Positions 1-52,306 of a DNA stretch of 52,306 bases are shown here, in pieces. The notes below the pieces were generated by a model that worked only from the letters and a program-made list of their open reading frames with translations, made no database searches and was not told the DNA's origin. The translations under genes were made by a program, and so were the position numbers. The stretch is from NCBI GenBank assembly GCA_001802865.1, contig MHAF01000085.1, positions 1-52,306 on the forward strand, written 5' to 3'. The first letter of the stretch is position 1; every line of letters starts with the position of its first letter. The stretch comes from Ignavibacteria bacterium RBG_16_34_14 (GTDB lineage Bacteria; Bacteroidota; Ignavibacteria; Ignavibacteriales; Ignavibacteriaceae).

Positions 1-1
1 C

Positions 2-3000
2 GGGCTCGACAGATATGATGGATATAATTTAAAAGTGTTTAAGTTTTCACCTAACGATATTAATAGTCTGGGCGCTAACAGCATAAGGGCACTTTATGAA
101 GATAAGCTCGGAACACTTTGGGTTGGGACTTTAGGTGGTGGTTTGAATAAATATATTCCCGGGCAAGAGATGTTTACAAGATATTTTAGCAATTCGAAAG
201 ATTTTAGAAGCATAAGTTCAAATACAGTTACTTCAATCTATGAAGATAAATTCGGAACCCTTTGGGTAGGAACTCAGGATGGAGGACTGAATGAATTTGA
301 TCTTGAAAAACAACAGTTTATACGATATAAAAATAACCCTGACGATCCAACAAGTATAAGCGAGAACAATATTTATGCGATTTTCGAGGATTCCAAAGGG
401 AATCTTTGGATAGGAACAACCGGCGGGGGATTAAATAAATTTGATAGATCAAATAAAAAGTTTATTCGTTATGTTCATAATCCAAATGATCCTAACAGTT
501 TAAGCGATAATAAAGTTACCGGAATATGCGAGGATAGTTTTGGAAACTTATGGATATCAACTTTAGGTGGAGGACTAAACAAACTTAGGGTTGGTGAGAT
601 AAATTATCAACCTTCTTTCGTTCGCTTTATGCAAGATCAGAATAATTCCACCAGTTTGCCTGATAATGATATTTATTATTCACTGATGGACCGAGATAAT
701 GTGCTTTGGCTAGGAACCTGGGGCGAAGGTTTAATTAGAATGTTTCAGGGGGATAAAATTGATTCGGTTCCTATTTTTTTTTCATATAAACATGATCCTG
801 ACGATCCGTTTAGTCTGAATGATAATAATGTTACTTGTATCTATGAAGATAATTCAGGATTGCTTTGGGTAGCAACTTGGGGAGGAGGATTACATATCTT
901 TAACAAACAAATGAAACCGTTTAGACAATACAAGCACAAACGAAACGATCCTTTTTCGCTAAGTGCTTTAGGGATAACAACAATTTATGAAGACAAATCC
1001 GGGATCATTTGGATTGGTACCTGGGATGGAGGACTAAATAAGCTAGATCGCAGTACATATAAGTTTACACATTATAAAAACAATTCAAGTGATCAATATA
1101 GTTTAAGTGATAATACAATCTTATCAATTTGCGAAGACAGAGCAGGTGTTTTGTGGTTAGGGACCCAATTTGGAGGCTTAAATAAATTTGATAGAAAAAC
1201 AGAAAAATTTTATAAATATAACCACGATCCGCAAAATCCTAATAGTTTAAATGACAATATTATTTTTTCAATTTATGAGGATCAGTCTGGTATAATTTGG
1301 GTAGGGACAAGTCGTGGATTAAATAAATTTGACAAAGAGAATGAATCGTTTAGTCACAGGGAAAATAATCCGGGTAATTTATTTAACAAAGTAGGTGATG
1401 TATCGGTTTATGCTATTTACAGAGATGAACAGGAAATTTTATGGATTGGAACAAGAAATGGATTGTATAGTTTTGATAGCAGAAACGATAAACTCATTCA
1501 TCATAATTTCGATCCCAGTAAAATTAATTATTCAAGTTCTCTTAATATAGTTTCACTTTATGAAGATAAGTCTGGAATTCTCTGGATAGGGACCGTTGAG
1601 CGTGGATTAATTAAGTTAAATAAAGAAAGTGGAAGATTTGTTAACTACACAACGAAAGATGGGTTGCCGAGTAATTATATTCTTGGAATTTTGGAGGACA
1701 ATAATGGATACTTATGGCTTAGCACTAATTATGGGCTATCAAAATTTGATCCTTTCAAAGAGTCATTCAGAAATTATGATGTTGAAGACGGACTTCAAAG
1801 CAACGAATTTGAACAATTTTCATCCTGTTGTAAAAGCAAAACAGGTGAATTGATTTTCGGCGGAACTAACGGATTTAATATATTTTATCCAGACAGCATA
1901 AAAGATAATCCTCATACTCCACCCGTTTATCTAACCGACTTCTATTTATTCAATAAACCTGTAGCTATTGGATATGATACTCTTAGTAGGCGGACAATTC
2001 TAAGCAAATCCATAATCGAATGTGAGAAAATTGAACTGAATTATGACGACAAAGTTTTTTCACTTGAGTTCGCTGCTTTAGATTTTCAAGCTCCGGGAAG
2101 GAACAAATATGCATATTTAATGGAAGGTTTTGATAACGATTGGATTTATACAGACGCAGACAACCGCTTAGTAACTTATACTAATTTGGATCCCAGGGAA
2201 TATATTTTTAGGGTTAGGGGATCTAATAACGACGGTGTTTGGAATGAACAAGGTACCTCAATAAAAATAATTATTCTTCCTCCATGGTACCAAACAATGC
2301 TGGCTTACCTAATTTATTTTGTTTTGCTGGTAAGTATTGCCTACGGTACTTGGAAGACACAACTTAAAAGAATAAGAACCAAGCACGAATTTGAAATGAG
2401 CAAGTTTGAAGCACAAAAACTTCATGAAGTAGATGAAATGAAATCACGTTTCTTTACCAATATCTCACACGAATTCAGAACACCTTTAACTTTAATTCTT
2501 GGACCTGCAAAAGATATTCTTGAGAAGTCTAAAGAATCAGAGACCAAACAGAATGTGGGATTAATAAAGAGAAATGCAGGCAGACTTTTAAAGCTTGTGA
2601 ATCAATTATTAGATCTTTCAAAGCTTGAAGCAGGAAGGATGAAACTCGAGACAAAAGAAGAAAATATAATTCCTTTGCTTAGGGGGTTGGTCTTGTCTTT
2701 TTCATCACTTGCAGAAAGAAAGAAAGTAACGTTAAGGTTTAATACGACAGAAGAAATAATAAATGTTTATCTAGATGGGGATAAGATTGAGAAAATCATA
2801 AATAATCTTTTATCCAATGCATGTAAATTCACCACCGAAGGAGGCAGAGTTGAAGTAACTGTTAAGAGGTTAAATAAGGAATTAGAAATAAGGATATTTG
2901 ATAGCGGTATTGGCATAAAAAAAGATAATCTTGACAAAATTTTCGATCGCTTTTATCAGGTAGATGAAAGCCATACAAGAGAACAAGAAGGAACAGGGAT

Positions 3001-3991
3001 CGGCTTAGCGTTGACAAAAGAACTAGTCGAATTGCACAAAGGAAAAATTGAAGTGCAAAGTGAATTAGGAAAAGGGACAACTTTTACTGTAAAAATTCTG
3101 CTGGGTAAAGATCACTTGAAACCCGAAGAAATAGTTGATAAAAGACGAGAACAAGAGTACAAATCCTATATTGAAAAATTTGAATTAGAAGCAGAAAGCA
3201 AAGTAAGTAAAGAAAAAACAGATGTTGATATCTTGATTGATACTGAAAAACCGTTGCTTCTTATAGTTGAGGACAATAGTGATGTCAGGAAATATATAAT
3301 CAGTCATCTTGAGAATAATTACAGAATTCAGGAAGCAGTTGATGGACAAGATGGTCTTGAGCAGGCATTCAACCACATACCTGATTTGATAATAAGTGAT
3401 GTAATGATGCCTAAGTTGGATGGATTTGAATTGTGCTTTAAATTAAAAACAGATGAAAGAACAAGTCATATACCGATAATAATGTTGACAGCAAAAGCAA
3501 CGAGTCAGGATAAGATATCAGGTTATGAAACCGGGGCAGATGATTACATAATGAAACCTTTTGATGCAACTGAGTTAAAGGTCAGGATTAAAAATCTTAT
3601 TGAGATAAGAAAAAAACTCCAGGAGAAATTCAAATCAGAAGATTTTCAAATTCCAAAAGAATTGAGTCCAATCGATGAGGAGTTTATGAAGAGAGTGCTC
3701 AAAGTAATATACGAACATCTCTCTGAAGAAGAATTTAGTATTGAAGAGTTAGGGAGAGAGTCCTATATGAGCCGTGCTCAAATATATAAAAAAATAAAAG
3801 CGTTAACCGGTAAATCCCCAAGCTTGTTTTTAAGATCTGTCAGATTAACGAAAGCCAGAAAAATGCTTAAAGACAAGCAGGGAACAATATCGGAAATTGC
3901 TTTTTCCGTTGGATTTAATAGCCCGGCATACTTCACAAAATGTTTTAGCGAGGAATTTGGTTACCTCCCGAGTGATATCTCAAGGTCATAA
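2..3991 (+). CDS. Hybrid two-component system sensor/regulator (HTCS), 5' end cut by window
   Basis: One-protein signalling system: periplasmic sensor, histidine kinase, receiver and DNA-binding domain in one chain. The frame is open to base 2 and reads as another propeller repeat before the GTG at 35, so the true start and signal peptide lie upstream of the window. Counting from that GTG, there are many reg_prop repeats (LWVGTxGGGLNK type) to about residue 620, a Y_Y_Y domain around 690–740, a membrane helix about 754–775, HisKA with SHEFRTP (His812), an HATPase with DSGIGI and GTGIGLAL, a receiver with phosphoacceptor Asp1122 in SDVMMP and Lys in MKPFD, and a C-terminal AraC-type double HTH. 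In Bacteroidota such proteins usually sense glycan fragments and activate nearby genes. The ligand is unknown; the downstream secreted protein is a possible target. Confidence 0.95.
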   Translation, partial: GLDRYDGYNLKVFKFSPNDINSLGANSIRALYEDKLGTLWVGTLGGGLNKYIPGQEMFTRYFSNSKDFRSISSNTVTSIYEDKFGTLWVGTQDGGLNEFDLEKQQFIRYKNNPDDPTSISENNIYAIFEDSKGNLWIGTTGGGLNKFDRSNKKFIRYVHNPNDPNSLSDNKVTGICEDSFGNLWISTLGGGLNKLRVGEINYQPSFVRFMQDQNNSTSLPDNDIYYSLMDRDNVLWLGTWGEGLIRMFQGDKIDSVPIFFSYKHDPDDPFSLNDNNVTCIYEDNSGLLWVATWGGGLHIFNKQMKPFRQYKHKRNDPFSLSALGITTIYEDKSGIIWIGTWDGGLNKLDRSTYKFTHYKNNSSDQYSLSDNTILSICEDRAGVLWLGTQFGGLNKFDRKTEKFYKYNHDPQNPNSLNDNIIFSIYEDQSGIIWVGTSRGLNKFDKENESFSHRENNPGNLFNKVGDVSVYAIYRDEQEILWIGTRNGLYSFDSRNDKLIHHNFDPSKINYSSSLNIVSLYEDKSGILWIGTVERGLIKLNKESGRFVNYTTKDGLPSNYILGILEDNNGYLWLSTNYGLSKFDPFKESFRNYDVEDGLQSNEFEQFSSCCKSKTGELIFGGTNGFNIFYPDSIKDNPHTPPVYLTDFYLFNKPVAIGYDTLSRRTILSKSIIECEKIELNYDDKVFSLEFAALDFQAPGRNKYAYLMEGFDNDWIYTDADNRLVTYTNLDPREYIFRVRGSNNDGVWNEQGTSIKIIILPPWYQTMLAYLIYFVLLVSIAYGTWKTQLKRIRTKHEFEMSKFEAQKLHEVDEMKSRFFTNISHEFRTPLTLILGPAKDILEKSKESETKQNVGLIKRNAGRLLKLVNQLLDLSKLEAGRMKLETKEENIIPLLRGLVLSFSSLAERKKVTLRFNTTEEIINVYLDGDKIEKIINNLLSNACKFTTEGGRVEVTVKRLNKELEIRIFDSGIGIKKDNLDKIFDRFYQVDESHTREQEGTGIGLALTKELVELHKGKIEVQSELGKGTTFTVKILLGKDHLKPEEIVDKRREQEYKSYIEKFELEAESKVSKEKTDVDILIDTEKPLLLIVEDNSDVRKYIISHLENNYRIQEAVDGQDGLEQAFNHIPDLIISDVMMPKLDGFELCFKLKTDERTSHIPIIMLTAKATSQDKISGYETGADDYIMKPFDATELKVRIKNLIEIRKKLQEKFKSEDFQIPKELSPIDEEFMKRVLKVIYEHLSEEEFSIEELGRESYMSRAQIYKKIKALTGKSPSLFLRSVRLTKARKMLKDKQGTISEIAFSVGFNSPAYFTKCFSEEFGYLPSDISRS

Positions 3992-4161
3992 AATCTTAAT
4001 ACTGACCATACAATATCATTAGAAAATCAGTCAATTTATTATCTGGAAACATAGTTTATAATTTTTTACTCATAGCTGATAACCACCCCCTCTTCCCGTT
4101 TATTTTATTTGTGATGTTCTTTTAAATCAAACTAAACATCAACAAATACATGGAGTATAAA

Positions 4162-5772
4162 ATGAAAAAGATACTTTTACTTTCGTTTTTGCTTTTCACG
4201 GTGTTTTTTCCTTACACCATTATTGCACAAAACTGGCAAATACAGAATTCTAATTTCCCTTCAGATGTTTTTGTTATTAATTTTTCTGCTGTTAATAACC
4301 AAGTTTGCTGGGCAGTGGGGCAAAAATACCCTGCTAATACAACACCTTATACTGGTTATATTCGAACAACAGATGGTGGAAACAATTGGGTACTTAATTC
4401 GATTCCCGGAATAACCAACGGTTATCTGGACGAAATCTTTGCCATTGATGCGGATACAGCTTATGTCACTTGCTATAAATTAGTTGGAACCACAGGAACT
4501 ATTGGTATTTATAAAACTACAGATGGAGGTGTAACGTGGAATAGACAAGACGCGTACAACTCATCGCAAACTGGTCCGGCGTATATTTATTTCTTTGACT
4601 CACAGAACGGTGTAGTTATTGGTGATTATCTTGAAACTTACACAACTACTAATGGCGGAACTAACTGGAATCCGGTTACAATGCCAACTCCATTAACTGA
4701 TGAATGGACTTTTCTGGGTGAAAGCCGCTTTGCGGTCTCTGGAAATACAATCTGGTTTTGCACCAACAAGGGTCGTATCTTCAAAAGCACAGACATTGGT
4801 TACACCTGGAATATAATTTTATCGGAATCACAGTACACTGATTGGCTTCCATCAATAGCATTTCAGAATTCCCAGATTGGAATTTATGCTTTAAAAATGG
4901 CAGGTAATGCAACTGATCACATTGTTAGGAAAACAACTGATGGAGGAGCTACATGGAATATTATTCCCAATCCTGTACTCGTTAACTTAGCTCCGTCAAC
5001 AATTCAGCACATTCCAGGAACAAATTCAACATACATTTTAACTGCAGGCAGAGCTTCGACAATGAAGGGTACTGCAGTAACTTTTGATGCTGGTGAAACC
5101 TGGACTTTACTTGATACAATAGGTTGTTTTTTAGTTAACTTCGCATCCTATACTGATGGATGGGGTTCACAGCTCGGAACAAACATAGTTTATAAATACG
5201 TTGGTCCTCCGCTTCCTGTTGAATTAACATCATTCACCGCAACCTCAAACGGTAAAGAAGTAGTACTTAGCTGGTCAACGGCAAGTGAAATTAATAACCG
5301 TGGATTTGAGATTCAAAGAAGTACAAATCAGAATAAGTTCTTTACGATTGGATTTGTGGAAGGGAATGGGACAACTACAGAGAGAAATGATTACAGTTTT
5401 TCGGATAATAGTCTTAATAACGGGAAATTATACTATAGACTGAAACAAATAGATTATAACGGCAATTACGAATATTCAAAGGTAGTAGAAGTTAATTACA
5501 GAGTATTTAATTCATACCTGTTAGAACAGAACTATCCCAATCCTTTTAATCCATCAACAACTATTGGGTTTGGAGTTCAGGAAAGATCGAATGTAAGAAT
5601 AACAATCCTGAATTCAGTCGGAGAAGAAGTTGCGGTTGTATTGAATGAAAATAAAGATCCAGGATTTTATCAAATTAAATTTGACGCCACTAACCTGCCA
5701 AGCGGAGTTTATTTCTATCAATTGATAACGGGCAACTTCGTAGAAACCAAGAAGATGTTAATGCTAAAGTAA
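4162..5772 (+). CDS. T9SS-exported Asp-box (BNR/Ycf48-like) repeat protein
   Basis: Secreted or surface protein of unknown ligand. A signal peptide covers about residues 1–23 (cleavage near IIA/QN). About six Asp-box motifs (TTDGGxxW and variants) follow across residues 75–320 and imply a β-propeller. Then comes a fibronectin-III-like segment (ELTSFTAT…WSTASE) and a C-terminal type IX secretion type A domain with NYPNPFNPSTTI and final KMLMLK. The family end-signal directs export by the T9SS and anchoring or release at the surface. I chose the ATG at 4162 because GGAG at 4152–4155 sits 6 bases before it and the hydrophobic signal begins there; an in-frame ATG at 4150 would add MEYK. It lies 170 bases after the HTCS gene on the same strand. 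Confidence 0.9.
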   Translation: MKKILLLSFLLFTVFFPYTIIAQNWQIQNSNFPSDVFVINFSAVNNQVCWAVGQKYPANTTPYTGYIRTTDGGNNWVLNSIPGITNGYLDEIFAIDADTAYVTCYKLVGTTGTIGIYKTTDGGVTWNRQDAYNSSQTGPAYIYFFDSQNGVVIGDYLETYTTTNGGTNWNPVTMPTPLTDEWTFLGESRFAVSGNTIWFCTNKGRIFKSTDIGYTWNIILSESQYTDWLPSIAFQNSQIGIYALKMAGNATDHIVRKTTDGGATWNIIPNPVLVNLAPSTIQHIPGTNSTYILTAGRASTMKGTAVTFDAGETWTLLDTIGCFLVNFASYTDGWGSQLGTNIVYKYVGPPLPVELTSFTATSNGKEVVLSWSTASEINNRGFEIQRSTNQNKFFTIGFVEGNGTTTERNDYSFSDNSLNNGKLYYRLKQIDYNGNYEYSKVVEVNYRVFNSYLLEQNYPNPFNPSTTIGFGVQERSNVRITILNSVGEEVAVVLNENKDPGFYQIKFDATNLPSGVYFYQLITGNFVETKKMLMLK

Positions 5773-5778
5773 GAACTG

Positions 5779-5793
5779 CCTGCTGCAAGCAGG
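5779..5793. repeat. Small perfect palindrome after T9SS gene
   Basis: CCTGCT-gca-AGCAGG forms a 6-bp stem with a 3-base loop just after the stop codon at 5772. No U-tract follows on either side, so it is not a convincing terminator by itself. It may protect the mRNA 3' end or be a short interspersed palindrome. Confidence 0.45.
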
Positions 5794-5818
5794 TGAAAAA
5801 CTAAAAACGCAAAAAAGT

Positions 5819-5842
5819 CAGGGCGTGAAATATTACGCCCTG
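5819..5842 (-). terminator. Intrinsic terminator of hflX
   Basis: CAGGGCGT / ACGCCCTG makes an 8-bp GC-rich stem with an 8-base loop. Read on the − strand it is followed by a T-rich run (complement of the A-rich stretch near 5805–5818). It lies 31 bases after the hflX stop and between two convergent genes, so it may also limit read-through from the + strand. Confidence 0.75.
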
Positions 5843-5872
5843 GCTTGTCATCAAAACACTATCCTCAAAGGT

Positions 5873-7138
5873 TTAGCCTCCATTAACCATCTTCTTTATT
5901 TTTTCAGAATTATGACGATTAGTTTTATACCTGACATGAATTTTATCATCATCATATTTTGTTGAAAGCACTTCTGCCATTGAATGAATCTTGGCGGCGG
6001 TTTTTGAATCATCCAAATTTAAAGCAACTTTGTCTTCCACAAAAGTATTTTCACTCATCTCAATTAGCTTATCAAGAAGTGCAGGAATATTTATTCCCTT
6101 CTCGGCAGAAACAATTATACCCTCTTTATAATTATTTTTAATGTAACCAATTTTATCTCTGTCACTCAGAATATCAATTTTATTAAAAACTTTTACAATA
6201 GTTTTTTTATCGCTTCCAATTTCTTTTAAAGTCTCTTCAACTACTTTAATATGTTCTTCAAAATAGGGATCTGAAATATCAATTATATGTAAAATGACAT
6301 CCGCATCCCTCACTTCATCTAATGTACTTTTAAATGAAGCTATAAGATTTGCCGGGAGTTTTCTTATAAAACCAACTGTATCGCTAAGCAAAATATTATG
6401 GCTCTTATCTAAGTTTAATATTCTCGTTGTTGAATCAAGTGTTGCAAAGAGTTTATCCTCAGCTAAAACCTCTGCTTCGGTAAGTCTGTTAAATAAAGTT
6501 GATTTGCCAACGTTTGTATAACCAACAAGACATATCTTTAAAAAATCTTTTCTTCCCTGTCTCTGTGTATTACGCTGTAACTCAATCCTTTTTAGATTTT
6601 CTTTAAGGTGGCTTATCCTGTTGCGAATAATTCTTCTGTCAGTTTCAATCTGTGTTTCACCGGGACCTTTTGTTCCAATTCCTCCATATTGTTTTGATAA
6701 GTGAGTCCATGCTCTCGTTAATCTCGTAAGCATGTATTGTAGCTGTGCAAGCTCAACTTGTGTTTTTGCTTCTCTTGATTTTGCTCTTGATACAAATATA
6801 TCCAGTATCAATCCGCTCCGGTCAATAATCTTCCTATTCAAAGTTCTTTCGAGATTTCTTACTTGCGTAGGGGAAAGATCGTCATCAAAAATAATTACAT
6901 CAATCTGGCTGCTTTCAACAATTGCGGCAAGTTCTTCGGCTTTTCCTTTGCCGATATAAAATGCAGGATCGGGAGAATTTTTTGATTGAATAATTTTCAT
7001 TATTGTTTCTGCCCCCGCAGTTGAAGCAAGTTCTTCAAGTTCTGAAAGATGTTCACTCACAATTTCATCATCAATACTTCTGCTATTTAATGCAACAAGT
7101 AAAGCTCTTTCTATTTTCTTTTGAGAAATTTCTATCAA
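5873..7138 (-). CDS. hflX: Ribosome-associated GTPase HflX
   Basis: HflX-family GTPase that binds the 50S subunit and splits or rescues stalled ribosomes under stress. The N-terminal HflX domain (residues 1–~195) contains the family loop GGIGTKGPGETQIETDRR. It is followed by a G domain with P-loop GYTNVGKST (206–214), DTVGFIRKLP and NKID. The 421-residue length is typical. The start is TTG at 7138: AGAGAAG lies just upstream and an in-frame TAA closes the frame before any ATG. It appears to be a single-gene unit with a strong terminator at 5819–5842. Identity is secure; the start codon is less so. Confidence 0.95.
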   Translation of the reverse strand: MIEISQKKIERALLVALNSRSIDDEIVSEHLSELEELASTAGAETIMKIIQSKNSPDPAFYIGKGKAEELAAIVESSQIDVIIFDDDLSPTQVRNLERTLNRKIIDRSGLILDIFVSRAKSREAKTQVELAQLQYMLTRLTRAWTHLSKQYGGIGTKGPGETQIETDRRIIRNRISHLKENLKRIELQRNTQRQGRKDFLKICLVGYTNVGKSTLFNRLTEAEVLAEDKLFATLDSTTRILNLDKSHNILLSDTVGFIRKLPANLIASFKSTLDEVRDADVILHIIDISDPYFEEHIKVVEETLKEIGSDKKTIVKVFNKIDILSDRDKIGYIKNNYKEGIIVSAEKGINIPALLDKLIEMSENTFVEDKVALNLDDSKTAAKIHSMAEVLSTKYDDDKIHVRYKTNRHNSEKIKKMVNGG

Positions 7139-7169
7139 TTTACTTCTCTTTATCTTTTATAAAACTCAA

Positions 7170-7247
7170 TGTATGTATAAGGTATAAAGGTAATAGGTTT
7201 TATATTTGCCATATACATTTATACCCTATACCTTATACCTCTGTACC
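7170..7247. repeat. Palindromic intergenic repeat, GGTATAAGG family, copy 1
   Basis: Left arm GTATAAGGTATAAAGG (7175–7190) is matched on the opposite strand by a right arm built from TATACC/CCTTATACC units (7217–7240). The middle is AT-rich. The same unit occurs at 36067–36137. It fills the gap between the hflX start and the VWA gene end. It looks like a MITE-like or REP-like hairpin element; no coding sequence is seen in it. Confidence 0.6.
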
Positions 7248-7286
7248 TGAACAATAATAATCAATTTTAATAAACCATTCCATCGG

Positions 7287-9389
7287 TTAAACTTCAGCCA
7301 ACTCCTTTTTAACATTCCTTGCGACCAGCATTTCAATCAAAGCAGTTAATAAAGCCGCCAAAAGAAAAAGTTTCCAGAGTTCTGAACCAAATCTCGCCTG
7401 CAATATTACCTCAACCGGATTTTGATCTTTATCAACTCTTAGATATGTTCCTTTAAAATTTATTTCTGAGAGATATTCTTCAAACTCATCATTGCTTACA
7501 GAATTTGTAACTGACTCAAGCGGATTATGATTAACCGCTATTTCATCAATCAATTCTTCTCCCGAATAAACTTTAACTATTCCTGCAAAATCTGTATTAC
7601 TATAAGAGAAAAAATTTGCCGCTGCAACTTCATCAGGGTTTATAAATTCTTCAGTTTTGTCAGGTTTCTCAATTTTAATTTGAGATACGCTTTTATTTCC
7701 AATATTTATATCAACCACGTCTCCGGCAAGAAATTTTTCTTCAGTTTCATTTTTTGATGTTAAGTAAAAAACAGATTTATTAATCAAAGGAGGAAAAATC
7801 CCTTTCAATGGAAAATCAGACCAGCTTAAAACCGGCGCAGTGTTACAAACAAAAACTTTCCCCTTCCCAACTTTATATTCGCTTAAGAAAGATGAGCCAT
7901 TCATTAAAGAAATAATTGTCGTCCCTTTTCCTTCAGAATTAATTTTTAAATGATGGTTAATCTCAGGCGATTCAATATTTCTTTTTACTCCTTCTGTAAA
8001 GATATTCTGAAAAACAGGATGATTAAATTCAGTCTTATCAAAATTTACGATATTATCTCTATTCTCTTTATTTCCAAATAAACCCTGAACCGAAGATAAG
8101 TTGAGTGCATTTAATAGACTTTGAAAACCTGACTCAGAAGTTTCATTTCCGGGAAATAAAAACAAACCTCCTCCATTTTCGGCAAATTGTTTAAATCTTT
8201 CCGGAGTGCTCAAATTTTCAGAACCAATTACAAAAGCAACATCAAACCGACTAAGATTAACCGACGATAATTGACTGAGATTTCTTTTGGTTATTTCAAA
8301 TGTTTTACTATCACCTGATGATTGAAGTGCAAGTTCAACAAAACGGGTATCTTTTTCCTCATCATAAAAAATAATTAAAGGAATTTTATCAGGAATAAAA
8401 AGAGTTGTATATCTCCTGTTATCCTGAATAATTTCATCATCTTCGATTTCAGCAAAAACATTATTATAACCTGCCTCTTTAATTAGAACCTCCATAGTAA
8501 CAACTGTTGAAGCTCCGGCTCCAAGTGAAACACTCTGCTGAGCAGTTCGTTCATCATTTATGAATAGTGATACAACAAGATTATTTATTTCATCTGAAGA
8601 ATAATTTGTAACTGTAACATTAATAACTACCGGCTTATCTTTTTCGAATATCTGGGTTTCAACTTTAATGTCATCAATGCCAACATTGTATATATCTTTC
8701 CCTGAATAATCGAAAGAGTATATTTTGACTTTTTCATCAAGAAGCTGGCTCAGATCGGAAAGAGAACCTTCTTCTGAAATTCTGCTTTTCTGAAAATCAG
8801 AAAAGATATAAACCTCTTTATTGAAGTTTTTTGATTCCGCTAACATTTCTGATGCTTTAACTACAGCATTATGCAAGTATCCGCTCGAATAAGCAGGTTC
8901 ATCCTCATCAACTTTATTAATAAGCTCCAATAGGTTTGTGGAAGGCTTTATCTCCCCTTTATTTTTTCCGGAGACAAGAATTAAAGCAGCTTCATCACCT
9001 TCCTGTAGATTTCTTATTAGTTCCTGAATAGACTCTTTTGCCTGGTTTAAGTAAGAGCCGTTAGCATCAACAACGGACATACTAAAAGTATCATCGAGGA
9101 TAAAAACAGCAGTTGTTTTTGCCGCTGAAGTTGTTCCTCCTATTGCAACGCCTTCAAGTGTTGGTCTTGCAAACGCAAAAACAAGAAGAAGTATAATTAA
9201 AACTCTCAATGCAAGAAGAAGCCACTGTTTAAGCTTAACTTTTCTAATCCTGTTTTTCTGCAGCTCTTTTAAAAAAGCTAAGGTGCTGAATTCAATCTTC
9301 TTTAACTTTCTTAAATTAAATAGATGGATCAGAACTGGGATAGAAGCAGCTAATAAGCCAAATAATACTGCGGGGTTGAGAAATGTCAT
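7287..9389 (-). CDS. BatA-like VWA-domain membrane protein
   Basis: Membrane-anchored protein with an N-terminal BatA (aerotolerance regulator N-terminal) domain. Two hydrophobic segments (about 5–24 and 55–75) flank the conserved basic LFNLRKLKKIEF region, followed by a von Willebrand A domain from about residue 94. The MIDAS metal motif reads D99-D-T-F-S103, with Thr where DxSxS expects Ser. A long β-rich extracytoplasmic part includes a glutamine-amidotransferase-like segment (about 330–520). One C-terminal membrane helix (LWKLFLLAALLTALIEML) ends the protein. Relatives are common in Bacteroidota, often near MoxR-type ATPases, which are not seen here. The exact role is unknown; protein-complex assembly or envelope stress is the usual guess. 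Confidence 0.85.
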   Translation of the reverse strand: MTFLNPAVLFGLLAASIPVLIHLFNLRKLKKIEFSTLAFLKELQKNRIRKVKLKQWLLLALRVLIILLLVFAFARPTLEGVAIGGTTSAAKTTAVFILDDTFSMSVVDANGSYLNQAKESIQELIRNLQEGDEAALILVSGKNKGEIKPSTNLLELINKVDEDEPAYSSGYLHNAVVKASEMLAESKNFNKEVYIFSDFQKSRISEEGSLSDLSQLLDEKVKIYSFDYSGKDIYNVGIDDIKVETQIFEKDKPVVINVTVTNYSSDEINNLVVSLFINDERTAQQSVSLGAGASTVVTMEVLIKEAGYNNVFAEIEDDEIIQDNRRYTTLFIPDKIPLIIFYDEEKDTRFVELALQSSGDSKTFEITKRNLSQLSSVNLSRFDVAFVIGSENLSTPERFKQFAENGGGLFLFPGNETSESGFQSLLNALNLSSVQGLFGNKENRDNIVNFDKTEFNHPVFQNIFTEGVKRNIESPEINHHLKINSEGKGTTIISLMNGSSFLSEYKVGKGKVFVCNTAPVLSWSDFPLKGIFPPLINKSVFYLTSKNETEEKFLAGDVVDINIGNKSVSQIKIEKPDKTEEFINPDEVAAANFFSYSNTDFAGIVKVYSGEELIDEIAVNHNPLESVTNSVSNDEFEEYLSEINFKGTYLRVDKDQNPVEVILQARFGSELWKLFLLAALLTALIEMLVARNVKKELAEV

Positions 9390-9483
9390 TAAACCTTGTT
9401 AATCTTTTTATTGTAAAAATAAAACATTAGCTGTCTGAATTCTATGTAACAAATTATGAACTATAAAAATATGCTAATAAAAA

Positions 9484-9502
9484 AGGCGTGGAACTACCAC
9501 GC
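9484..9502 (-). terminator. Intrinsic terminator of acn
   Basis: GGCGTGG-aacta-CCACGCC gives a 7-bp perfect stem with a 5-base loop. On the − strand it is followed by TTTTTTATTAG (complement of bases up to 9483). It starts 26 bases after the aconitase stop codon. Confidence 0.85.
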
Positions 9503-9527
9503 CCTTTAAATAATATATAATTTGTAA

Positions 9528-11786
9528 TTACTTATTCTGTGCTGCAATCAAATTCAACGCACTTCCAGCTTTAAACCATTTTATCTGTGCTTCATTCATT
9601 GTATGGTTCAGAAGAACTTCATCAGTTAAACGATTTTTATGTTTGATTATCATCTTTAAAGGTTTTTCAGGTGCAATTTCAGATACTTTAAGTGTAATTC
9701 TATCTTCTCCCTGGATCTTATCATAATCTTTGGGATCAGCAAAAGTAAAAGGAAGCATTCCCTGTTTCTTAAGATTTGTTTCGTGGATTCTCGCAAAGCT
9801 TCTAACTATAATTGCTATTCCTCCCAGATACCTTGGTTCCATTGCAGCATGTTCACGGCTTGAACCTTCTCCGTAATTTTCATCTCCAACTACAATCCAT
9901 CCTGTACCTTTTGCTTTATACTCACGTGCAACTTCAGGTACAGATTTATATTCTCCGGTAAAAATATTTTTTGTTTTACCTGTATCGCCGGTGAAAGCGT
10001 TTACTGCACCGATAAACATATTATTAGAAATATTATCAAGATGCCCGCGGTATTTTAACCAGGGTCCGGCCATAGAAATATGATCTGTTGTACATTTACC
10101 CTGAGCTTTAAGCAAAACAGGGAGATCAACAAAATCTTTTCCATCCCATGGTTCAAAGGGTTTTAATAACTGCAATCTATCGCTATTCGATTTGACAACA
10201 ACCTCAACATTAACTCCATCTTTTGCCGGAGGAATAAAACCACTCTCACCTTTATTAAATCCTTTAGGAGGTAATTCTTCTCCTTTAGGGGGATCCAGTT
10301 TCACCTTTTCACCTTTTTCATTCTCCAGTTCATCTGTTAAAGGATTAAATGATAATCTTCCTGCAATTGCCAAAGCAGTTGTCAACTCAGGGCTTGCTAC
10401 AAATGCAAGTGTTTCAGGATTTCCATCATTTCTTTTTGCAAAATTCCTGTTGAACGAAGTAACTATTGTATTTCTTTCTCCTGTTTTAATATCCATTCTT
10501 TTCCACATTCCAATGCAAGGTCCGCATGCATTTGCTAAAATTAATCCGCCAAACTCAGAAAGTGTGGAAAGCTGACCATCTCTTTCAATGGTTGCTCTTA
10601 CCTGCTCTGAACCCGGAGTAATTGTAAACTGCGATTTTGCTTTAAGCCCCTTCTTCAATGCCTGCTTAGCTATGCTTGTGGCACGGTCAATATCTTCATA
10701 GCTGGAGTTTGTACAGCTTCCAATGAGAGCAACTTTAATTGTATCAGGATAATCATATTCTTTAACGGCTTCTTTCATTTTCGAGATAGGCCATGCTTTA
10801 TCCGGTGTAAAAGGTCCATTAAGATGTGGTTCCAGTTCAGAAAGATTAATTTCTACAATCTGATCAAAATATTTTTCAGGATTTTTGAGAACTTCAGAAT
10901 CAGCAGCAAGTTCATCAGCATTACTTTCAGCAAGTGCAGCTACATTAGCTCTGTCTGTTATTCTTAAATAAGCAGCCATCCTGTCATCAAAAGGAAAAAC
11001 AGAAGTTGTAGCGCCAATCTCAGCACCCATATTACATATAGTCCCTTTACCTGTACAAGAAATTGAAGAAACACCTTCACCGAAATATTCTATGATAGCA
11101 CCTGTTCCACCTTTAACAGTTAAAATCCCGGCAAGCTTAAGAATTACATCTTTTGCTGAAGTCCATCCATTCATCATGCCGGTTAGTTTAACTCCAATTA
11201 TCTTAGGCCATTTTAATTCCCAGGGCATTCCCGCCATAACATCTACTGCATCCGCACCACCAACTCCAATTGCAATCATTCCTAATCCGCCCGCATTTGG
11301 AGTATGAGAATCAGTTCCGATCATCATTCCACCTGGGAAAGCATAATTTTCTAACACAACCTGGTGAATAATTCCAGCACCAGGTTTCCAGAAGCCAATT
11401 CCATATTTTCTTGATATGCTTTCCAGAAAAGCAAAAACTTCCTTATTTTCTTCAGTCGCCCTCAACAAATCATCCTTTGCACCAACCTGTGCCTGAATAA
11501 GATGATCACAATGAACTGTTGTTGGGACAGCTGTCATTTTCCTTCCAGCCGACATAAACTGAAGCAAAGCCATCTGCGCTGTTGCATCCTGCATTGCAAC
11601 TCTATCTGGAGATAATTCAACATAATCTTTTCCTCTCATATATTCTTTTTCTGGTTTTTCCCAAAGATGGGCATATATAATCTTCTCACTAAACGTTAAC
11701 GGATGATTAACTATCTTTCTTACAGATTCTAATTTTCCTTTATACTCAGAATAAATTTTCTTAATCATTTCAATATTTGCTGCCAT
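9528..11786 (-). CDS. acn: Aconitate hydratase, mitochondrial type
   Basis: Aconitase of the TCA cycle, converting citrate to isocitrate with a [4Fe-4S] cluster. Cluster ligands are visible as Cys358 (GSCTN) and Cys421/Cys424 (ACGPC), the same numbers used for the mature bovine enzyme. Other family motifs are [11 protein letters not shown], the C-terminal swivel motif [15 protein letters not shown], and [12 protein letters not shown]. The 752-residue length matches the mitochondrial AcnA-like class. ATG at 11786 follows an AGGAAAG ribosome-binding site. The gene is monocistronic, with its own terminator at 9484–9502. Confidence 0.97.
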
Positions 11787-11941
11787 GGTCTTTCCTATTA
11801 GTAGATTATTTTATTTCCTCTTAAAATAAGAAAAACTGTTGATATTTACTTAGAATCAAGCCATTCCCCGTTTTAATAAGAGCAAAGAAGAAATTTTTTT
11901 CTTTAAAAGAATTATTTACCGGAACAGAATTCCATCTAAAA

Positions 11942-11991
11942 GATTTTTGAGATATAACACATTGATTTTTGAGGAATAAAATTTGCTCAAA
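11942..11991. promoter_or_regulatory. Repeated GATTTTTGAG motif upstream of acn
   Basis: GATTTTTGAG occurs at 11942 and again at 11964, 22 bases apart (about two helical turns). The second copy pairs with CTCAAA at 11986–11991 as an inverted repeat. It lies in the gap between acn (−) and the small + strand genes, so it could be an operator, but it is AT-rich and may be chance. Nothing else clear is seen in 11787–12028. Confidence 0.25.
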
Positions 11992-12028
11992 TAAAATCTA
12001 TAGTTAATACAACAGAATCTTTACAATT

Positions 12029-12199
12029 TTGATACAGATTAAGTACTTCGATAAAAATGGTTTTGAATGGTCAATCGAAAAAGGTGACTGGGAAGGTTCC
12101 TTTAACAAAGATGGAAAAAGTTTTGTAAAGAATCGTTTAGCAAAATTTTCTGCTTCAACACTCCTTATTATAATCCTTTGCATAATTCTGCTGAGATGA
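12029..12199 (+). CDS. Candidate 56-residue small membrane protein, unrecognised
   Basis: An open frame from TTG 12029 to TGA 12197–12199. It reads like a real protein: a polar N-terminal part with GDWEGSFNKDGKSF, then a basic patch and one C-terminal membrane helix (STLLIIILCIILLR). The frame extends upstream to 12008 before a stop, with no in-frame ATG and no clear ribosome-binding site, so the start must be non-ATG or the gene is a remnant. It falls in a 450-base gap otherwise without a gene. I do not recognise a family. The amino-acid pattern (hydrophilic part, basic stop, helix) is the only support. Confidence 0.35.
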   Translation: MIQIKYFDKNGFEWSIEKGDWEGSFNKDGKSFVKNRLAKFSASTLLIIILCIILLR

Positions 12200-12256
12200 A
12201 ATAAATTTTTCTTTTATAGGTACGAGTTTAAAAAAATAATGTCAGAGAGAGTCACA

Positions 12257-12499
12257 ATGGAAACAATTAATTCCTCCAATCGTTCCTGGGAAGAGCTCTA
12301 TGATGAATGCTGCGATTTGAGACTCCCGGTATCACAGAAAGATTCCAAAGAAACTTTGGAAAAATATATTACAGCGGTTTGCGATGAAACACCAATTGAA
12401 GATTCTTCTTATGTAGATGAGGACCTTGAAGAAGATCCTATTTATATTGGAAAGTACTCGCGGCTAAAAGTAATAATCAATAAAATTCTCCCTTTTTAA
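12257..12499 (+). CDS. Small acidic hypothetical protein
   Basis: An 80-residue soluble protein of no recognised family. It is strongly acidic in the middle (VDEDLEEDP) with a basic, hydrophobic C-terminus (YSRLKVIINKILPF). It contains two adjacent Cys (DECCDLR) and a third Cys, but no CxxC pair. I chose ATG 12257 because GAGAGAG ends 5 bases before it; an in-frame ATG at 12239 would add six residues but has no ribosome-binding site. It is convergent with the GroES-like gene. No function is proposed. Confidence 0.6.
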   Translation: METINSSNRSWEELYDECCDLRLPVSQKDSKETLEKYITAVCDETPIEDSSYVDEDLEEDPIYIGKYSRLKVIINKILPF

Positions 12500-12512
12500 A
12501 AAAAGAATTTTA
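12481..12512. terminator. Weak AT-rich hairpin between convergent genes
   Basis: TAAAATTCT (12481–12489) pairs with AGAATTTTA (12504–12512), with an A/T-rich loop. It overlaps the ends of both convergent genes and could act as a weak bidirectional terminator. There is no GC clamp. Confidence 0.3.
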
Positions 12513-12887
12513 GTCACTAATATCAAAATCGTTTCTTATTAAAAGAAGAACTGCCGACTGCGGGACAATTAAAAATTTTTCTTTTTCAAATTCTATTTCA
12601 AATGCTTCCTTTCTCAGGAATATAGCAAGGTCACCCTCCTTTGCCTGCAAAGGAATATATTTTACAGCTTCTTTTGATTCTTTCCAGGGTTCATCATCTA
12701 TGTTTGCAGCTGTTGGATAACCTGGACCAACTTTTATAACATACCCACTTTGAATTTTTTCTTTTTCTGAAACACCCGGCGGCAGAAAAAGTCCGCTTGA
12801 AGTTTTATTTGACTCCTCTTCGGGTCGAATTAAAACCCTATCGCCTACTACAACAAACCGGGAAATATTTTTAATGTTAAAATCCAT
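12510..12887 (-). CDS. GroES-like (Cpn10 family) protein without adjacent GroEL
   Basis: Co-chaperonin-10 fold protein. VVGDRVLIRPEE at residues 12–23 is the Cpn10 N-terminal strand motif, followed by a mobile-loop-like stretch (SNKTSSGLFLPPG), GYVIKVGPG, and a C-terminal strand. At 125 residues it exceeds the usual ~95 because of an insert around residues 60–80. No groEL is adjacent, so this is likely a second, divergent co-chaperonin-like protein rather than the housekeeping GroES. The client or partner is unknown. Confidence 0.75.
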   Translation of the reverse strand: MDFNIKNISRFVVVGDRVLIRPEEESNKTSSGLFLPPGVSEKEKIQSGYVIKVGPGYPTAANIDDEPWKESKEAVKYIPLQAKEGDLAIFLRKEAFEIEFEKEKFLIVPQSAVLLLIRNDFDISD

Positions 12888-12954
12888 AGTTAAATATAAA
12901 TAAAGTTATTGAGTAAGTTAATACAATTTAAATGTGAGGATAAATATTGAATAA

Positions 12955-14136
12955 TTACTCTGATTTCACATTTGACATTCCCTTTTCAAATGTATTCCTT
13001 GTTGTTTTAATAAGATATTGCAATAGTGAAGTGAAAGAATGGACTAACAAAAAACCTGTATTTCTGCTAAATTTTTTAAGAATAAACCACTGAATTGTTT
13101 TTGCTGTTTTCATTCGATTTGAAAATAATTTATTCCATTTCTTTATAAATAAAGATTCTAATTCTTCTTTTGAAAGATTCTCTTTTCTTTTTTTTTGAAA
13201 CAGATCGGCAATTAATTTTCCGGATTCCATTGCGATTCCAATTCCATCCCCAGATAAAGGAGCAATAACACCTGCAGCATCTCCAATGAAAAAGATTCCA
13301 TCCTCTACAATATTTCTTTTTCCAAAGTAGATGTTACCGGTTCCATAAACAGGAAGGTTATCAAATAGATTTTCATCATTTCCATTAAATAATTTTTTAA
13401 AAGCTTTATTTTGTTTCTGAAGTTCAATTAACTGCATTCTTGGCGGTGGTTGTTCCTTATTCCTGTCTTCGAGAAAACAGAAAGTTACTTTATTTTTATC
13501 TACAGCATTTACGCCGCAGTAAATATTATCCGCAGTATAAATTTGAATTTCATCTTCAGCGAATTCTTTTAAGTCATTTCTATTTATATGAAATTTTACA
13601 GCATTAAGCTTTGATCTTTCTTTAATAAAATTTCTTTTTAAATGATTATCAAGAGGGCTTTGCTTTCCATAAGCAGCTATTAAATATTTTACAGTAATAT
13701 TTGACTCTTTTTTCTCATTGTTTTTTATAATCAGTTGATAAGATTTTACATTATGAATAATTTTTATCGCTTCTGCCGGCTGGAAAACTGAAACACCTTT
13801 TCTTTTTGCGTTACAAAGCAAAAGATTATCAAATGATGAACGGCTTAAACCATATGCCTCGAAATTAAATTTACTGTATATGTTTTTACCGGAGTTATTA
13901 AAGAGACGAAATGATCTAACCTTATTTGGCTGAAGCGAAATAAATTCTTCAAATAAATCAAGTTGTTTCAAAAAATAAATAACTTCGATGGATAAAAATT
14001 CACCGCAGAGCATTTCGCGGGGAAAAGATTTTTTTTCAAACAAGCAAACATCAAAACCATAACTTGCTAAATATGCGGCCGCCGTTGATCCTGCAGGACC
14101 TCCTCCAATTATTCCTATTTCAAAATTGTCTTTCAT
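12955..14136 (-). CDS. FAD-dependent oxidoreductase, geranylgeranyl-reductase/hydroxylase type
   Basis: Flavoprotein with an N-terminal Rossmann FAD motif GGGPAGS (11–17), LCGEFLS, and the second FAD motif FFIGDAAGVIAPLSGDG near residue 280. It belongs to the p-hydroxybenzoate hydroxylase/geranylgeranyl reductase superfamily. It is the last gene of a three-gene − strand set after a type III polyketide synthase and a methyltransferase. In Streptomyces the srsABC set (alkylresorcinol synthase, methyltransferase, flavoprotein hydroxylase) makes methylated phenolic lipids and quinones, so ring hydroxylation of a phenolic lipid is the likely job here. That is inferred from context, and a reductase role remains possible. 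Confidence 0.85.
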   Translation of the reverse strand: MKDNFEIGIIGGGPAGSTAAAYLASYGFDVCLFEKKSFPREMLCGEFLSIEVIYFLKQLDLFEEFISLQPNKVRSFRLFNNSGKNIYSKFNFEAYGLSRSSFDNLLLCNAKRKGVSVFQPAEAIKIIHNVKSYQLIIKNNEKKESNITVKYLIAAYGKQSPLDNHLKRNFIKERSKLNAVKFHINRNDLKEFAEDEIQIYTADNIYCGVNAVDKNKVTFCFLEDRNKEQPPPRMQLIELQKQNKAFKKLFNGNDENLFDNLPVYGTGNIYFGKRNIVEDGIFFIGDAAGVIAPLSGDGIGIAMESGKLIADLFQKKRKENLSKEELESLFIKKWNKLFSNRMKTAKTIQWFILKKFSRNTGFLLVHSFTSLLQYLIKTTRNTFEKGMSNVKSE

Positions 14137-14155
14137 TTATCAATCCGAGAAAACT

Positions 14156-14181
14156 GTCATTCCCACGAAAGTGGAAATCTC
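14156..14181. repeat. Short hairpin resembling the TCATTCCCGC…GCGGGAATC repeat
   Basis: The stretch reads GTCATTCCCAC-GAAA-GTGGAAATCTC, a GAAA-capped hairpin (CCAC/GTGG core). It resembles a short palindromic element scattered in many bacterial genomes. It lies between the flavoprotein start and the methyltransferase stop. Confidence 0.4.
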
Positions 14182-14206
14182 TTTTGCTTTCACTAAATAA
14201 TTAATG

Positions 14207-14878
14207 TTATAAATAAATAATAACCAGCCACCTGAATGCCCATTTGTACTTTATTTCATAATTAAATTTTAATTCATCTAAAATTCTAACTAACTCGTTT
14301 TTTTTAAAACCTCGTTTAACGGAAAGAGGCCCATCATTTTTTATAAATTCACTTTTGGAAAAGAGAGTTGTTAAAATTTTAATTCCCAGAAAAGCAAAAA
14401 GAGACCTCTGAAGATCATTTATTATCATTCCATATTTTGAAATTCCTGAGAGTCGATACAAAATCTCTTTAATTTCTTTTTCATTAAAATGATGAAGGAA
14501 CAAGGAGAGATGAACAATATCAAATTGCTTCTGTTTAAAAGAAAGTTTTAATACATCTGCACAAACAACTTCAACTTCCGGTGAGTTGTGCTTTACATAT
14601 TTTGTAATGTGTTTATTTATATCCGCAGAAAAGATTTTAAGATTCATCCCCTTTAATGATAAAAGAATATCCGAAGCTCCCCCGCCTGCATCAAGAATTT
14701 TAATTGAGCTTTTTGAAGGAATCTTTGCAGCAATTTTTTTTAATCCTTTCTTCGTTACTGAATTTCCTCCAAGAAATTTATTAATTAACCTTAATTCCTG
14801 AAGAGCAATATCAATTCTCTCATTATTAATGGAGAAGTCATCCATCATCTCCTTCTGATAGCTTCTTTTAAAAAACAT
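14207..14878 (-). CDS. Class I SAM methyltransferase of the type III PKS set
   Basis: A 223-residue SAM-dependent methyltransferase. Motif I is ILDAGGGASD (61–70), then SADIN, VVCADVLKLSF and FDIVHLSLFLHHF (motif IV region). The frame is open further upstream inside the PKS gene, but that extension only re-reads PKS sequence. I place the start at ATG 14878, which overlaps the PKS stop by one base (TAATG), implying translational coupling. It is probably an O- or C-methyltransferase acting on the PKS phenolic product, by analogy with SrsB-type enzymes. The substrate is inferred from neighbours only. Confidence 0.85.
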   Translation of the reverse strand: MFFKRSYQKEMMDDFSINNERIDIALQELRLINKFLGGNSVTKKGLKKIAAKIPSKSSIKILDAGGGASDILLSLKGMNLKIFSADINKHITKYVKHNSPEVEVVCADVLKLSFKQKQFDIVHLSLFLHHFNEKEIKEILYRLSGISKYGMIINDLQRSLFAFLGIKILTTLFSKSEFIKNDGPLSVKRGFKKNELVRILDELKFNYEIKYKWAFRWLVIIYL

Positions 14879-15972
14879 TAAACAACCTGCAGTAGTGCAG
14901 TTTCCATTGTTAAACCAGGGCCAAAGGCCACAGCACAGCAATATTCATCTTTTTTTAACTCGGAAGTTTTTAAAATCTCCTTAATAACAAAAAGAATAGA
15001 AGCTGAAGACATATTGCCAAAATTCTTTAAAACATTTCTTGAAGAGACCATTTGTTCATCAGTTAACCCAAGCCCATTTTGAAGTGAGTCGAGAATTGCT
15101 CTACCTCCCGGGTGAAGTGCCCAGTATTTTATACCATTCTTATTAATGTTTTTTGAGGAAATTATTTTTTGTAATTCAGGACAGGCAGACTCAAGAATAA
15201 TTTTAGGAAGTTCGGGCGAAAGAATCATTTCGAAACCAAAGTTGCCGATTTTCCATCCCATATATTCTGCAGAATTATTAAAAAGGAAAGTATCTATACC
15301 AACAATCTTAAATTTATTTCCAGGTGAAAAGTTTGGGGAGTTTGAAAATAACGCAGCAGCGCATCCATCTGCAAAAATCATATTGGCTAAAATATTATCG
15401 CGTGTTGGTTCTGTTTGTAAATGAAGACTGCAAAGTTCTACAGAAACCAAAAGAATATTTAATTCCTTTTCTTTAGCAGAAGTTAAGGCCTCAAAGACGG
15501 AATTAAATCCTGTAATTGAAGCAGCGCATCCCATAAAGCCAATGTTTGTTCTTTTAACTTTCTGAGGTATTCCGAATTCTTCTATTAAATAATAATCCAA
15601 TCCTGGTGCAAAAAAGCCCGTGCATGAAATAGTAATCAGTCTTTCAATCTTTGAAGGATTGAAATTATTTTCTTCCAACAATTTAGAAACAGCATCCTTC
15701 GACAGCTTTTTTGCCCATTTTTCATATTCATTCATTCTTACCTGAGTATCGGGTTTTATATAGTTTCCATTATTCGAATAAAATTTATTTTCAACATTCT
15801 CTTCGGCATCCGGAATTACAATGTATCTTGAATTAATCCCGGAATGAACTGATGCAGTATCAATTAATCTTCCTATGGCTGGACGTACACTCATTCTCTT
15901 CTTTAATTCTACTGCAGCTTTTTCCTGTACTACTTTGTACGGAGGTGAAGAGGTTGAGATATCTATTAACAT
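14878..15972 (-). CDS. Type III polyketide synthase (chalcone/alkylresorcinol synthase family)
   Basis: Homodimeric condensing enzyme that extends an acyl-CoA with malonyl-CoA and cyclises the chain to an alkylresorcinol or alkylpyrone. The catalytic triad is visible: Cys149 in GFMGCAAS, His287 in ALHPGG and Asn320 in NFGNMSSAS. The C-terminal AFGPGLTMET loop is the family signature. The 364-residue length is normal. It is the first gene of the three-gene − strand set, with the methyltransferase start overlapping its stop by one base. The small 'gatekeeper' residues cannot be judged by eye, so chain length and ring type are open. Confidence 0.93.
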   Translation of the reverse strand: MLIDISTSSPPYKVVQEKAAVELKKRMSVRPAIGRLIDTASVHSGINSRYIVIPDAEENVENKFYSNNGNYIKPDTQVRMNEYEKWAKKLSKDAVSKLLEENNFNPSKIERLITISCTGFFAPGLDYYLIEEFGIPQKVKRTNIGFMGCAASITGFNSVFEALTSAKEKELNILLVSVELCSLHLQTEPTRDNILANMIFADGCAAALFSNSPNFSPGNKFKIVGIDTFLFNNSAEYMGWKIGNFGFEMILSPELPKIILESACPELQKIISSKNINKNGIKYWALHPGGRAILDSLQNGLGLTDEQMVSSRNVLKNFGNMSSASILFVIKEILKTSELKKDEYCCAVAFGPGLTMETALLQVV

Positions 15973-16088
15973 AAATCTTTCTTTATGAATTAGTATAAGA
16001 AGATAATGGAACGAGACTCTAAGTTACAATTAAGAATTTATTAACTTGTTAATCAACTTAATAATTTTTTATTTAAAACATTCTGCCG

Positions 16089-17372
16089 ATGAATAAACTT
16101 CTTTTTATTACTTATTTTTGGCCGCCATCGGGAAAAGCTACACTGCATTGGCCTTTAAAAATTATTAAGCATTTACCGGAATTTAACTGGCAACCATCCG
16201 TACTTACAACCGAGGAAAGTACGGTTTCATTTAAAGATGATAGTTTACTTAGCCAAATTTCACCCGATTTAGAAGTATTCAAAGCAAAATCTATTGAACC
16301 TTTTGAGATTTACAAAAAATTCACAGGTAAAAAGAAAAATGAATCTATAACAGAATCTGAAACTGTTTCATCTGAAAATCGGAGTTTAGCGCACAGGTTG
16401 TCAATTTGGATCAGGTTTAATTTTTTCATTCCTGATGCACGTGTTGGTTGGTACTTTTCAGTTGTTCCAAAAGGAAGAAAGATTTTACAGGAAGATAAGT
16501 ATGATATGATTGTTTCATTGGGTCCACCTCATTCCACACATCTTGTTGGATATCGATTAAGCAAAAAGTTTATGATTCCTTTTGTTCCGGTTTTAATTGA
16601 TCCCTGGGTTGATATTGTTTATTACAAAACTGCTAAGAGAAGTAAAAGTTCAAAAAGATTTGATACTTACCTTGAAAGAAAAATTTTAAACCATGCTTCT
16701 CAAGTTATTTTTGTTACAAAATCCACACAGGAAGATTACATAAAAAAATATTCTTTCTTAAAAGAAAAATCTAATGTTCTTTACTGGGGATATAATGAAG
16801 ATGATTTTTCCCAATTGGATCCCGGCTTGTCGGGACAAAAAATTGTAGCTGAAGATAAAAACAATGAAAAAACAATAACTCACGCGGGAAATATTTTTGA
16901 TTACCAGAATCCGAAAGAACTTTGGAAAACAATAAGAAAATTAATTGATAATGGTAGAAAGCTAAAACTAAAATTTATAGGAACTGTTAGTCCTTTAATA
17001 AAAAAAGAGATTGAAAAAAATAACTTAAATGAAGTAACCGAGTTTATTGGTTTTCTCCCATATCTAAAAATGCTGGAAGAGTTGAAAAAATCTTCTTATT
17101 TGCTTGTGTGTGCATCTGAAAAAAGACATGTCCCTGGAAAACTTTTTGAATACCTCAGAGCTGGTAAACCAATTCTGGCTTTCGGAAATGATAATGAGGA
17201 AGTAAAGAATATTATTTCTGAAGCACATGCGGGAATGATATTTAAATATGATGAGAGTGGGGAAGAGTTTTTTTTGAAAGCGGATAAATTCCAAACCAAT
17301 CAGAACATTGTTAAGAAATATGACCGGAGATTAATTACACAGGAATTCACGGAAATTCTCAACAACATCTGA
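16089..17372 (+). CDS. GT-B glycosyltransferase (family 4-like)
   Basis: A 427-residue glycosyltransferase with a GT-B fold. The N-terminal domain opens with LLFITYFWPPSGKA and the C-terminal nucleotide-sugar domain shows HAGNIFDYQNP, EFIGFLPYLKMLEEL and PGKLFEYLRAGKP (the family's E-x7-E-like region). It probably transfers a sugar onto a lipid-linked or surface glycan. It is the only + strand gene at the edge of the − strand glycan cluster and converges with the aminotransferase, 4 bases apart. A small palindrome near 16820–16835 (CCCG…CGGG) is carried in frame and encodes DPGLSG in the linker between domains. Confidence 0.88.
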   Translation: MNKLLFITYFWPPSGKATLHWPLKIIKHLPEFNWQPSVLTTEESTVSFKDDSLLSQISPDLEVFKAKSIEPFEIYKKFTGKKKNESITESETVSSENRSLAHRLSIWIRFNFFIPDARVGWYFSVVPKGRKILQEDKYDMIVSLGPPHSTHLVGYRLSKKFMIPFVPVLIDPWVDIVYYKTAKRSKSSKRFDTYLERKILNHASQVIFVTKSTQEDYIKKYSFLKEKSNVLYWGYNEDDFSQLDPGLSGQKIVAEDKNNEKTITHAGNIFDYQNPKELWKTIRKLIDNGRKLKLKFIGTVSPLIKKEIEKNNLNEVTEFIGFLPYLKMLEELKKSSYLLVCASEKRHVPGKLFEYLRAGKPILAFGNDNEEVKNIISEAHAGMIFKYDESGEEFFLKADKFQTNQNIVKKYDRRLITQEFTEILNNI

Positions 17373-17376
17373 TTAT

Positions 17377-18459
17377 TCAGAATTTATTCATCATCTCAAT
17401 AACTTTATAAATATCATCTTCAGTATGCCCATATGAAATCGGAAGGCTCAGTGTAGTTTTATGAATTTCTTCTGAGACAGGAAATTCCCCTTCAATTATT
17501 CCCTGCAAAGCCTTCTGTTTATGAGGAGGAACCGGGTAATGTATTTCTGTTTTAATTCCATTTTTTAATAAATATCCTTTTAATTCATCACGCCTGGGAT
17601 GTCTTATATTAAAGATATGCCATACATCAAAAAAATCTGGATGAACAAAAGGCTTAATAAAATCATTCTTTAATTCTTTAAGATAAATACCGGCAAGTTT
17701 TCTTTTATGAGAATTAATTTCATCAAGCCTTTTCAATTTGATAGAAAGAAATCCTGCCTGAACCTCATCAAGCCTTGAGTTATAACCAATTCTATCATTA
17801 TAATATTTTTTTTCAGATCCGTAATTCCTGAGACTTTTTACAGCAGCAGAAAAATTCTCATCATCAGTATTTACAGAACCAGCATCACCAAGCGCTCCAA
17901 GATTTTTTGTCGGATAAAAACTGAAAGCATTTACATCACTGAAAGTACCTGACATTTTATTTTTATATTTAGCTCCATGCGATTGAGCACAGTCTTCAAT
18001 CAATTTAAGATTATATTTTTTGCAGATTGAAATTATCGGGTCCATTTCACAGCATCTTCCGTAGAGATGAACAATCATTACTGCTTTTGTTTTTGGTCTA
18101 ATAGCTTCTTCAATTTTAAATGGATCAATATTGTAAGTTCTTATATCCGGTTCTACAAGAACAGGTTTTAACCCGCAATGAATAATTGACAATATAGTTG
18201 CAATGTATGTATTTGAAGGGACAATTATTTCACTCCCTTTTTCAAAATCAAAAACTTTTAATGAGAAAATTAAGGCGTCAAGACCGGAAGCAACACCAAT
18301 ACAATATTTATTCCCGATATATGAAGCAAACTCTTTCTCAAAATTCTCAACATTCTTACCGAGAATAAACCAACCGCTGTTAATTGTTTTTTGAAATGAA
18401 TCAGAAAAATCTTTTAAGAAAGTTTCATTCGTTTTATAAAGATTTTCATACTCAATCAC
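17377..18459 (-). CDS. DegT/DnrJ/EryC1 sugar aminotransferase (FdtB/QdtB-like)
   Basis: PLP-dependent aminotransferase acting on nucleotide keto-sugars. The PLP lysine is Lys185 in [14 protein letters not shown], and [10 protein letters not shown] carries the cofactor-contacting Asp and the usual Gln/His. The start is GTG at 18459, overlapping the upstream ketoisomerase stop by 4 bases (GTGA), so the two are translationally coupled. The pair FdtA-type isomerase plus FdtB-type transaminase makes a dTDP-3-amino-3,6-dideoxyhexose. No N-acyltransferase or dTDP-glucose synthesis gene is seen in the window, so those steps must be supplied elsewhere. Confidence 0.9.
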
Positions 18460-18824
18460 GATGGATATTCCTCGTAGATATAATCAGCTGGATCAAATTG
18501 AGTTGATGCAAGAACCAGTAAAACTGCGTCGGGAGTAAAGTGATGCATTGTATGCCAGTCTTTAGTTTCAAGTATGAGGCATTTGCTTGGATGATCGAGG
18601 ATAAAATCTTCTTTCTTTTTTCCATCATTGTTTGAAACAATGCAGCTTCCATGAATACAGATTGCTGCTTGTTCAGTTGTTTTGTGTCTATGCCCGCCTC
18701 TCACAGATTCATCTACACTATAAATGTAAAAAATTCTTTTTATCTTAAATGGAATTTCCTTTTCTATCACAGTCAGATTTCCCCGTTTTTCAGAGAAAGA
18801 TTTCAGGTGAATCATATATGCCAT
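18456..18824 (-). CDS. Sugar 3,4-ketoisomerase, FdtA/QdtA/WxcM-like cupin
   Basis: A 122-residue cupin enzyme that moves the keto group of dTDP-4-keto-6-deoxyglucose from C4 to C3. The family motif RGGHRHK (42–48) is present, as are ICIHGSC and the C-terminal [11 protein letters not shown] typical of FdtA/QdtA. Length matches single-domain members. The stop overlaps the aminotransferase GTG by 4 bases, and the gene directly abuts the glycosyltransferase upstream. Whether the product is the galacto (FdtA) or gluco (QdtA) isomer cannot be read by eye. Confidence 0.9.
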
Positions 18825-19814
18825 TCAGGATTCCAGTAATTTATTTTTATTAAAAACATTATAAGTGCCACGCAGCTTTCTGTAAATATAAAGAATAATA
18901 TTTTTCACACTAAAAGGTCTTGATAATGTACCATGAGGATCGAAAGAGCTATCTATTGCATGAACCTGTTTTTTTAGTTCATCAAGATATTTAATATACG
19001 GCTTATAAAAAATATCGAGCACATTTTTGCTAAGTTTTCTTCTTCCCAGTTCAACAATATTATTTTTATAGAATCTTAAGTAATGGAAATGATAAAAAAT
19101 CACTTCAAATCTTTGTCCGGTTGATTTTTCAATTACAATAATTTTATTATTCTTCTTTTCAAATTCATACTGCTGAATATTCCATGCTGCAAGTCCTCCT
19201 CCGGGATGTTTCATAACGTACACACCTTCAAACCTTTCAGTCCAGTCATCAAGATAAAGCTGATCACCAAACTTTCCATCTTCAAAACGATTATAGCACC
19301 ATTCAATACACCTTTCTCTCCACCAGCGGAGAGCTTTCAAACCATTTTCATTATTCTTAAAAGTAATGAACTGTACACAATATTTACCGCTCTTTATTTC
19401 TTTATTATACTCAGGTGAATAACGATGCTCTGTTATAAGAATTGAATCATTCCCAATTTCATCAAAAATTGGTTTAGGTGATGAGTAAAAGAAAATATCA
19501 GCATCAATATAAGTGCAGCTTTCAACATTGTACTTTTTAAGTATATATAAAATTGTTGAGGAAGTTGCTGTCCAGCAATATTCACCTTTCGTTCTTGTTG
19601 GTTTTACTTTTAATAGTTCCTCATCTTCAAATTCTTTCAAAGAAATAATTGTTGCTTTAGAAAGTTTAAGCTGTTTAAGAACATTATATGCAATTTCATC
19701 AAACGCAAAAATGAACAGATGAAAATTCTCACAATATTTTTCCAGACAATGATAAAGAGCTAATCCTTTTGTAAGATAATTTGAATCGAAGAGTGTGCAG
19801 AAGTTATAAATCAT
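18825..19814 (-). CDS. Putative GT-A glycosyltransferase (family 8-like)
   Basis: A 329-residue soluble protein with a GT-A nucleotide-sugar fold. It opens with FCTLFDSNYLTKGLALYHCL, as in family 8-like transferases, and has the metal-binding DxD in YIDADIFFYS near residue 105. Tryptophan-rich RWWRERCIEWC and the FGDQLYLDDW and HPGGGLAAWN motifs follow. Many such proteins in O-antigen and capsule loci are annotated only as hypothetical. It overlaps the upstream methyltransferase stop by 11 bases and abuts the ketoisomerase, so it is part of the same transcript. Sugar and acceptor are unknown. Confidence 0.75.
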   Translation of the reverse strand: MIYNFCTLFDSNYLTKGLALYHCLEKYCENFHLFIFAFDEIAYNVLKQLKLSKATIISLKEFEDEELLKVKPTRTKGEYCWTATSSTILYILKKYNVESCTYIDADIFFYSSPKPIFDEIGNDSILITEHRYSPEYNKEIKSGKYCVQFITFKNNENGLKALRWWRERCIEWCYNRFEDGKFGDQLYLDDWTERFEGVYVMKHPGGGLAAWNIQQYEFEKKNNKIIVIEKSTGQRFEVIFYHFHYLRFYKNNIVELGRRKLSKNVLDIFYKPYIKYLDELKKQVHAIDSSFDPHGTLSRPFSVKNIILYIYRKLRGTYNVFNKNKLLES

Positions 19815-20529
19815 TAACTTTCTTTGCCAGAATTATATTATCCAAATAAAGATCTTTATTAGAAGGAAAGATTTTTGAAGAAATGATTCCGATGACATTT
19901 AAAGGAAACATTATTAAAACTATTACAATGTTTCTAATTACTCTTACCTTCGAAGAAATTTTATAAAGATATCCATTTATTAATTGAACAATCACACTAA
20001 AATCAGGAGCAATTTTTTTCTGTTCAATAACCGTAAATCCTTTTTTCTCAAGAACAGATTTAATACCAAAGGATGAGTAGCGAGCAAAATCAAAAGGCTG
20101 TTCGTGCTCATCCCAAACAAAAGGAACCGTCATAAGCAAAGTTCCATCTTTTTTTAAAACTCTGTTTATTTCAAACAAAAAATTATCCGGGTTAAAAACA
20201 TGCTCAAAAACCTGGTTGGTTACAATAGAATCAAACTCATTATTAGGGAAAGGAAATTTTTTACCATCATAAAAATAATCTGCTTTGGCAACTTCACGAT
20301 GAATAGTAGTTTCAACCTCTAAACCAATGTATTCTGTTGAGTTAAAATATTTTTCATAAGGTTTGGTTCCACAGCCAACATCAAGGGTTCTGCCTGTAAT
20401 ATTCTTTCCCATTTCTCTAATACTGTTTAGTAAACCTTTTCGTGCAATGTAAAATGGGTTTATTATTAATCCGATCACTCCTGGCTCAAACTGTTCTTTT
20501 ATAATTAATTTTTGGAGTCTTTTAATCAT
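19804..20529 (-). CDS. Class I SAM methyltransferase (Methyltransf_11 type)
   Basis: A 241-residue SAM methyltransferase with motif I LDVGCGTKPYE (49–59), an acidic residue after GLEVE, and motif IV/V regions IVTNQVFEHV and INRVLKKDGTLLMTVPF. A C-terminal hydrophobic stretch (VRNIVIVLIMFPLNVIGII) suggests membrane attachment. Its ATG overlaps the stop of the upstream methyltransferase gene by 4 bases (ATGA). It probably methylates a sugar or lipid-linked glycan. Confidence 0.82.
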   Translation of the reverse strand: MIKRLQKLIIKEQFEPGVIGLIINPFYIARKGLLNSIREMGKNITGRTLDVGCGTKPYEKYFNSTEYIGLEVETTIHREVAKADYFYDGKKFPFPNNEFDSIVTNQVFEHVFNPDNFLFEINRVLKKDGTLLMTVPFVWDEHEQPFDFARYSSFGIKSVLEKKGFTVIEQKKIAPDFSVIVQLINGYLYKISSKVRVIRNIVIVLIMFPLNVIGIISSKIFPSNKDLYLDNIILAKKVNDL

Positions 20530-21176
20530 ACTTTGGTAAGAAGAAAGATTGGAATTCCACTAAACAAGTTGGGAAAATTTCCAGTAAAAAATTTCTGAAC
20601 AGAATTTTTTGAGGTGACATCTTTTCTATCAATGATCTTCAGTCCACTTACATAATTAACCAATTCATAAAAATCTTTGATTGAAAACTGGTGAATATGG
20701 CCTGTATTAAACCAGGTATGATTTGGAAGCATTGGTTTGGGCATTCTTCCATTAAAAAAAAGATCAATTCTGTTCTTGTAAAATGCGAAATTAGGAAAAG
20801 ATATTATCTGATATTTTGAAATCCTTTTCATCTCTTTCAGAAGTACTTCCGGGTACATTACCATCTGCATAGTTACATTGCAAACAGAATAGTCAAATGA
20901 ATCGTCCTCAACTTTAAGTGGTTTATCAATCTCGCCTTTGTCAGCTTTAAGTCCCTTCTTTCGGCAAATTTCAATTGCAGATTCGGAAACATCAATTCCA
21001 TACACTCCAGCATGCTTTTCGTTAACAAGCTTTTTCATCAATGTTCCGTTTCCGCAGCCAAGATCAATTACTTTAGAATTTGGTTTAATAAAATCAATAA
21101 TATATTTATATTCTTCTCTTTCTTCAGACTCAAAAGAAGAGTAATCATAATTACGGTTATCAATGTAATTGTACAT
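20526..21176 (-). CDS. Class I SAM methyltransferase (MetW-like)
   Basis: A 216-residue SAM methyltransferase. Motif I is VIDLGCGNGT (36–45), followed by YGIDVSESAIE and DYSVCNVTMQM. The latter half (FPNFAFYKNRIDLFFNGRMP, NHTWFNTGHIHQFS) resembles MetW-type proteins. It is the first of two tightly coupled methyltransferases in the glycan cluster. The substrate is not evident. Confidence 0.82.
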   Translation of the reverse strand: MYNYIDNRNYDYSSFESEEREEYKYIIDFIKPNSKVIDLGCGNGTLMKKLVNEKHAGVYGIDVSESAIEICRKKGLKADKGEIDKPLKVEDDSFDYSVCNVTMQMVMYPEVLLKEMKRISKYQIISFPNFAFYKNRIDLFFNGRMPKPMLPNHTWFNTGHIHQFSIKDFYELVNYVSGLKIIDRKDVTSKNSVQKFFTGNFPNLFSGIPIFLLTKV

Positions 21177-21240
21177 AGGTTAGATGCAAATATAAGTATT
21201 ATTGGTAATATGGAGGATCTAGATTGAAGTTGAAAAAGCT

Positions 21241-22158
21241 TTACCTAAGAGGATAAATTATTTTTTTAATTTGACTTTCAACCCTTTTTAATCCTCTGTT
21301 AAATAAATTTAGTTTTATTGATCTGAAATATTCTTCAAATATTTTTCTTGCTTCAATATTTTCTGAAATTTTTATTTTATCTATTTTAATAGGGATTTCG
21401 GATAAATCAGAATCAAAAGCTTTTGTTGATTGCACATGTGTTCCTAAACCTTCTGTGCCTATATTCTTAACTAACGATCTTCCCGGATATAGAGTCAGTT
21501 TCTCATTTACAAATGCTGAAGCATACCATTTTATAGCCCACGAGTCAATTTCACCCTTAATCTGCTGCTTAAGCATCTTGATGTAATTATAACTTTCATT
21601 AAAATCAAATTCTCTTTCGAGATTTCCTCTCATTATCTGTTTTAACAACCGCTCTGCACTATCTTGGTATAAACTCCAACCTCGGTTCCATGTAGCCCAA
21701 CCCCAACAGTCAGCTCCTCTTAAAAAAAAAGTTTCAGGCAATTTTTCTTTAACTGGATAAACATATCCGTGTATACTTATAACATCTTTTTCAGATTCGT
21801 ATAAGCGCAACGCCTCATTCATATATTTTAGAAAGAAGGCGGAAAGGAAAAGATCATCTTCGAGTACTATCGCTTTTCCATACCTTTCAACTATTTCCGT
21901 AACTCCAGATGTAATTGATTTTGCAAGACCTTTATTTATCTGACTTTCCTTAATAACAACATTCTTATATCCATTTATCGTCTTTAAATATTCTCTTACT
22001 TCAGAAACTGATTTCTTATCTTTTTGGGATTTAGGAGCATCAGAGTAAATAAATAATTCGCTTTCTTTTGCTAAACTATTTTTACTTAATGAGTCAATAG
22101 TTTGCTTAGTATATCGCGGACGATTATAGACAAATAAAATTATTGGAGCTAAATTCAT
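21241..22158 (-). CDS. Glycosyltransferase (GT-A, family 2 / GNT-I-like)
   Basis: A 305-residue GT-A glycosyltransferase. It has PIILFVYNRPRYTKQTIDSL at the N-terminus, the metal/nucleotide motif VLEDDLFLS near residue 96, and GADCWGWATWNRGW, which is characteristic of this capsule-locus subfamily. A decayed tandem relative lies at 24459–25274 on the same strand. It probably adds a sugar to the surface glycan; specificity is unknown. Confidence 0.85.
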   Translation of the reverse strand: MNLAPIILFVYNRPRYTKQTIDSLSKNSLAKESELFIYSDAPKSQKDKKSVSEVREYLKTINGYKNVVIKESQINKGLAKSITSGVTEIVERYGKAIVLEDDLFLSAFFLKYMNEALRLYESEKDVISIHGYVYPVKEKLPETFFLRGADCWGWATWNRGWSLYQDSAERLLKQIMRGNLEREFDFNESYNYIKMLKQQIKGEIDSWAIKWYASAFVNEKLTLYPGRSLVKNIGTEGLGTHVQSTKAFDSDLSEIPIKIDKIKISENIEARKIFEEYFRSIKLNLFNRGLKRVESQIKKIIYPLR

Positions 22159-22246
22159 TTAAAAGAATAAACGTCTAATATAGATTCTAAGATTATACAG
22201 ATTAGCTGTAAATATAAAAATAATTAAAGATAAGAGTGACATAAAA

Positions 22247-22270
22247 AAGCCCTATTGGAGAATAGGGCTT
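22247..22270 (-). terminator. Intrinsic terminator after β-propeller lipoprotein gene
   Basis: AAGCCCTATT-ggag-AATAGGGCTT is a perfect 10-bp stem with a 4-base loop, followed on the − strand by TTTTATG. It lies 20 bases beyond the lipoprotein stop. It splits the − strand glycan cluster into at least two transcription units. Confidence 0.85.
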
Positions 22271-22290
22271 GAAAAACTTCTACTTAATTT

Positions 22291-23601
22291 TTAATTACCG
22301 AACTTTCGTATAAAACCAATACTAGAATTATAAGTATTGGAGTGACCACCACTGTAATAAATACGGTATTCATTATTCAACTTAATAAAATTTGGATATG
22401 CAATGTCACGGTAAGCCCAGTTATTGCTAGTCTGTTCTTTTGTAAAGAATGGATTAGAATTACTTTTATTCCAAATAAAACCATCAGTTGATGTTGCCAT
22501 TCCAAAGGCATTAGCTGTAGTATTCATATAAACCATTTTAAATAAGTTATTTTCATAAATAACTGATGGATAATAAATTCCAGATCCTTCCCATTCTTGC
22601 GAGTTTGTTAGTATAGGATTATTTGAATTTTTTACCCAATTTACGCCATCACTTGATACAGCCATACCGATATTGTGAAAATGATAGCTGTTTGGATTTC
22701 GGAAAGTATAATACATTAGATACTGGTTATTTATTTTTAATACTGAACCTGGATGTAGCTGTGGCTCATTATAATCTCCCATGCAAACAGGAGTAGAATG
22801 TTTTGTCCAATTAACTCCATCTGTTGAAGTTGCTAACCCGATGTGCCAATATCCATAAGGATCACTATTTCCTTCATAATACATTAAGTAGCTGTTTCCA
22901 TCCTTTATTACACAACCAACACCTACTGAATAATCATCCCAACTCCCAATTTCTCCTGGAGTTAAAACAAGAGAATTGCTGCTTGTCCAATTAATTCCAT
23001 TTTCTGATTCGGCATAACCTACATTTGCAACAGCAGAATAAAAAAGGTTATTGTACCACATTTTATATGTATTTTCTTCTTTAATAATCGTTCCTTCTAC
23101 AACAGCAATCGGATTAAAAGGACTATTTTCAATGGTAAAGACAGGATTATTAACATAATCTACCCAATTCGATGATGTTCCCCAATTAACAAAAATATAA
23201 ATACTGCCAGTGCCATTACCAGTTGGGACTAAAGTTAAACTAACCTGAGTTAATATTCCAGCAAGCACCTCAATATCAGTTTCACCCGTATATATAACCA
23301 CTCCTAGGGAATCTTTTGCATCAACCTTCAGGTGCCAATCTCCGGCAGAGACTTCTTCAAAAGTAATATCGGCTGAAGTTGATGATACAATATTAAGGAC
23401 ACCATAAAGTGTATCGTATCCTTCACGTGTGAGAAAGGCTTCAACTAATACAACTTCAGCAGGTGCATTTGCTTTATCTATCTTTAATGAGACTTTACCA
23501 AGTTCTAAATTTATCGGATTGGTCGTTACAGGAATTTCATTTGAACACTGAATAATCAAAAGAGAGGCCGCAAGAACACAAAAATAAAGTAACTTTTTCA
23601 T
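22291..23601 (-). CDS. Exported five-bladed β-propeller protein (GH43/GH130-like fold)
   Basis: A 436-residue exported protein. A signal sequence runs to Cys19; the −1 residue is Gln, which departs from the usual lipobox, so lipidation is uncertain. Residues about 25–130 form an Ig-like/carrier-type domain ending in FVNWG. The rest has five repeats of the type YKMWYNN … GYAESxNGINW, matching the arabinanase/GH43-GH130 β-propeller superfamily. I cannot find a clear catalytic acid set by eye, so carbohydrate binding is as likely as hydrolysis. The ribosome-binding site GAAAGGGG precedes the ATG. It sits inside the glycan cluster with its own strong terminator. Confidence 0.75.
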   Translation of the reverse strand: MKKLLYFCVLAASLLIIQCSNEIPVTTNPINLELGKVSLKIDKANAPAEVVLVEAFLTREGYDTLYGVLNIVSSTSADITFEEVSAGDWHLKVDAKDSLGVVIYTGETDIEVLAGILTQVSLTLVPTGNGTGSIYIFVNWGTSSNWVDYVNNPVFTIENSPFNPIAVVEGTIIKEENTYKMWYNNLFYSAVANVGYAESENGINWTSSNSLVLTPGEIGSWDDYSVGVGCVIKDGNSYLMYYEGNSDPYGYWHIGLATSTDGVNWTKHSTPVCMGDYNEPQLHPGSVLKINNQYLMYYTFRNPNSYHFHNIGMAVSSDGVNWVKNSNNPILTNSQEWEGSGIYYPSVIYENNLFKMVYMNTTANAFGMATSTDGFIWNKSNSNPFFTKEQTSNNWAYRDIAYPNFIKLNNEYRIYYSGGHSNTYNSSIGFIRKFGN

Positions 23602-23673
23602 ACTACCCCTTTCATTTGAAATTTAATTTTTTCTTTGTAAGAAATTAAATATTTAAATCCTAAAACACAATAG

Positions 23674-24462
23674 CTATTTTATAATTAATGTTTGCAGGGA
23701 AGCAACTGTTTCCAATTGTAAAAAGTAGAGATCGCAATTCACATTAGTATTATCTTCCAATTCCCTTAAACTCCGCAATTTTTCATCCAGGAAATAAAAA
23801 ACCTCGTAATCCATACTTCTTAACAGATTAATAATTAATTCCCTGTTTCGTTTTGAGCATATTTCAATCTGAAGCGTTGGTTTAAATTTTTGAAGGATTT
23901 CAATAAACTCCGGGATTACTTTATCTTCATATCCCTCGACATCACATTTAATAAAATGAAGCTCTTTAAGATTACCGAAAATTGTTTGCGGACGATGAAT
24001 TTTAACTTTATACCTATTACTTAATTTATCTTCACTTGACGAAAGAATTTTTGTGTATCCAAAGTGAACGAGTCCGTCAACTTCAGGTGTCCCCATTTCA
24101 ATTTCTTCATCATCAGTATTCCCTAAAGCAAAAGGAATTATTTCAACTCGGTTTTCAATTTTGTATCGTTGAAGATTTTTTCTTAGTACATTCCTGAAAA
24201 GTTCAACCGGTTCAACCGCAAAAACTTTACCCGATTCACTGACCAGTTCAGCTAATGGTACGCTATAATATCCAATGTTAGCACCGATGTCTATACAAGT
24301 ATTGCCTTCAGAAACAAACTTGCTTAACAGATACATTTCAGGATACTTTTTCCTTGCTTTACCCGAATGATACATTTTCAAAAATACATTACTGACAAGT
24401 GAAAGATATAGCTTATCACCCAAAGCTTTAAGAAGGGCTCTACGTACAATACGATTAATCAT
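23674..24462 (-). CDS. FkbM-family methyltransferase
   Basis: A 262-residue FkbM-type O-methyltransferase. Motif I is CIDIGANIGYYS (56–67), with AVEPVELFRNVL following and FIKCDVEGYE, the FkbM signature with the acidic residue, near residue 170. Such enzymes often methylate sugars of surface polysaccharides. Its ATG overlaps the stop of the degraded glycosyltransferase copy upstream (ATGA), showing the two were once translationally coupled. Confidence 0.88.
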   Translation of the reverse strand: MINRIVRRALLKALGDKLYLSLVSNVFLKMYHSGKARKKYPEMYLLSKFVSEGNTCIDIGANIGYYSVPLAELVSESGKVFAVEPVELFRNVLRKNLQRYKIENRVEIIPFALGNTDDEEIEMGTPEVDGLVHFGYTKILSSSEDKLSNRYKVKIHRPQTIFGNLKELHFIKCDVEGYEDKVIPEFIEILQKFKPTLQIEICSKRNRELIINLLRSMDYEVFYFLDEKLRSLRELEDNTNVNCDLYFLQLETVASLQTLIIK

Positions 24463-25274
24463 TTTAGAATTTTTCTAAATCCTTTTTTTATATAGCCTGG
24501 ATTAATTGATTTGAAATATTCTTCAAAAAGTTTTTTTGCTTCATCATTTTCTTCCATTTCTATTTTCTTAACATCAACTGGAATCTCAGACACTCAACAT
24601 CAAAATCATTCGTTTCTTCGAAATGAGTGCTACTTCCAGTAGTACCAATATTTCTCACTAATGATTTTCCCGGATAGAGAGTAAGTCTATTATTAATGAA
24701 AGCAGATGTATTCCATTTTAGTGCCCATGAGTCGATCGCACCTCTATTTGGTTCTCAAGCATTTTTGTATATGGATAACTTCCGTTAAGATCAAATTCAT
24801 TTTGCAGTTACCTTTTTTATTTCCCTTAATAGTTTTTGCGCATCATCCTCAAAAAGATTCCATCCCCTTTTCCATGTTGCTCAGCCCCAGCAGTCAGCAC
24901 CTTTAAGAAAAAAGGTTTCAGGTAGTTTTTTCTTTACCGGATAAACATAGCTATGAATGCTTATCACTTTTTCTTCATTTGCATAAAGAGTTAGGGCTTC
25001 ATTCATATATTTCAGAAAATAAGGAGAAAGTTCGAGATCGTCTTCAAAAATAATTACTTTACCAAATTCTTTAATTATTTCCGTAATTCCTAAAGTAACT
25101 GATACTGCTAGTCCTTTATTTACCTGACTCTCATGTATCTCAATATTTCGTAAACATCGGAATAAATAAATAACTCGCTCTCATCAGACAAATAATTTTT
25201 TAACTAGGACTCTAATATTTTTTTAGTGTGAAGAGGCCTGTCATATACGAAAAGATTATGGGAGTTTTATTCAC
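24459..25274 (-). pseudogene. Decayed glycosyltransferase, paralogue of the 21241–22158 gene
   Basis: On the − strand this stretch follows the intact gene at 21241–22158 from a GTG start (NKTPIIF) to the C-terminus (GYIKKGFRKILK). It is broken by several frameshifts and stops. A TAG lies at 25204–25206. A TGA at 24881–24883 replaces the second Trp codon of GADCWGWATW. It is about 100 bases shorter than the intact copy, so small deletions have occurred as well. The final TGA overlaps the FkbM ATG. This is a clear pseudogene unless the assembly is poor here. Confidence 0.88.
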
Positions 25275-25287
25275 TTATAATTTTAAT

Positions 25288-26439
25288 TTACAGTTTAGAA
25301 TTTTTATTAATTTTTTCTTCATATAAATAAGATAATGCTCTTTGGACTATCCAACGATGAGATTCTATTCTTATATTATGCAGAAGAAGCAAAAATTTTT
25401 CTTCTTCATTTTTTTTTTGAAATAATTTTTGATAAATAATCCTCAATAAACTATACAAAAAACTGTTTGAATTTAAACCATTCATGGCTGTCGCATAATA
25501 TTTTTTGTAACGAGTATTCCATAATTCAACTGCAATTTCAGTTATTCTTTGCATGTAGTCATTATTTATTAATTTCTTCTGTAAAGAGTTTACGTATTCG
25601 CTGTATGTCCCATCATTATTTAAATAAACCTCTTCATTTTCCCTGAAGATTGGTATTACTTTATAATTTACAATAGATGAATTTTCAACATCAAGTGAGA
25701 TTATAAAACTCCTGTTCCATTCGGGGTTGTTACTTTTCATATCGAAATAAAAATTACCTAAACTGTAAAAAATTAATTTCTCTTTATAGAACTCCCATCC
25801 TTGGGGAATATGCGGATGATGCCCTATAATAATATCGGCTCCCAAATCTATAACTTGCTTATATCTCATTCGCCATTCAGGCAAAGGGAGTTCTATTTCT
25901 TCTACTCCAGCATGAATTTGCACAATTAAGAAATCAACTTTCTTCTTTGATTCTGAAATAATTCTGTTGACAAGAGTATGATTTATCCAGGCATATCCTG
26001 CATTATTCTCCTTTGTTTCCGAGAGACTTCCAAATTCGGCTTCACAATAAGATAAAAATCCGATTTTGAGATGCCCTAATGGAAATACAACCAATTGGTA
26101 AGCCTTATCAAAATTCTCGCCTGCTCCAACAGTCAGGACGTCCTTAAAATCCTCAAGGGTTTTTTTAAGACCTTCATACCCGTAATCATATATATGATTA
26201 TTAGCTAAGCTTATAATATTGAAACCAACATTTTTAACAAGAGAAGTAGAATTCTCCGACTGCTCAAGATAACTTCCAGTTTTAGGAATTTTCTTACCGG
26301 ATTCAGATTTTACAGGGCCTTCAAAATTACATACTTTTAAATCATGTAAGTTGATTAAATCCTTAAGGGTGTCGGAAACAATTCTCTGTTTACTACTCTT
26401 TATAAAAATATCACCAGCAAAAAGTATTTTCCATTTCAT
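25288..26439 (-). CDS. CapA-family protein (PgsA/CapA metallophosphatase-like)
   Basis: A 383-residue CapA-family protein. The fold is that of calcineurin-like phosphoesterases: FAGDIFI at the start, CNFEGPV (37–43), SLANNHIYDYG (77–87), IIGHHPHIPQGWE and FYSLGNFYFD. CapA proteins take part in poly-γ-glutamate or capsule production. No CapB/CapC ligase is present here, so a glycan-processing role within this cluster is more likely. No signal peptide is seen, which is unlike PgsA of Bacillus. It lies 4 bases after the upstream CapK/PaaK-like gene. Confidence 0.85.
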   Translation of the reverse strand: MKWKILFAGDIFIKSSKQRIVSDTLKDLINLHDLKVCNFEGPVKSESGKKIPKTGSYLEQSENSTSLVKNVGFNIISLANNHIYDYGYEGLKKTLEDFKDVLTVGAGENFDKAYQLVVFPLGHLKIGFLSYCEAEFGSLSETKENNAGYAWINHTLVNRIISESKKKVDFLIVQIHAGVEEIELPLPEWRMRYKQVIDLGADIIIGHHPHIPQGWEFYKEKLIFYSLGNFYFDMKSNNPEWNRSFIISLDVENSSIVNYKVIPIFRENEEVYLNNDGTYSEYVNSLQKKLINNDYMQRITEIAVELWNTRYKKYYATAMNGLNSNSFLYSLLRIIYQKLFQKKNEEEKFLLLLHNIRIESHRWIVQRALSYLYEEKINKNSKL

Positions 26440-26443
26440 AATA

Positions 26444-27826
26444 TTAAACCTGTTTACACTTCTGAATAAGGAAAAGTTTTTTGCCGCTCCGGGTCAAGCT
26501 AATGTTCTCAGTGTAATTAAATTTAATATCAATTTCAGCAATACTTTGAATTTTATTTTCAATCTCTTTCTCATCAGAATTAGTATAGTCATCTCCCTTT
26601 ACAATATTAATTTCTATTGAACCCGGCATTTCTTGTATAATCTGCCAGTGCTTTATGCTTTTAAAAGCTCTGAAATGCTGTCCAAAAATGAGTGCCGTGA
26701 GATAATGTTTGTTATTATTTTTGTCCAAAATATAATCCTGAGTTCTCCCAAGTATTTTTTCAAATTTAACAATACCTCCTTTTCTCCAGGAAACCTTTGC
26801 CCTATCACTGGTTTTGTATCTTATGAAGGGTTGAGCATAATTATTAATTGATGTAGCAATAATTTCTCCTTCTTCTCCGGGAAGTGCATCTTCACCATTA
26901 TCGTTGATGACTTCAACATATCCATACATCGGCGAAGATCTATATTCATAAGAGGAGCCATCGGTGTAACAGAAAACCGTTTTTTCTCCTTGTCCATATT
27001 CCAGAAAAACCTTTGTCTTAAAAGCTTCTTCAATATTTTTCCTCTGATCCCCGGAACAATATTCTGCTGTCAAATTCATTCCTTTTACAGAAAAATTTAA
27101 ATTTATTTTTTTTTCCAAAATGTAGAGAGCTAATGAATTAAAGAATGAGGCGTACCCTCTGAAGATCGCTGGTTTTAATTCAACAATTTTATCTATGTAA
27201 AATTGGATATTGTCTTTCTTTAAATACAACGCTGAAAATCCCCAATGTCCCCAGATAACACCTTTTGGGTATTTTATCCAGTAAATATTTTTATCTCTTA
27301 ATTGCTTATCTATTTTAATACCGCCGCTGTCTGCAATTAAATCTCCCTGTTTGTATCCCATTAAATTATATAAATATAGGTGGTGGGCATTATCTACAGC
27401 ATCTGTATAATGATCAGAAAAGAATTCGAGTGGTTCACCAGTACTTCCTCCTGAATTTGATTTTCGCAAAAAAATTTTATTTGCATTCTTACTAATAAGG
27501 TCATCAAGATTTGCTTTGATAAGTTCTTTTGTAAGAAAAGGAATTTTCTTAAAATCCACCAAATCATTAATTAATATATTTATTTTGCGAAATAAATTTT
27601 GGTAGTAGATATTATACTCGTTAACTGATTTTAATAATTTTAAAATCCTTTCATCCAGATCTTCTGATTGTTTTTCCAAGGATACATTTTCATTTTTTTT
27701 AAGGTCTTCGGAAATTTTACACTCAAGCTTTATATATTTTCTTTTAATAGTAGCTCTATAAGATAATTTTAAAAGCGGAATTTTACTCAATGCCTTAGCT
27801 ACCTTATCATAAAAAAATATTTTCAT
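26444..27826 (-). CDS. CapK / phenylacetate-CoA-ligase-like adenylating enzyme
   Basis: A 460-residue member of the ANL (acyl/aryl adenylate-forming) superfamily, PaaK/CapK branch. The phosphate-binding loop KSNSGGSTGEPL is at residues 122–133. FLEYGQGEKTVF resembles the adenine-site motif, and a C-terminal PaaK-type domain follows. Such 'CapK' proteins recur in capsule and O-antigen loci, where they may activate an acid for attachment to a sugar. The substrate is unknown. The next gene (CapA-like) starts 4 bases later. Confidence 0.8.
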   Translation of the reverse strand: MKIFFYDKVAKALSKIPLLKLSYRATIKRKYIKLECKISEDLKKNENVSLEKQSEDLDERILKLLKSVNEYNIYYQNLFRKINILINDLVDFKKIPFLTKELIKANLDDLISKNANKIFLRKSNSGGSTGEPLEFFSDHYTDAVDNAHHLYLYNLMGYKQGDLIADSGGIKIDKQLRDKNIYWIKYPKGVIWGHWGFSALYLKKDNIQFYIDKIVELKPAIFRGYASFFNSLALYILEKKINLNFSVKGMNLTAEYCSGDQRKNIEEAFKTKVFLEYGQGEKTVFCYTDGSSYEYRSSPMYGYVEVINDNGEDALPGEEGEIIATSINNYAQPFIRYKTSDRAKVSWRKGGIVKFEKILGRTQDYILDKNNNKHYLTALIFGQHFRAFKSIKHWQIIQEMPGSIEINIVKGDDYTNSDEKEIENKIQSIAEIDIKFNYTENISLTRSGKKLFLIQKCKQV

Positions 27827-27875
27827 TTATGATAATCAGATTTCATTTGAAAAATAAAGATTTTCCGCAATTTCA

Positions 27876-28496
27876 TTACTTCTTCTCGAAATAATATCCA
27901 TTACCATGAAATAGTAATGGTTTAGTTTTTAATGAATTTTCTTCAGCAAACTTTTTTACAGCTTTTCGTACAGGGAATACTCCTTTATCCTGCCAGGTCC
28001 AGTCATCTCCGAATAAAATCCCACCAGTTTTAATTTTTGGCCATGCAGCTTTCAAGTCATCATAACATCCCTGTTCTGAGTGATCCCCATCTATATAAAT
28101 AAAGTCAAAAAAATTATTATTAAAATCCGACAGTGCTTCAATGGACCTTTTTTTACTCACCCTACATTTATTGGAATATCCCTTAAAATTAATATTGAAT
28201 AGGAATTGTTCGTATATATTTTCCACATCAAGTTCTTTTGCTCTTTGAGAATTTGATTGAAGAAGAACTTTCTCCTGATTAAAATCATTCCATTCATTAA
28301 TGTTCCATGTATCAATGCAATATATAACTGAATCAAGATGCTGTAGAAAATTTTCAATAAACCAGATAGCACTTCTTCCTTTCCAACTACCTACTTCGGC
28401 AAATATTAAAGGCTGATCTTTTTTGTATTTCTTATTTAAGATTTTAGACAAAAGCTTCTTGTTTATAAACCAATCTTCACCTAAGTCAAAATTCAT
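27876..28496 (-). CDS. Class I SAM methyltransferase (Methyltransf_24 / CmcI-like)
   Basis: A 206-residue methyltransferase of the cephalosporin-hydroxylase/macrocin-O-methyltransferase-like group. Motif I is EVGSWKGRSA (34–43), then YCIDTWN, and the metal-site-like YIDGDHSEQGCYDDL followed by GGILFGDDW. It likely O-methylates a glycan. Its start codon is one base beyond the flippase stop, so it is in the same transcript. Confidence 0.8.
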   Translation of the reverse strand: MNFDLGEDWFINKKLLSKILNKKYKKDQPLIFAEVGSWKGRSAIWFIENFLQHLDSVIYCIDTWNINEWNDFNQEKVLLQSNSQRAKELDVENIYEQFLFNINFKGYSNKCRVSKKRSIEALSDFNNNFFDFIYIDGDHSEQGCYDDLKAAWPKIKTGGILFGDDWTWQDKGVFPVRKAVKKFAEENSLKTKPLLFHGNGYYFEKK

Positions 28497-28497
28497 C

Positions 28498-29832
28498 TCA
28501 TCTCCACAAAAATGATTTTAACAATTGAACTGAGCTATTTCTTGTTTCTTTAATAAATAATGGAAATATAATTACAGAAAAAAAATAAGATATAAGTGTA
28601 GCTATTGCAGCACCTTTACCTTCCATAATAGGGATTAAATAAAAATTCAAGCCGATGTTTACTATACAAGCACCAATTGTATAATAGTAGCTGTATTTTT
28701 GCAAATTCTCACTTATAAGCCATAACCCTCTGGCAATACCCTGAAACACAAATATTCCAGCCCATATATTTAAAGAAAGAATAGCTCCTGCCCCTGAATA
28801 ATCATTTCCATATAAAAAATTAACTATATAATTGGCCCCTAATGATATTATGATTGCAACTATTATTGCCATCCAGGTTAATCCAGAATATAATTTAGAT
28901 AGCCTTCTGTAATATTGAGCTTCGCTTACTTTTTTAGTTTCTATTAGAATAGGAAAAACAGAATTAACAATTGCTATAGGAATAAAATACCAAACTTCAG
29001 CAAGCCTTACTGCGGCTGAATAAATTCCTACAGAAGTATCACCAAGCATTTCCTTAAGCATTATCTGATCAATTCTCATATAAATCATAATAGCTATGCC
29101 AGATAATATTAAAGGCCAACTGTCCTTTAATAATGATATTGCAATTGTAGTTCTAGCTTTCCATTCAGAAATTTTTTCTTTTTTATAAGTGTAAACAGCA
29201 GCTAAAAAAGACCCACCTAAAATATTTTCAATCAAAATAGCGATTGCAAAATAAACTATTGATGAGTTTGTCAGAATAAATAGAATTCTTAACAATGAAA
29301 CAAAACCAAATGCAGTATTTTTTGCATAAACGGTATATTTTGAATTTAATGAAGATTGAAACCAAAAATCAATTACATCAAAGGACTGGAATATTGTGCC
29401 TGAACCTACTATTAAAATTAAAAGTAAACTTAATGAATCATTTGGTCTAATGATTGTAACTAAAATAATACTTAACAATATCAGAACAATACTTCCGGAT
29501 ATTCTTAAAAAGAAAGCTGTCCCTATAGTCTCATTTTTATTTTGTGGTGCTAAAACGATATTACGTACAGCTATTTGATCTAATCCTAATGTCGAAAGCG
29601 CACTAATTATTGCAACAAATGCTATTGCATAATTTAACAAGCCAAAATCGGAGGGACCTAAGTATCTTGCTATCCAGATAGTTGTCAATACCCCAACACC
29701 AAGCCTAAGTATTCTATCCCCAAATAACCAACCGAAATTTTTAATAATTAATTTTAATTTATTTTTTTCAGAAGGCGCTTTAGGAATGATTTTATCATAA
29801 ACCCAGCCAAAATTATTCTTAATAAAATTCAT
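28498..29832 (-). CDS. Polysaccharide flippase (Wzx-like, MATE/MVF fold)
   Basis: A 444-residue integral membrane protein with about 12–14 helices. The N-terminal FGWLFGDRILRLGVGVLTTIWIARYLGP and later LDQIAVRN are typical of oligosaccharide flippases. It moves an undecaprenyl-linked repeat unit across the inner membrane. Its ATG overlaps the YfhO-like gene stop by one base (TGATG). No Wzy polymerase is clearly recognised nearby; the YfhO-like protein is a different family. Confidence 0.9.
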   Translation of the reverse strand: MNFIKNNFGWVYDKIIPKAPSEKNKLKLIIKNFGWLFGDRILRLGVGVLTTIWIARYLGPSDFGLLNYAIAFVAIISALSTLGLDQIAVRNIVLAPQNKNETIGTAFFLRISGSIVLILLSIILVTIIRPNDSLSLLLILIVGSGTIFQSFDVIDFWFQSSLNSKYTVYAKNTAFGFVSLLRILFILTNSSIVYFAIAILIENILGGSFLAAVYTYKKEKISEWKARTTIAISLLKDSWPLILSGIAIMIYMRIDQIMLKEMLGDTSVGIYSAAVRLAEVWYFIPIAIVNSVFPILIETKKVSEAQYYRRLSKLYSGLTWMAIIVAIIISLGANYIVNFLYGNDYSGAGAILSLNIWAGIFVFQGIARGLWLISENLQKYSYYYTIGACIVNIGLNFYLIPIMEGKGAAIATLISYFFSVIIFPLFIKETRNSSVQLLKSFLWR

Positions 29833-32369
29833 CAGGTTTTTGAATAAGATAATTTTCTTTTATTAAAAAGAATTGTTGTAACAAGTAAAATCAAAATGAC
29901 TGAACTAAGAATAAGAGCAATATATTTCGAGATAAAAAAACTTTCAGGAGCATAAGTAATTTCAATTGTGTGCTTTCCTTTTGGCACAATTAATCCAATA
30001 TATCCATGGTTAACCTGGTACGTCTTGGTTTCGTTTCCATCAATAATTGCTTTCCATCCGGGATGGTATGTATTGCCAAAGAAAAGGAAATTATTCCCTG
30101 ATGCCTTAGCTTCTATCTTTATATAATCTTCTTTGTAATCTAAAATTCTTGAGTAAACAGTTGAATCAAGCGGATCAACATGAATATCTTTATCATAAAT
30201 AAAAGCTTTTTCATTTGGATTCATTGCACTCGATTTAAGAAGATTCAGGAATTCAATATTAGATTTTTTCTCGACACTATTAACAAAAAAAGCTCGCGGC
30301 AGATAATCGTTAAAAAGATATATAAAATTACCTGCTGATGAATCAATTAATGTTAAATAACTTGCAGGGATAAAATTATTTGTAACTATATATTTTACAT
30401 TCAGCATTCTCCACATTGATGTATTTGCAGGACCCACCACATCAATCAGGTCCTGGAAAGCACGGGGTTTTATACCTGAGTAACCATAAAAATCTTCAAC
30501 AAGAAAATATGCATTAAAGTTCGAATTGTACCGCAATGAACCATATGAATTATCCTGCTTAAGATTAAACATTCTGAATGGTTCTTTATCATCCTGTTTT
30601 TTTATTGCAGCTATATAAAATGGCTCCGTAAAAATGTTTTTTATATCGGGATTATCAACATACTTTGCACCCCTTGCATCAATCCGCCAAAGATCTATTA
30701 TTGTTAAAACAATAACAGAAAAAAATAAAAAATCTGCACTCACTTTGTTGGTAACATAAAAATAAGCCAACCAGAAAACTATTGTAGAAAAAGTAAATGC
30801 AAATACTAAATCTGTTTTAAACATATTTTGAGCAATTTCAACAAGATTAATTCCATATTGATTATAGTATTGAATATTCTGGCTTAATTTTCCAGATTCA
30901 GTTAATCTTTCTTTAAAAGAATCAGCCAATGAAGAATTAAACAACAATACAATTATTAATAATCCAGTAAAAATAAAAGCAATATTTCTCAAAATATTAT
31001 TTTGCTTAATATTCTTTTCTCTTCTGAGAGATAGAATTCTCATCAATCCAAAACCTGCAAGAACAGGCATACTTAGTTGAACAAGAACGAGCATCATTGA
31101 GGGTACTCTGAACTTATCAAAATATGGGAAATAATAGAACATTATATCAAAAAGAATGGGGAAGTTCTTTCCAAATGAAATTAGTAATGCTATTCCTGAA
31201 AGAATAGTTAAAAATTGAACAAATGGTTCTCTCCACCTAGTGAAAATTCCATATAGCGCTAAGAAAAAAACAAACGCACCCATATACATTGCAACATCAA
31301 CAAAAGGCATTTGACCAAAGTAAGTATTAACTTCCACAGGCTTGTTGTTCGTTAATGAACTTGTATAAGTTGAATTCCCAAAACCAAAATATGATGGGAC
31401 AATAAAAGTTAAAACTTCTCCAGGCGAAAAAGACCAGTCAGTGTGATATTTATAATATTCCGAACCCGTCTTTTCATCAGCAGGTGTTGTTTTGTCTGTT
31501 ATACTTTCAGATCCTCTTGTTGAATAAGGTGTATATTCATATATCTGGGTGAATTGATCTAACTGTATTGCCATAGCAATTATTGAAGCAAGAATAAATA
31601 CGCCGGCAGATTTTAGTAAATTATTCCGTAACTCATTTTCTTTTTTAATTAAGCTTCTTACAAAGAAATAGATAAAATATACTGCTATTGAAAAAAGAGT
31701 ATAAAAAATTATCTGAACATGGAAACCTTGAATAAACAATTGTAAGGCGATAACGAGGAGAAGAAAATCAAGAAACTTAATTTTGCCCCGCATTCTTATA
31801 AGCATTAAAAAAATAAGCGGATACATGCAAAGTGAGTAAAGTTTAGTGACATGGCCAATGAAAAGAAATACAATGAGTCCCGTACTAAATCCAACAGCAA
31901 TAGCAACAAAAAAACTTACAAGATTATTTTTTGTTAAATACCTCATAAAGAAAAATGAAGTGATAGCGAGAATAATTAAATAATAACCCCACCAAGACAA
32001 ATCCCCGGGATTGGCAAATAAAAGTCTTATTTTATAAAAAGCATAATTTATAACATTAAACCATTGAACCTCGGTTGAAACTGCATAAGCAGGCATCCCG
32101 CAAAATATGTAAGGATTCCACAGTGAAAAACCATCTCTCTCTTTCTCGACATAAGGTTTTAATGCCTCCGTTGATATTATATCTCCCGATTGAAATGTTT
32201 TATTACCGAAATAAAGTGGATTTAGAAAAAGCAGGAAGAGAACAATTATTATTACAATCAGAGCAGGTACCTGGTATTTGGCGGGTATAAAATTATCCAG
32301 CTTGAATTTTGTTAAGAAATTTTCTTGGATAAGTACAGTTGTTTTGATATTTTTTTTAACCTTGCTCAT
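29832..32369 (-). CDS. YfhO-family multi-span membrane protein
   Basis: An 845-residue membrane protein with about 12 helices in residues 30–540, then an extracytoplasmic domain and a last helix (YIALILSSVILILLVTTILF). The C-terminal YHPGWKAIIDG … IGLIVPKGKHTIEITY is the YfhO signature. YfhO proteins are GT-C-like membrane proteins needed for glycosylating teichoic acids in Firmicutes and are common in Bacteroidota glycan loci. A lipid-linked sugar transferase role is inferred. It is coupled to the flippase by a one-base overlap. Confidence 0.85.
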   Translation of the reverse strand: MSKVKKNIKTTVLIQENFLTKFKLDNFIPAKYQVPALIVIIIVLFLLFLNPLYFGNKTFQSGDIISTEALKPYVEKERDGFSLWNPYIFCGMPAYAVSTEVQWFNVINYAFYKIRLLFANPGDLSWWGYYLIILAITSFFFMRYLTKNNLVSFFVAIAVGFSTGLIVFLFIGHVTKLYSLCMYPLIFLMLIRMRGKIKFLDFLLLVIALQLFIQGFHVQIIFYTLFSIAVYFIYFFVRSLIKKENELRNNLLKSAGVFILASIIAMAIQLDQFTQIYEYTPYSTRGSESITDKTTPADEKTGSEYYKYHTDWSFSPGEVLTFIVPSYFGFGNSTYTSSLTNNKPVEVNTYFGQMPFVDVAMYMGAFVFFLALYGIFTRWREPFVQFLTILSGIALLISFGKNFPILFDIMFYYFPYFDKFRVPSMMLVLVQLSMPVLAGFGLMRILSLRREKNIKQNNILRNIAFIFTGLLIIVLLFNSSLADSFKERLTESGKLSQNIQYYNQYGINLVEIAQNMFKTDLVFAFTFSTIVFWLAYFYVTNKVSADFLFFSVIVLTIIDLWRIDARGAKYVDNPDIKNIFTEPFYIAAIKKQDDKEPFRMFNLKQDNSYGSLRYNSNFNAYFLVEDFYGYSGIKPRAFQDLIDVVGPANTSMWRMLNVKYIVTNNFIPASYLTLIDSSAGNFIYLFNDYLPRAFFVNSVEKKSNIEFLNLLKSSAMNPNEKAFIYDKDIHVDPLDSTVYSRILDYKEDYIKIEAKASGNNFLFFGNTYHPGWKAIIDGNETKTYQVNHGYIGLIVPKGKHTIEITYAPESFFISKYIALILSSVILILLVTTILFNKRKLSYSKT

Positions 32370-32393
32370 GTAAATTCCGATTGTTAAACGTTA

Positions 32394-33206
32394 TTAAGAT
32401 TTTTTTGCTATGAATGTTATTCCACTGCCAATTTTATTTTCTAAACTGTAATCCAAAAACATCATTATTAAAGTAAAAGGGAAAGTAATCAAATAATATA
32501 TTGGCAAAACTAAGAAAAATATTTTCGAAATATTAAGAAGAAGCATTGGAAATTTTATTGCAAGCCTCCATCCTTTATCTCCCCAGAAACCATAATTGTA
32601 TTTATAATGGAATTCTCTAAAGCCTGCTGTTGAAAGCTTTTCTTTCAAATCTTTATCCGAATATCCTATTCGTGCATGCTCACCGATAAAGCTTTCCTCA
32701 TCACCTTCATGAACATCGCTTCCACCAAATAGTGATGGTGTGTTTATTAAAAGATATCCTCCCCGTTTTAAAGAATTAAAAAAATTCTTAAAAACCTCAA
32801 TATCATCTTCTACATGCTCCATTACATCAATACAAACAACAAGATTAAATTTTTCTTTATGGTTTATTGATGTAAGATCTTCGATTCCAAAGCTTACATT
32901 ATTTATATTTTTTCTTTTGAAGAACTTTTTGTTGTCTTTAATCCAGTCTTCTTTAACATCAACGGCATAAATTTTATTTGGCTGTAGATTCTTGAACATA
33001 AAGTATGTGTATTGCCCATATCCAGTTCCTGCGTCAAAAATATCAATCTCTTTGGAACCGAAATTCTTTCTTATTCTTTTTAATTCCCTCTTTACATACC
33101 ATGCTCTTAAGAAAAAAAGATTGAGCAGTTTGTAAAAAATAATCCTCAGAAAGGGAAATTTTCTAATAACTATTGCAAAAACATTTTTTACAGGATCGTA
33201 GTACAT
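32394..33206 (-). CDS. Class I SAM methyltransferase with C-terminal membrane segments
   Basis: A 270-residue SAM methyltransferase. Motif I is IFDAGTGYGQY (56–66), followed by YAVDVKEDWI and LVVCIDVMEHVEDD, with GGYLLINTPS as motif VI. The last 70 residues hold hydrophobic stretches (LLNISKIFFLVLPIYYLITF), as in ubiquinone/lipid-sugar methyltransferases that sit at the membrane. It is 24 bases upstream of the YfhO-like gene on the same strand. Confidence 0.82.
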   Translation of the reverse strand: MYYDPVKNVFAIVIRKFPFLRIIFYKLLNLFFLRAWYVKRELKRIRKNFGSKEIDIFDAGTGYGQYTYFMFKNLQPNKIYAVDVKEDWIKDNKKFFKRKNINNVSFGIEDLTSINHKEKFNLVVCIDVMEHVEDDIEVFKNFFNSLKRGGYLLINTPSLFGGSDVHEGDEESFIGEHARIGYSDKDLKEKLSTAGFREFHYKYNYGFWGDKGWRLAIKFPMLLLNISKIFFLVLPIYYLITFPFTLIMMFLDYSLENKIGSGITFIAKKS

Positions 33207-33272
33207 TTTAAGAATGGAATGATAAAAAATGGAAGAGCCTGTAATTGGTCATTTGTCATTTAGTAGTCATTG

Positions 33273-33321
33273 AAGTGTAAGATTTATAATTGATTTTTTC
33301 TTGAACTTGAAACTTACACTT
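33273..33321. repeat. Inverted repeat with long loop
   Basis: AAGTGTAAG (33273–33281) and CTTACACTT (33313–33321) are exact complements with a 31-base loop. It lies between two − strand genes of the glycan cluster. It may be an RNA hairpin, a repeat remnant or a weak terminator; there is no T-tract. Confidence 0.4.
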
Positions 33322-33330
33322 AAACTTGTA

Positions 33331-34419
33331 TTAACCTTTTTCTTTAATTAAATATTCTTTCTCGCTTCTTGTGTGAGCTACAAACATTTCACCCAACAAA
33401 CCAACAGAAAAGAACTGCACACCTACAATAATCAAAAGAATACCAAGGAATAACATAGGTCTGTTACTTAGGTATCCACCGGTAACCCAAAGATATGTTA
33501 GGTATCCGTTTACAACAATACCTGCAAGGAAAGCAAGTGCCCCTAAAAATCCAAACAAATGCATTGGACGTCTTATATAACGGGTTGTGAAAACAACAGT
33601 AATCAGGTCAATAAAACCTTTAAAGAATCTTGATATTCCAAATTTGGTTTTTCCATAGCGGCGTGCATGGTGTTTAATTATAATCTCTGAAATTTTATAA
33701 CCTTGCCAATGTGCCAAAACAGGAATGTAACGGTGTAATTCACCATATACATAAACATTTTCAATTACTTCTTTTTTGTAGGCTTTAAGTCCACAATTAA
33801 AGTCATGTATTTTAATTCCACTAATTATTCTTGTTACAAAATTGAAAAACCTTGAAGAATATTTTTTTATAAATGGATCGCGGCGGATTTTTTTCCAGCC
33901 GGAAACAAGATCAAATCCTTCATTAAGTTTCCTTAAAAGATTTGGTATTTCAGAAGGATCGTCCTGTAAATCAGCATCCATTGTTACTACAACATCCCCG
34001 GTTGATTGTTTAAAACCTATTTGAAGAGCAGCAGATTTTCCATAGTTTTTTCTGAAACTTATGTACCTAAATCTTTTATCTGTTCTCCATATCTCTTTAA
34101 TTACTTTTAACGAATTATCAGTGCTGCCATCATCAATAAAAATAACTTCATAAAGGATATCAAATGGTTTTAAAACTTTCCTGATTTCATTTGCCAGAAG
34201 GTTGAGTGACTCTTCTTCGTTTAAAAGAGGAATAATGATAGAAACCTTGCTGAATTTTAAATTCTCTCTTTTCCATTGTGGCTGCTGGGATGAATACCTT
34301 CTGTTTCTGTTATAGAATCTTCTTCTTTGATTTCCCTTGTATGGTGTAGTGCTTTTTTCTTCCTGTTCACTTTTCTGACTTTCAGAAACCTTCTGCTCCT
34401 GCTTTTCCTGATCTTCCAA
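33331..34419 (-). CDS. Family 2 glycosyltransferase, DPM1/GtrB/ArnC type
   Basis: Membrane-attached family 2 glycosyltransferase making a polyprenyl-phosphate sugar. After a ~55-residue charged, low-complexity N-terminus rich in Gln, Glu and Arg comes the GT-A domain: SIIIPLLNEEESL, FIDDGSTDNS, FRKNYGKSAALQIGF and MDADLQDDP (DxD). Two C-terminal membrane helices (LFGFLGALAFLAGIVVNGYL and PMLFLGILLIIVGVQFF) follow. The start is TTG at 34419: an in-frame TAA precedes it and no ATG follows before the GT domain. It heads the − strand glycan cluster and is divergent from sufB. Confidence 0.88.
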   Translation of the reverse strand: MEDQEKQEQKVSESQKSEQEEKSTTPYKGNQRRRFYNRNRRYSSQQPQWKRENLKFSKVSIIIPLLNEEESLNLLANEIRKVLKPFDILYEVIFIDDGSTDNSLKVIKEIWRTDKRFRYISFRKNYGKSAALQIGFKQSTGDVVVTMDADLQDDPSEIPNLLRKLNEGFDLVSGWKKIRRDPFIKKYSSRFFNFVTRIISGIKIHDFNCGLKAYKKEVIENVYVYGELHRYIPVLAHWQGYKISEIIIKHHARRYGKTKFGISRFFKGFIDLITVVFTTRYIRRPMHLFGFLGALAFLAGIVVNGYLTYLWVTGGYLSNRPMLFLGILLIIVGVQFFSVGLLGEMFVAHTRSEKEYLIKEKG

Positions 34420-34534
34420 TTACTGCCACATCCATTTTAGTGAATAATTAAGTCAAAATTAACTCTATTATATCTGAAAAACAATTTAAACGATCATCTG
34501 ATATCTTGTCATCTTTTTAATCTTTAATTTAATC

Positions 34535-34569
34535 TTGACTTTTTTGTACAGATTCTATAGCTTTGAATC
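34535..34569 (+). promoter_or_regulatory. Likely suf operon promoter and operator
   Basis: TTGACT (34535–34540) and TATAGC (34556–34561), 15 bases apart, form a plausible −35/−10 pair before sufB. GATTC (34551–34555) and GAATC (34565–34569) make an inverted repeat across the −10. A site for the Rrf2 regulator encoded at the end of the operon is possible but unproven. Confidence 0.4.
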
Positions 34570-34601
34570 AGTAAAAATAAAATTTGAGCATTGAAGATAT
34601 A

Positions 34602-36059
34602 ATGAGCACAACTGAAATTGGAACAATAGAACGGATTGCCAATAAGGAATATAAGTACGGATTCGTCACAGAGATAGAATCAGAAAGTCTTCCAAAAGGT
34701 TTGAATGAGGATATTATTGGGCAGCTTTCCGCAATAAAAGGTGAACCTGAATGGATGCTAGATTGGAGATTGAAAGCTTATAAGCATTGGCTGAAAATGA
34801 AGGAACCTCATTGGCCAAATGTTAAATATAACCCCATTAATTACCAGGATTTATCTTACTATTCAGCTCCCAAAAAGAAAAGAGAATTCAGTAGCCTTGA
34901 AGAAGCCAAACAAGTTGATCCGGAATTAATCAGCACTTTTGAAAAGCTGGGAATCTCTCTTGAAGAACAGAAAAGACTTTCCGGTGTTGCTGTTGATGCA
35001 GTGTTTGATAGTGTTTCTGTTGCAACAACATTTAAAGAAACTCTTGCAGAGATGGGGATTATATTCTGTTCAATGAGTGAAGCAATCAGAAATCATTCTG
35101 ATCTTGTAAAGAAATATATCGGAAGCGTTGTCCCATATACAGATAATTTTTTTGCATCTCTTAATTCTGCGGTATTTAGTGATGGTTCCTTTGTTTACAT
35201 TCCTAAAGGTGTGAGATGCCCAATGGAGCTTTCAACTTACTTTAGAATTAATGCTGCCAACACAGGGCAATTTGAACGAACCTTGATTATTGCCGATGAA
35301 GGTTCTTATGTAAGTTATCTTGAAGGTTGTACTGCACCGATGCGTGATGAAAACCAGCTTCACGCTGCAGTTGTTGAGTTGATTGCTCATGATAATGCAC
35401 AGATAAAATATTCTACAATCCAGAACTGGTACGCAGGTGATAAAGATGGTAAAGGTGGTATATATAATTTTGTAACTAAAAGAGGAGCCTGCAGAGGAGT
35501 TAATTCAAAAATATCATGGACACAGGTTGAAACCGGTTCCGCAATTACCTGGAAGTATCCAAGCTGTATTCTTCAGGGAGATAATTCTGTAGGTGAGTTT
35601 TATTCAGTTGCTATGACTAACAACATGCAACAAGCCGATACCGGAACAAAAATGATTCACATTGGAAAGAATACAAAAAGCACAATTATATCAAAAGGAA
35701 TTTCTGCAGGAAAGAGTAATAACAGTTACAGAGGTTTGGTCAAAATTCAAAAGAGAGCTGATGGTTCAAGAAATTTTTCCCAATGTGATTCTCTTTTAAT
35801 TGGAGATAAATGTGGAGCTCACACATTCCCTTACCTTGAAATAAATAATCCTACTGCACAAATTGAGCATGAAGCCACAACTTCAAAAATTGGTGAAGAC
35901 CAGGTATTCTACCTGAAACAGAGAGGTATTTCTGCTGAAGACGCAATTGGATTAATTGTAAACGGTTATTGTAAAGAAGTCTTTAAAGAACTTCCTATGG
36001 AATTCGCAGTTGAAGCAACAAAACTTCTAGGTATTAGTCTTGAAGGAAGTGTGGGATAA
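34602..36059 (+). CDS. sufB: Fe-S cluster scaffold protein SufB
   Basis: SufB is the scaffold subunit of the SufBC2D complex on which Fe-S clusters are built. Family motifs include [48 protein letters not shown] and [20 protein letters not shown] near the middle, plus [10 protein letters not shown] near the C-terminus. I chose ATG 34602 (GAAG 7 bases upstream); the frame also opens at TTG 34584, six codons earlier. It is first in the operon. A palindromic repeat separates it from sufC. Confidence 0.96.
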
Positions 36060-36066
36060 CAATGAT

Positions 36067-36137
36067 GGGTATAAGGTATATGTATATGGTATAAAGGAAT
36101 AAAAGACATATACCTTATACCCTATACCTTTATACCT
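36067..36137. repeat. Palindromic repeat, GGTATAAGG family, copy 2 (inside suf operon)
   Basis: The left arm starts GGGTATAAGGTATATG (36067 on) and the right arm ends CCTATACCTTTATACC (to 36137). The arms are near-complements and would fold into a long hairpin in the sufBCD mRNA. The units match copy 1 at 7170–7247. Confidence 0.7.
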
Positions 36138-36163
36138 ATGAAAACAGAAAGGGAAACTTCGAA

Positions 36164-36928
36164 ATGTTAGAAATAAAAAATTTACACGCCAGCATTGATG
36201 GTAAAAAGATATTAAAAGGTATTAACCTAAAAATCAATACAGGTGAAGTTCATGCTATAATGGGACCAAATGGTTCCGGTAAAAGTACACTTGCACAGAT
36301 TCTTGCGGGTAGAGAAGATTATGAAATTACTAAAGGTGAAATAATTTATGAAGGGAAAAATCTTCTTGAAATGTCTCCTGAGGACAGAGCAAGAGAAGGT
36401 ATCTTTCTCGCTTTTCAATATCCTGTTGAAATTCCAGGCGTAAGCAATACTAATCTTCTTAAAACTGCACTTAATGAAATAAGAAAGTACCGCGGACTTG
36501 AAGAAGTTGATGCAATGGAATTTCTTTCTCTCATAAAAGAAAAAACAAAACTCGTTGAGCTTGACCAGCAGCTTCTTAGCCGATCTGTAAATGAAGGTTT
36601 TTCCGGCGGCGAGAAAAAAAGAAATGAAATTTTTCAGATGGCAGTGCTTGAACCTAAGCTTGCAATACTTGATGAAACTGATTCCGGACTTGATATTGAT
36701 GCATTAAAAATTGTGGCAAAAGGAGTGAATACTATTAAATCAAAAGATAATGCTGTTGTTGTTGTTACTCATTATCAGAGATTATTGAATTATATCATTC
36801 CGGATTTTGTTCATGTTCTTTATCAAGGGCAAATTGTTAAATCAGGAGGAAAAGAGCTGGCATTTGAACTTGAAGAAAAAGGTTACGATTGGGTGAAAGA
36901 AGAAAAAAATGAATTGGTTACTAATTAA
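36164..36928 (+). CDS. sufC: SUF system ATPase SufC
   Basis: ABC-type ATPase that drives the SufBC2D scaffold; it is soluble and not a transporter. Walker A is GPNGSGKST (34–42), the signature is [11 protein letters not shown], and Walker B is [16 protein letters not shown]. The SufC-specific [12 protein letters not shown] and THYQRLL are present. Length 254 is normal. It follows sufB after 104 bases holding the hairpin repeat, which may tune the SufB:SufC ratio. Confidence 0.97.
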
Positions 36929-36950
36929 ATAAACGTGAAGAAAAATTCTG

Positions 36951-38282
36951 ATGAATGATATAAAAGAAATAAAAAATCAATACTTAAAAAGTTATGAGCT
37001 GTTTGAAAATAGCTTAAATGGAGAGAGGTTTTCTTCAATTAATGGTATAAGAAAAGAAGCATTAAGTAAATTTTCAGACCTTAGCTTTCCAACTGTAAAA
37101 GATGAAGAGTGGAAATATACAAGCATCGCTCCCCTCCTCGAGCATAATTTTATTCCAAGTTTTGATAAAAAACATTTAACAAAAAATCAGATTAAAAAAT
37201 TTTTATTTGAAAGTCTTGAGTCAAATGTTGTTGTGGTTATTAACGGACATTTTTCTGAAGAGCTGACAAATATTAATAAAGCACCAGATGGTATTGAAGT
37301 TAGCAGCATTGCTAAAGCTATCTCTTTAAATTCTCCATTGATAGGAAAACATTTTGGGAAATATGCGGATTTTAGTAAACACATCTTTACCTCTCTCAGC
37401 ACAGCATTTACAAAAGATGGGGTATTAATTCATATTCCTGAAAGTAAAATAGTTGATCAGCCAATCCATATTCTTTTCATTACTTCTTCTGAAAATGAAA
37501 AGCTTTTAATTCAGCCGAGAAACCTTTTTGTTGCAGAAAAAAATTCCCAGGTAACTATCATCGAACATTTTGTAAGTATCAATTCGGGTATTTATTTCAC
37601 CAACACTGTTACAGAAATTGTTGTTGGTGAGAATGCTGTTGTTGATCATTTAAGAATACAGGAAGAAAGTAAATCAGCTTTCCATATCGGGAGAATGGAT
37701 ATTGACCAGGAAAGATCAAGCAATTTTTCTTCTCATTTTATATCTCTTGGTGCTTCCCTCACAAGAAATGATTTTAATTCTAAGTTTAATGATGAAGGCG
37801 GTGAATGCAAACTCAATGGTTTATTCCTTACAGAAAATAACCAGTTGTTCGATGTGCACACTTTGATTGATCATGCAAAGCCGCATTGCAACAGCCACGA
37901 ACATTACAAAGGCATTCTCAATCATGCGTCACGGGGAGTTTTCAACGGGAAAGTTATTGTTAGACCTGATGCTCAAAAAACAAATGCTTTCCAGGAGAAC
38001 AATAATATCATTCTTTCTCAGGAAGCTTTGATAAATACAAAACCGCAGCTTGAAATTTTTGCAGATGATGTTAAATGTTCTCATGGCGCCACAATAGGGC
38101 AGCTTAATAAGGATGCATTGTTTTACCTTAAGTCAAGAGGACTTGGTAATGAAGCTGCACGTGCTATTCTTATTCATGCTTTCGCAAGTGATGTTATTCA
38201 ATCTGTAAAAGTAAAGGCTGTGCGAAATTATATTGAAGAAATTTTATCCGGGAAATTCAATCCACCGGAAGAGAGTAAGTGA
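36951..38282 (+). CDS. sufD: SUF scaffold subunit SufD
   Basis: SufD is the SufB paralogue that pairs with SufB and SufC. It shows DEEWKYTSIAPLL near the N-terminus, a β-helix core, and near the C-terminus FADDVKCSHGATIGQL with conserved Cys and His, then SRGLGNEAARAILIHAFA. Length 443 is usual. Its TGA overlaps the sufS ATG by one base (TGATG). Confidence 0.95.
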   Translation: MNDIKEIKNQYLKSYELFENSLNGERFSSINGIRKEALSKFSDLSFPTVKDEEWKYTSIAPLLEHNFIPSFDKKHLTKNQIKKFLFESLESNVVVVINGHFSEELTNINKAPDGIEVSSIAKAISLNSPLIGKHFGKYADFSKHIFTSLSTAFTKDGVLIHIPESKIVDQPIHILFITSSENEKLLIQPRNLFVAEKNSQVTIIEHFVSINSGIYFTNTVTEIVVGENAVVDHLRIQEESKSAFHIGRMDIDQERSSNFSSHFISLGASLTRNDFNSKFNDEGGECKLNGLFLTENNQLFDVHTLIDHAKPHCNSHEHYKGILNHASRGVFNGKVIVRPDAQKTNAFQENNNIILSQEALINTKPQLEIFADDVKCSHGATIGQLNKDALFYLKSRGLGNEAARAILIHAFASDVIQSVKVKAVRNYIEEILSGKFNPPEESK

Positions 38283-39544
38283 TGATTGTTAAACAGGAAC
38301 CAACTGTAAAAGAAATAAAAAATACCTATGATGTTTATAAGATACGTGAAGATTTTCCTATCTTAAAAATAAAAATAAGGAATAAACCTTTATGTTATCT
38401 TGATAACGCAGCTACAACACAAAAGCCTCAGCAGGTTCTTGATACGCTGAATAAGTATTACACTTCAATGAATTCAAATATTCACAGAGGTGTTCATTAT
38501 TTAAGCGGAGTTGCAACAGATGCATATGAAGAAGCAAGAATTAAAGTAAAGAATTTTATTAATGCAAAGAGCGGGAAAGAGATAATCTTTACAAGAGGAA
38601 CAACTGAGAGTATAAATCTTGTTGCTAATTCTTTTGGAAGAAGTAATGTTAAAGAAGGAGATGAAATAATTATTTCCAATATGGAACATCATTCCAACAT
38701 TGTTCCCTGGCAGTTTCTTTGCAATGAAAAGAAAGCAAAGTTAAAAATTATTCCTATTGATGATAATGGAGAAATCATTTTTGATGAATTCCTAAACCTC
38801 ATATCTGATAAAACAAAATTAATTTCTGTTGTTTACGTCTCTAATTCTCTCGGAACTGTAAATCCGGTAAAAGAAATTATTGAAGCTGCACATAAAAATA
38901 ACATTCCGGTTTTGCTAGATGCAGCCCAATCAGTAAACCATCTTCCGGTTAATGTCCAGAAACTTGATTGTGAGTTCTTAGCTTTTTCAGGACATAAGCT
39001 TTATGGTCCGACAGGTATTGGTGTTCTTTATGCAAAAGAAGAAATCTTGAAAACTATGCCTCCCTTTATGGGCGGCGGCGATATGATATCTAAAGTAACT
39101 TTTGAAGAGACAACTTTTAACGAACTGCCTTTTAAATTTGAAGCGGGGACATCAAACATAGCAGGAGCTATCGGTCTTGGTTCAGCAATTGATTATGTGA
39201 CTTCTAAAGGAATAGATAAAATTGCTAACCACGAAGCGGATTTACTTGAATATGCCACGGTGAGATTAAAAGAAGTTCCTGGTTTAAAGATTATTGGAAA
39301 TGCGAGACAAAAATCTGCTGTTATCTCTTTCATATTTGATAACATTCATCCTCATGATATTGGAACTTTTCTTGATTATGAAGGAGTAGCCATTAGAACA
39401 GGTCACCACTGTACTCAGCCGCTAATGCAAAGATATAACATTGCTGCAACATCAAGAGCTTCTTTTGGTCTCTATAATACTATAGAAGAAGTTGATATAC
39501 TTGTTGATTCTGTGAAAAGAGTAATTGAGGTTTTTAATGCTTGA
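38282..39544 (+). CDS. sufS: Cysteine desulfurase SufS (group II)
   Basis: PLP enzyme that takes sulfur from cysteine for cluster assembly. The PLP lysine is Lys239 in FSGHKLYGPTG, with MEHHSNIVPW as the cofactor His region. The catalytic Cys377 is in RTGHHCTQPLM, the group II (SufS) arrangement. ATG 38282 overlaps the sufD stop; GTG 38279 would add one residue. It overlaps sufU by 8 bases. Confidence 0.96.
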   Translation: MIVKQEPTVKEIKNTYDVYKIREDFPILKIKIRNKPLCYLDNAATTQKPQQVLDTLNKYYTSMNSNIHRGVHYLSGVATDAYEEARIKVKNFINAKSGKEIIFTRGTTESINLVANSFGRSNVKEGDEIIISNMEHHSNIVPWQFLCNEKKAKLKIIPIDDNGEIIFDEFLNLISDKTKLISVVYVSNSLGTVNPVKEIIEAAHKNNIPVLLDAAQSVNHLPVNVQKLDCEFLAFSGHKLYGPTGIGVLYAKEEILKTMPPFMGGGDMISKVTFEETTFNELPFKFEAGTSNIAGAIGLGSAIDYVTSKGIDKIANHEADLLEYATVRLKEVPGLKIIGNARQKSAVISFIFDNIHPHDIGTFLDYEGVAIRTGHHCTQPLMQRYNIAATSRASFGLYNTIEEVDILVDSVKRVIEVFNA

Positions 39545-39995
39545 CCCTGAATTAAGGGAACTTTATCAGCAGGTAATATTAGATCATAATAAAAGCCCAA
39601 GGAATTTTAAAAAGCTTGAAACGGCAAACAGAACAGCAGAAGGTTACAATCCTTTATGCGGAGATAAAATAAATATTTTTGTAGATGTTGAGAAAGATAT
39701 TGTAAAAGATATTTCATTCCAGGGATCCGGTTGCGCTATTTCTAAGGCATCTGCTTCTTTAATGAGCACTGTTGTAAAAGGAAAATCTATTGAAGAAGCA
39801 AAAAAAATATTTGAAAAATTTCACGACCTGATAACAGGAAAACTTGATGAGGATGAAAGCATTGAAGAACTTGGTAAGCTTGCTGTTCTGGCAGGAGTAA
39901 AAGAATTTCCTATAAGAGTTAAATGTGCAAGTCTTGCCTGGCATACAATGTTATCTGCATTAAAAAATGAAGATAAAACTGTTACTACAGAATAA
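39537..39995 (+). CDS. sufU: Zinc-dependent sulfurtransferase SufU
   Basis: SufU accepts persulfide sulfur from SufS, taking the place of SufE. The zinc ligands Cys41, Asp43 (LCGD), Cys66 (GSGCAIS) and Cys130 (VKCASLAW) are all present, at positions close to those of the Bacillus protein. I chose ATG 39537 because GAGG (39527–39530) is 6 bases upstream; the frame opens at TTG 39525. It overlaps the end of sufS by 8 bases, implying coupling. Confidence 0.95.
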   Translation: MLDPELRELYQQVILDHNKSPRNFKKLETANRTAEGYNPLCGDKINIFVDVEKDIVKDISFQGSGCAISKASASLMSTVVKGKSIEEAKKIFEKFHDLITGKLDEDESIEELGKLAVLAGVKEFPIRVKCASLAWHTMLSALKNEDKTVTTE

Positions 39996-40040
39996 AAATC
40001 CTTTAAGGAAAAATATTAGAAAGAATTATAAAATCTAAAA

Positions 40041-40367
40041 ATGGAAAAGACAGAGATAAATAAACAGGTTTTAGAAGAAAAAGTAATTGAAGCATTAAAG
40101 AATTGTTATGATCCTGAAATACCGGTTAACATTTTTGAACTTGGATTAATTTATGAAATCGGTATTGATGATGAAGTTAATGTAGAAATTAAGATGACTT
40201 TAACTTCCCCGGCTTGCCCTGTTGCCGGTTCTTTACCAGGCGAAGTTGAAGCAAGGATAAGAAATGTACCTGAAGTAAATGATGTAAAAATTAAACTCGT
40301 ATGGAATCCCCCTTGGGATAGAGAAATGATGTCTGATGCAGCAAAACTGGAATTGGGATTATTATAG
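40041..40367 (+). CDS. sufT: SufT / MIP18-family (DUF59) Fe-S maturation protein
   Basis: A 108-residue DUF59/MIP18 protein that helps place Fe-S clusters in target enzymes. Motifs are YDPEIPVNIFELGLIYEI (18–36 region) and MTLTSPACPVAGSLPGEV with the conserved reactive Cys. It is 45 bases after sufU and matches the standard sufBCDSUT order. Confidence 0.92.
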   Translation: MEKTEINKQVLEEKVIEALKNCYDPEIPVNIFELGLIYEIGIDDEVNVEIKMTLTSPACPVAGSLPGEVEARIRNVPEVNDVKIKLVWNPPWDREMMSDAAKLELGLL

Positions 40368-40412
40368 TTCAATCTATTAGAGTTCAAATAAAAATAAAAA
40401 GTAGGAGTAAAA

Positions 40413-40946
40413 ATGTTCAACGTTATTTCGCGTCCCCCGATGTATGACCCTGAAGCTGTACAGCATATGAGAGATGAACTTGTTGCTGTTGGTTTTACAG
40501 AACTATTAACACGGGAAGAAGTTGATAAAGCTATAAAAGTGAATGATGATAAAACAGTTTTAGTAATGATAAATTCTGTTTGCGGATGTGCTGCCGGAAG
40601 TGCCAGACCGGGTATTTCATTAGCACTTCAACATACAATTATTCCGGATAAACTTTACACAGGTTTTGCAGGAATGGAGAGAGAAGCAGTTGATAGAATA
40701 AGACAATATATAACAAATTTCCCTTCCTCTTCTCCAAGTATTGCTTTATTTAAGAATGGAGAACTTATTTACTTTATGCAAAGGTATGATATAGAAGGAA
40801 GAACAAGAGCAGAAATTGCTGAAACTCTGAAAGAAGTATTTGATGAACTTTGCACAAACAAAGGTCCTTCTATTAGTCCAGAAGATTTTGCTAAAGTTGA
40901 ATATGCAAAAATGTGTGGATCAAAAATTCCATTGTTCAAAGGTTAA
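40413..40946 (+). CDS. BrxA/BrxB-family bacilliredoxin (YphP/YqiW)
   Basis: A 177-residue thioredoxin-fold protein with the active-site CGC (Cys57, Cys59) in NSVCGCAAGSARPG. Bacilliredoxins remove bacillithiol or other low-molecular-weight thiols from protein cysteines. The position at the end of the suf operon suggests it keeps SUF cysteines or client proteins reduced. The family is about 145 residues in Bacillus; here the C-terminus has an added ~25–30 residues. Confidence 0.9.
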   Translation: MFNVISRPPMYDPEAVQHMRDELVAVGFTELLTREEVDKAIKVNDDKTVLVMINSVCGCAAGSARPGISLALQHTIIPDKLYTGFAGMEREAVDRIRQYITNFPSSSPSIALFKNGELIYFMQRYDIEGRTRAEIAETLKEVFDELCTNKGPSISPEDFAKVEYAKMCGSKIPLFKG

Positions 40947-40952
40947 TTAACT

Positions 40953-40985
40953 ATTGATGCTATCGCTCAAGGTGATAATATCAAT
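40953..40985. promoter_or_regulatory. Inverted repeat before rrf2 gene
   Basis: ATTGATGCTATC (40953–40964) and GATAATATCAAT (40974–40985) are complementary at 10 of 12 positions with a 9-base loop (GCTCAAGGT). It lies between the bacilliredoxin stop and the Rrf2 start. It could be an autoregulatory operator or an RNA hairpin. Confidence 0.4.
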
Positions 40986-41003
40986 ATAAACAATACAAGT
41001 AAT

Positions 41004-41495
41004 ATGAAATTCGGTTCACAGGAAGAATATGGTTTAAGATGTTTGCTCAGGATTGGTAAGTCCAAATCTCTGAACGGACTTACCATTCCGGAGATAAGCG
41101 ATTTAGAAGGTTTATCAACCGCAAATGCAGCTAAACTTTTAAGAACACTTCGGCTTGGCGGATTTATCGAAGCAGCAAGAGGACAAAGCGGTGGTTATAA
41201 ACTTGCTAAACCTGCTGAAGAAATAATTATTGGTGACGTTTTGGCTGTATTGGGCGGAAGATTGTTTGAGGAAGATTTTTGCAGCAGTCATACAGGAATA
41301 GAAAAGATATGTACAAATTCAATTGATTGTTCAATCCGATCTTTATGGAGAACAATTCAATTGCTTGTTGATAATGTTATTCTTAAAATATCGTTAAAAG
41401 ATCTTTTGGGCAATGAAGAAGAAGTTAAAGTTCTTGTTAACAGCTTTGTTGAGGATTCTTCAGTCGAGGCAAAATTATCTCTTCCCAATAATTAA
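41004..41495 (+). CDS. Rrf2-family transcriptional regulator with three cysteines
   Basis: A 163-residue winged-helix regulator of the IscR/NsrR/Rrf2 family. The N-terminal HTH (KFGSQEEYGLRCLLRIG … IPEISDLEGLSTANAAKLLRTLR) is followed by GQSGGYKLAKP. Cys93, Cys103 and Cys109 are probable Fe-S ligands; spacing (x9, x5) differs from IscR (x5, x5). As last gene of the suf operon it probably senses Fe-S status and controls the operon. The direction of control cannot be read from sequence. Confidence 0.9.
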   Translation: MKFGSQEEYGLRCLLRIGKSKSLNGLTIPEISDLEGLSTANAAKLLRTLRLGGFIEAARGQSGGYKLAKPAEEIIIGDVLAVLGGRLFEEDFCSSHTGIEKICTNSIDCSIRSLWRTIQLLVDNVILKISLKDLLGNEEEVKVLVNSFVEDSSVEAKLSLPNN

Positions 41496-41539
41496 TCTAT
41501 CCATTTAAAATAAACAGAAATAATCCTGCAATTTAAATC

Positions 41540-41869
41540 CTATTTTTTCAGATACCCCTCTTTCACCAAAGAATCATCTGATTTATAAATTGTTATAGTA
41601 ACTTCATTGGAATTATAATAACCTGTAGACTCTACCTTCACACCAAATATCTCTTTATCAAGCTTTACCTTAGCATAAAGTTTATCCTCCGCAATAAGAT
41701 CATTCTCAAGCTTTGCTTTCTTTTCAGGAATATTATCTAAAGCCCAATAGACTCCTTTCTTGGCATTTTGATATGCGATTTCGATATCAGCTTCAATTTT
41801 AGTTTGAGCATTAATGAAACAGCAAAAGATTAAGGTAAAGAAAGAAATAAAAAGGAAAACATTTTTCAT
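41540..41869 (-). CDS. Small exported hypothetical protein
   Basis: A 109-residue protein with a signal peptide (MKNVFLFISFFTLIF … INAQ, cleavage after INA) and a mature part of about 88 residues rich in Lys and Glu, predicted α then β. No family recognised. I chose ATG 41869, at the start of the hydrophobic signal; an in-frame TTG at 41893 would add eight residues. It stands alone between rrf2 and the TetR operon on the opposite strand. Confidence 0.7.
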   Translation of the reverse strand: MKNVFLFISFFTLIFCCFINAQTKIEADIEIAYQNAKKGVYWALDNIPEKKAKLENDLIAEDKLYAKVKLDKEIFGVKVESTGYYNSNEVTITIYKSDDSLVKEGYLKK

Positions 41870-41955
41870 GGGATGCCCCCGGATTTTTTGCAAAAAATTA
41901 GCTACAAAAATTTAGATTAGCAATACCTGGACAAAAAATACTTGGTAACTATAAC

Positions 41956-42012
41956 TTGACAAAATAGTTTCCATTATTTATTTTGGAAACTAAGAAAACC
42001 AAAGAAGTTTCC
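41956..42012 (+). promoter_or_regulatory. TetR operon promoter with AGTTTCC operator half-sites
   Basis: TTGACA (41956–41961) and TATTTT (41979–41984) are 17 bases apart. AGTTTCC (41966–41972) and GGAAACT (41985–41991) form a perfect 7-base inverted repeat across the −10. A third AGTTTCC (42006–42012) ends next to the TetR start codon. The layout fits TetR autorepression. Confidence 0.75.
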
Positions 42013-42013
42013 T

Positions 42014-42640
42014 ATGTTAAGTTCAATTTTTATTCTTGATTCTCAGAATGTTGATGAAAAGAATAAAATTCTGATTCATGCACAATCACGTTACCTTAAG
42101 GAAGGTTTCTATAAAATTCCGATGGATGAACTTGCTGTTAACTTAAGAATGAGTAAAAAAACTATTTACAAATATTTTCCAACCAAGGAAAAGCTTGTTG
42201 AAGAGGTGGCTCATTTTACTATTAATATGATCTCAGAAAAAGTAGATGAAATTCTTTCTGCAGATTCTGATGTTATAAAAAAAATCACAAATCTTACACA
42301 ACTAATGGGAGCGTTTGTAACACAATTTAGTGAAAAGTGGTTATCCGATATTAAAATTCATATGCCCGCCGTTTGGGAAAAAATAGACAATTTCAGAACT
42401 AAAAAAATCTACGCTGTTTTTTCAAATATTATTGAGCAGGGAAAAGAAGAAAATATTTTTCTTGACCAGCCGAATGAAATTGTAATAACGATATTTGTTG
42501 CCTCGCTCAGAGCAATAGTAAATCCGGAATTTCTTTATCACAATAAATTCTCTTATAAAGAAGCAATGCAGATTGCACTCGAAATTCTTTTTAATAGTAT
42601 ACTAACTGAAAAAGGGAAAAAACTTTTAAAAAATCTATGA
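42014..42640 (+). CDS. TetR/AcrR-family regulator of an ABC-2 exporter
   Basis: A 208-residue TetR-type regulator. The N-terminal HTH spans about 35–57 (IPMDELAVNLRMSKKTIYKYFPTK, split over helix-turn-helix) and the ligand domain follows. It heads an operon of HlyD lipoprotein, two ATPases and two permeases, like E. coli CecR (YbiH) with ybhGFSR. The operator lies directly upstream, so it probably represses its own operon and is released by an exported small molecule. Confidence 0.92.
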   Translation: MLSSIFILDSQNVDEKNKILIHAQSRYLKEGFYKIPMDELAVNLRMSKKTIYKYFPTKEKLVEEVAHFTINMISEKVDEILSADSDVIKKITNLTQLMGAFVTQFSEKWLSDIKIHMPAVWEKIDNFRTKKIYAVFSNIIEQGKEENIFLDQPNEIVITIFVASLRAIVNPEFLYHNKFSYKEAMQIALEILFNSILTEKGKKLLKNL

Positions 42641-42650
42641 GTAATTATAT

Positions 42651-43616
42651 ATGAACACTTCATTGAAATCATTACTGATAATCCCATTATTAATTGTTGG
42701 CTGCAACAACAATGATGACGAAAATACACTTAAGGCTTCAGGTAACATTGAAGTGACTGAAATTACTGTTTCCTCCAAAGTAACCGGTGAGGTTAAAGAA
42801 ATTTTCAAGAAAGAAGGAGAACTGGTTAAAGAAGGAGATACAGTTTTAATTATTAATCATGAGAACCTTAATTACCAGCTTCAACAAGCCGAAGCAGGCG
42901 TAGATATAGCTGAGGCTCAACTTAAGCTTTTAAAATCAGGTGCACGGCAAGAAGATATTAATCAGGCAGAAGAGATGTTTAAACAGGCTGAGGTAAATTT
43001 TGACCTGGCAAAAAAGGATAAAGAAAGAATGACAAATCTCTTTGAATCCAAATCAATCACAAAAAAACAATTGGAAGATGCTACGGCAAGGTATGAAGTT
43101 TCAAATGCACAGCTTAATGCGGCAAAAGAAAATTTCAAGAAAATTACAAATCTTGCCAGACCTGAAGAGATAGAACAGGCAAACGCCAATTTAAAAAAGC
43201 AAAAAGCTGTCCTTGAACTTCTTCAAAAAAATATCCGGGACTCTTATGTTACTTCACCGGGAAATGGTTATATAGTAAAAGAGTTCATTGAAAAAGGAGA
43301 AATGGTTTCTATGCTCTCTGCTCTTTTCAAAATTTCCGATTTAAGTGTAGCTGAACTTGTTATTTATGTTTCCGAAGATGAGCTTGGCAAAGTAAAGCTT
43401 AATCAGAAAGCTAATATTTATATAGATACTTTTAAGGATAAAAAATATGAGGGATATATATCATACATATCTCCCGAAGCCGAATTTACTCCCAAAAATA
43501 TTCAGACAGAAGATGAAAGGACCAAGCTTGTTTTTGCTGTAAAGATAAAAATTCCAAATCCTAATCTCGAACTGAAAGCAGGTTTGCCGGCGGACGCGGT
43601 GATAAATCTAAAATAA
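42651..43616 (+). CDS. HlyD-family periplasmic adaptor lipoprotein (YbhG-like)
   Basis: Membrane-fusion protein linking the exporter to the envelope. A lipoprotein signal ends LIVGC with Cys18. Then comes a biotinyl-lipoyl half-motif (GNIEVTEITVSSKVTGEV), a long α-helical hairpin (about 80–200, rich in Ala, Glu and Lys), the second lipoyl half and a β-barrel (ISYISPEAEFTPKNIQT). It is similar to YbhG. It starts 10 bases after tetR. Confidence 0.9.
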   Translation: MNTSLKSLLIIPLLIVGCNNNDDENTLKASGNIEVTEITVSSKVTGEVKEIFKKEGELVKEGDTVLIINHENLNYQLQQAEAGVDIAEAQLKLLKSGARQEDINQAEEMFKQAEVNFDLAKKDKERMTNLFESKSITKKQLEDATARYEVSNAQLNAAKENFKKITNLARPEEIEQANANLKKQKAVLELLQKNIRDSYVTSPGNGYIVKEFIEKGEMVSMLSALFKISDLSVAELVIYVSEDELGKVKLNQKANIYIDTFKDKKYEGYISYISPEAEFTPKNIQTEDERTKLVFAVKIKIPNPNLELKAGLPADAVINLK

Positions 43617-43624
43617 GCTAAATA

Positions 43625-44539
43625 GTGAGAACGATAATAAAAATAGACAATCTCAAAAAATCATACGATGAAGTTGAGGCTGTAAAAGGTACTTCTCTTG
43701 AAGTTTATGAAGGGGAAATGTTTGGGCTTGTTGGTCCTGATGGTGCCGGGAAAACGACTACGATAAGAATCCTTTGCGGTTTATTAAAACCAGATTCCGG
43801 TTCAGTACAAATTTTTGAAAAAAATATTATTTCAAGTAAAAAAGAAATTCAGAACCAGATTGGTTATCTCTCACAAAAGTTTTCTCTCTATGGTGACCTT
43901 TCAATTGATGAGAATATAGAATTTTTCGCTGATATACATGGCGTGAAAAATTATCAAAAAAGAAGAGATGAACTGCTTGAGTTTACAAGACTGAAATCCT
44001 TCAGAAACAGAATTGCCGAAAAATTATCTGGTGGAATGAAACAGAAACTTGCTCTTGCCTGCAGCCTTATTCATAAACCAAAAATTATTTTTCTTGATGA
44101 ACCAACAACAGGAGTTGATCCTGTTTCCAGAAGAGATTTCTGGAAAATTCTTTCAGGTTTAATAAAAGAGAAAATAACAGTTGTGCTAACAACTCCTTAC
44201 CTTGATGAAGCTGAGAGATGCAACCGTGTAGCTCTTATGCATAAGGGAGAAATCATTAGTCTTGATACCCCGAATCAAATCAAACAAACTCTTGAGAAAG
44301 AAGTAATAGAAATTGTCTGCACTAAAATCAGGGAAGCATATGTGCTTATAAGAGATAAAGTTGGTTTTGAGGTGCAAATGTTTGGCGACAGGATTAATGT
44401 AATAATTAATAACGTCCAAAGAGATTACCCTATAATAGAAAAAGCTTTCAAAGAGCACTCCATTGAAATTTATTATTATAGAAAAATTACTCCATCGCTT
44501 GAAAATATTTTTATTCATTTAATCAGGAAAGCCGGATGA
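43625..44539 (+). CDS. ABC-2 exporter ATPase, first of two
   Basis: A 304-residue ABC ATPase. Walker A GPDGAGKTT (37–45), signature LSGGMKQKL, Walker B IIFLDEPTTGVDP; the switch His is replaced (TTPYLDEAERC where the family has TTHYLDEAE). The start is GTG. It corresponds to one half of E. coli YbhF, which carries both ATPase domains in one chain. The C-terminal ~80 residues are a regulatory extension seen in this subfamily. Confidence 0.92.
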   Translation: MRTIIKIDNLKKSYDEVEAVKGTSLEVYEGEMFGLVGPDGAGKTTTIRILCGLLKPDSGSVQIFEKNIISSKKEIQNQIGYLSQKFSLYGDLSIDENIEFFADIHGVKNYQKRRDELLEFTRLKSFRNRIAEKLSGGMKQKLALACSLIHKPKIIFLDEPTTGVDPVSRRDFWKILSGLIKEKITVVLTTPYLDEAERCNRVALMHKGEIISLDTPNQIKQTLEKEVIEIVCTKIREAYVLIRDKVGFEVQMFGDRINVIINNVQRDYPIIEKAFKEHSIEIYYYRKITPSLENIFIHLIRKAG

Positions 44540-44602
44540 GAGGAAATTAGATTTAACATTTTGTCTACTGACTTCTTGTAAACGAAATTTTTATATATAC
44601 AC

Positions 44603-45550
44603 ATGTTCTCAATCGAAGTAAATAATCTTACAAAAAAATTCGGCAGCTTTCTTGCAGTTGATAATGTCTCTTTTAATGTAAATAAAGGTGAGATATTTGG
44701 ATTTCTGGGTGCTAACGGCGCAGGAAAATCCACAACAATAAGAATGCTTTGCACTATTCTGGAACCAACTTCAGGTGAAGCAATAGTTGGCGGATACAGC
44801 ATTAATAAAAAACCTGACCATGTAAAGAAAAATATTGGTTATATGTCTCAGCGGTTTTCTCTTTATAATGATCTTACAGTTGAAGAGAATATTAACTTCT
44901 TTGGCGGTGTGTATGGATTGGAAGGAAATCAGTTTGCAAAAAGAAAAAATTGGGTTTTAAAAATTGCTAACCTCGAAGGGAAAGAAAAAACTTTAACCTC
45001 TTCCCTTCCCGGTGGAATAAAGCAACGGCTTGCTCTCGGCACTGCAGTTATTCACAAACCGGAAATTGTTTTTCTCGATGAACCAACAAGCGGTGTTGAC
45101 CCTATATCAAGAAGAAGATTCTGGGATTTAATTCATGATCTTTCATCTGAAGGTATCACTGTTCTTGTGACGACACATTACCTTGAGGAAGCTGAATATT
45201 GCAACAAGATAATTCTGATTAACAGGGGAAAAATAATCGCACAGGGAACATCTAAAGAATTAAAAAGCAATTACATAAAAAACACAATCTTGGAAATTGA
45301 ATGTGATAAGGTTATTGAAGCACTTGAGATTCTTGAAAAGCAAAATTTCGTTAATGAGGTATCAATCTTTGGTAACAGTATTCACATTGTTGTAAATGAC
45401 AATTACACAAATGAAGAACAGATAAGGGAACTGCTTGGGAAGAAACATTCAATCAATGTAAGGAGAATTGATTCAATAGTTCCTACACTTGAAGATGTTT
45501 TTATTCATGTGCTTGAAATGGACAAAGAAAATGGATCTGCAAAGAACTAA
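44603..45550 (+). CDS. ABC-2 exporter ATPase, second of two
   Basis: A 315-residue ABC ATPase paralogous to the previous gene. Walker A GANGAGKST (36–44), Walker B IVFLDEPTSGVDP and the switch motif TTHYLEEAE are intact. The signature reads LPGGIKQR in place of LSGG. With the previous protein it would make a heterodimer with one canonical signature and one canonical His switch. It overlaps the following permease by 20 bases. Confidence 0.92.
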   Translation: MFSIEVNNLTKKFGSFLAVDNVSFNVNKGEIFGFLGANGAGKSTTIRMLCTILEPTSGEAIVGGYSINKKPDHVKKNIGYMSQRFSLYNDLTVEENINFFGGVYGLEGNQFAKRKNWVLKIANLEGKEKTLTSSLPGGIKQRLALGTAVIHKPEIVFLDEPTSGVDPISRRRFWDLIHDLSSEGITVLVTTHYLEEAEYCNKIILINRGKIIAQGTSKELKSNYIKNTILEIECDKVIEALEILEKQNFVNEVSIFGNSIHIVVNDNYTNEEQIRELLGKKHSINVRRIDSIVPTLEDVFIHVLEMDKENGSAKN

Positions 45551-46667
45551 AGCAATTGCAAAGAAAGAATTCAAACATCTTTTTAGAGATTATAGAATGC
45601 TTTCTATTCTTATACTCTTTCCCGTATTCCTTCTTATAATTTTCGGATATGCTATTAATTTTGATGTAAAGAATATAAAGATTGCTGTTTATGATAGAGA
45701 CCATTCTTATTTAAGTCGTGAATTTATTAGCTCTTTAAGCAGTACTGAAAATTTTACTCTTGCAGGATATATTTTTAAAGATTCAGATATCAAACAGGTT
45801 CTTGATGAAAAGAAAGCACAATGTGTAATTGTAATTCCTGATGACTTTTCAGAAAACGTTTACAGCAACAGTCCTGCAAAAATTCAGTTCCTTATTGATG
45901 GTGTTGACGGTAACACTGCAACAATAGTACAAAATTATGTGAACCTGGCAGCAATAAATTTTAACAGTAAAATAACCGCAGATATATTTTCTGCTTACGG
46001 AGTTAAAGTAAATTTACCTATCGAACTTGAACCGGTCTTCTGGTTTAATCCTGAACTCTCCTCAACTCTATTTCTTTTGCCAGGATTAATTGGAATGATC
46101 CTGGTTATTGTTTGTGTGGTAAGCGTTTCCATTTCCCTTGTGAGAGAAAAAGAGAGAGGAACAATAGAACAGATAAATGTCTCCCCAACAAAATCAACCG
46201 AACTTCTTCTTGGAAAAATTACACCTTACATTGCACTTGCTTTATTAAATGCAACAATGATAATAATTGCAGGGTACAGTCTTTTTGATATTGAGGTGAA
46301 AGGAAATTTCTTTCTTCTCTTTTTTTCTTCCCTTATTTTTTTGTTTTCTGCAGCAAGCATTGGAATTTTTATCTCAGTTATTTCCGAATCTATGCAGGTT
46401 GCATTTTCCTTGGCGACAGCACTTTCACTTCTTCCTTCAATTATTCTTTCGGGTTTTATTTTTCCTATCGAAAGTATGCCGTGGATAATTCAAATCTTTA
46501 CAAACATTACCCCCGTTAAATTTTTTATTGAAATACTTAGAGCTATTATCCTTAGAGGTGTTGGACTTGAAGCCTTCTGGGAACAGGTAATTTATATGTT
46601 TTTGTTTGCGATTATAATCCTCACGCTTTCAAACTTAATCAATATTAAGAAAGAAAAATCCGCTTAA
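45531..46667 (+). CDS. ABC-2 permease (YbhS-like)
   Basis: A 378-residue ABC-2-type membrane protein with an N-terminal amphipathic region (KAIAKKEFKHLFRD), TM1, a ~130-residue extracytoplasmic domain (YDRDHSYLSREF …) and five further helices. The coupling region is REKERGTIEQINVSP. I chose ATG 45531, which gives the usual N-terminus; a frame open to 45489 would add 14 residues read from inside the ATPase gene. Confidence 0.9.
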   Translation: MDLQRTKAIAKKEFKHLFRDYRMLSILILFPVFLLIIFGYAINFDVKNIKIAVYDRDHSYLSREFISSLSSTENFTLAGYIFKDSDIKQVLDEKKAQCVIVIPDDFSENVYSNSPAKIQFLIDGVDGNTATIVQNYVNLAAINFNSKITADIFSAYGVKVNLPIELEPVFWFNPELSSTLFLLPGLIGMILVIVCVVSVSISLVREKERGTIEQINVSPTKSTELLLGKITPYIALALLNATMIIIAGYSLFDIEVKGNFFLLFFSSLIFLFSAASIGIFISVISESMQVAFSLATALSLLPSIILSGFIFPIESMPWIIQIFTNITPVKFFIEILRAIILRGVGLEAFWEQVIYMFLFAIIILTLSNLINIKKEKSA

Positions 46668-46670
46668 ATT

Positions 46671-47801
46671 ATGAAGAACATCCTTCACATAATTAAAAAA
46701 GAATTTCTCCAGTTTAAGCGTGACCCAAAAATGTTCGGGATAATTCTTGTTGCCCCTGTCCTTCAATTAATACTTCTTGGCTATGCTGCCACACTTGATG
46801 TTATAATTGTTCATACCTTGGTTTTCGATCAGGATCGATCTGAATTAAGCAAGGATTATATTGCAAGATTTGAAAGCTCCGGTTTCTTTTCTATTGATTA
46901 TAATGCAACAAATTATAACGAGGTAACTGAGCAGATAAATAGCGGCGATATTATTGTAGCGGTTGTAATCCCAAACGATTTTGAAAAGAAAATCCATAGA
47001 CACGAAACAGCAAAAGTACAACTGCTCTTTAATGGATCTGATGGAAATACAGCTTCAATTGTTGCCGGATATATTTCAAATATCACAGCAAAGTTTTCTC
47101 AAAATTTACTGCAGGATTATTTTAATGACAATGGTAGAAGAGCTATTCATTCTGCACAGATAACTCCTGTAATAAGAGTCTGGTATAATCCGCTTCTTAA
47201 GACAAGAAACTTTATGGTACCGGGAATTGTTGGATTATTGCTAAGTAATATTACACTTATTCTCGCTTCATTAGCCATTGTTAAAGAAAAAGAAATTGGT
47301 ACACTTGAACAGCTTATCGTCACTCCAATAAAACCTTTTGAGCTTATAACGGGGAAAATGATTCCATTTATAATTCTTGGTTTTGCAGCAGTGATTATTG
47401 TAATCACAGCGATGACTTTTATCTTTAACATTCCTGTTAGGGGAAGTGTTTTTTTTCTTCTCTTTGCATCTTTTCTGTATGTACTTTCTACACTTGGGTT
47501 TGGTCTTTTTGTATCAACAATTTCTCAAACACAACAGCAGGCAATGATGATTTCTATTTTTGGAATAATGGTTCCGATGGTTTACTTATCGGGTTTTGCA
47601 TTTCCAATTGAGAATATGCCTGAGATTATTCAGTATATCAGTTATATAATTCCACTAAGATATTTTGTTGCAATTATCAGAGGTGTGATTCTTAAAGGAA
47701 CGGGTTTTGCAGAATTATGGATTGAAGCTCTTGTTTTATTAATTATGGGGATTGGAATCCTATTTCTCAGTTCTTTAAGATTTAGAAAGAAGATTGAATA
47801 A
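46671..47801 (+). CDS. ABC-2 permease (YbhR-like)
   Basis: A 376-residue paralogue of the preceding permease: IIKKEFLQFKRDPKMF, TM1, extracytoplasmic domain (FDQDRSELSKDYIARF …), then five helices. The coupling region is KEKEIGTLEQLIVTP. Last gene of the TetR exporter operon, 3 bases after the previous stop. The exported compound is unknown; relatives move drugs and cations. Confidence 0.9.
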   Translation: MKNILHIIKKEFLQFKRDPKMFGIILVAPVLQLILLGYAATLDVIIVHTLVFDQDRSELSKDYIARFESSGFFSIDYNATNYNEVTEQINSGDIIVAVVIPNDFEKKIHRHETAKVQLLFNGSDGNTASIVAGYISNITAKFSQNLLQDYFNDNGRRAIHSAQITPVIRVWYNPLLKTRNFMVPGIVGLLLSNITLILASLAIVKEKEIGTLEQLIVTPIKPFELITGKMIPFIILGFAAVIIVITAMTFIFNIPVRGSVFFLLFASFLYVLSTLGFGLFVSTISQTQQQAMMISIFGIMVPMVYLSGFAFPIENMPEIIQYISYIIPLRYFVAIIRGVILKGTGFAELWIEALVLLIMGIGILFLSSLRFRKKIE

Positions 47802-47937
47802 TCAACAAGAAATAATCACAGTAGAAAATCAAGATGGAAACTAACTAAAAGCAACCTATTAAAATTTTAGCAGAAATAAAACGAAACTCTAATCATTTTT
47901 AGTTATAGCTGTTCTTTTATTACTACCTATAAGCTAG

Positions 47938-48093
47938 ACAAATCATTACATAGTAAAAATTGGTGTTGGAATAGATGATATATCTTCATCACCAAACCTG
48001 CTGTTCAAATATTACTTCACAAATAATTTCGCTATGAATTTTATCGCTGGAATAACAGCCTGCTTTATTAATCTATTAATTGTTGCCAAATAG
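47938..48093 (+). pseudogene. Possible fragment of an outer-membrane β-barrel gene
   Basis: In the 399-base gap 47802–48200, one frame from ACA 47938 to TAG 48093 reads KIGVGIDDISSSPNLLFKYY then FTNNFAMNFIAGI. The alternating pattern resembles two strands of an outer-membrane barrel protein. There is no start codon with a ribosome-binding site and upstream stops occur, so it is a remnant at best. No other gene is seen in this gap. Confidence 0.25.
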
Positions 48094-48200
48094 AAATTAT
48101 AAACAATTGTTTAATGACTTGAATAAAATTGTTTTTATGTTTCACAGTGTAATGTTGTAACACAATAGATATTAATCAAAAAATAATTGAAAGGAATTTT

Positions 48201-49292
48201 ATGAAACTAAATATCAATATCAGTTTAACAATGATCCAACTGCTATTATTATTTTTATTATTCGACAGCAGTAGTGTTTCTGCTCATTGCGATGGACTTG
48301 ATGGACCGGTCGTGAAGGCAGCTATAAAAGCAATTGAGACGGGTAATGTTAATTATGTGCTTATATGGGTTCAGAAAGCAGATGAAGAAATTATAAAGAG
48401 TGCTTTTAACAAAACTCTTATTGTCAGGAAACTGAGTAAAGATGCACAGGAACTTGCTGACATGTATTTCTTTGAAACCCTTGTTCGGATTCATCGTTCA
48501 GGTGAAGGCGAACCTTACACCGGTCTTAAACCTGCCGGAAGGGATCTTGGTCCCGCAATTCCCGCAGCAGACAGTTCGATTGATAGAAATTCTTTGAACC
48601 AACTTGAAAAAGTCCTTGCTGGCCAAATTCCAGATGAGATAAAAGACTTGTTTAATAATGCAGTTTCCAAAAAGGATTATAGTATTGATGATGTTGATGC
48701 TGGTAGAGAATATGTTAAAGCATATGTTCAGTTTATCCATTCAGTCGAAGTTTATTACGAAACCGGTGAATTACATCATGAAAGTCATACACATAAAACA
48801 GAAATAAATCAACACGAAACAACGAAACACGAAGGAGAAAAGGCAATGGAATTTAAAATTCCGGAATCAATGAAAATTGAGCATGAAAAACTTCATGCAA
48901 TTCTTGCTGAAGCAACTAAAGAAGAAGGGGAAATTGGTACGACTGCAAAAGAAGTTGCAAAAGTTTTGCATGGTCATTTTGTTAAAGAAGAAGAGATTGC
49001 AATTCCACCCCTTGGATTGCTCGCTGAAATTTCGAGAGGACATGTAACCGAGGATATGAGACCGGTTACAAAAATGACCGATAGGCTAAAAGCAGAATTA
49101 CCTCAAATGCTAGAAGAACATAAACAAATTGTTCGGGCACTCAATAAATTTGAAGAGGTTGCTAAAAAGATGAACAGAAAAGATTATGTAGATTTTGCAG
49201 AAGACCTTAAACTTCATGCTAAGAATGAAGAAGAAGTAACATATCCAACATCTATTTTAATCGGTGAATTCATAAAACTCAAATTAAAATAA
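48201..49292 (+). CDS. Exported DUF6448-type protein fused to a hemerythrin (HHE) domain
   Basis: A 363-residue exported protein. A signal peptide ends SVSA and the mature chain begins with HCDGLDGPVVKAA, the DUF6448-type opening; that domain runs to about residue 190 (GEGEPYTGLKPAGRDLGPAIP). A His/Lys-rich linker (about 191–213) leads to a hemerythrin-like four-helix domain with metal-ligand candidates EHEKLH, LHGHFVKEEE, EEHKQI and LHAKNEEE. Hemerythrin domains bind a di-iron centre and react with O2 or NO. GAAAGGAA precedes the ATG. A ribosome-binding-like GGAG stands 8 bases before an internal in-frame ATG at 48846, so a shorter, cytoplasmic hemerythrin product is possible. It probably starts the NO/O2-related gene set. 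GTGT-N9-ACAC at 48147–48163 may be an operator. Confidence 0.85.
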   Translation: MKLNINISLTMIQLLLLFLLFDSSSVSAHCDGLDGPVVKAAIKAIETGNVNYVLIWVQKADEEIIKSAFNKTLIVRKLSKDAQELADMYFFETLVRIHRSGEGEPYTGLKPAGRDLGPAIPAADSSIDRNSLNQLEKVLAGQIPDEIKDLFNNAVSKKDYSIDDVDAGREYVKAYVQFIHSVEVYYETGELHHESHTHKTEINQHETTKHEGEKAMEFKIPESMKIEHEKLHAILAEATKEEGEIGTTAKEVAKVLHGHFVKEEEIAIPPLGLLAEISRGHVTEDMRPVTKMTDRLKAELPQMLEEHKQIVRALNKFEEVAKKMNRKDYVDFAEDLKLHAKNEEEVTYPTSILIGEFIKLKLK

Positions 49293-49311
49293 TAAATCTA
49301 TTAAGCTCTCA

Positions 49312-49338
49312 TTGACAGTTTAGTTTTTCTTTTAAATT
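49312..49338 (+). promoter_or_regulatory. Possible promoter before ABM gene
   Basis: TTGACA (49312–49317) and TAAATT (49333–49338), 15 bases apart, lie before the gene at 49371. The short spacer makes this uncertain. Confidence 0.3.
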
Positions 49339-49370
49339 GTCGGTAGGATTCAAAAAAGGGAGACGAATTT

Positions 49371-49670
49371 ATGTTTATCAACACAATTGAATTTCCTTCG
49401 ATAAAAGTTGGGAAAGAATCCGATTTTCTTGAATGGTTTAATTGGTCGAACTCTGTTTATAAAAATTTTGATGGATTTATTTCACGGCGGTTATTAAAAC
49501 TCACAAAAGGAAGTAAAAACTACGTTACTTTAGTTGAACACGAAAGCGAAAAAACTTTTATGGCAATGCATACCAGCAAAGAACGTCAAGACGCTTTTAA
49601 CAAATTAAAACCTTTGTTAGACGGTTCACTTAATGCAAAATTTTATGAAGTAATTATTGACACGGTGTGA
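49371..49670 (+). CDS. ABM-type (antibiotic biosynthesis monooxygenase fold) protein
   Basis: A 99-residue protein of the dimeric α+β ABM fold (KVGKESDFLEWFNWSN, FDGFISRRLLKL and YVTLVEHESEKTFMAMH). Relatives include heme-degrading and quinol monooxygenases and many of unknown role. No conserved heme His pattern can be assigned by eye. GGGAG precedes the ATG. Its place before membrane oxidoreductase genes suggests a part in heme or radical chemistry, but this is inferred from context. Confidence 0.7.
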   Translation: MFINTIEFPSIKVGKESDFLEWFNWSNSVYKNFDGFISRRLLKLTKGSKNYVTLVEHESEKTFMAMHTSKERQDAFNKLKPLLDGSLNAKFYEVIIDTV

Positions 49671-49711
49671 GGGGTAAAATGTGTGTAAGTAAACCATAGT
49701 ATAAATTGCTT

Positions 49712-50170
49712 ATGTTTTCTACTGTAAGATATTTCATTAAGACCAGTATAATATTCCTTCTATTAGGAATAGTAACTGGTCTTTATTTGTTAATCGCACG
49801 ATACTATTTTGGTATTTGGCACCATCCTGATCTTATCTCTGCACACACCCACATCATTCTTGTCGGTTTTGTAATGATGATGATCATGGGCGTTGCACTA
49901 TGGTTTTTTCCACGACCCGAAAAAGATGATAAATTATATAATCCAGCTCTAATTCTAACAACTTACTATATCATCACTGTCTCGACGATTATTCGATTTA
50001 TTTCAGAAGTTGTTTCTTCTTGTTTAACTCCAACAGAAATACTAAAATTTATTCTTACAATATCAGCCATCGGTCAGGTTGTAGGTATTGTTCTATTTTT
50101 CATCTCAATGTGGGGAAGAATTAGATCTGTTGGTAGTCATATTCGAGAAGCAAAAGGAGAGAAATTCTAA
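49712..50170 (+). CDS. Four-helix heme-copper-oxidase-like small membrane protein
   Basis: A 152-residue membrane protein with four helices. SAHTHIILVGFVMMMIMGV (helix 2 area) has the HxH of the heme-copper oxidase subunit I heme-ligand helix, and ALWFFPRPEKD follows. Such short proteins are often called 'cbb3-type subunit I-like' and lie next to NO-reductase-like genes. It could carry heme or assist assembly. I chose ATG 49712; the frame opens at TTG 49706. No strong ribosome-binding site is seen. Confidence 0.7.
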   Translation: MFSTVRYFIKTSIIFLLLGIVTGLYLLIARYYFGIWHHPDLISAHTHIILVGFVMMMIMGVALWFFPRPEKDDKLYNPALILTTYYIITVSTIIRFISEVVSSCLTPTEILKFILTISAIGQVVGIVLFFISMWGRIRSVGSHIREAKGEKF

Positions 50171-50248
50171 TAAAAAATTTTTCATGCAAAAATACGATAT
50201 ACTAACATTAATAATTAAACTAATTGATTTACAAAAAAGGGTGAAACA

Positions 50249-50797
50249 ATGATTGATTCAAATATTGTCTTAATAGGACAGGCAATAGCTTATACACTAT
50301 ATGTTCTGATTATAATGATTCTTATTGGTTGGTTTGGTTATAATATAACACGCCAAGGCAAAAGTAATGTAATTAACCCTAAATTATTTTATTCTTTAGT
50401 TGCATTGTTAGTCCTAATTGGTGTATCTCTTCACATCGTTACTCACGAAACAATTCCATGGAAGTCGATGGATTTAAATAGAGCTTCAATTAAAGCGGAT
50501 AAAACTTTTTATATCAGCGTTGCTAATCACAAATTTAATTTACCTGCTGAAAAAATGATCATTAAAACAAACAATAAAGTCTTGTTCAACGTTACATCTG
50601 AAGACTTAACTTACGGATTTGGATTATTCCGGCAGGACAATTCAATGCTTTTCCAGATGCAGGTTTTACCCGGTCACAAGAATGATATTCTCTGGCAATT
50701 TGATAGACCGGGAATTTACTCTATTCGCTCAACAGAATATTCCGGACCAAAGGGAATTAAGATGATTGAAAAAAACGCTGTTATAGTAACCAATTAG
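50249..50797 (+). CDS. Subunit II-like cupredoxin membrane protein lacking CuA
   Basis: A 182-residue protein with two N-terminal membrane helices (about 12–32 and 47–64) and a C-terminal cupredoxin domain as in heme-copper oxidase subunit II. The CuA ligand loop (normally C-x3-C-x3-H-x2-M) reads Ser161, Ser165, Gly169 and Met172 (STEYSGPKGIKM), and the other His reads Tyr122 (TYGFG). The fold is kept but the dinuclear copper site is gone, as in quinol oxidase subunit II (CyoA). It probably pairs with the next gene's product. GGGTGAAAC precedes the ATG. Confidence 0.85.
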   Translation: MIDSNIVLIGQAIAYTLYVLIIMILIGWFGYNITRQGKSNVINPKLFYSLVALLVLIGVSLHIVTHETIPWKSMDLNRASIKADKTFYISVANHKFNLPAEKMIIKTNNKVLFNVTSEDLTYGFGLFRQDNSMLFQMQVLPGHKNDILWQFDRPGIYSIRSTEYSGPKGIKMIEKNAVIVTN

Positions 50798-50844
50798 AAA
50801 AATAATTTAAAAAATGTAACTAAATAATAAAAAAGGGTTTTAAA

Positions 50845-51591
50845 ATGAATTTTTTACAAACACTAACCAACGGAGAAGAGGGGTTGTTCAAATCTGATAC
50901 CTTAACTCCTATGCAAAAAATGACTTTGAGGTTTGTTGTTGTTGGTTTGCTTTATTATGGCTTTGTCGTCGTTGAAGGTATGATAATGAGAACTTATCAG
51001 GTAACTCCTATTTCCCTGATCCCTCCAAATCAATATTTCGCAATACTAACCGCACATCCGCTTGTCGGAATTTTTGGTTCTACTTATTCAATTGTTTTTG
51101 GTGCTTTTCTTTTTCTCGTCCCTTTCTTAATGAAAAAACCATTGTGGAGCATTAAACTTGCAAACTGGACTTGTGGTTTAGTCGGAATTGGTACTTTTAC
51201 TTTTTGGTTTTCAGGATTCCTAACCCACTATGCTCCTCTTTATACTTTATACTGGCCGCTTCCTGCAGATTTCACACAGTTTAGTGTTTGGGGTGGAACA
51301 TTTTTTATATTCGGCATTGCTTTAGTTATGTTAGGAACCGTTTTCTTTGTTATAAATGTTTTTAAAACAATTACCTACACACCGGAGGACAGGGAAAAAC
51401 AACCAGCCAGTGCTTTGCTTTCTTCTGCACTTGGCATAAGCGGTCTCAAAAACCTTTTTAGAAAAAACAAACAAGAACATTTGGTTTCTTTGCCAGTTGC
51501 TGCTATTGCTCGCGGAACTGTTGATACGGCATTTAATGCTATAGTTATTCTTTTCACAGGGGTACTAATTCTGGTTTATATGATTGCATAA
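50845..51591 (+). CDS. Heme-copper oxidoreductase subunit I, N-terminal part, ended by in-frame TAA
   Basis: A 248-residue product covering helices I–V of a heme-copper oxidoreductase catalytic subunit. His71 in LTAHPLVGIFG (helix II) matches the low-spin heme ligand. The frame ends at TAA 51589–51591 after LVYMIA, but the very next codon continues the family sequence (LFGVSL …) in the same frame to the window edge. A one-base change GAA to TAA would explain it. It is either a nonsense mutation or base-call error, or a truly split protein. GGGTTTTAAA precedes the ATG. The likely reaction is NO or O2 reduction. Confidence 0.85.
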   Translation: MNFLQTLTNGEEGLFKSDTLTPMQKMTLRFVVVGLLYYGFVVVEGMIMRTYQVTPISLIPPNQYFAILTAHPLVGIFGSTYSIVFGAFLFLVPFLMKKPLWSIKLANWTCGLVGIGTFTFWFSGFLTHYAPLYTLYWPLPADFTQFSVWGGTFFIFGIALVMLGTVFFVINVFKTITYTPEDREKQPASALLSSALGISGLKNLFRKNKQEHLVSLPVAAIARGTVDTAFNAIVILFTGVLILVYMIA

Positions 51592-52306
51592 TTGTTCGGT
51601 GTAAGCTTAAGACATTCAGCAATTGATGCACTGCTTTATAAAAACTGGTTCTGGTGGGGATTAGATCTAATTGCTGATGGACTCGTACTGATCTTTGTAG
51701 CCGGAACATGGTACTTACTTGCAACTTTGATTACCGGTAAAAAACTATTTATGGAAAACTGGGCTCGGGCAGCTCTGTTTGTAGAGATGATTGTAAGCTG
51801 GACTGTATGGTCACACCACTTAATGTCCGATCAGGCACAACCTGGAATCTTAAAAATCTTATCTGGGGAAATGGTTACTGCTTTTGAGCTTATCACACAG
51901 GGACTTGCCTTCTTCATTACCTTAATTACACTCTGGAGCGCCAGACCAATTAAAATGACAAATCCGTTAAAGTTTTTATTAGGTGGTTTACTTGGTTTTG
52001 CTCTTGCTGTTCCGGCTGGTATTATGCAAGCTGATTTAGGTCTGAACAGAATTTTGCATAACACACAATGGATTGTCGGTCCTCACGTACATGTAGCAAT
52101 TTTAGTTGGATTGACCATGACCCTATATTCAGCAATCTATTATTTGCTTCCTATACTTACTAATGGTGCTAAACTCTATAGTCAGAAGCTTGCAAACTTT
52201 CATTTCTGGGCGCATCTTCTTGGTGGTATCGGTATGGGTGCCTTTATGGGAATGGCTGGTTTGAATGGAATGTTAAGAAGAACAATATATTTTGAAGGTG
52301 AGTTTA
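51592..52306 (+). CDS. Heme-copper oxidoreductase subunit I, C-terminal part (partial, cut by window)
   Basis: Same frame as the preceding gene after its TAA; open to the window end (238 codons). Numbering from TTG 51592: helix VI NWFWWGLDLIADG has Asp25 and Asp29, helix VII has His75-His76 (VWSHHLM), and helix X has His165 and His167 (GPHVHVA). Spacing (25→75→167) matches cNOR NorB (207→258→349), so Asp25 replaces the helix VI metal His and Asp29 the active-site Glu. A noncanonical NO-reductase-like enzyme is suggested. Translation could restart at TTG 51592, directly after the stop, but no ribosome-binding site is visible. Confidence 0.75.
   Translation, partial: MFGVSLRHSAIDALLYKNWFWWGLDLIADGLVLIFVAGTWYLLATLITGKKLFMENWARAALFVEMIVSWTVWSHHLMSDQAQPGILKILSGEMVTAFELITQGLAFFITLITLWSARPIKMTNPLKFLLGGLLGFALAVPAGIMQADLGLNRILHNTQWIVGPHVHVAILVGLTMTLYSAIYYLLPILTNGAKLYSQKLANFHFWAHLLGGIGMGAFMGMAGLNGMLRRTIYFEGEF

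Follow-up and report, generated by a model that had tools for sequence, protein, structure and literature searches.

A single in-frame TAA codon (51589-51591) interrupts an otherwise whole gene for a heme-copper oxidoreductase catalytic subunit, and we regard it as an isolated nonsense difference of a single base in this draft, for which an error of consensus or assembly is the favoured cause, at somewhat better than even chances. Being most likely either a sequence error or a very recent mutation, the lone TAA is ordinary.

The interrupted gene

The window, i.e. the whole stretch of 52,306 nucleotides that was analysed, corresponds to one entire contig, C85. The draft genome to which it belongs is 79% complete and totals 2.74 Mb over 174 contigs. 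The gene and its surroundings lie at its 3′ end as follows.

48201-49292: gene joining a DUF6448 and a hemerythrin domain, just upstream
49371..49670, + strand: 99-residue protein with no Pfam match, by eye like small proteins of the antibiotic-biosynthesis-monooxygenase type
49706..50170, + strand: small four-helix COX1-like protein
50249..50797, + strand: CoxB-like partner subunit with no evident CuA motif (by eye)
50845..51591, + strand: N-terminal part of the gNOR-like heme-copper oxidoreductase catalytic subunit, 248 codons (helices I-V) followed by the in-frame TAA
51589..51591, + strand: the in-frame TAA, followed by T, found in none of the relatives
51592..52306, + strand: the gene's C-terminal part from helix VI on, ending at the contig edge and resuming on contig C14 at base 34

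The frame that starts at ATG 50845 closes at the TAA, and from 51592 it stays open in the same register for 238 codons up to the window end, just as the earlier note had read it. That note also held that the family fold runs on past the stop, and this was borne out by the Pfam COX1 profile (PF00115), where the N-terminal piece covers positions 2-147 and the C-terminal piece positions 195-413, so that the two are consecutive. Both pieces score above the curated cut-off, in agreement with the family assignment proposed before, and the match of the sequence read through the stop reaches 183 bits. Read by eye, the TAA would be placed between helices V and VI. A chance juxtaposition of open frames was considered and ruled out, because both sides of the stop are conserved in 80 relatives.

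The missing C-terminus is supplied by C14 of the same draft, whose start is identical to the last 33 nucleotides of the window (52274-52306), the overlap being of exactly this length. The part on C14 agrees with the ends of the relatives' proteins and closes with a normal TAA, and the two contigs appear to be neighbours. The catalytic-subunit gene is therefore whole save for the single TAA. It may be noted that a second copy of this gene was searched for in the draft and not found; the draft yielded just one other full COX1-family gene, on C107, and this is of the ordinary cytochrome c oxidase type.

Identity of the enzyme

That the gene belongs to the catalytic subunits of heme-copper oxidoreductases is shown by its sequence motifs. 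The histidines H71, H324, H325, H414 and H416 are invariant (26 sequences for H71, H414 and H416), and helix VI carries the motif DLIADG; the heme-ligand histidines of helices II and X are conserved, and the HVH motif aligns with that of the cbb3 subunit CcoN. D278 is invariant too and falls at the expected position of the active-site tyrosine, as placed by eye and without a structural alignment of helix VI. gNOR is listed with Asp in place of this tyrosine (PMC8756737), and gNOR (norGH) has been described as a proposed NO reductase that is encoded by two genes, oxidises quinone and is non-electrogenic (PMC8906906). Our gene resembles gNOR in being a heme-copper catalytic subunit and, to judge from alignment by eye, would share with it the Asp at the tyrosine position; the adjoining CoxB-like subunit without an evident CuA motif fits the two-gene, quinone-oxidising description. 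It differs in a second invariant Asp (274), which takes the expected place of a CuB histidine. Judged from motifs and published descriptions, the catalytic subunit fits a gNOR-like assignment, and the enzyme may have a role in NO removal. By eye, the two invariant Asp residues (274 and 278; motif residues 273-279) occupy the places that His and Tyr or Glu take in other heme-copper enzymes.

The CoxB-like gene adjoins the catalytic gene in 80 of the 80 relatives, and a homologue of the Rrf2-type regulator of locus L019 lies near it in 46; a relative of the DUF6448-hemerythrin gene is found nearby in 9, and the four-helix COX1-like protein and the 99-residue protein in 5 each.

Comparison with relatives and selective constraint

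The earlier note had proposed comparing the same locus in related genomes, and this check was run on the best 80 relatives in the genome collection (76-91% identity, 487 residues compared; loci L007 and L013 left out). All 80 are uninterrupted over the 487 residues, and no stop inside the gene was found in any of them. Two whole-genome surveys, of 146 near and 395 phylum-wide genomes, also found no copy with an internal stop; one relative's copy is interrupted by contig ends only. The residue at the stop site varies across the relatives, being mostly Ala, Glu, His or Ser. Since the site is variable and no relative carries a stop there, a split at this position is not a feature of the family. 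Glu occupies the site in the nearest relatives and in the Ignavibacteria relatives that were inspected, which bears out the earlier remark that the TAA is one base away from GAA.

The claim that both halves are under coding constraint held as well, with low dN/dS on either side of the TAA. Comparison with the three nearest relatives, restricted to cases short of full dS saturation, gave a dN/dS of about 0.04-0.07 for the N-terminal part and 0.02-0.03 for the C-terminal part; the corresponding values between pairs of intact relatives are 0.05-0.11 and 0.01-0.04. Against every relative dS is saturated or nearly so. Counting as near-invariant those columns that are conserved in at least 97% of the other sequences, we found 2 of 263 broken in the interrupted copy, which gives it rank 15 of 81. 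Neither dN/dS nor the near-invariant columns gave any sign of decay or relaxed constraint downstream of the TAA, and by these sequence measures both halves are under strong purifying selection, as much as in the intact relatives. It follows that the stop is either very young or absent from the organism.

Other lone stops in the same draft

A scan for single stops with coding sequence on either side was carried out on 1.32 Mb of the draft. As candidates had to pass a coding-potential filter, the number of cases given here is a minimum. Besides the oxidoreductase gene, three genes with a lone stop and intact flanks were obtained, i.e. a rate of about 4 lone stops per 1.3 Mb with the oxidoreductase gene included.

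C3 (locus L103), 5843-7402, - strand: RNase Y gene interrupted by a single in-frame TGA (scan, and comparison with 58 genomes)
C10 (locus L126), 9887: YdeI-like gene, single in-frame TGA in place of the relatives' Arg codon
C94 (locus L153), 1613: FG-GAP-like gene, single in-frame TGA at a codon that reads Trp in relatives

The RNase Y gene is present in all 59 genomes searched, and none of the 58 others carries a stop in it. Only 2 of the 298 near-invariant columns are broken in this copy, namely the stop and an invariant residue two codons on, and both changes are apparently of the same type of base change. Two unlikely changes so close together, in a core gene that is faultless elsewhere, look like a local consensus error.

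Most of the remaining stop candidates of the scans resembled adjacent genes or antisense shadows, and a TGA in a DNA-methylase-like fragment on C5 was not counted, the upstream part of that fragment being degenerate. In a control of 0.40 Mb from a single-contig relative we saw no clear lone-stop case, where about 1.2 would be expected at the rate of the draft, a sample too small to show a difference. Also, in the window itself, the glycosyltransferase gene at 21241-22158 has a decayed copy with several stops (near 24883) on the - strand at about 24480-25200.

Weighing the explanations

The earlier note had left four options, of which sequence error and a recent nonsense mutation survive, while a two-chain enzyme restarting at TTG 51592 and stop read-through find no support: no relative is split, no ribosome-binding site is seen, the termination context is strong and the draft contains other lone stops. 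An error is more likely than a genuine mutation. In its favour, every relative has an uninterrupted gene, both halves of this copy are as conserved as intact ones, and further lone stops occur in the draft, above all the RNase Y stop with its neighbouring second change; also the draft is fragmented, and the oxidoreductase gene itself is severed by a contig end. Against it stands the lack of a second odd change beside the oxidoreductase TAA, in contrast to RNase Y. If the TAA is an error, the organism's gene would encode a single, normal subunit (about 540 residues) of a heme-copper oxidoreductase of gNOR-like type, and its translation would require nothing out of the ordinary. A genuine and very recent nonsense mutation, or a strain variant in the sampled population, is a serious contender that we place at rather more than one chance in three. 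A single substitution suffices to reach TAA from the Glu codon of the nearest relatives, real pseudogenes do exist in this genome, as the decayed copy of a glycosyltransferase near 24883 demonstrates, and the oxidoreductase gene is accessory, the genome survey finding it absent from most relatives including both genomes of the same genus. Real recent pseudogenes could also be the source of the approximately 4 lone stops per 1.3 Mb. Yet constraint is not relaxed past the stop, for which reason such a mutation would have to be very recent, and the lone stops of the draft also strike RNase Y, intact in all the other genomes searched. Error and genuine mutation would look the same in the assembled sequence.

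The two remaining options would each be a lineage-specific innovation seen in no relative, and even jointly we give them a very small chance. A C-terminal half that is made on its own by restart at TTG 51592 and then pairs with the N-terminal half is highly improbable: a potential start codon does lie directly 3′ of the stop and the break falls in a variable loop between helices, but this TTG is an ordinary Leu codon common to intact relatives, no Shine-Dalgarno-like sequence precedes it (AAAGG or AAAGGA is found 5-11 nucleotides upstream of the starts of the catalytic, CoxB-like, 99-residue and hemerythrin genes of the region), and no split copy occurs in the 80 relatives or the genome surveys. 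The N-terminus of such a half would also start outside the membrane according to the inferred topology, and the further start codons after the TTG fall within or past helix VI. Programmed read-through of the TAA into a full-length protein has less chance still. The full coding constraint past the stop would agree with it, but of the bacterial stops TAA leaks least, and T is the preferred, non-leaky base to follow it (PMC6764699), so that TAA-T is a strong terminator here. Besides, TAA closes this gene and many of its neighbours, the scanned stretches, which make up part of the genome, gave no tRNA whose anticodon would read TAA, and the stop is conserved in no relative.

In the split cox1 of some mitochondria the break is fixed in lineages and the pieces are expressed separately. 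The likeness is that in both cases the gene for a heme-copper catalytic subunit lies in two open pieces; the difference is that here we have a single stop in one genome and a second piece without start signals. The lone nonsense codons of draft metagenome-assembled genomes, which arise from consensus error or recent mutation, offer the closer parallel in one stop, intact flanks, whole relatives and further cases in the same assembly, and we found no trait that distinguishes the present case from them.

Implications

The observation is of little importance in itself. It does remind us that a claim of a split or recoded protein from a lone stop in a draft should wait until the stop has been weighed against how often such stops occur elsewhere in that assembly. 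If the mutation is genuine, translation would yield a fragment of five helices that lacks the active-site ligands of helices VI-X. That one strain would then have lost the enzyme, which probably removes NO, and the stop would mark a loss of recent date.

Follow-up and report, generated by a model that had tools for sequence, protein, structure and literature searches.

The window analysed here is the whole 52,306-nucleotide stretch of contig C85 (MHAF01000085.1) of Ignavibacteria bacterium RBG_16_34_14. It closes with the gene for subunit I of a heme-copper (HCO) superfamily enzyme, which is the last gene of the contig, and the end of the contig is also the end of the window. Residues 1–487 of the 540-residue protein are encoded at positions 50845–52306 of the forward strand, the strand on which all other features described below also lie. 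The reading frame opens with the ATG at 50845; the TTG at 51592 is not its start. The final 53 residues lie on a second contig, C14 (locus L147), which was found with the family profile and opens with the C-terminal residues of the protein. The two contigs share an overlap of 33 exact bases (window positions 52274–52306, L147 bases 1–33), and since both belong to one genome we place C14 directly after the window. The stop codon ends at base 194 of L147, giving a complete reading of 540 codons. Relatives of subunit I are 532–545 aa long and have no internal stop.

The window gene itself is interrupted by an in-frame TAA at codon 249 (51589–51591), in the loop before helix VI. This single codon splits subunit I into two mechanical ORFs, but the COX1 profile (PF00115, 5.3e-54) crosses it unbroken. 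None of 84 relatives has a stop at this site, which is variable among them (Ala, Glu, His, Ser, Tyr or Asn) and holds a Glu codon in the three nearest. On either side of the TAA dN is low (about 0.04–0.11) and synonymous change is near saturation, indicating that the stop is either a very recent nonsense change or an assembly error. Two genuine half-genes divided at the TAA can be ruled out, as the 84 relatives carry one ORF and the TTG falls in a variable loop. An earlier, sequence-only reading of this DNA had started the gene at that TTG. It thereby covered only the C-terminal part, missing the N-terminal half (50845–51588), and it overlooked both the in-frame stop and the continuation of the gene beyond the contig end onto C14.

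Subunit II, a membrane-anchored cupredoxin that matches ba3-type CuA domains in the PDB, is encoded at 50249–50797. Its gene lies immediately upstream of the subunit I gene in all 80 loci of the family that we compared, with a median gap of 36 bp. The CuA ligands are lost: in the 80-locus consensus both Cys are replaced by Ser and both His are replaced, with the Met kept. The consensus stretch YGFGLFR.DnsM.FQMQVvPGH is nearer to the corresponding part of sNOR subunit II (HGFGIYAPDGRIVTQVQAMPGY) than to CoxB.

Further upstream, the operon has variable neighbours. An Rrf2-family gene, nearly always encoding three cysteines, precedes subunit II in 45 of the 80 loci, and a CRP/FNR-type gene is nearby in 11. 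The Rrf2 proteins score far below the NsrR cut-off, and the IscR, SUF and RirA models match them equally well or better; control by NsrR, a NO-specific regulator, is therefore not established. In the window, the place of the Rrf2 gene is taken by three other genes. The nearest encodes a short COX1-like membrane protein of 154 aa (49706–50170; PF00115, 1.3e-07; DUF2871, 7e-04), found at the same place in about five loci. It is preceded by the gene for an ABM-like protein of 99 aa (49371–49670), whose homologue in locus L149 weakly matches PF03992 (0.0017); this is an optional neighbour, seen close to the operon in L149 and in two other loci. The third, likewise optional, encodes a fusion of DUF6448 with a hemerythrin HHE domain (48201–49292; PF20046, 2.1e-57; PF01814, 6.3e-08). 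DUF6448 genes also lie upstream of the operon in several relatives.

Active-site residues of subunit I

Of the six conserved heme and metal histidines of HCOs, subunit I keeps five. The helix II ligand of the low-spin heme is H71 (51055–51057), invariant in alignment A1 and across every superfamily row of alignment A2. H324 and H325 (51814–51819) are the metal ligands of helix VII, and helix X supplies H414 and H416 (52084–52092), which bind the high-spin and the low-spin heme, respectively. The sixth, the helix VI metal histidine, is Asp throughout the family: D274 (51664–51666) stands in its column. A second Asp, D278 (51676–51678), occupies the +4 site, where cNOR has Glu, sNOR has Asn and A- and B-type oxidases have Tyr. 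In the partial protein first considered, these residues had been numbered D25 and D29 (D274 and D278), H75–H76 (H324–H325) and H165 and H167 (H414 and H416). The proposal made there, that Asp replaces both the helix VI His and the residue at +4, is borne out by alignments A2 and A4. With this column aligned against A-type, cbb3 and cNOR sequences and against proteins with an H...N pattern (helix VI His, Asn at +4), no helix VI His falls at the metal site. MAFFT placed a gap at +4 in two of the H...N rows, which was settled by the ungapped rows of L138 and cNOR.

The same residues are strongly conserved. H71, H324, H325, H405, H414 and H416 are invariant over the superfamily rows of the alignment; together with D274 and D278 they are invariant in the 30 rows of A1 and conserved in 84 or more of 86 rows. 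The motif WWGLDL(I/V)ADG was read in 76 of 80 family loci; in the remaining four the script took the wrong frame and the motif was not read. A search of 395 genomes of the phylum with the DNA pattern for WWxxDxxxDG...HHL recovered the family in 11 genomes and an apparent chance match in one. Relatives are 76–91% identical to the window protein (72% for the lowest pair within the family), and the conservation of both Asp among them indicates that the pair reflects neither chance nor sequencing error; a chance D...D is ruled out by the motif reading across loci and by the pattern search. Separately, an invariant Glu, E348 (51886–51888), aligns across a two-residue gap with Glu280 of cNOR; this is only a lead, and from the alignment E348 is a possible shared carboxylate near the metal.

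The sequence-only reading had also pointed to a ligand spacing that fits cNOR to within one residue. We checked the cNOR numbering on the sequence of PDB 3o0r_B (H207, E211, H258, H259, H347 and H349), and the arithmetic holds: the interval 207–258 is 51 residues in cNOR versus 50 for 274–324 in subunit I, and 259–347 is 88 versus 89 for 325–414. The distance from the helix VI His to the HH pair is, however, 49–50 residues in A-type, B-type, sNOR and cbb3 proteins as well. Because these groups share the spacing, it is generic to the superfamily and gives no pointer to cNOR, so membership of cNOR on this ground is ruled out.

Placement within the heme-copper superfamily

The COX1 profile match places subunit I in the HCO superfamily, and structure prediction agrees. 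For the L004 protein, which is 91% identical, AlphaFold2 gave a model (mean pLDDT 85) with the HCO fold, and Foldseek matched this model to cytochrome bo3 at 8.5e-17, the nearest structures being subunit I of bo3 and aa3 oxidases (TM about 0.77). Superfamily placement thus stands despite the lost helix VI His, because profile and fold still match.

Within the superfamily, the protein belongs to a separate branch. The closest sequences beyond the family are about 21–24% identical over the full length. In a mixture-model tree, the family forms its own clade (100/100) on a long branch, outside the A-type, cbb3, cNOR and sNOR sequences. The sNOR anchor in this tree was Ruegeria (Silicibacter) pomeroyi (L171), of a genus listed in the literature as a carrier, and B-type oxidases were represented by one row. 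The deeper attachment is compatible with several sister groups: an AU test does not reject grouping the family with sNOR (p 0.42), cNOR (p 0.24) or cbb3 (p 0.09). The sequence-only reading had staked itself on the absence of a helix VI His from the metal site and on a position outside the canonical O2-reducing families, and it survives on both counts, since the column holds Asp and the tree sets the protein apart from those clades.

The A-, B- and C-type O2 reductases share with the family the fold, the heme ligands and the HH pair of helix VII, but their third metal His (that of helix VI) and their cross-linked active-site Tyr are absent here, and in the tree, with its one B-type row, the family lies outside the A, B and C clades. 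The cNOR and qNOR enzymes (NorB; PDB 3o0r and 3ayf) have the same histidine core apart from the helix VI His and, like the family, a carboxylate at +4 (Asp here, Glu211 in cNOR). They differ in that cNOR keeps the helix VI His, so that its H207/E211 pair is D274/D278 in subunit I, and they form a separate clade in the free tree; moreover, the operon described here has no cytochrome c subunit.

Predicted function

Proposed NO reductases with altered metal ligands, the comparison that the sequence-only reading had put forward, proved to be the right one for this protein, and the published definitions point to gNOR. A passage in PMC3475470, citing Sievert 2008 on Sulfurimonas, describes NORs as carrying Glu, Gln, Asp or Asn in place of the Tyr, and certain types as having Asp for one of the metal histidines. 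The gNOR enzymes of Sulfurimonas, Sulfurovum and Persephonella have Asp at the Tyr/Glu site (PMC8756737, Table A4). They are the quinone-oxidising norGH enzymes (PMC8906906), and in sNOR, gNOR and eNOR alike the second subunit is a cupredoxin (PMC8756737). sNOR, gNOR and nNOR are proposed groups that have not been biochemically characterised (PMC11388526).

The family agrees with those parts of this description that a sequence can reveal. Invariant D278 is an Asp at the Tyr/Glu position. Invariant D274 is the replacement of a FeB/CuB His by Asp, a feature that we tie to gNOR by taking PMC3475470 and PMC8756737 jointly. The cupredoxin subunit II is present with its CuA lost, and the donor is predicted to be quinone. 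The likeness to gNOR (norGH; Sulfurimonas, Sulfurovum, Persephonella and Methylomirabilis) is thus one of published description only, comprising the Asp at +4, the metal His-to-Asp change and the cupredoxin subunit; a difference is that the carriers found here are mainly Bacteroidota and Ignavibacteria. Judged by those descriptions and not by reference sequences, membership of gNOR is likely.

The other named groups fit less well. The sNOR enzymes (norSY; Ruegeria/Silicibacter pomeroyi, L171, and Thermomicrobium, L172) are likewise two-subunit, B-family-like NOR candidates, with a similar subunit II sequence and a similar stretch after helix VII (HHL.xD.xQP). However, in sNOR the helix VI His is retained (H...N) and CuA is intact, whereas the family has D...D and no CuA; sNOR also forms a separate clade (100/100) at about 23% identity. 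eNOR is defined by Gln at the Tyr position, where the family has Asp.

Every published gNOR feature that is visible in sequence therefore occurs in the family, which we explain as a gNOR-like, quinol-dependent NO reductase. We put the probability that subunit I is the catalytic subunit of such a two-subunit enzyme at roughly 0.7. Electrons would come from quinol, not from cytochrome c via CuA, and would pass through the low-spin heme to the high-spin heme and the non-heme metal. This metal, most likely iron, would have two His and one or two Asp as its ligands, and two NO molecules would be coupled there to N2O. The enzyme may serve to detoxify NO or to carry out the NO step in partial denitrification; many carriers have a redox-type regulator beside the operon.

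Several other readings were weighed. nNOR, like sNOR and gNOR, is counted among the relatives of the B family (PMC11388526), and the family described here is a tight clade on a long branch, as might be expected if it were nNOR or some other proposed NOR group of B-family descent, still NO-reducing; we consider this unlikely, since the two-Asp pattern fits the published gNOR descriptions (PMC8756737 and the passage in PMC3475470). It is improbable that we are dealing with a separate HCO family of Bacteroidota and Ignavibacteria beyond gNOR and nNOR, with two His and two Asp as metal ligands and a CuA-less, quinol-docking subunit II. The enzyme is probably a member of the already proposed gNOR kind and not a new kind of enzyme.

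The +4 Tyr and one of the three metal His are both gone, a combined loss that, to our knowledge, no established O2 reductase tolerates, and without the cross-linked Tyr the family is unlikely to reduce O2 in a four-electron reaction. These losses, with the absence of CuA from subunit II, leave little room for an HCO that has an unusual site and reduces or scavenges O2, even though oxidases (cbb3, bo3/aa3) come first in sequence and fold searches of the PDB and an O2-reductase role has been proposed for sNOR (PMC6967387). A catalytically altered HCO (a sensor, or a metal- or heme-handling protein) or a pseudogene in this genome, as the in-frame TAA of the assembly and the nearby hemerythrin and ABM-like genes of the window might suggest, is very improbable given the strict conservation of the heme ligands and both Asp over 72–91% identity, the purifying selection on either side of the stop, the intact ORFs of relatives and the strict pairing with subunit II.

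Distribution and significance

Among 294 genomes of the class, the family occurs in 15 besides that of the window, in some as fragments at contig edges. Members 80–90% identical are also found in MAGs labelled Patescibacteria, Spirochaetes, Acidobacteria, Chloroflexi and Gemmatimonadetes (L004–L083). The patchy spread and the multi-phylum MAG labels suggest gene transfer or misbinning. Searches of viral contigs yielded no D...D relatives, and those of plasmids none of full length. HCOs from halobacterial plasmids, examined as eNOR candidates, proved to be ordinary H...Y oxidases. The same class also holds H...N HCOs (L102, L134 and L138), which group with Ruegeria sNOR (100/100) and are sNOR-like enzymes.

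Denitrification genes were surveyed in the same genomes. nosZ is present in 114 of the 294 genomes of the class, and its co-occurrence with the family is not significant (9 of 15 carriers versus 105 of 278 others, p 0.10); nor is that of nirK (3 of 15 versus 48 of 278, p 0.73). Neither gene was found in the incomplete assembly of the window's own genome. We have accordingly set co-occurrence aside as proof of function. Of 118 genomes sampled from the phylum, only 5 had a canonical NorB by motif.

With NorB rare and nosZ commoner, non-canonical HCOs such as the putative gNOR-like enzyme may fill the missing NO step in partial denitrifiers. Standard annotation names such enzymes cytochrome c oxidase subunit I. 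The interest of the family lies in a strictly conserved two-Asp centre, its function a prediction, in organisms where canonical NorB is rare, and such a site would test how few histidines a NO-reducing heme/non-heme centre requires.
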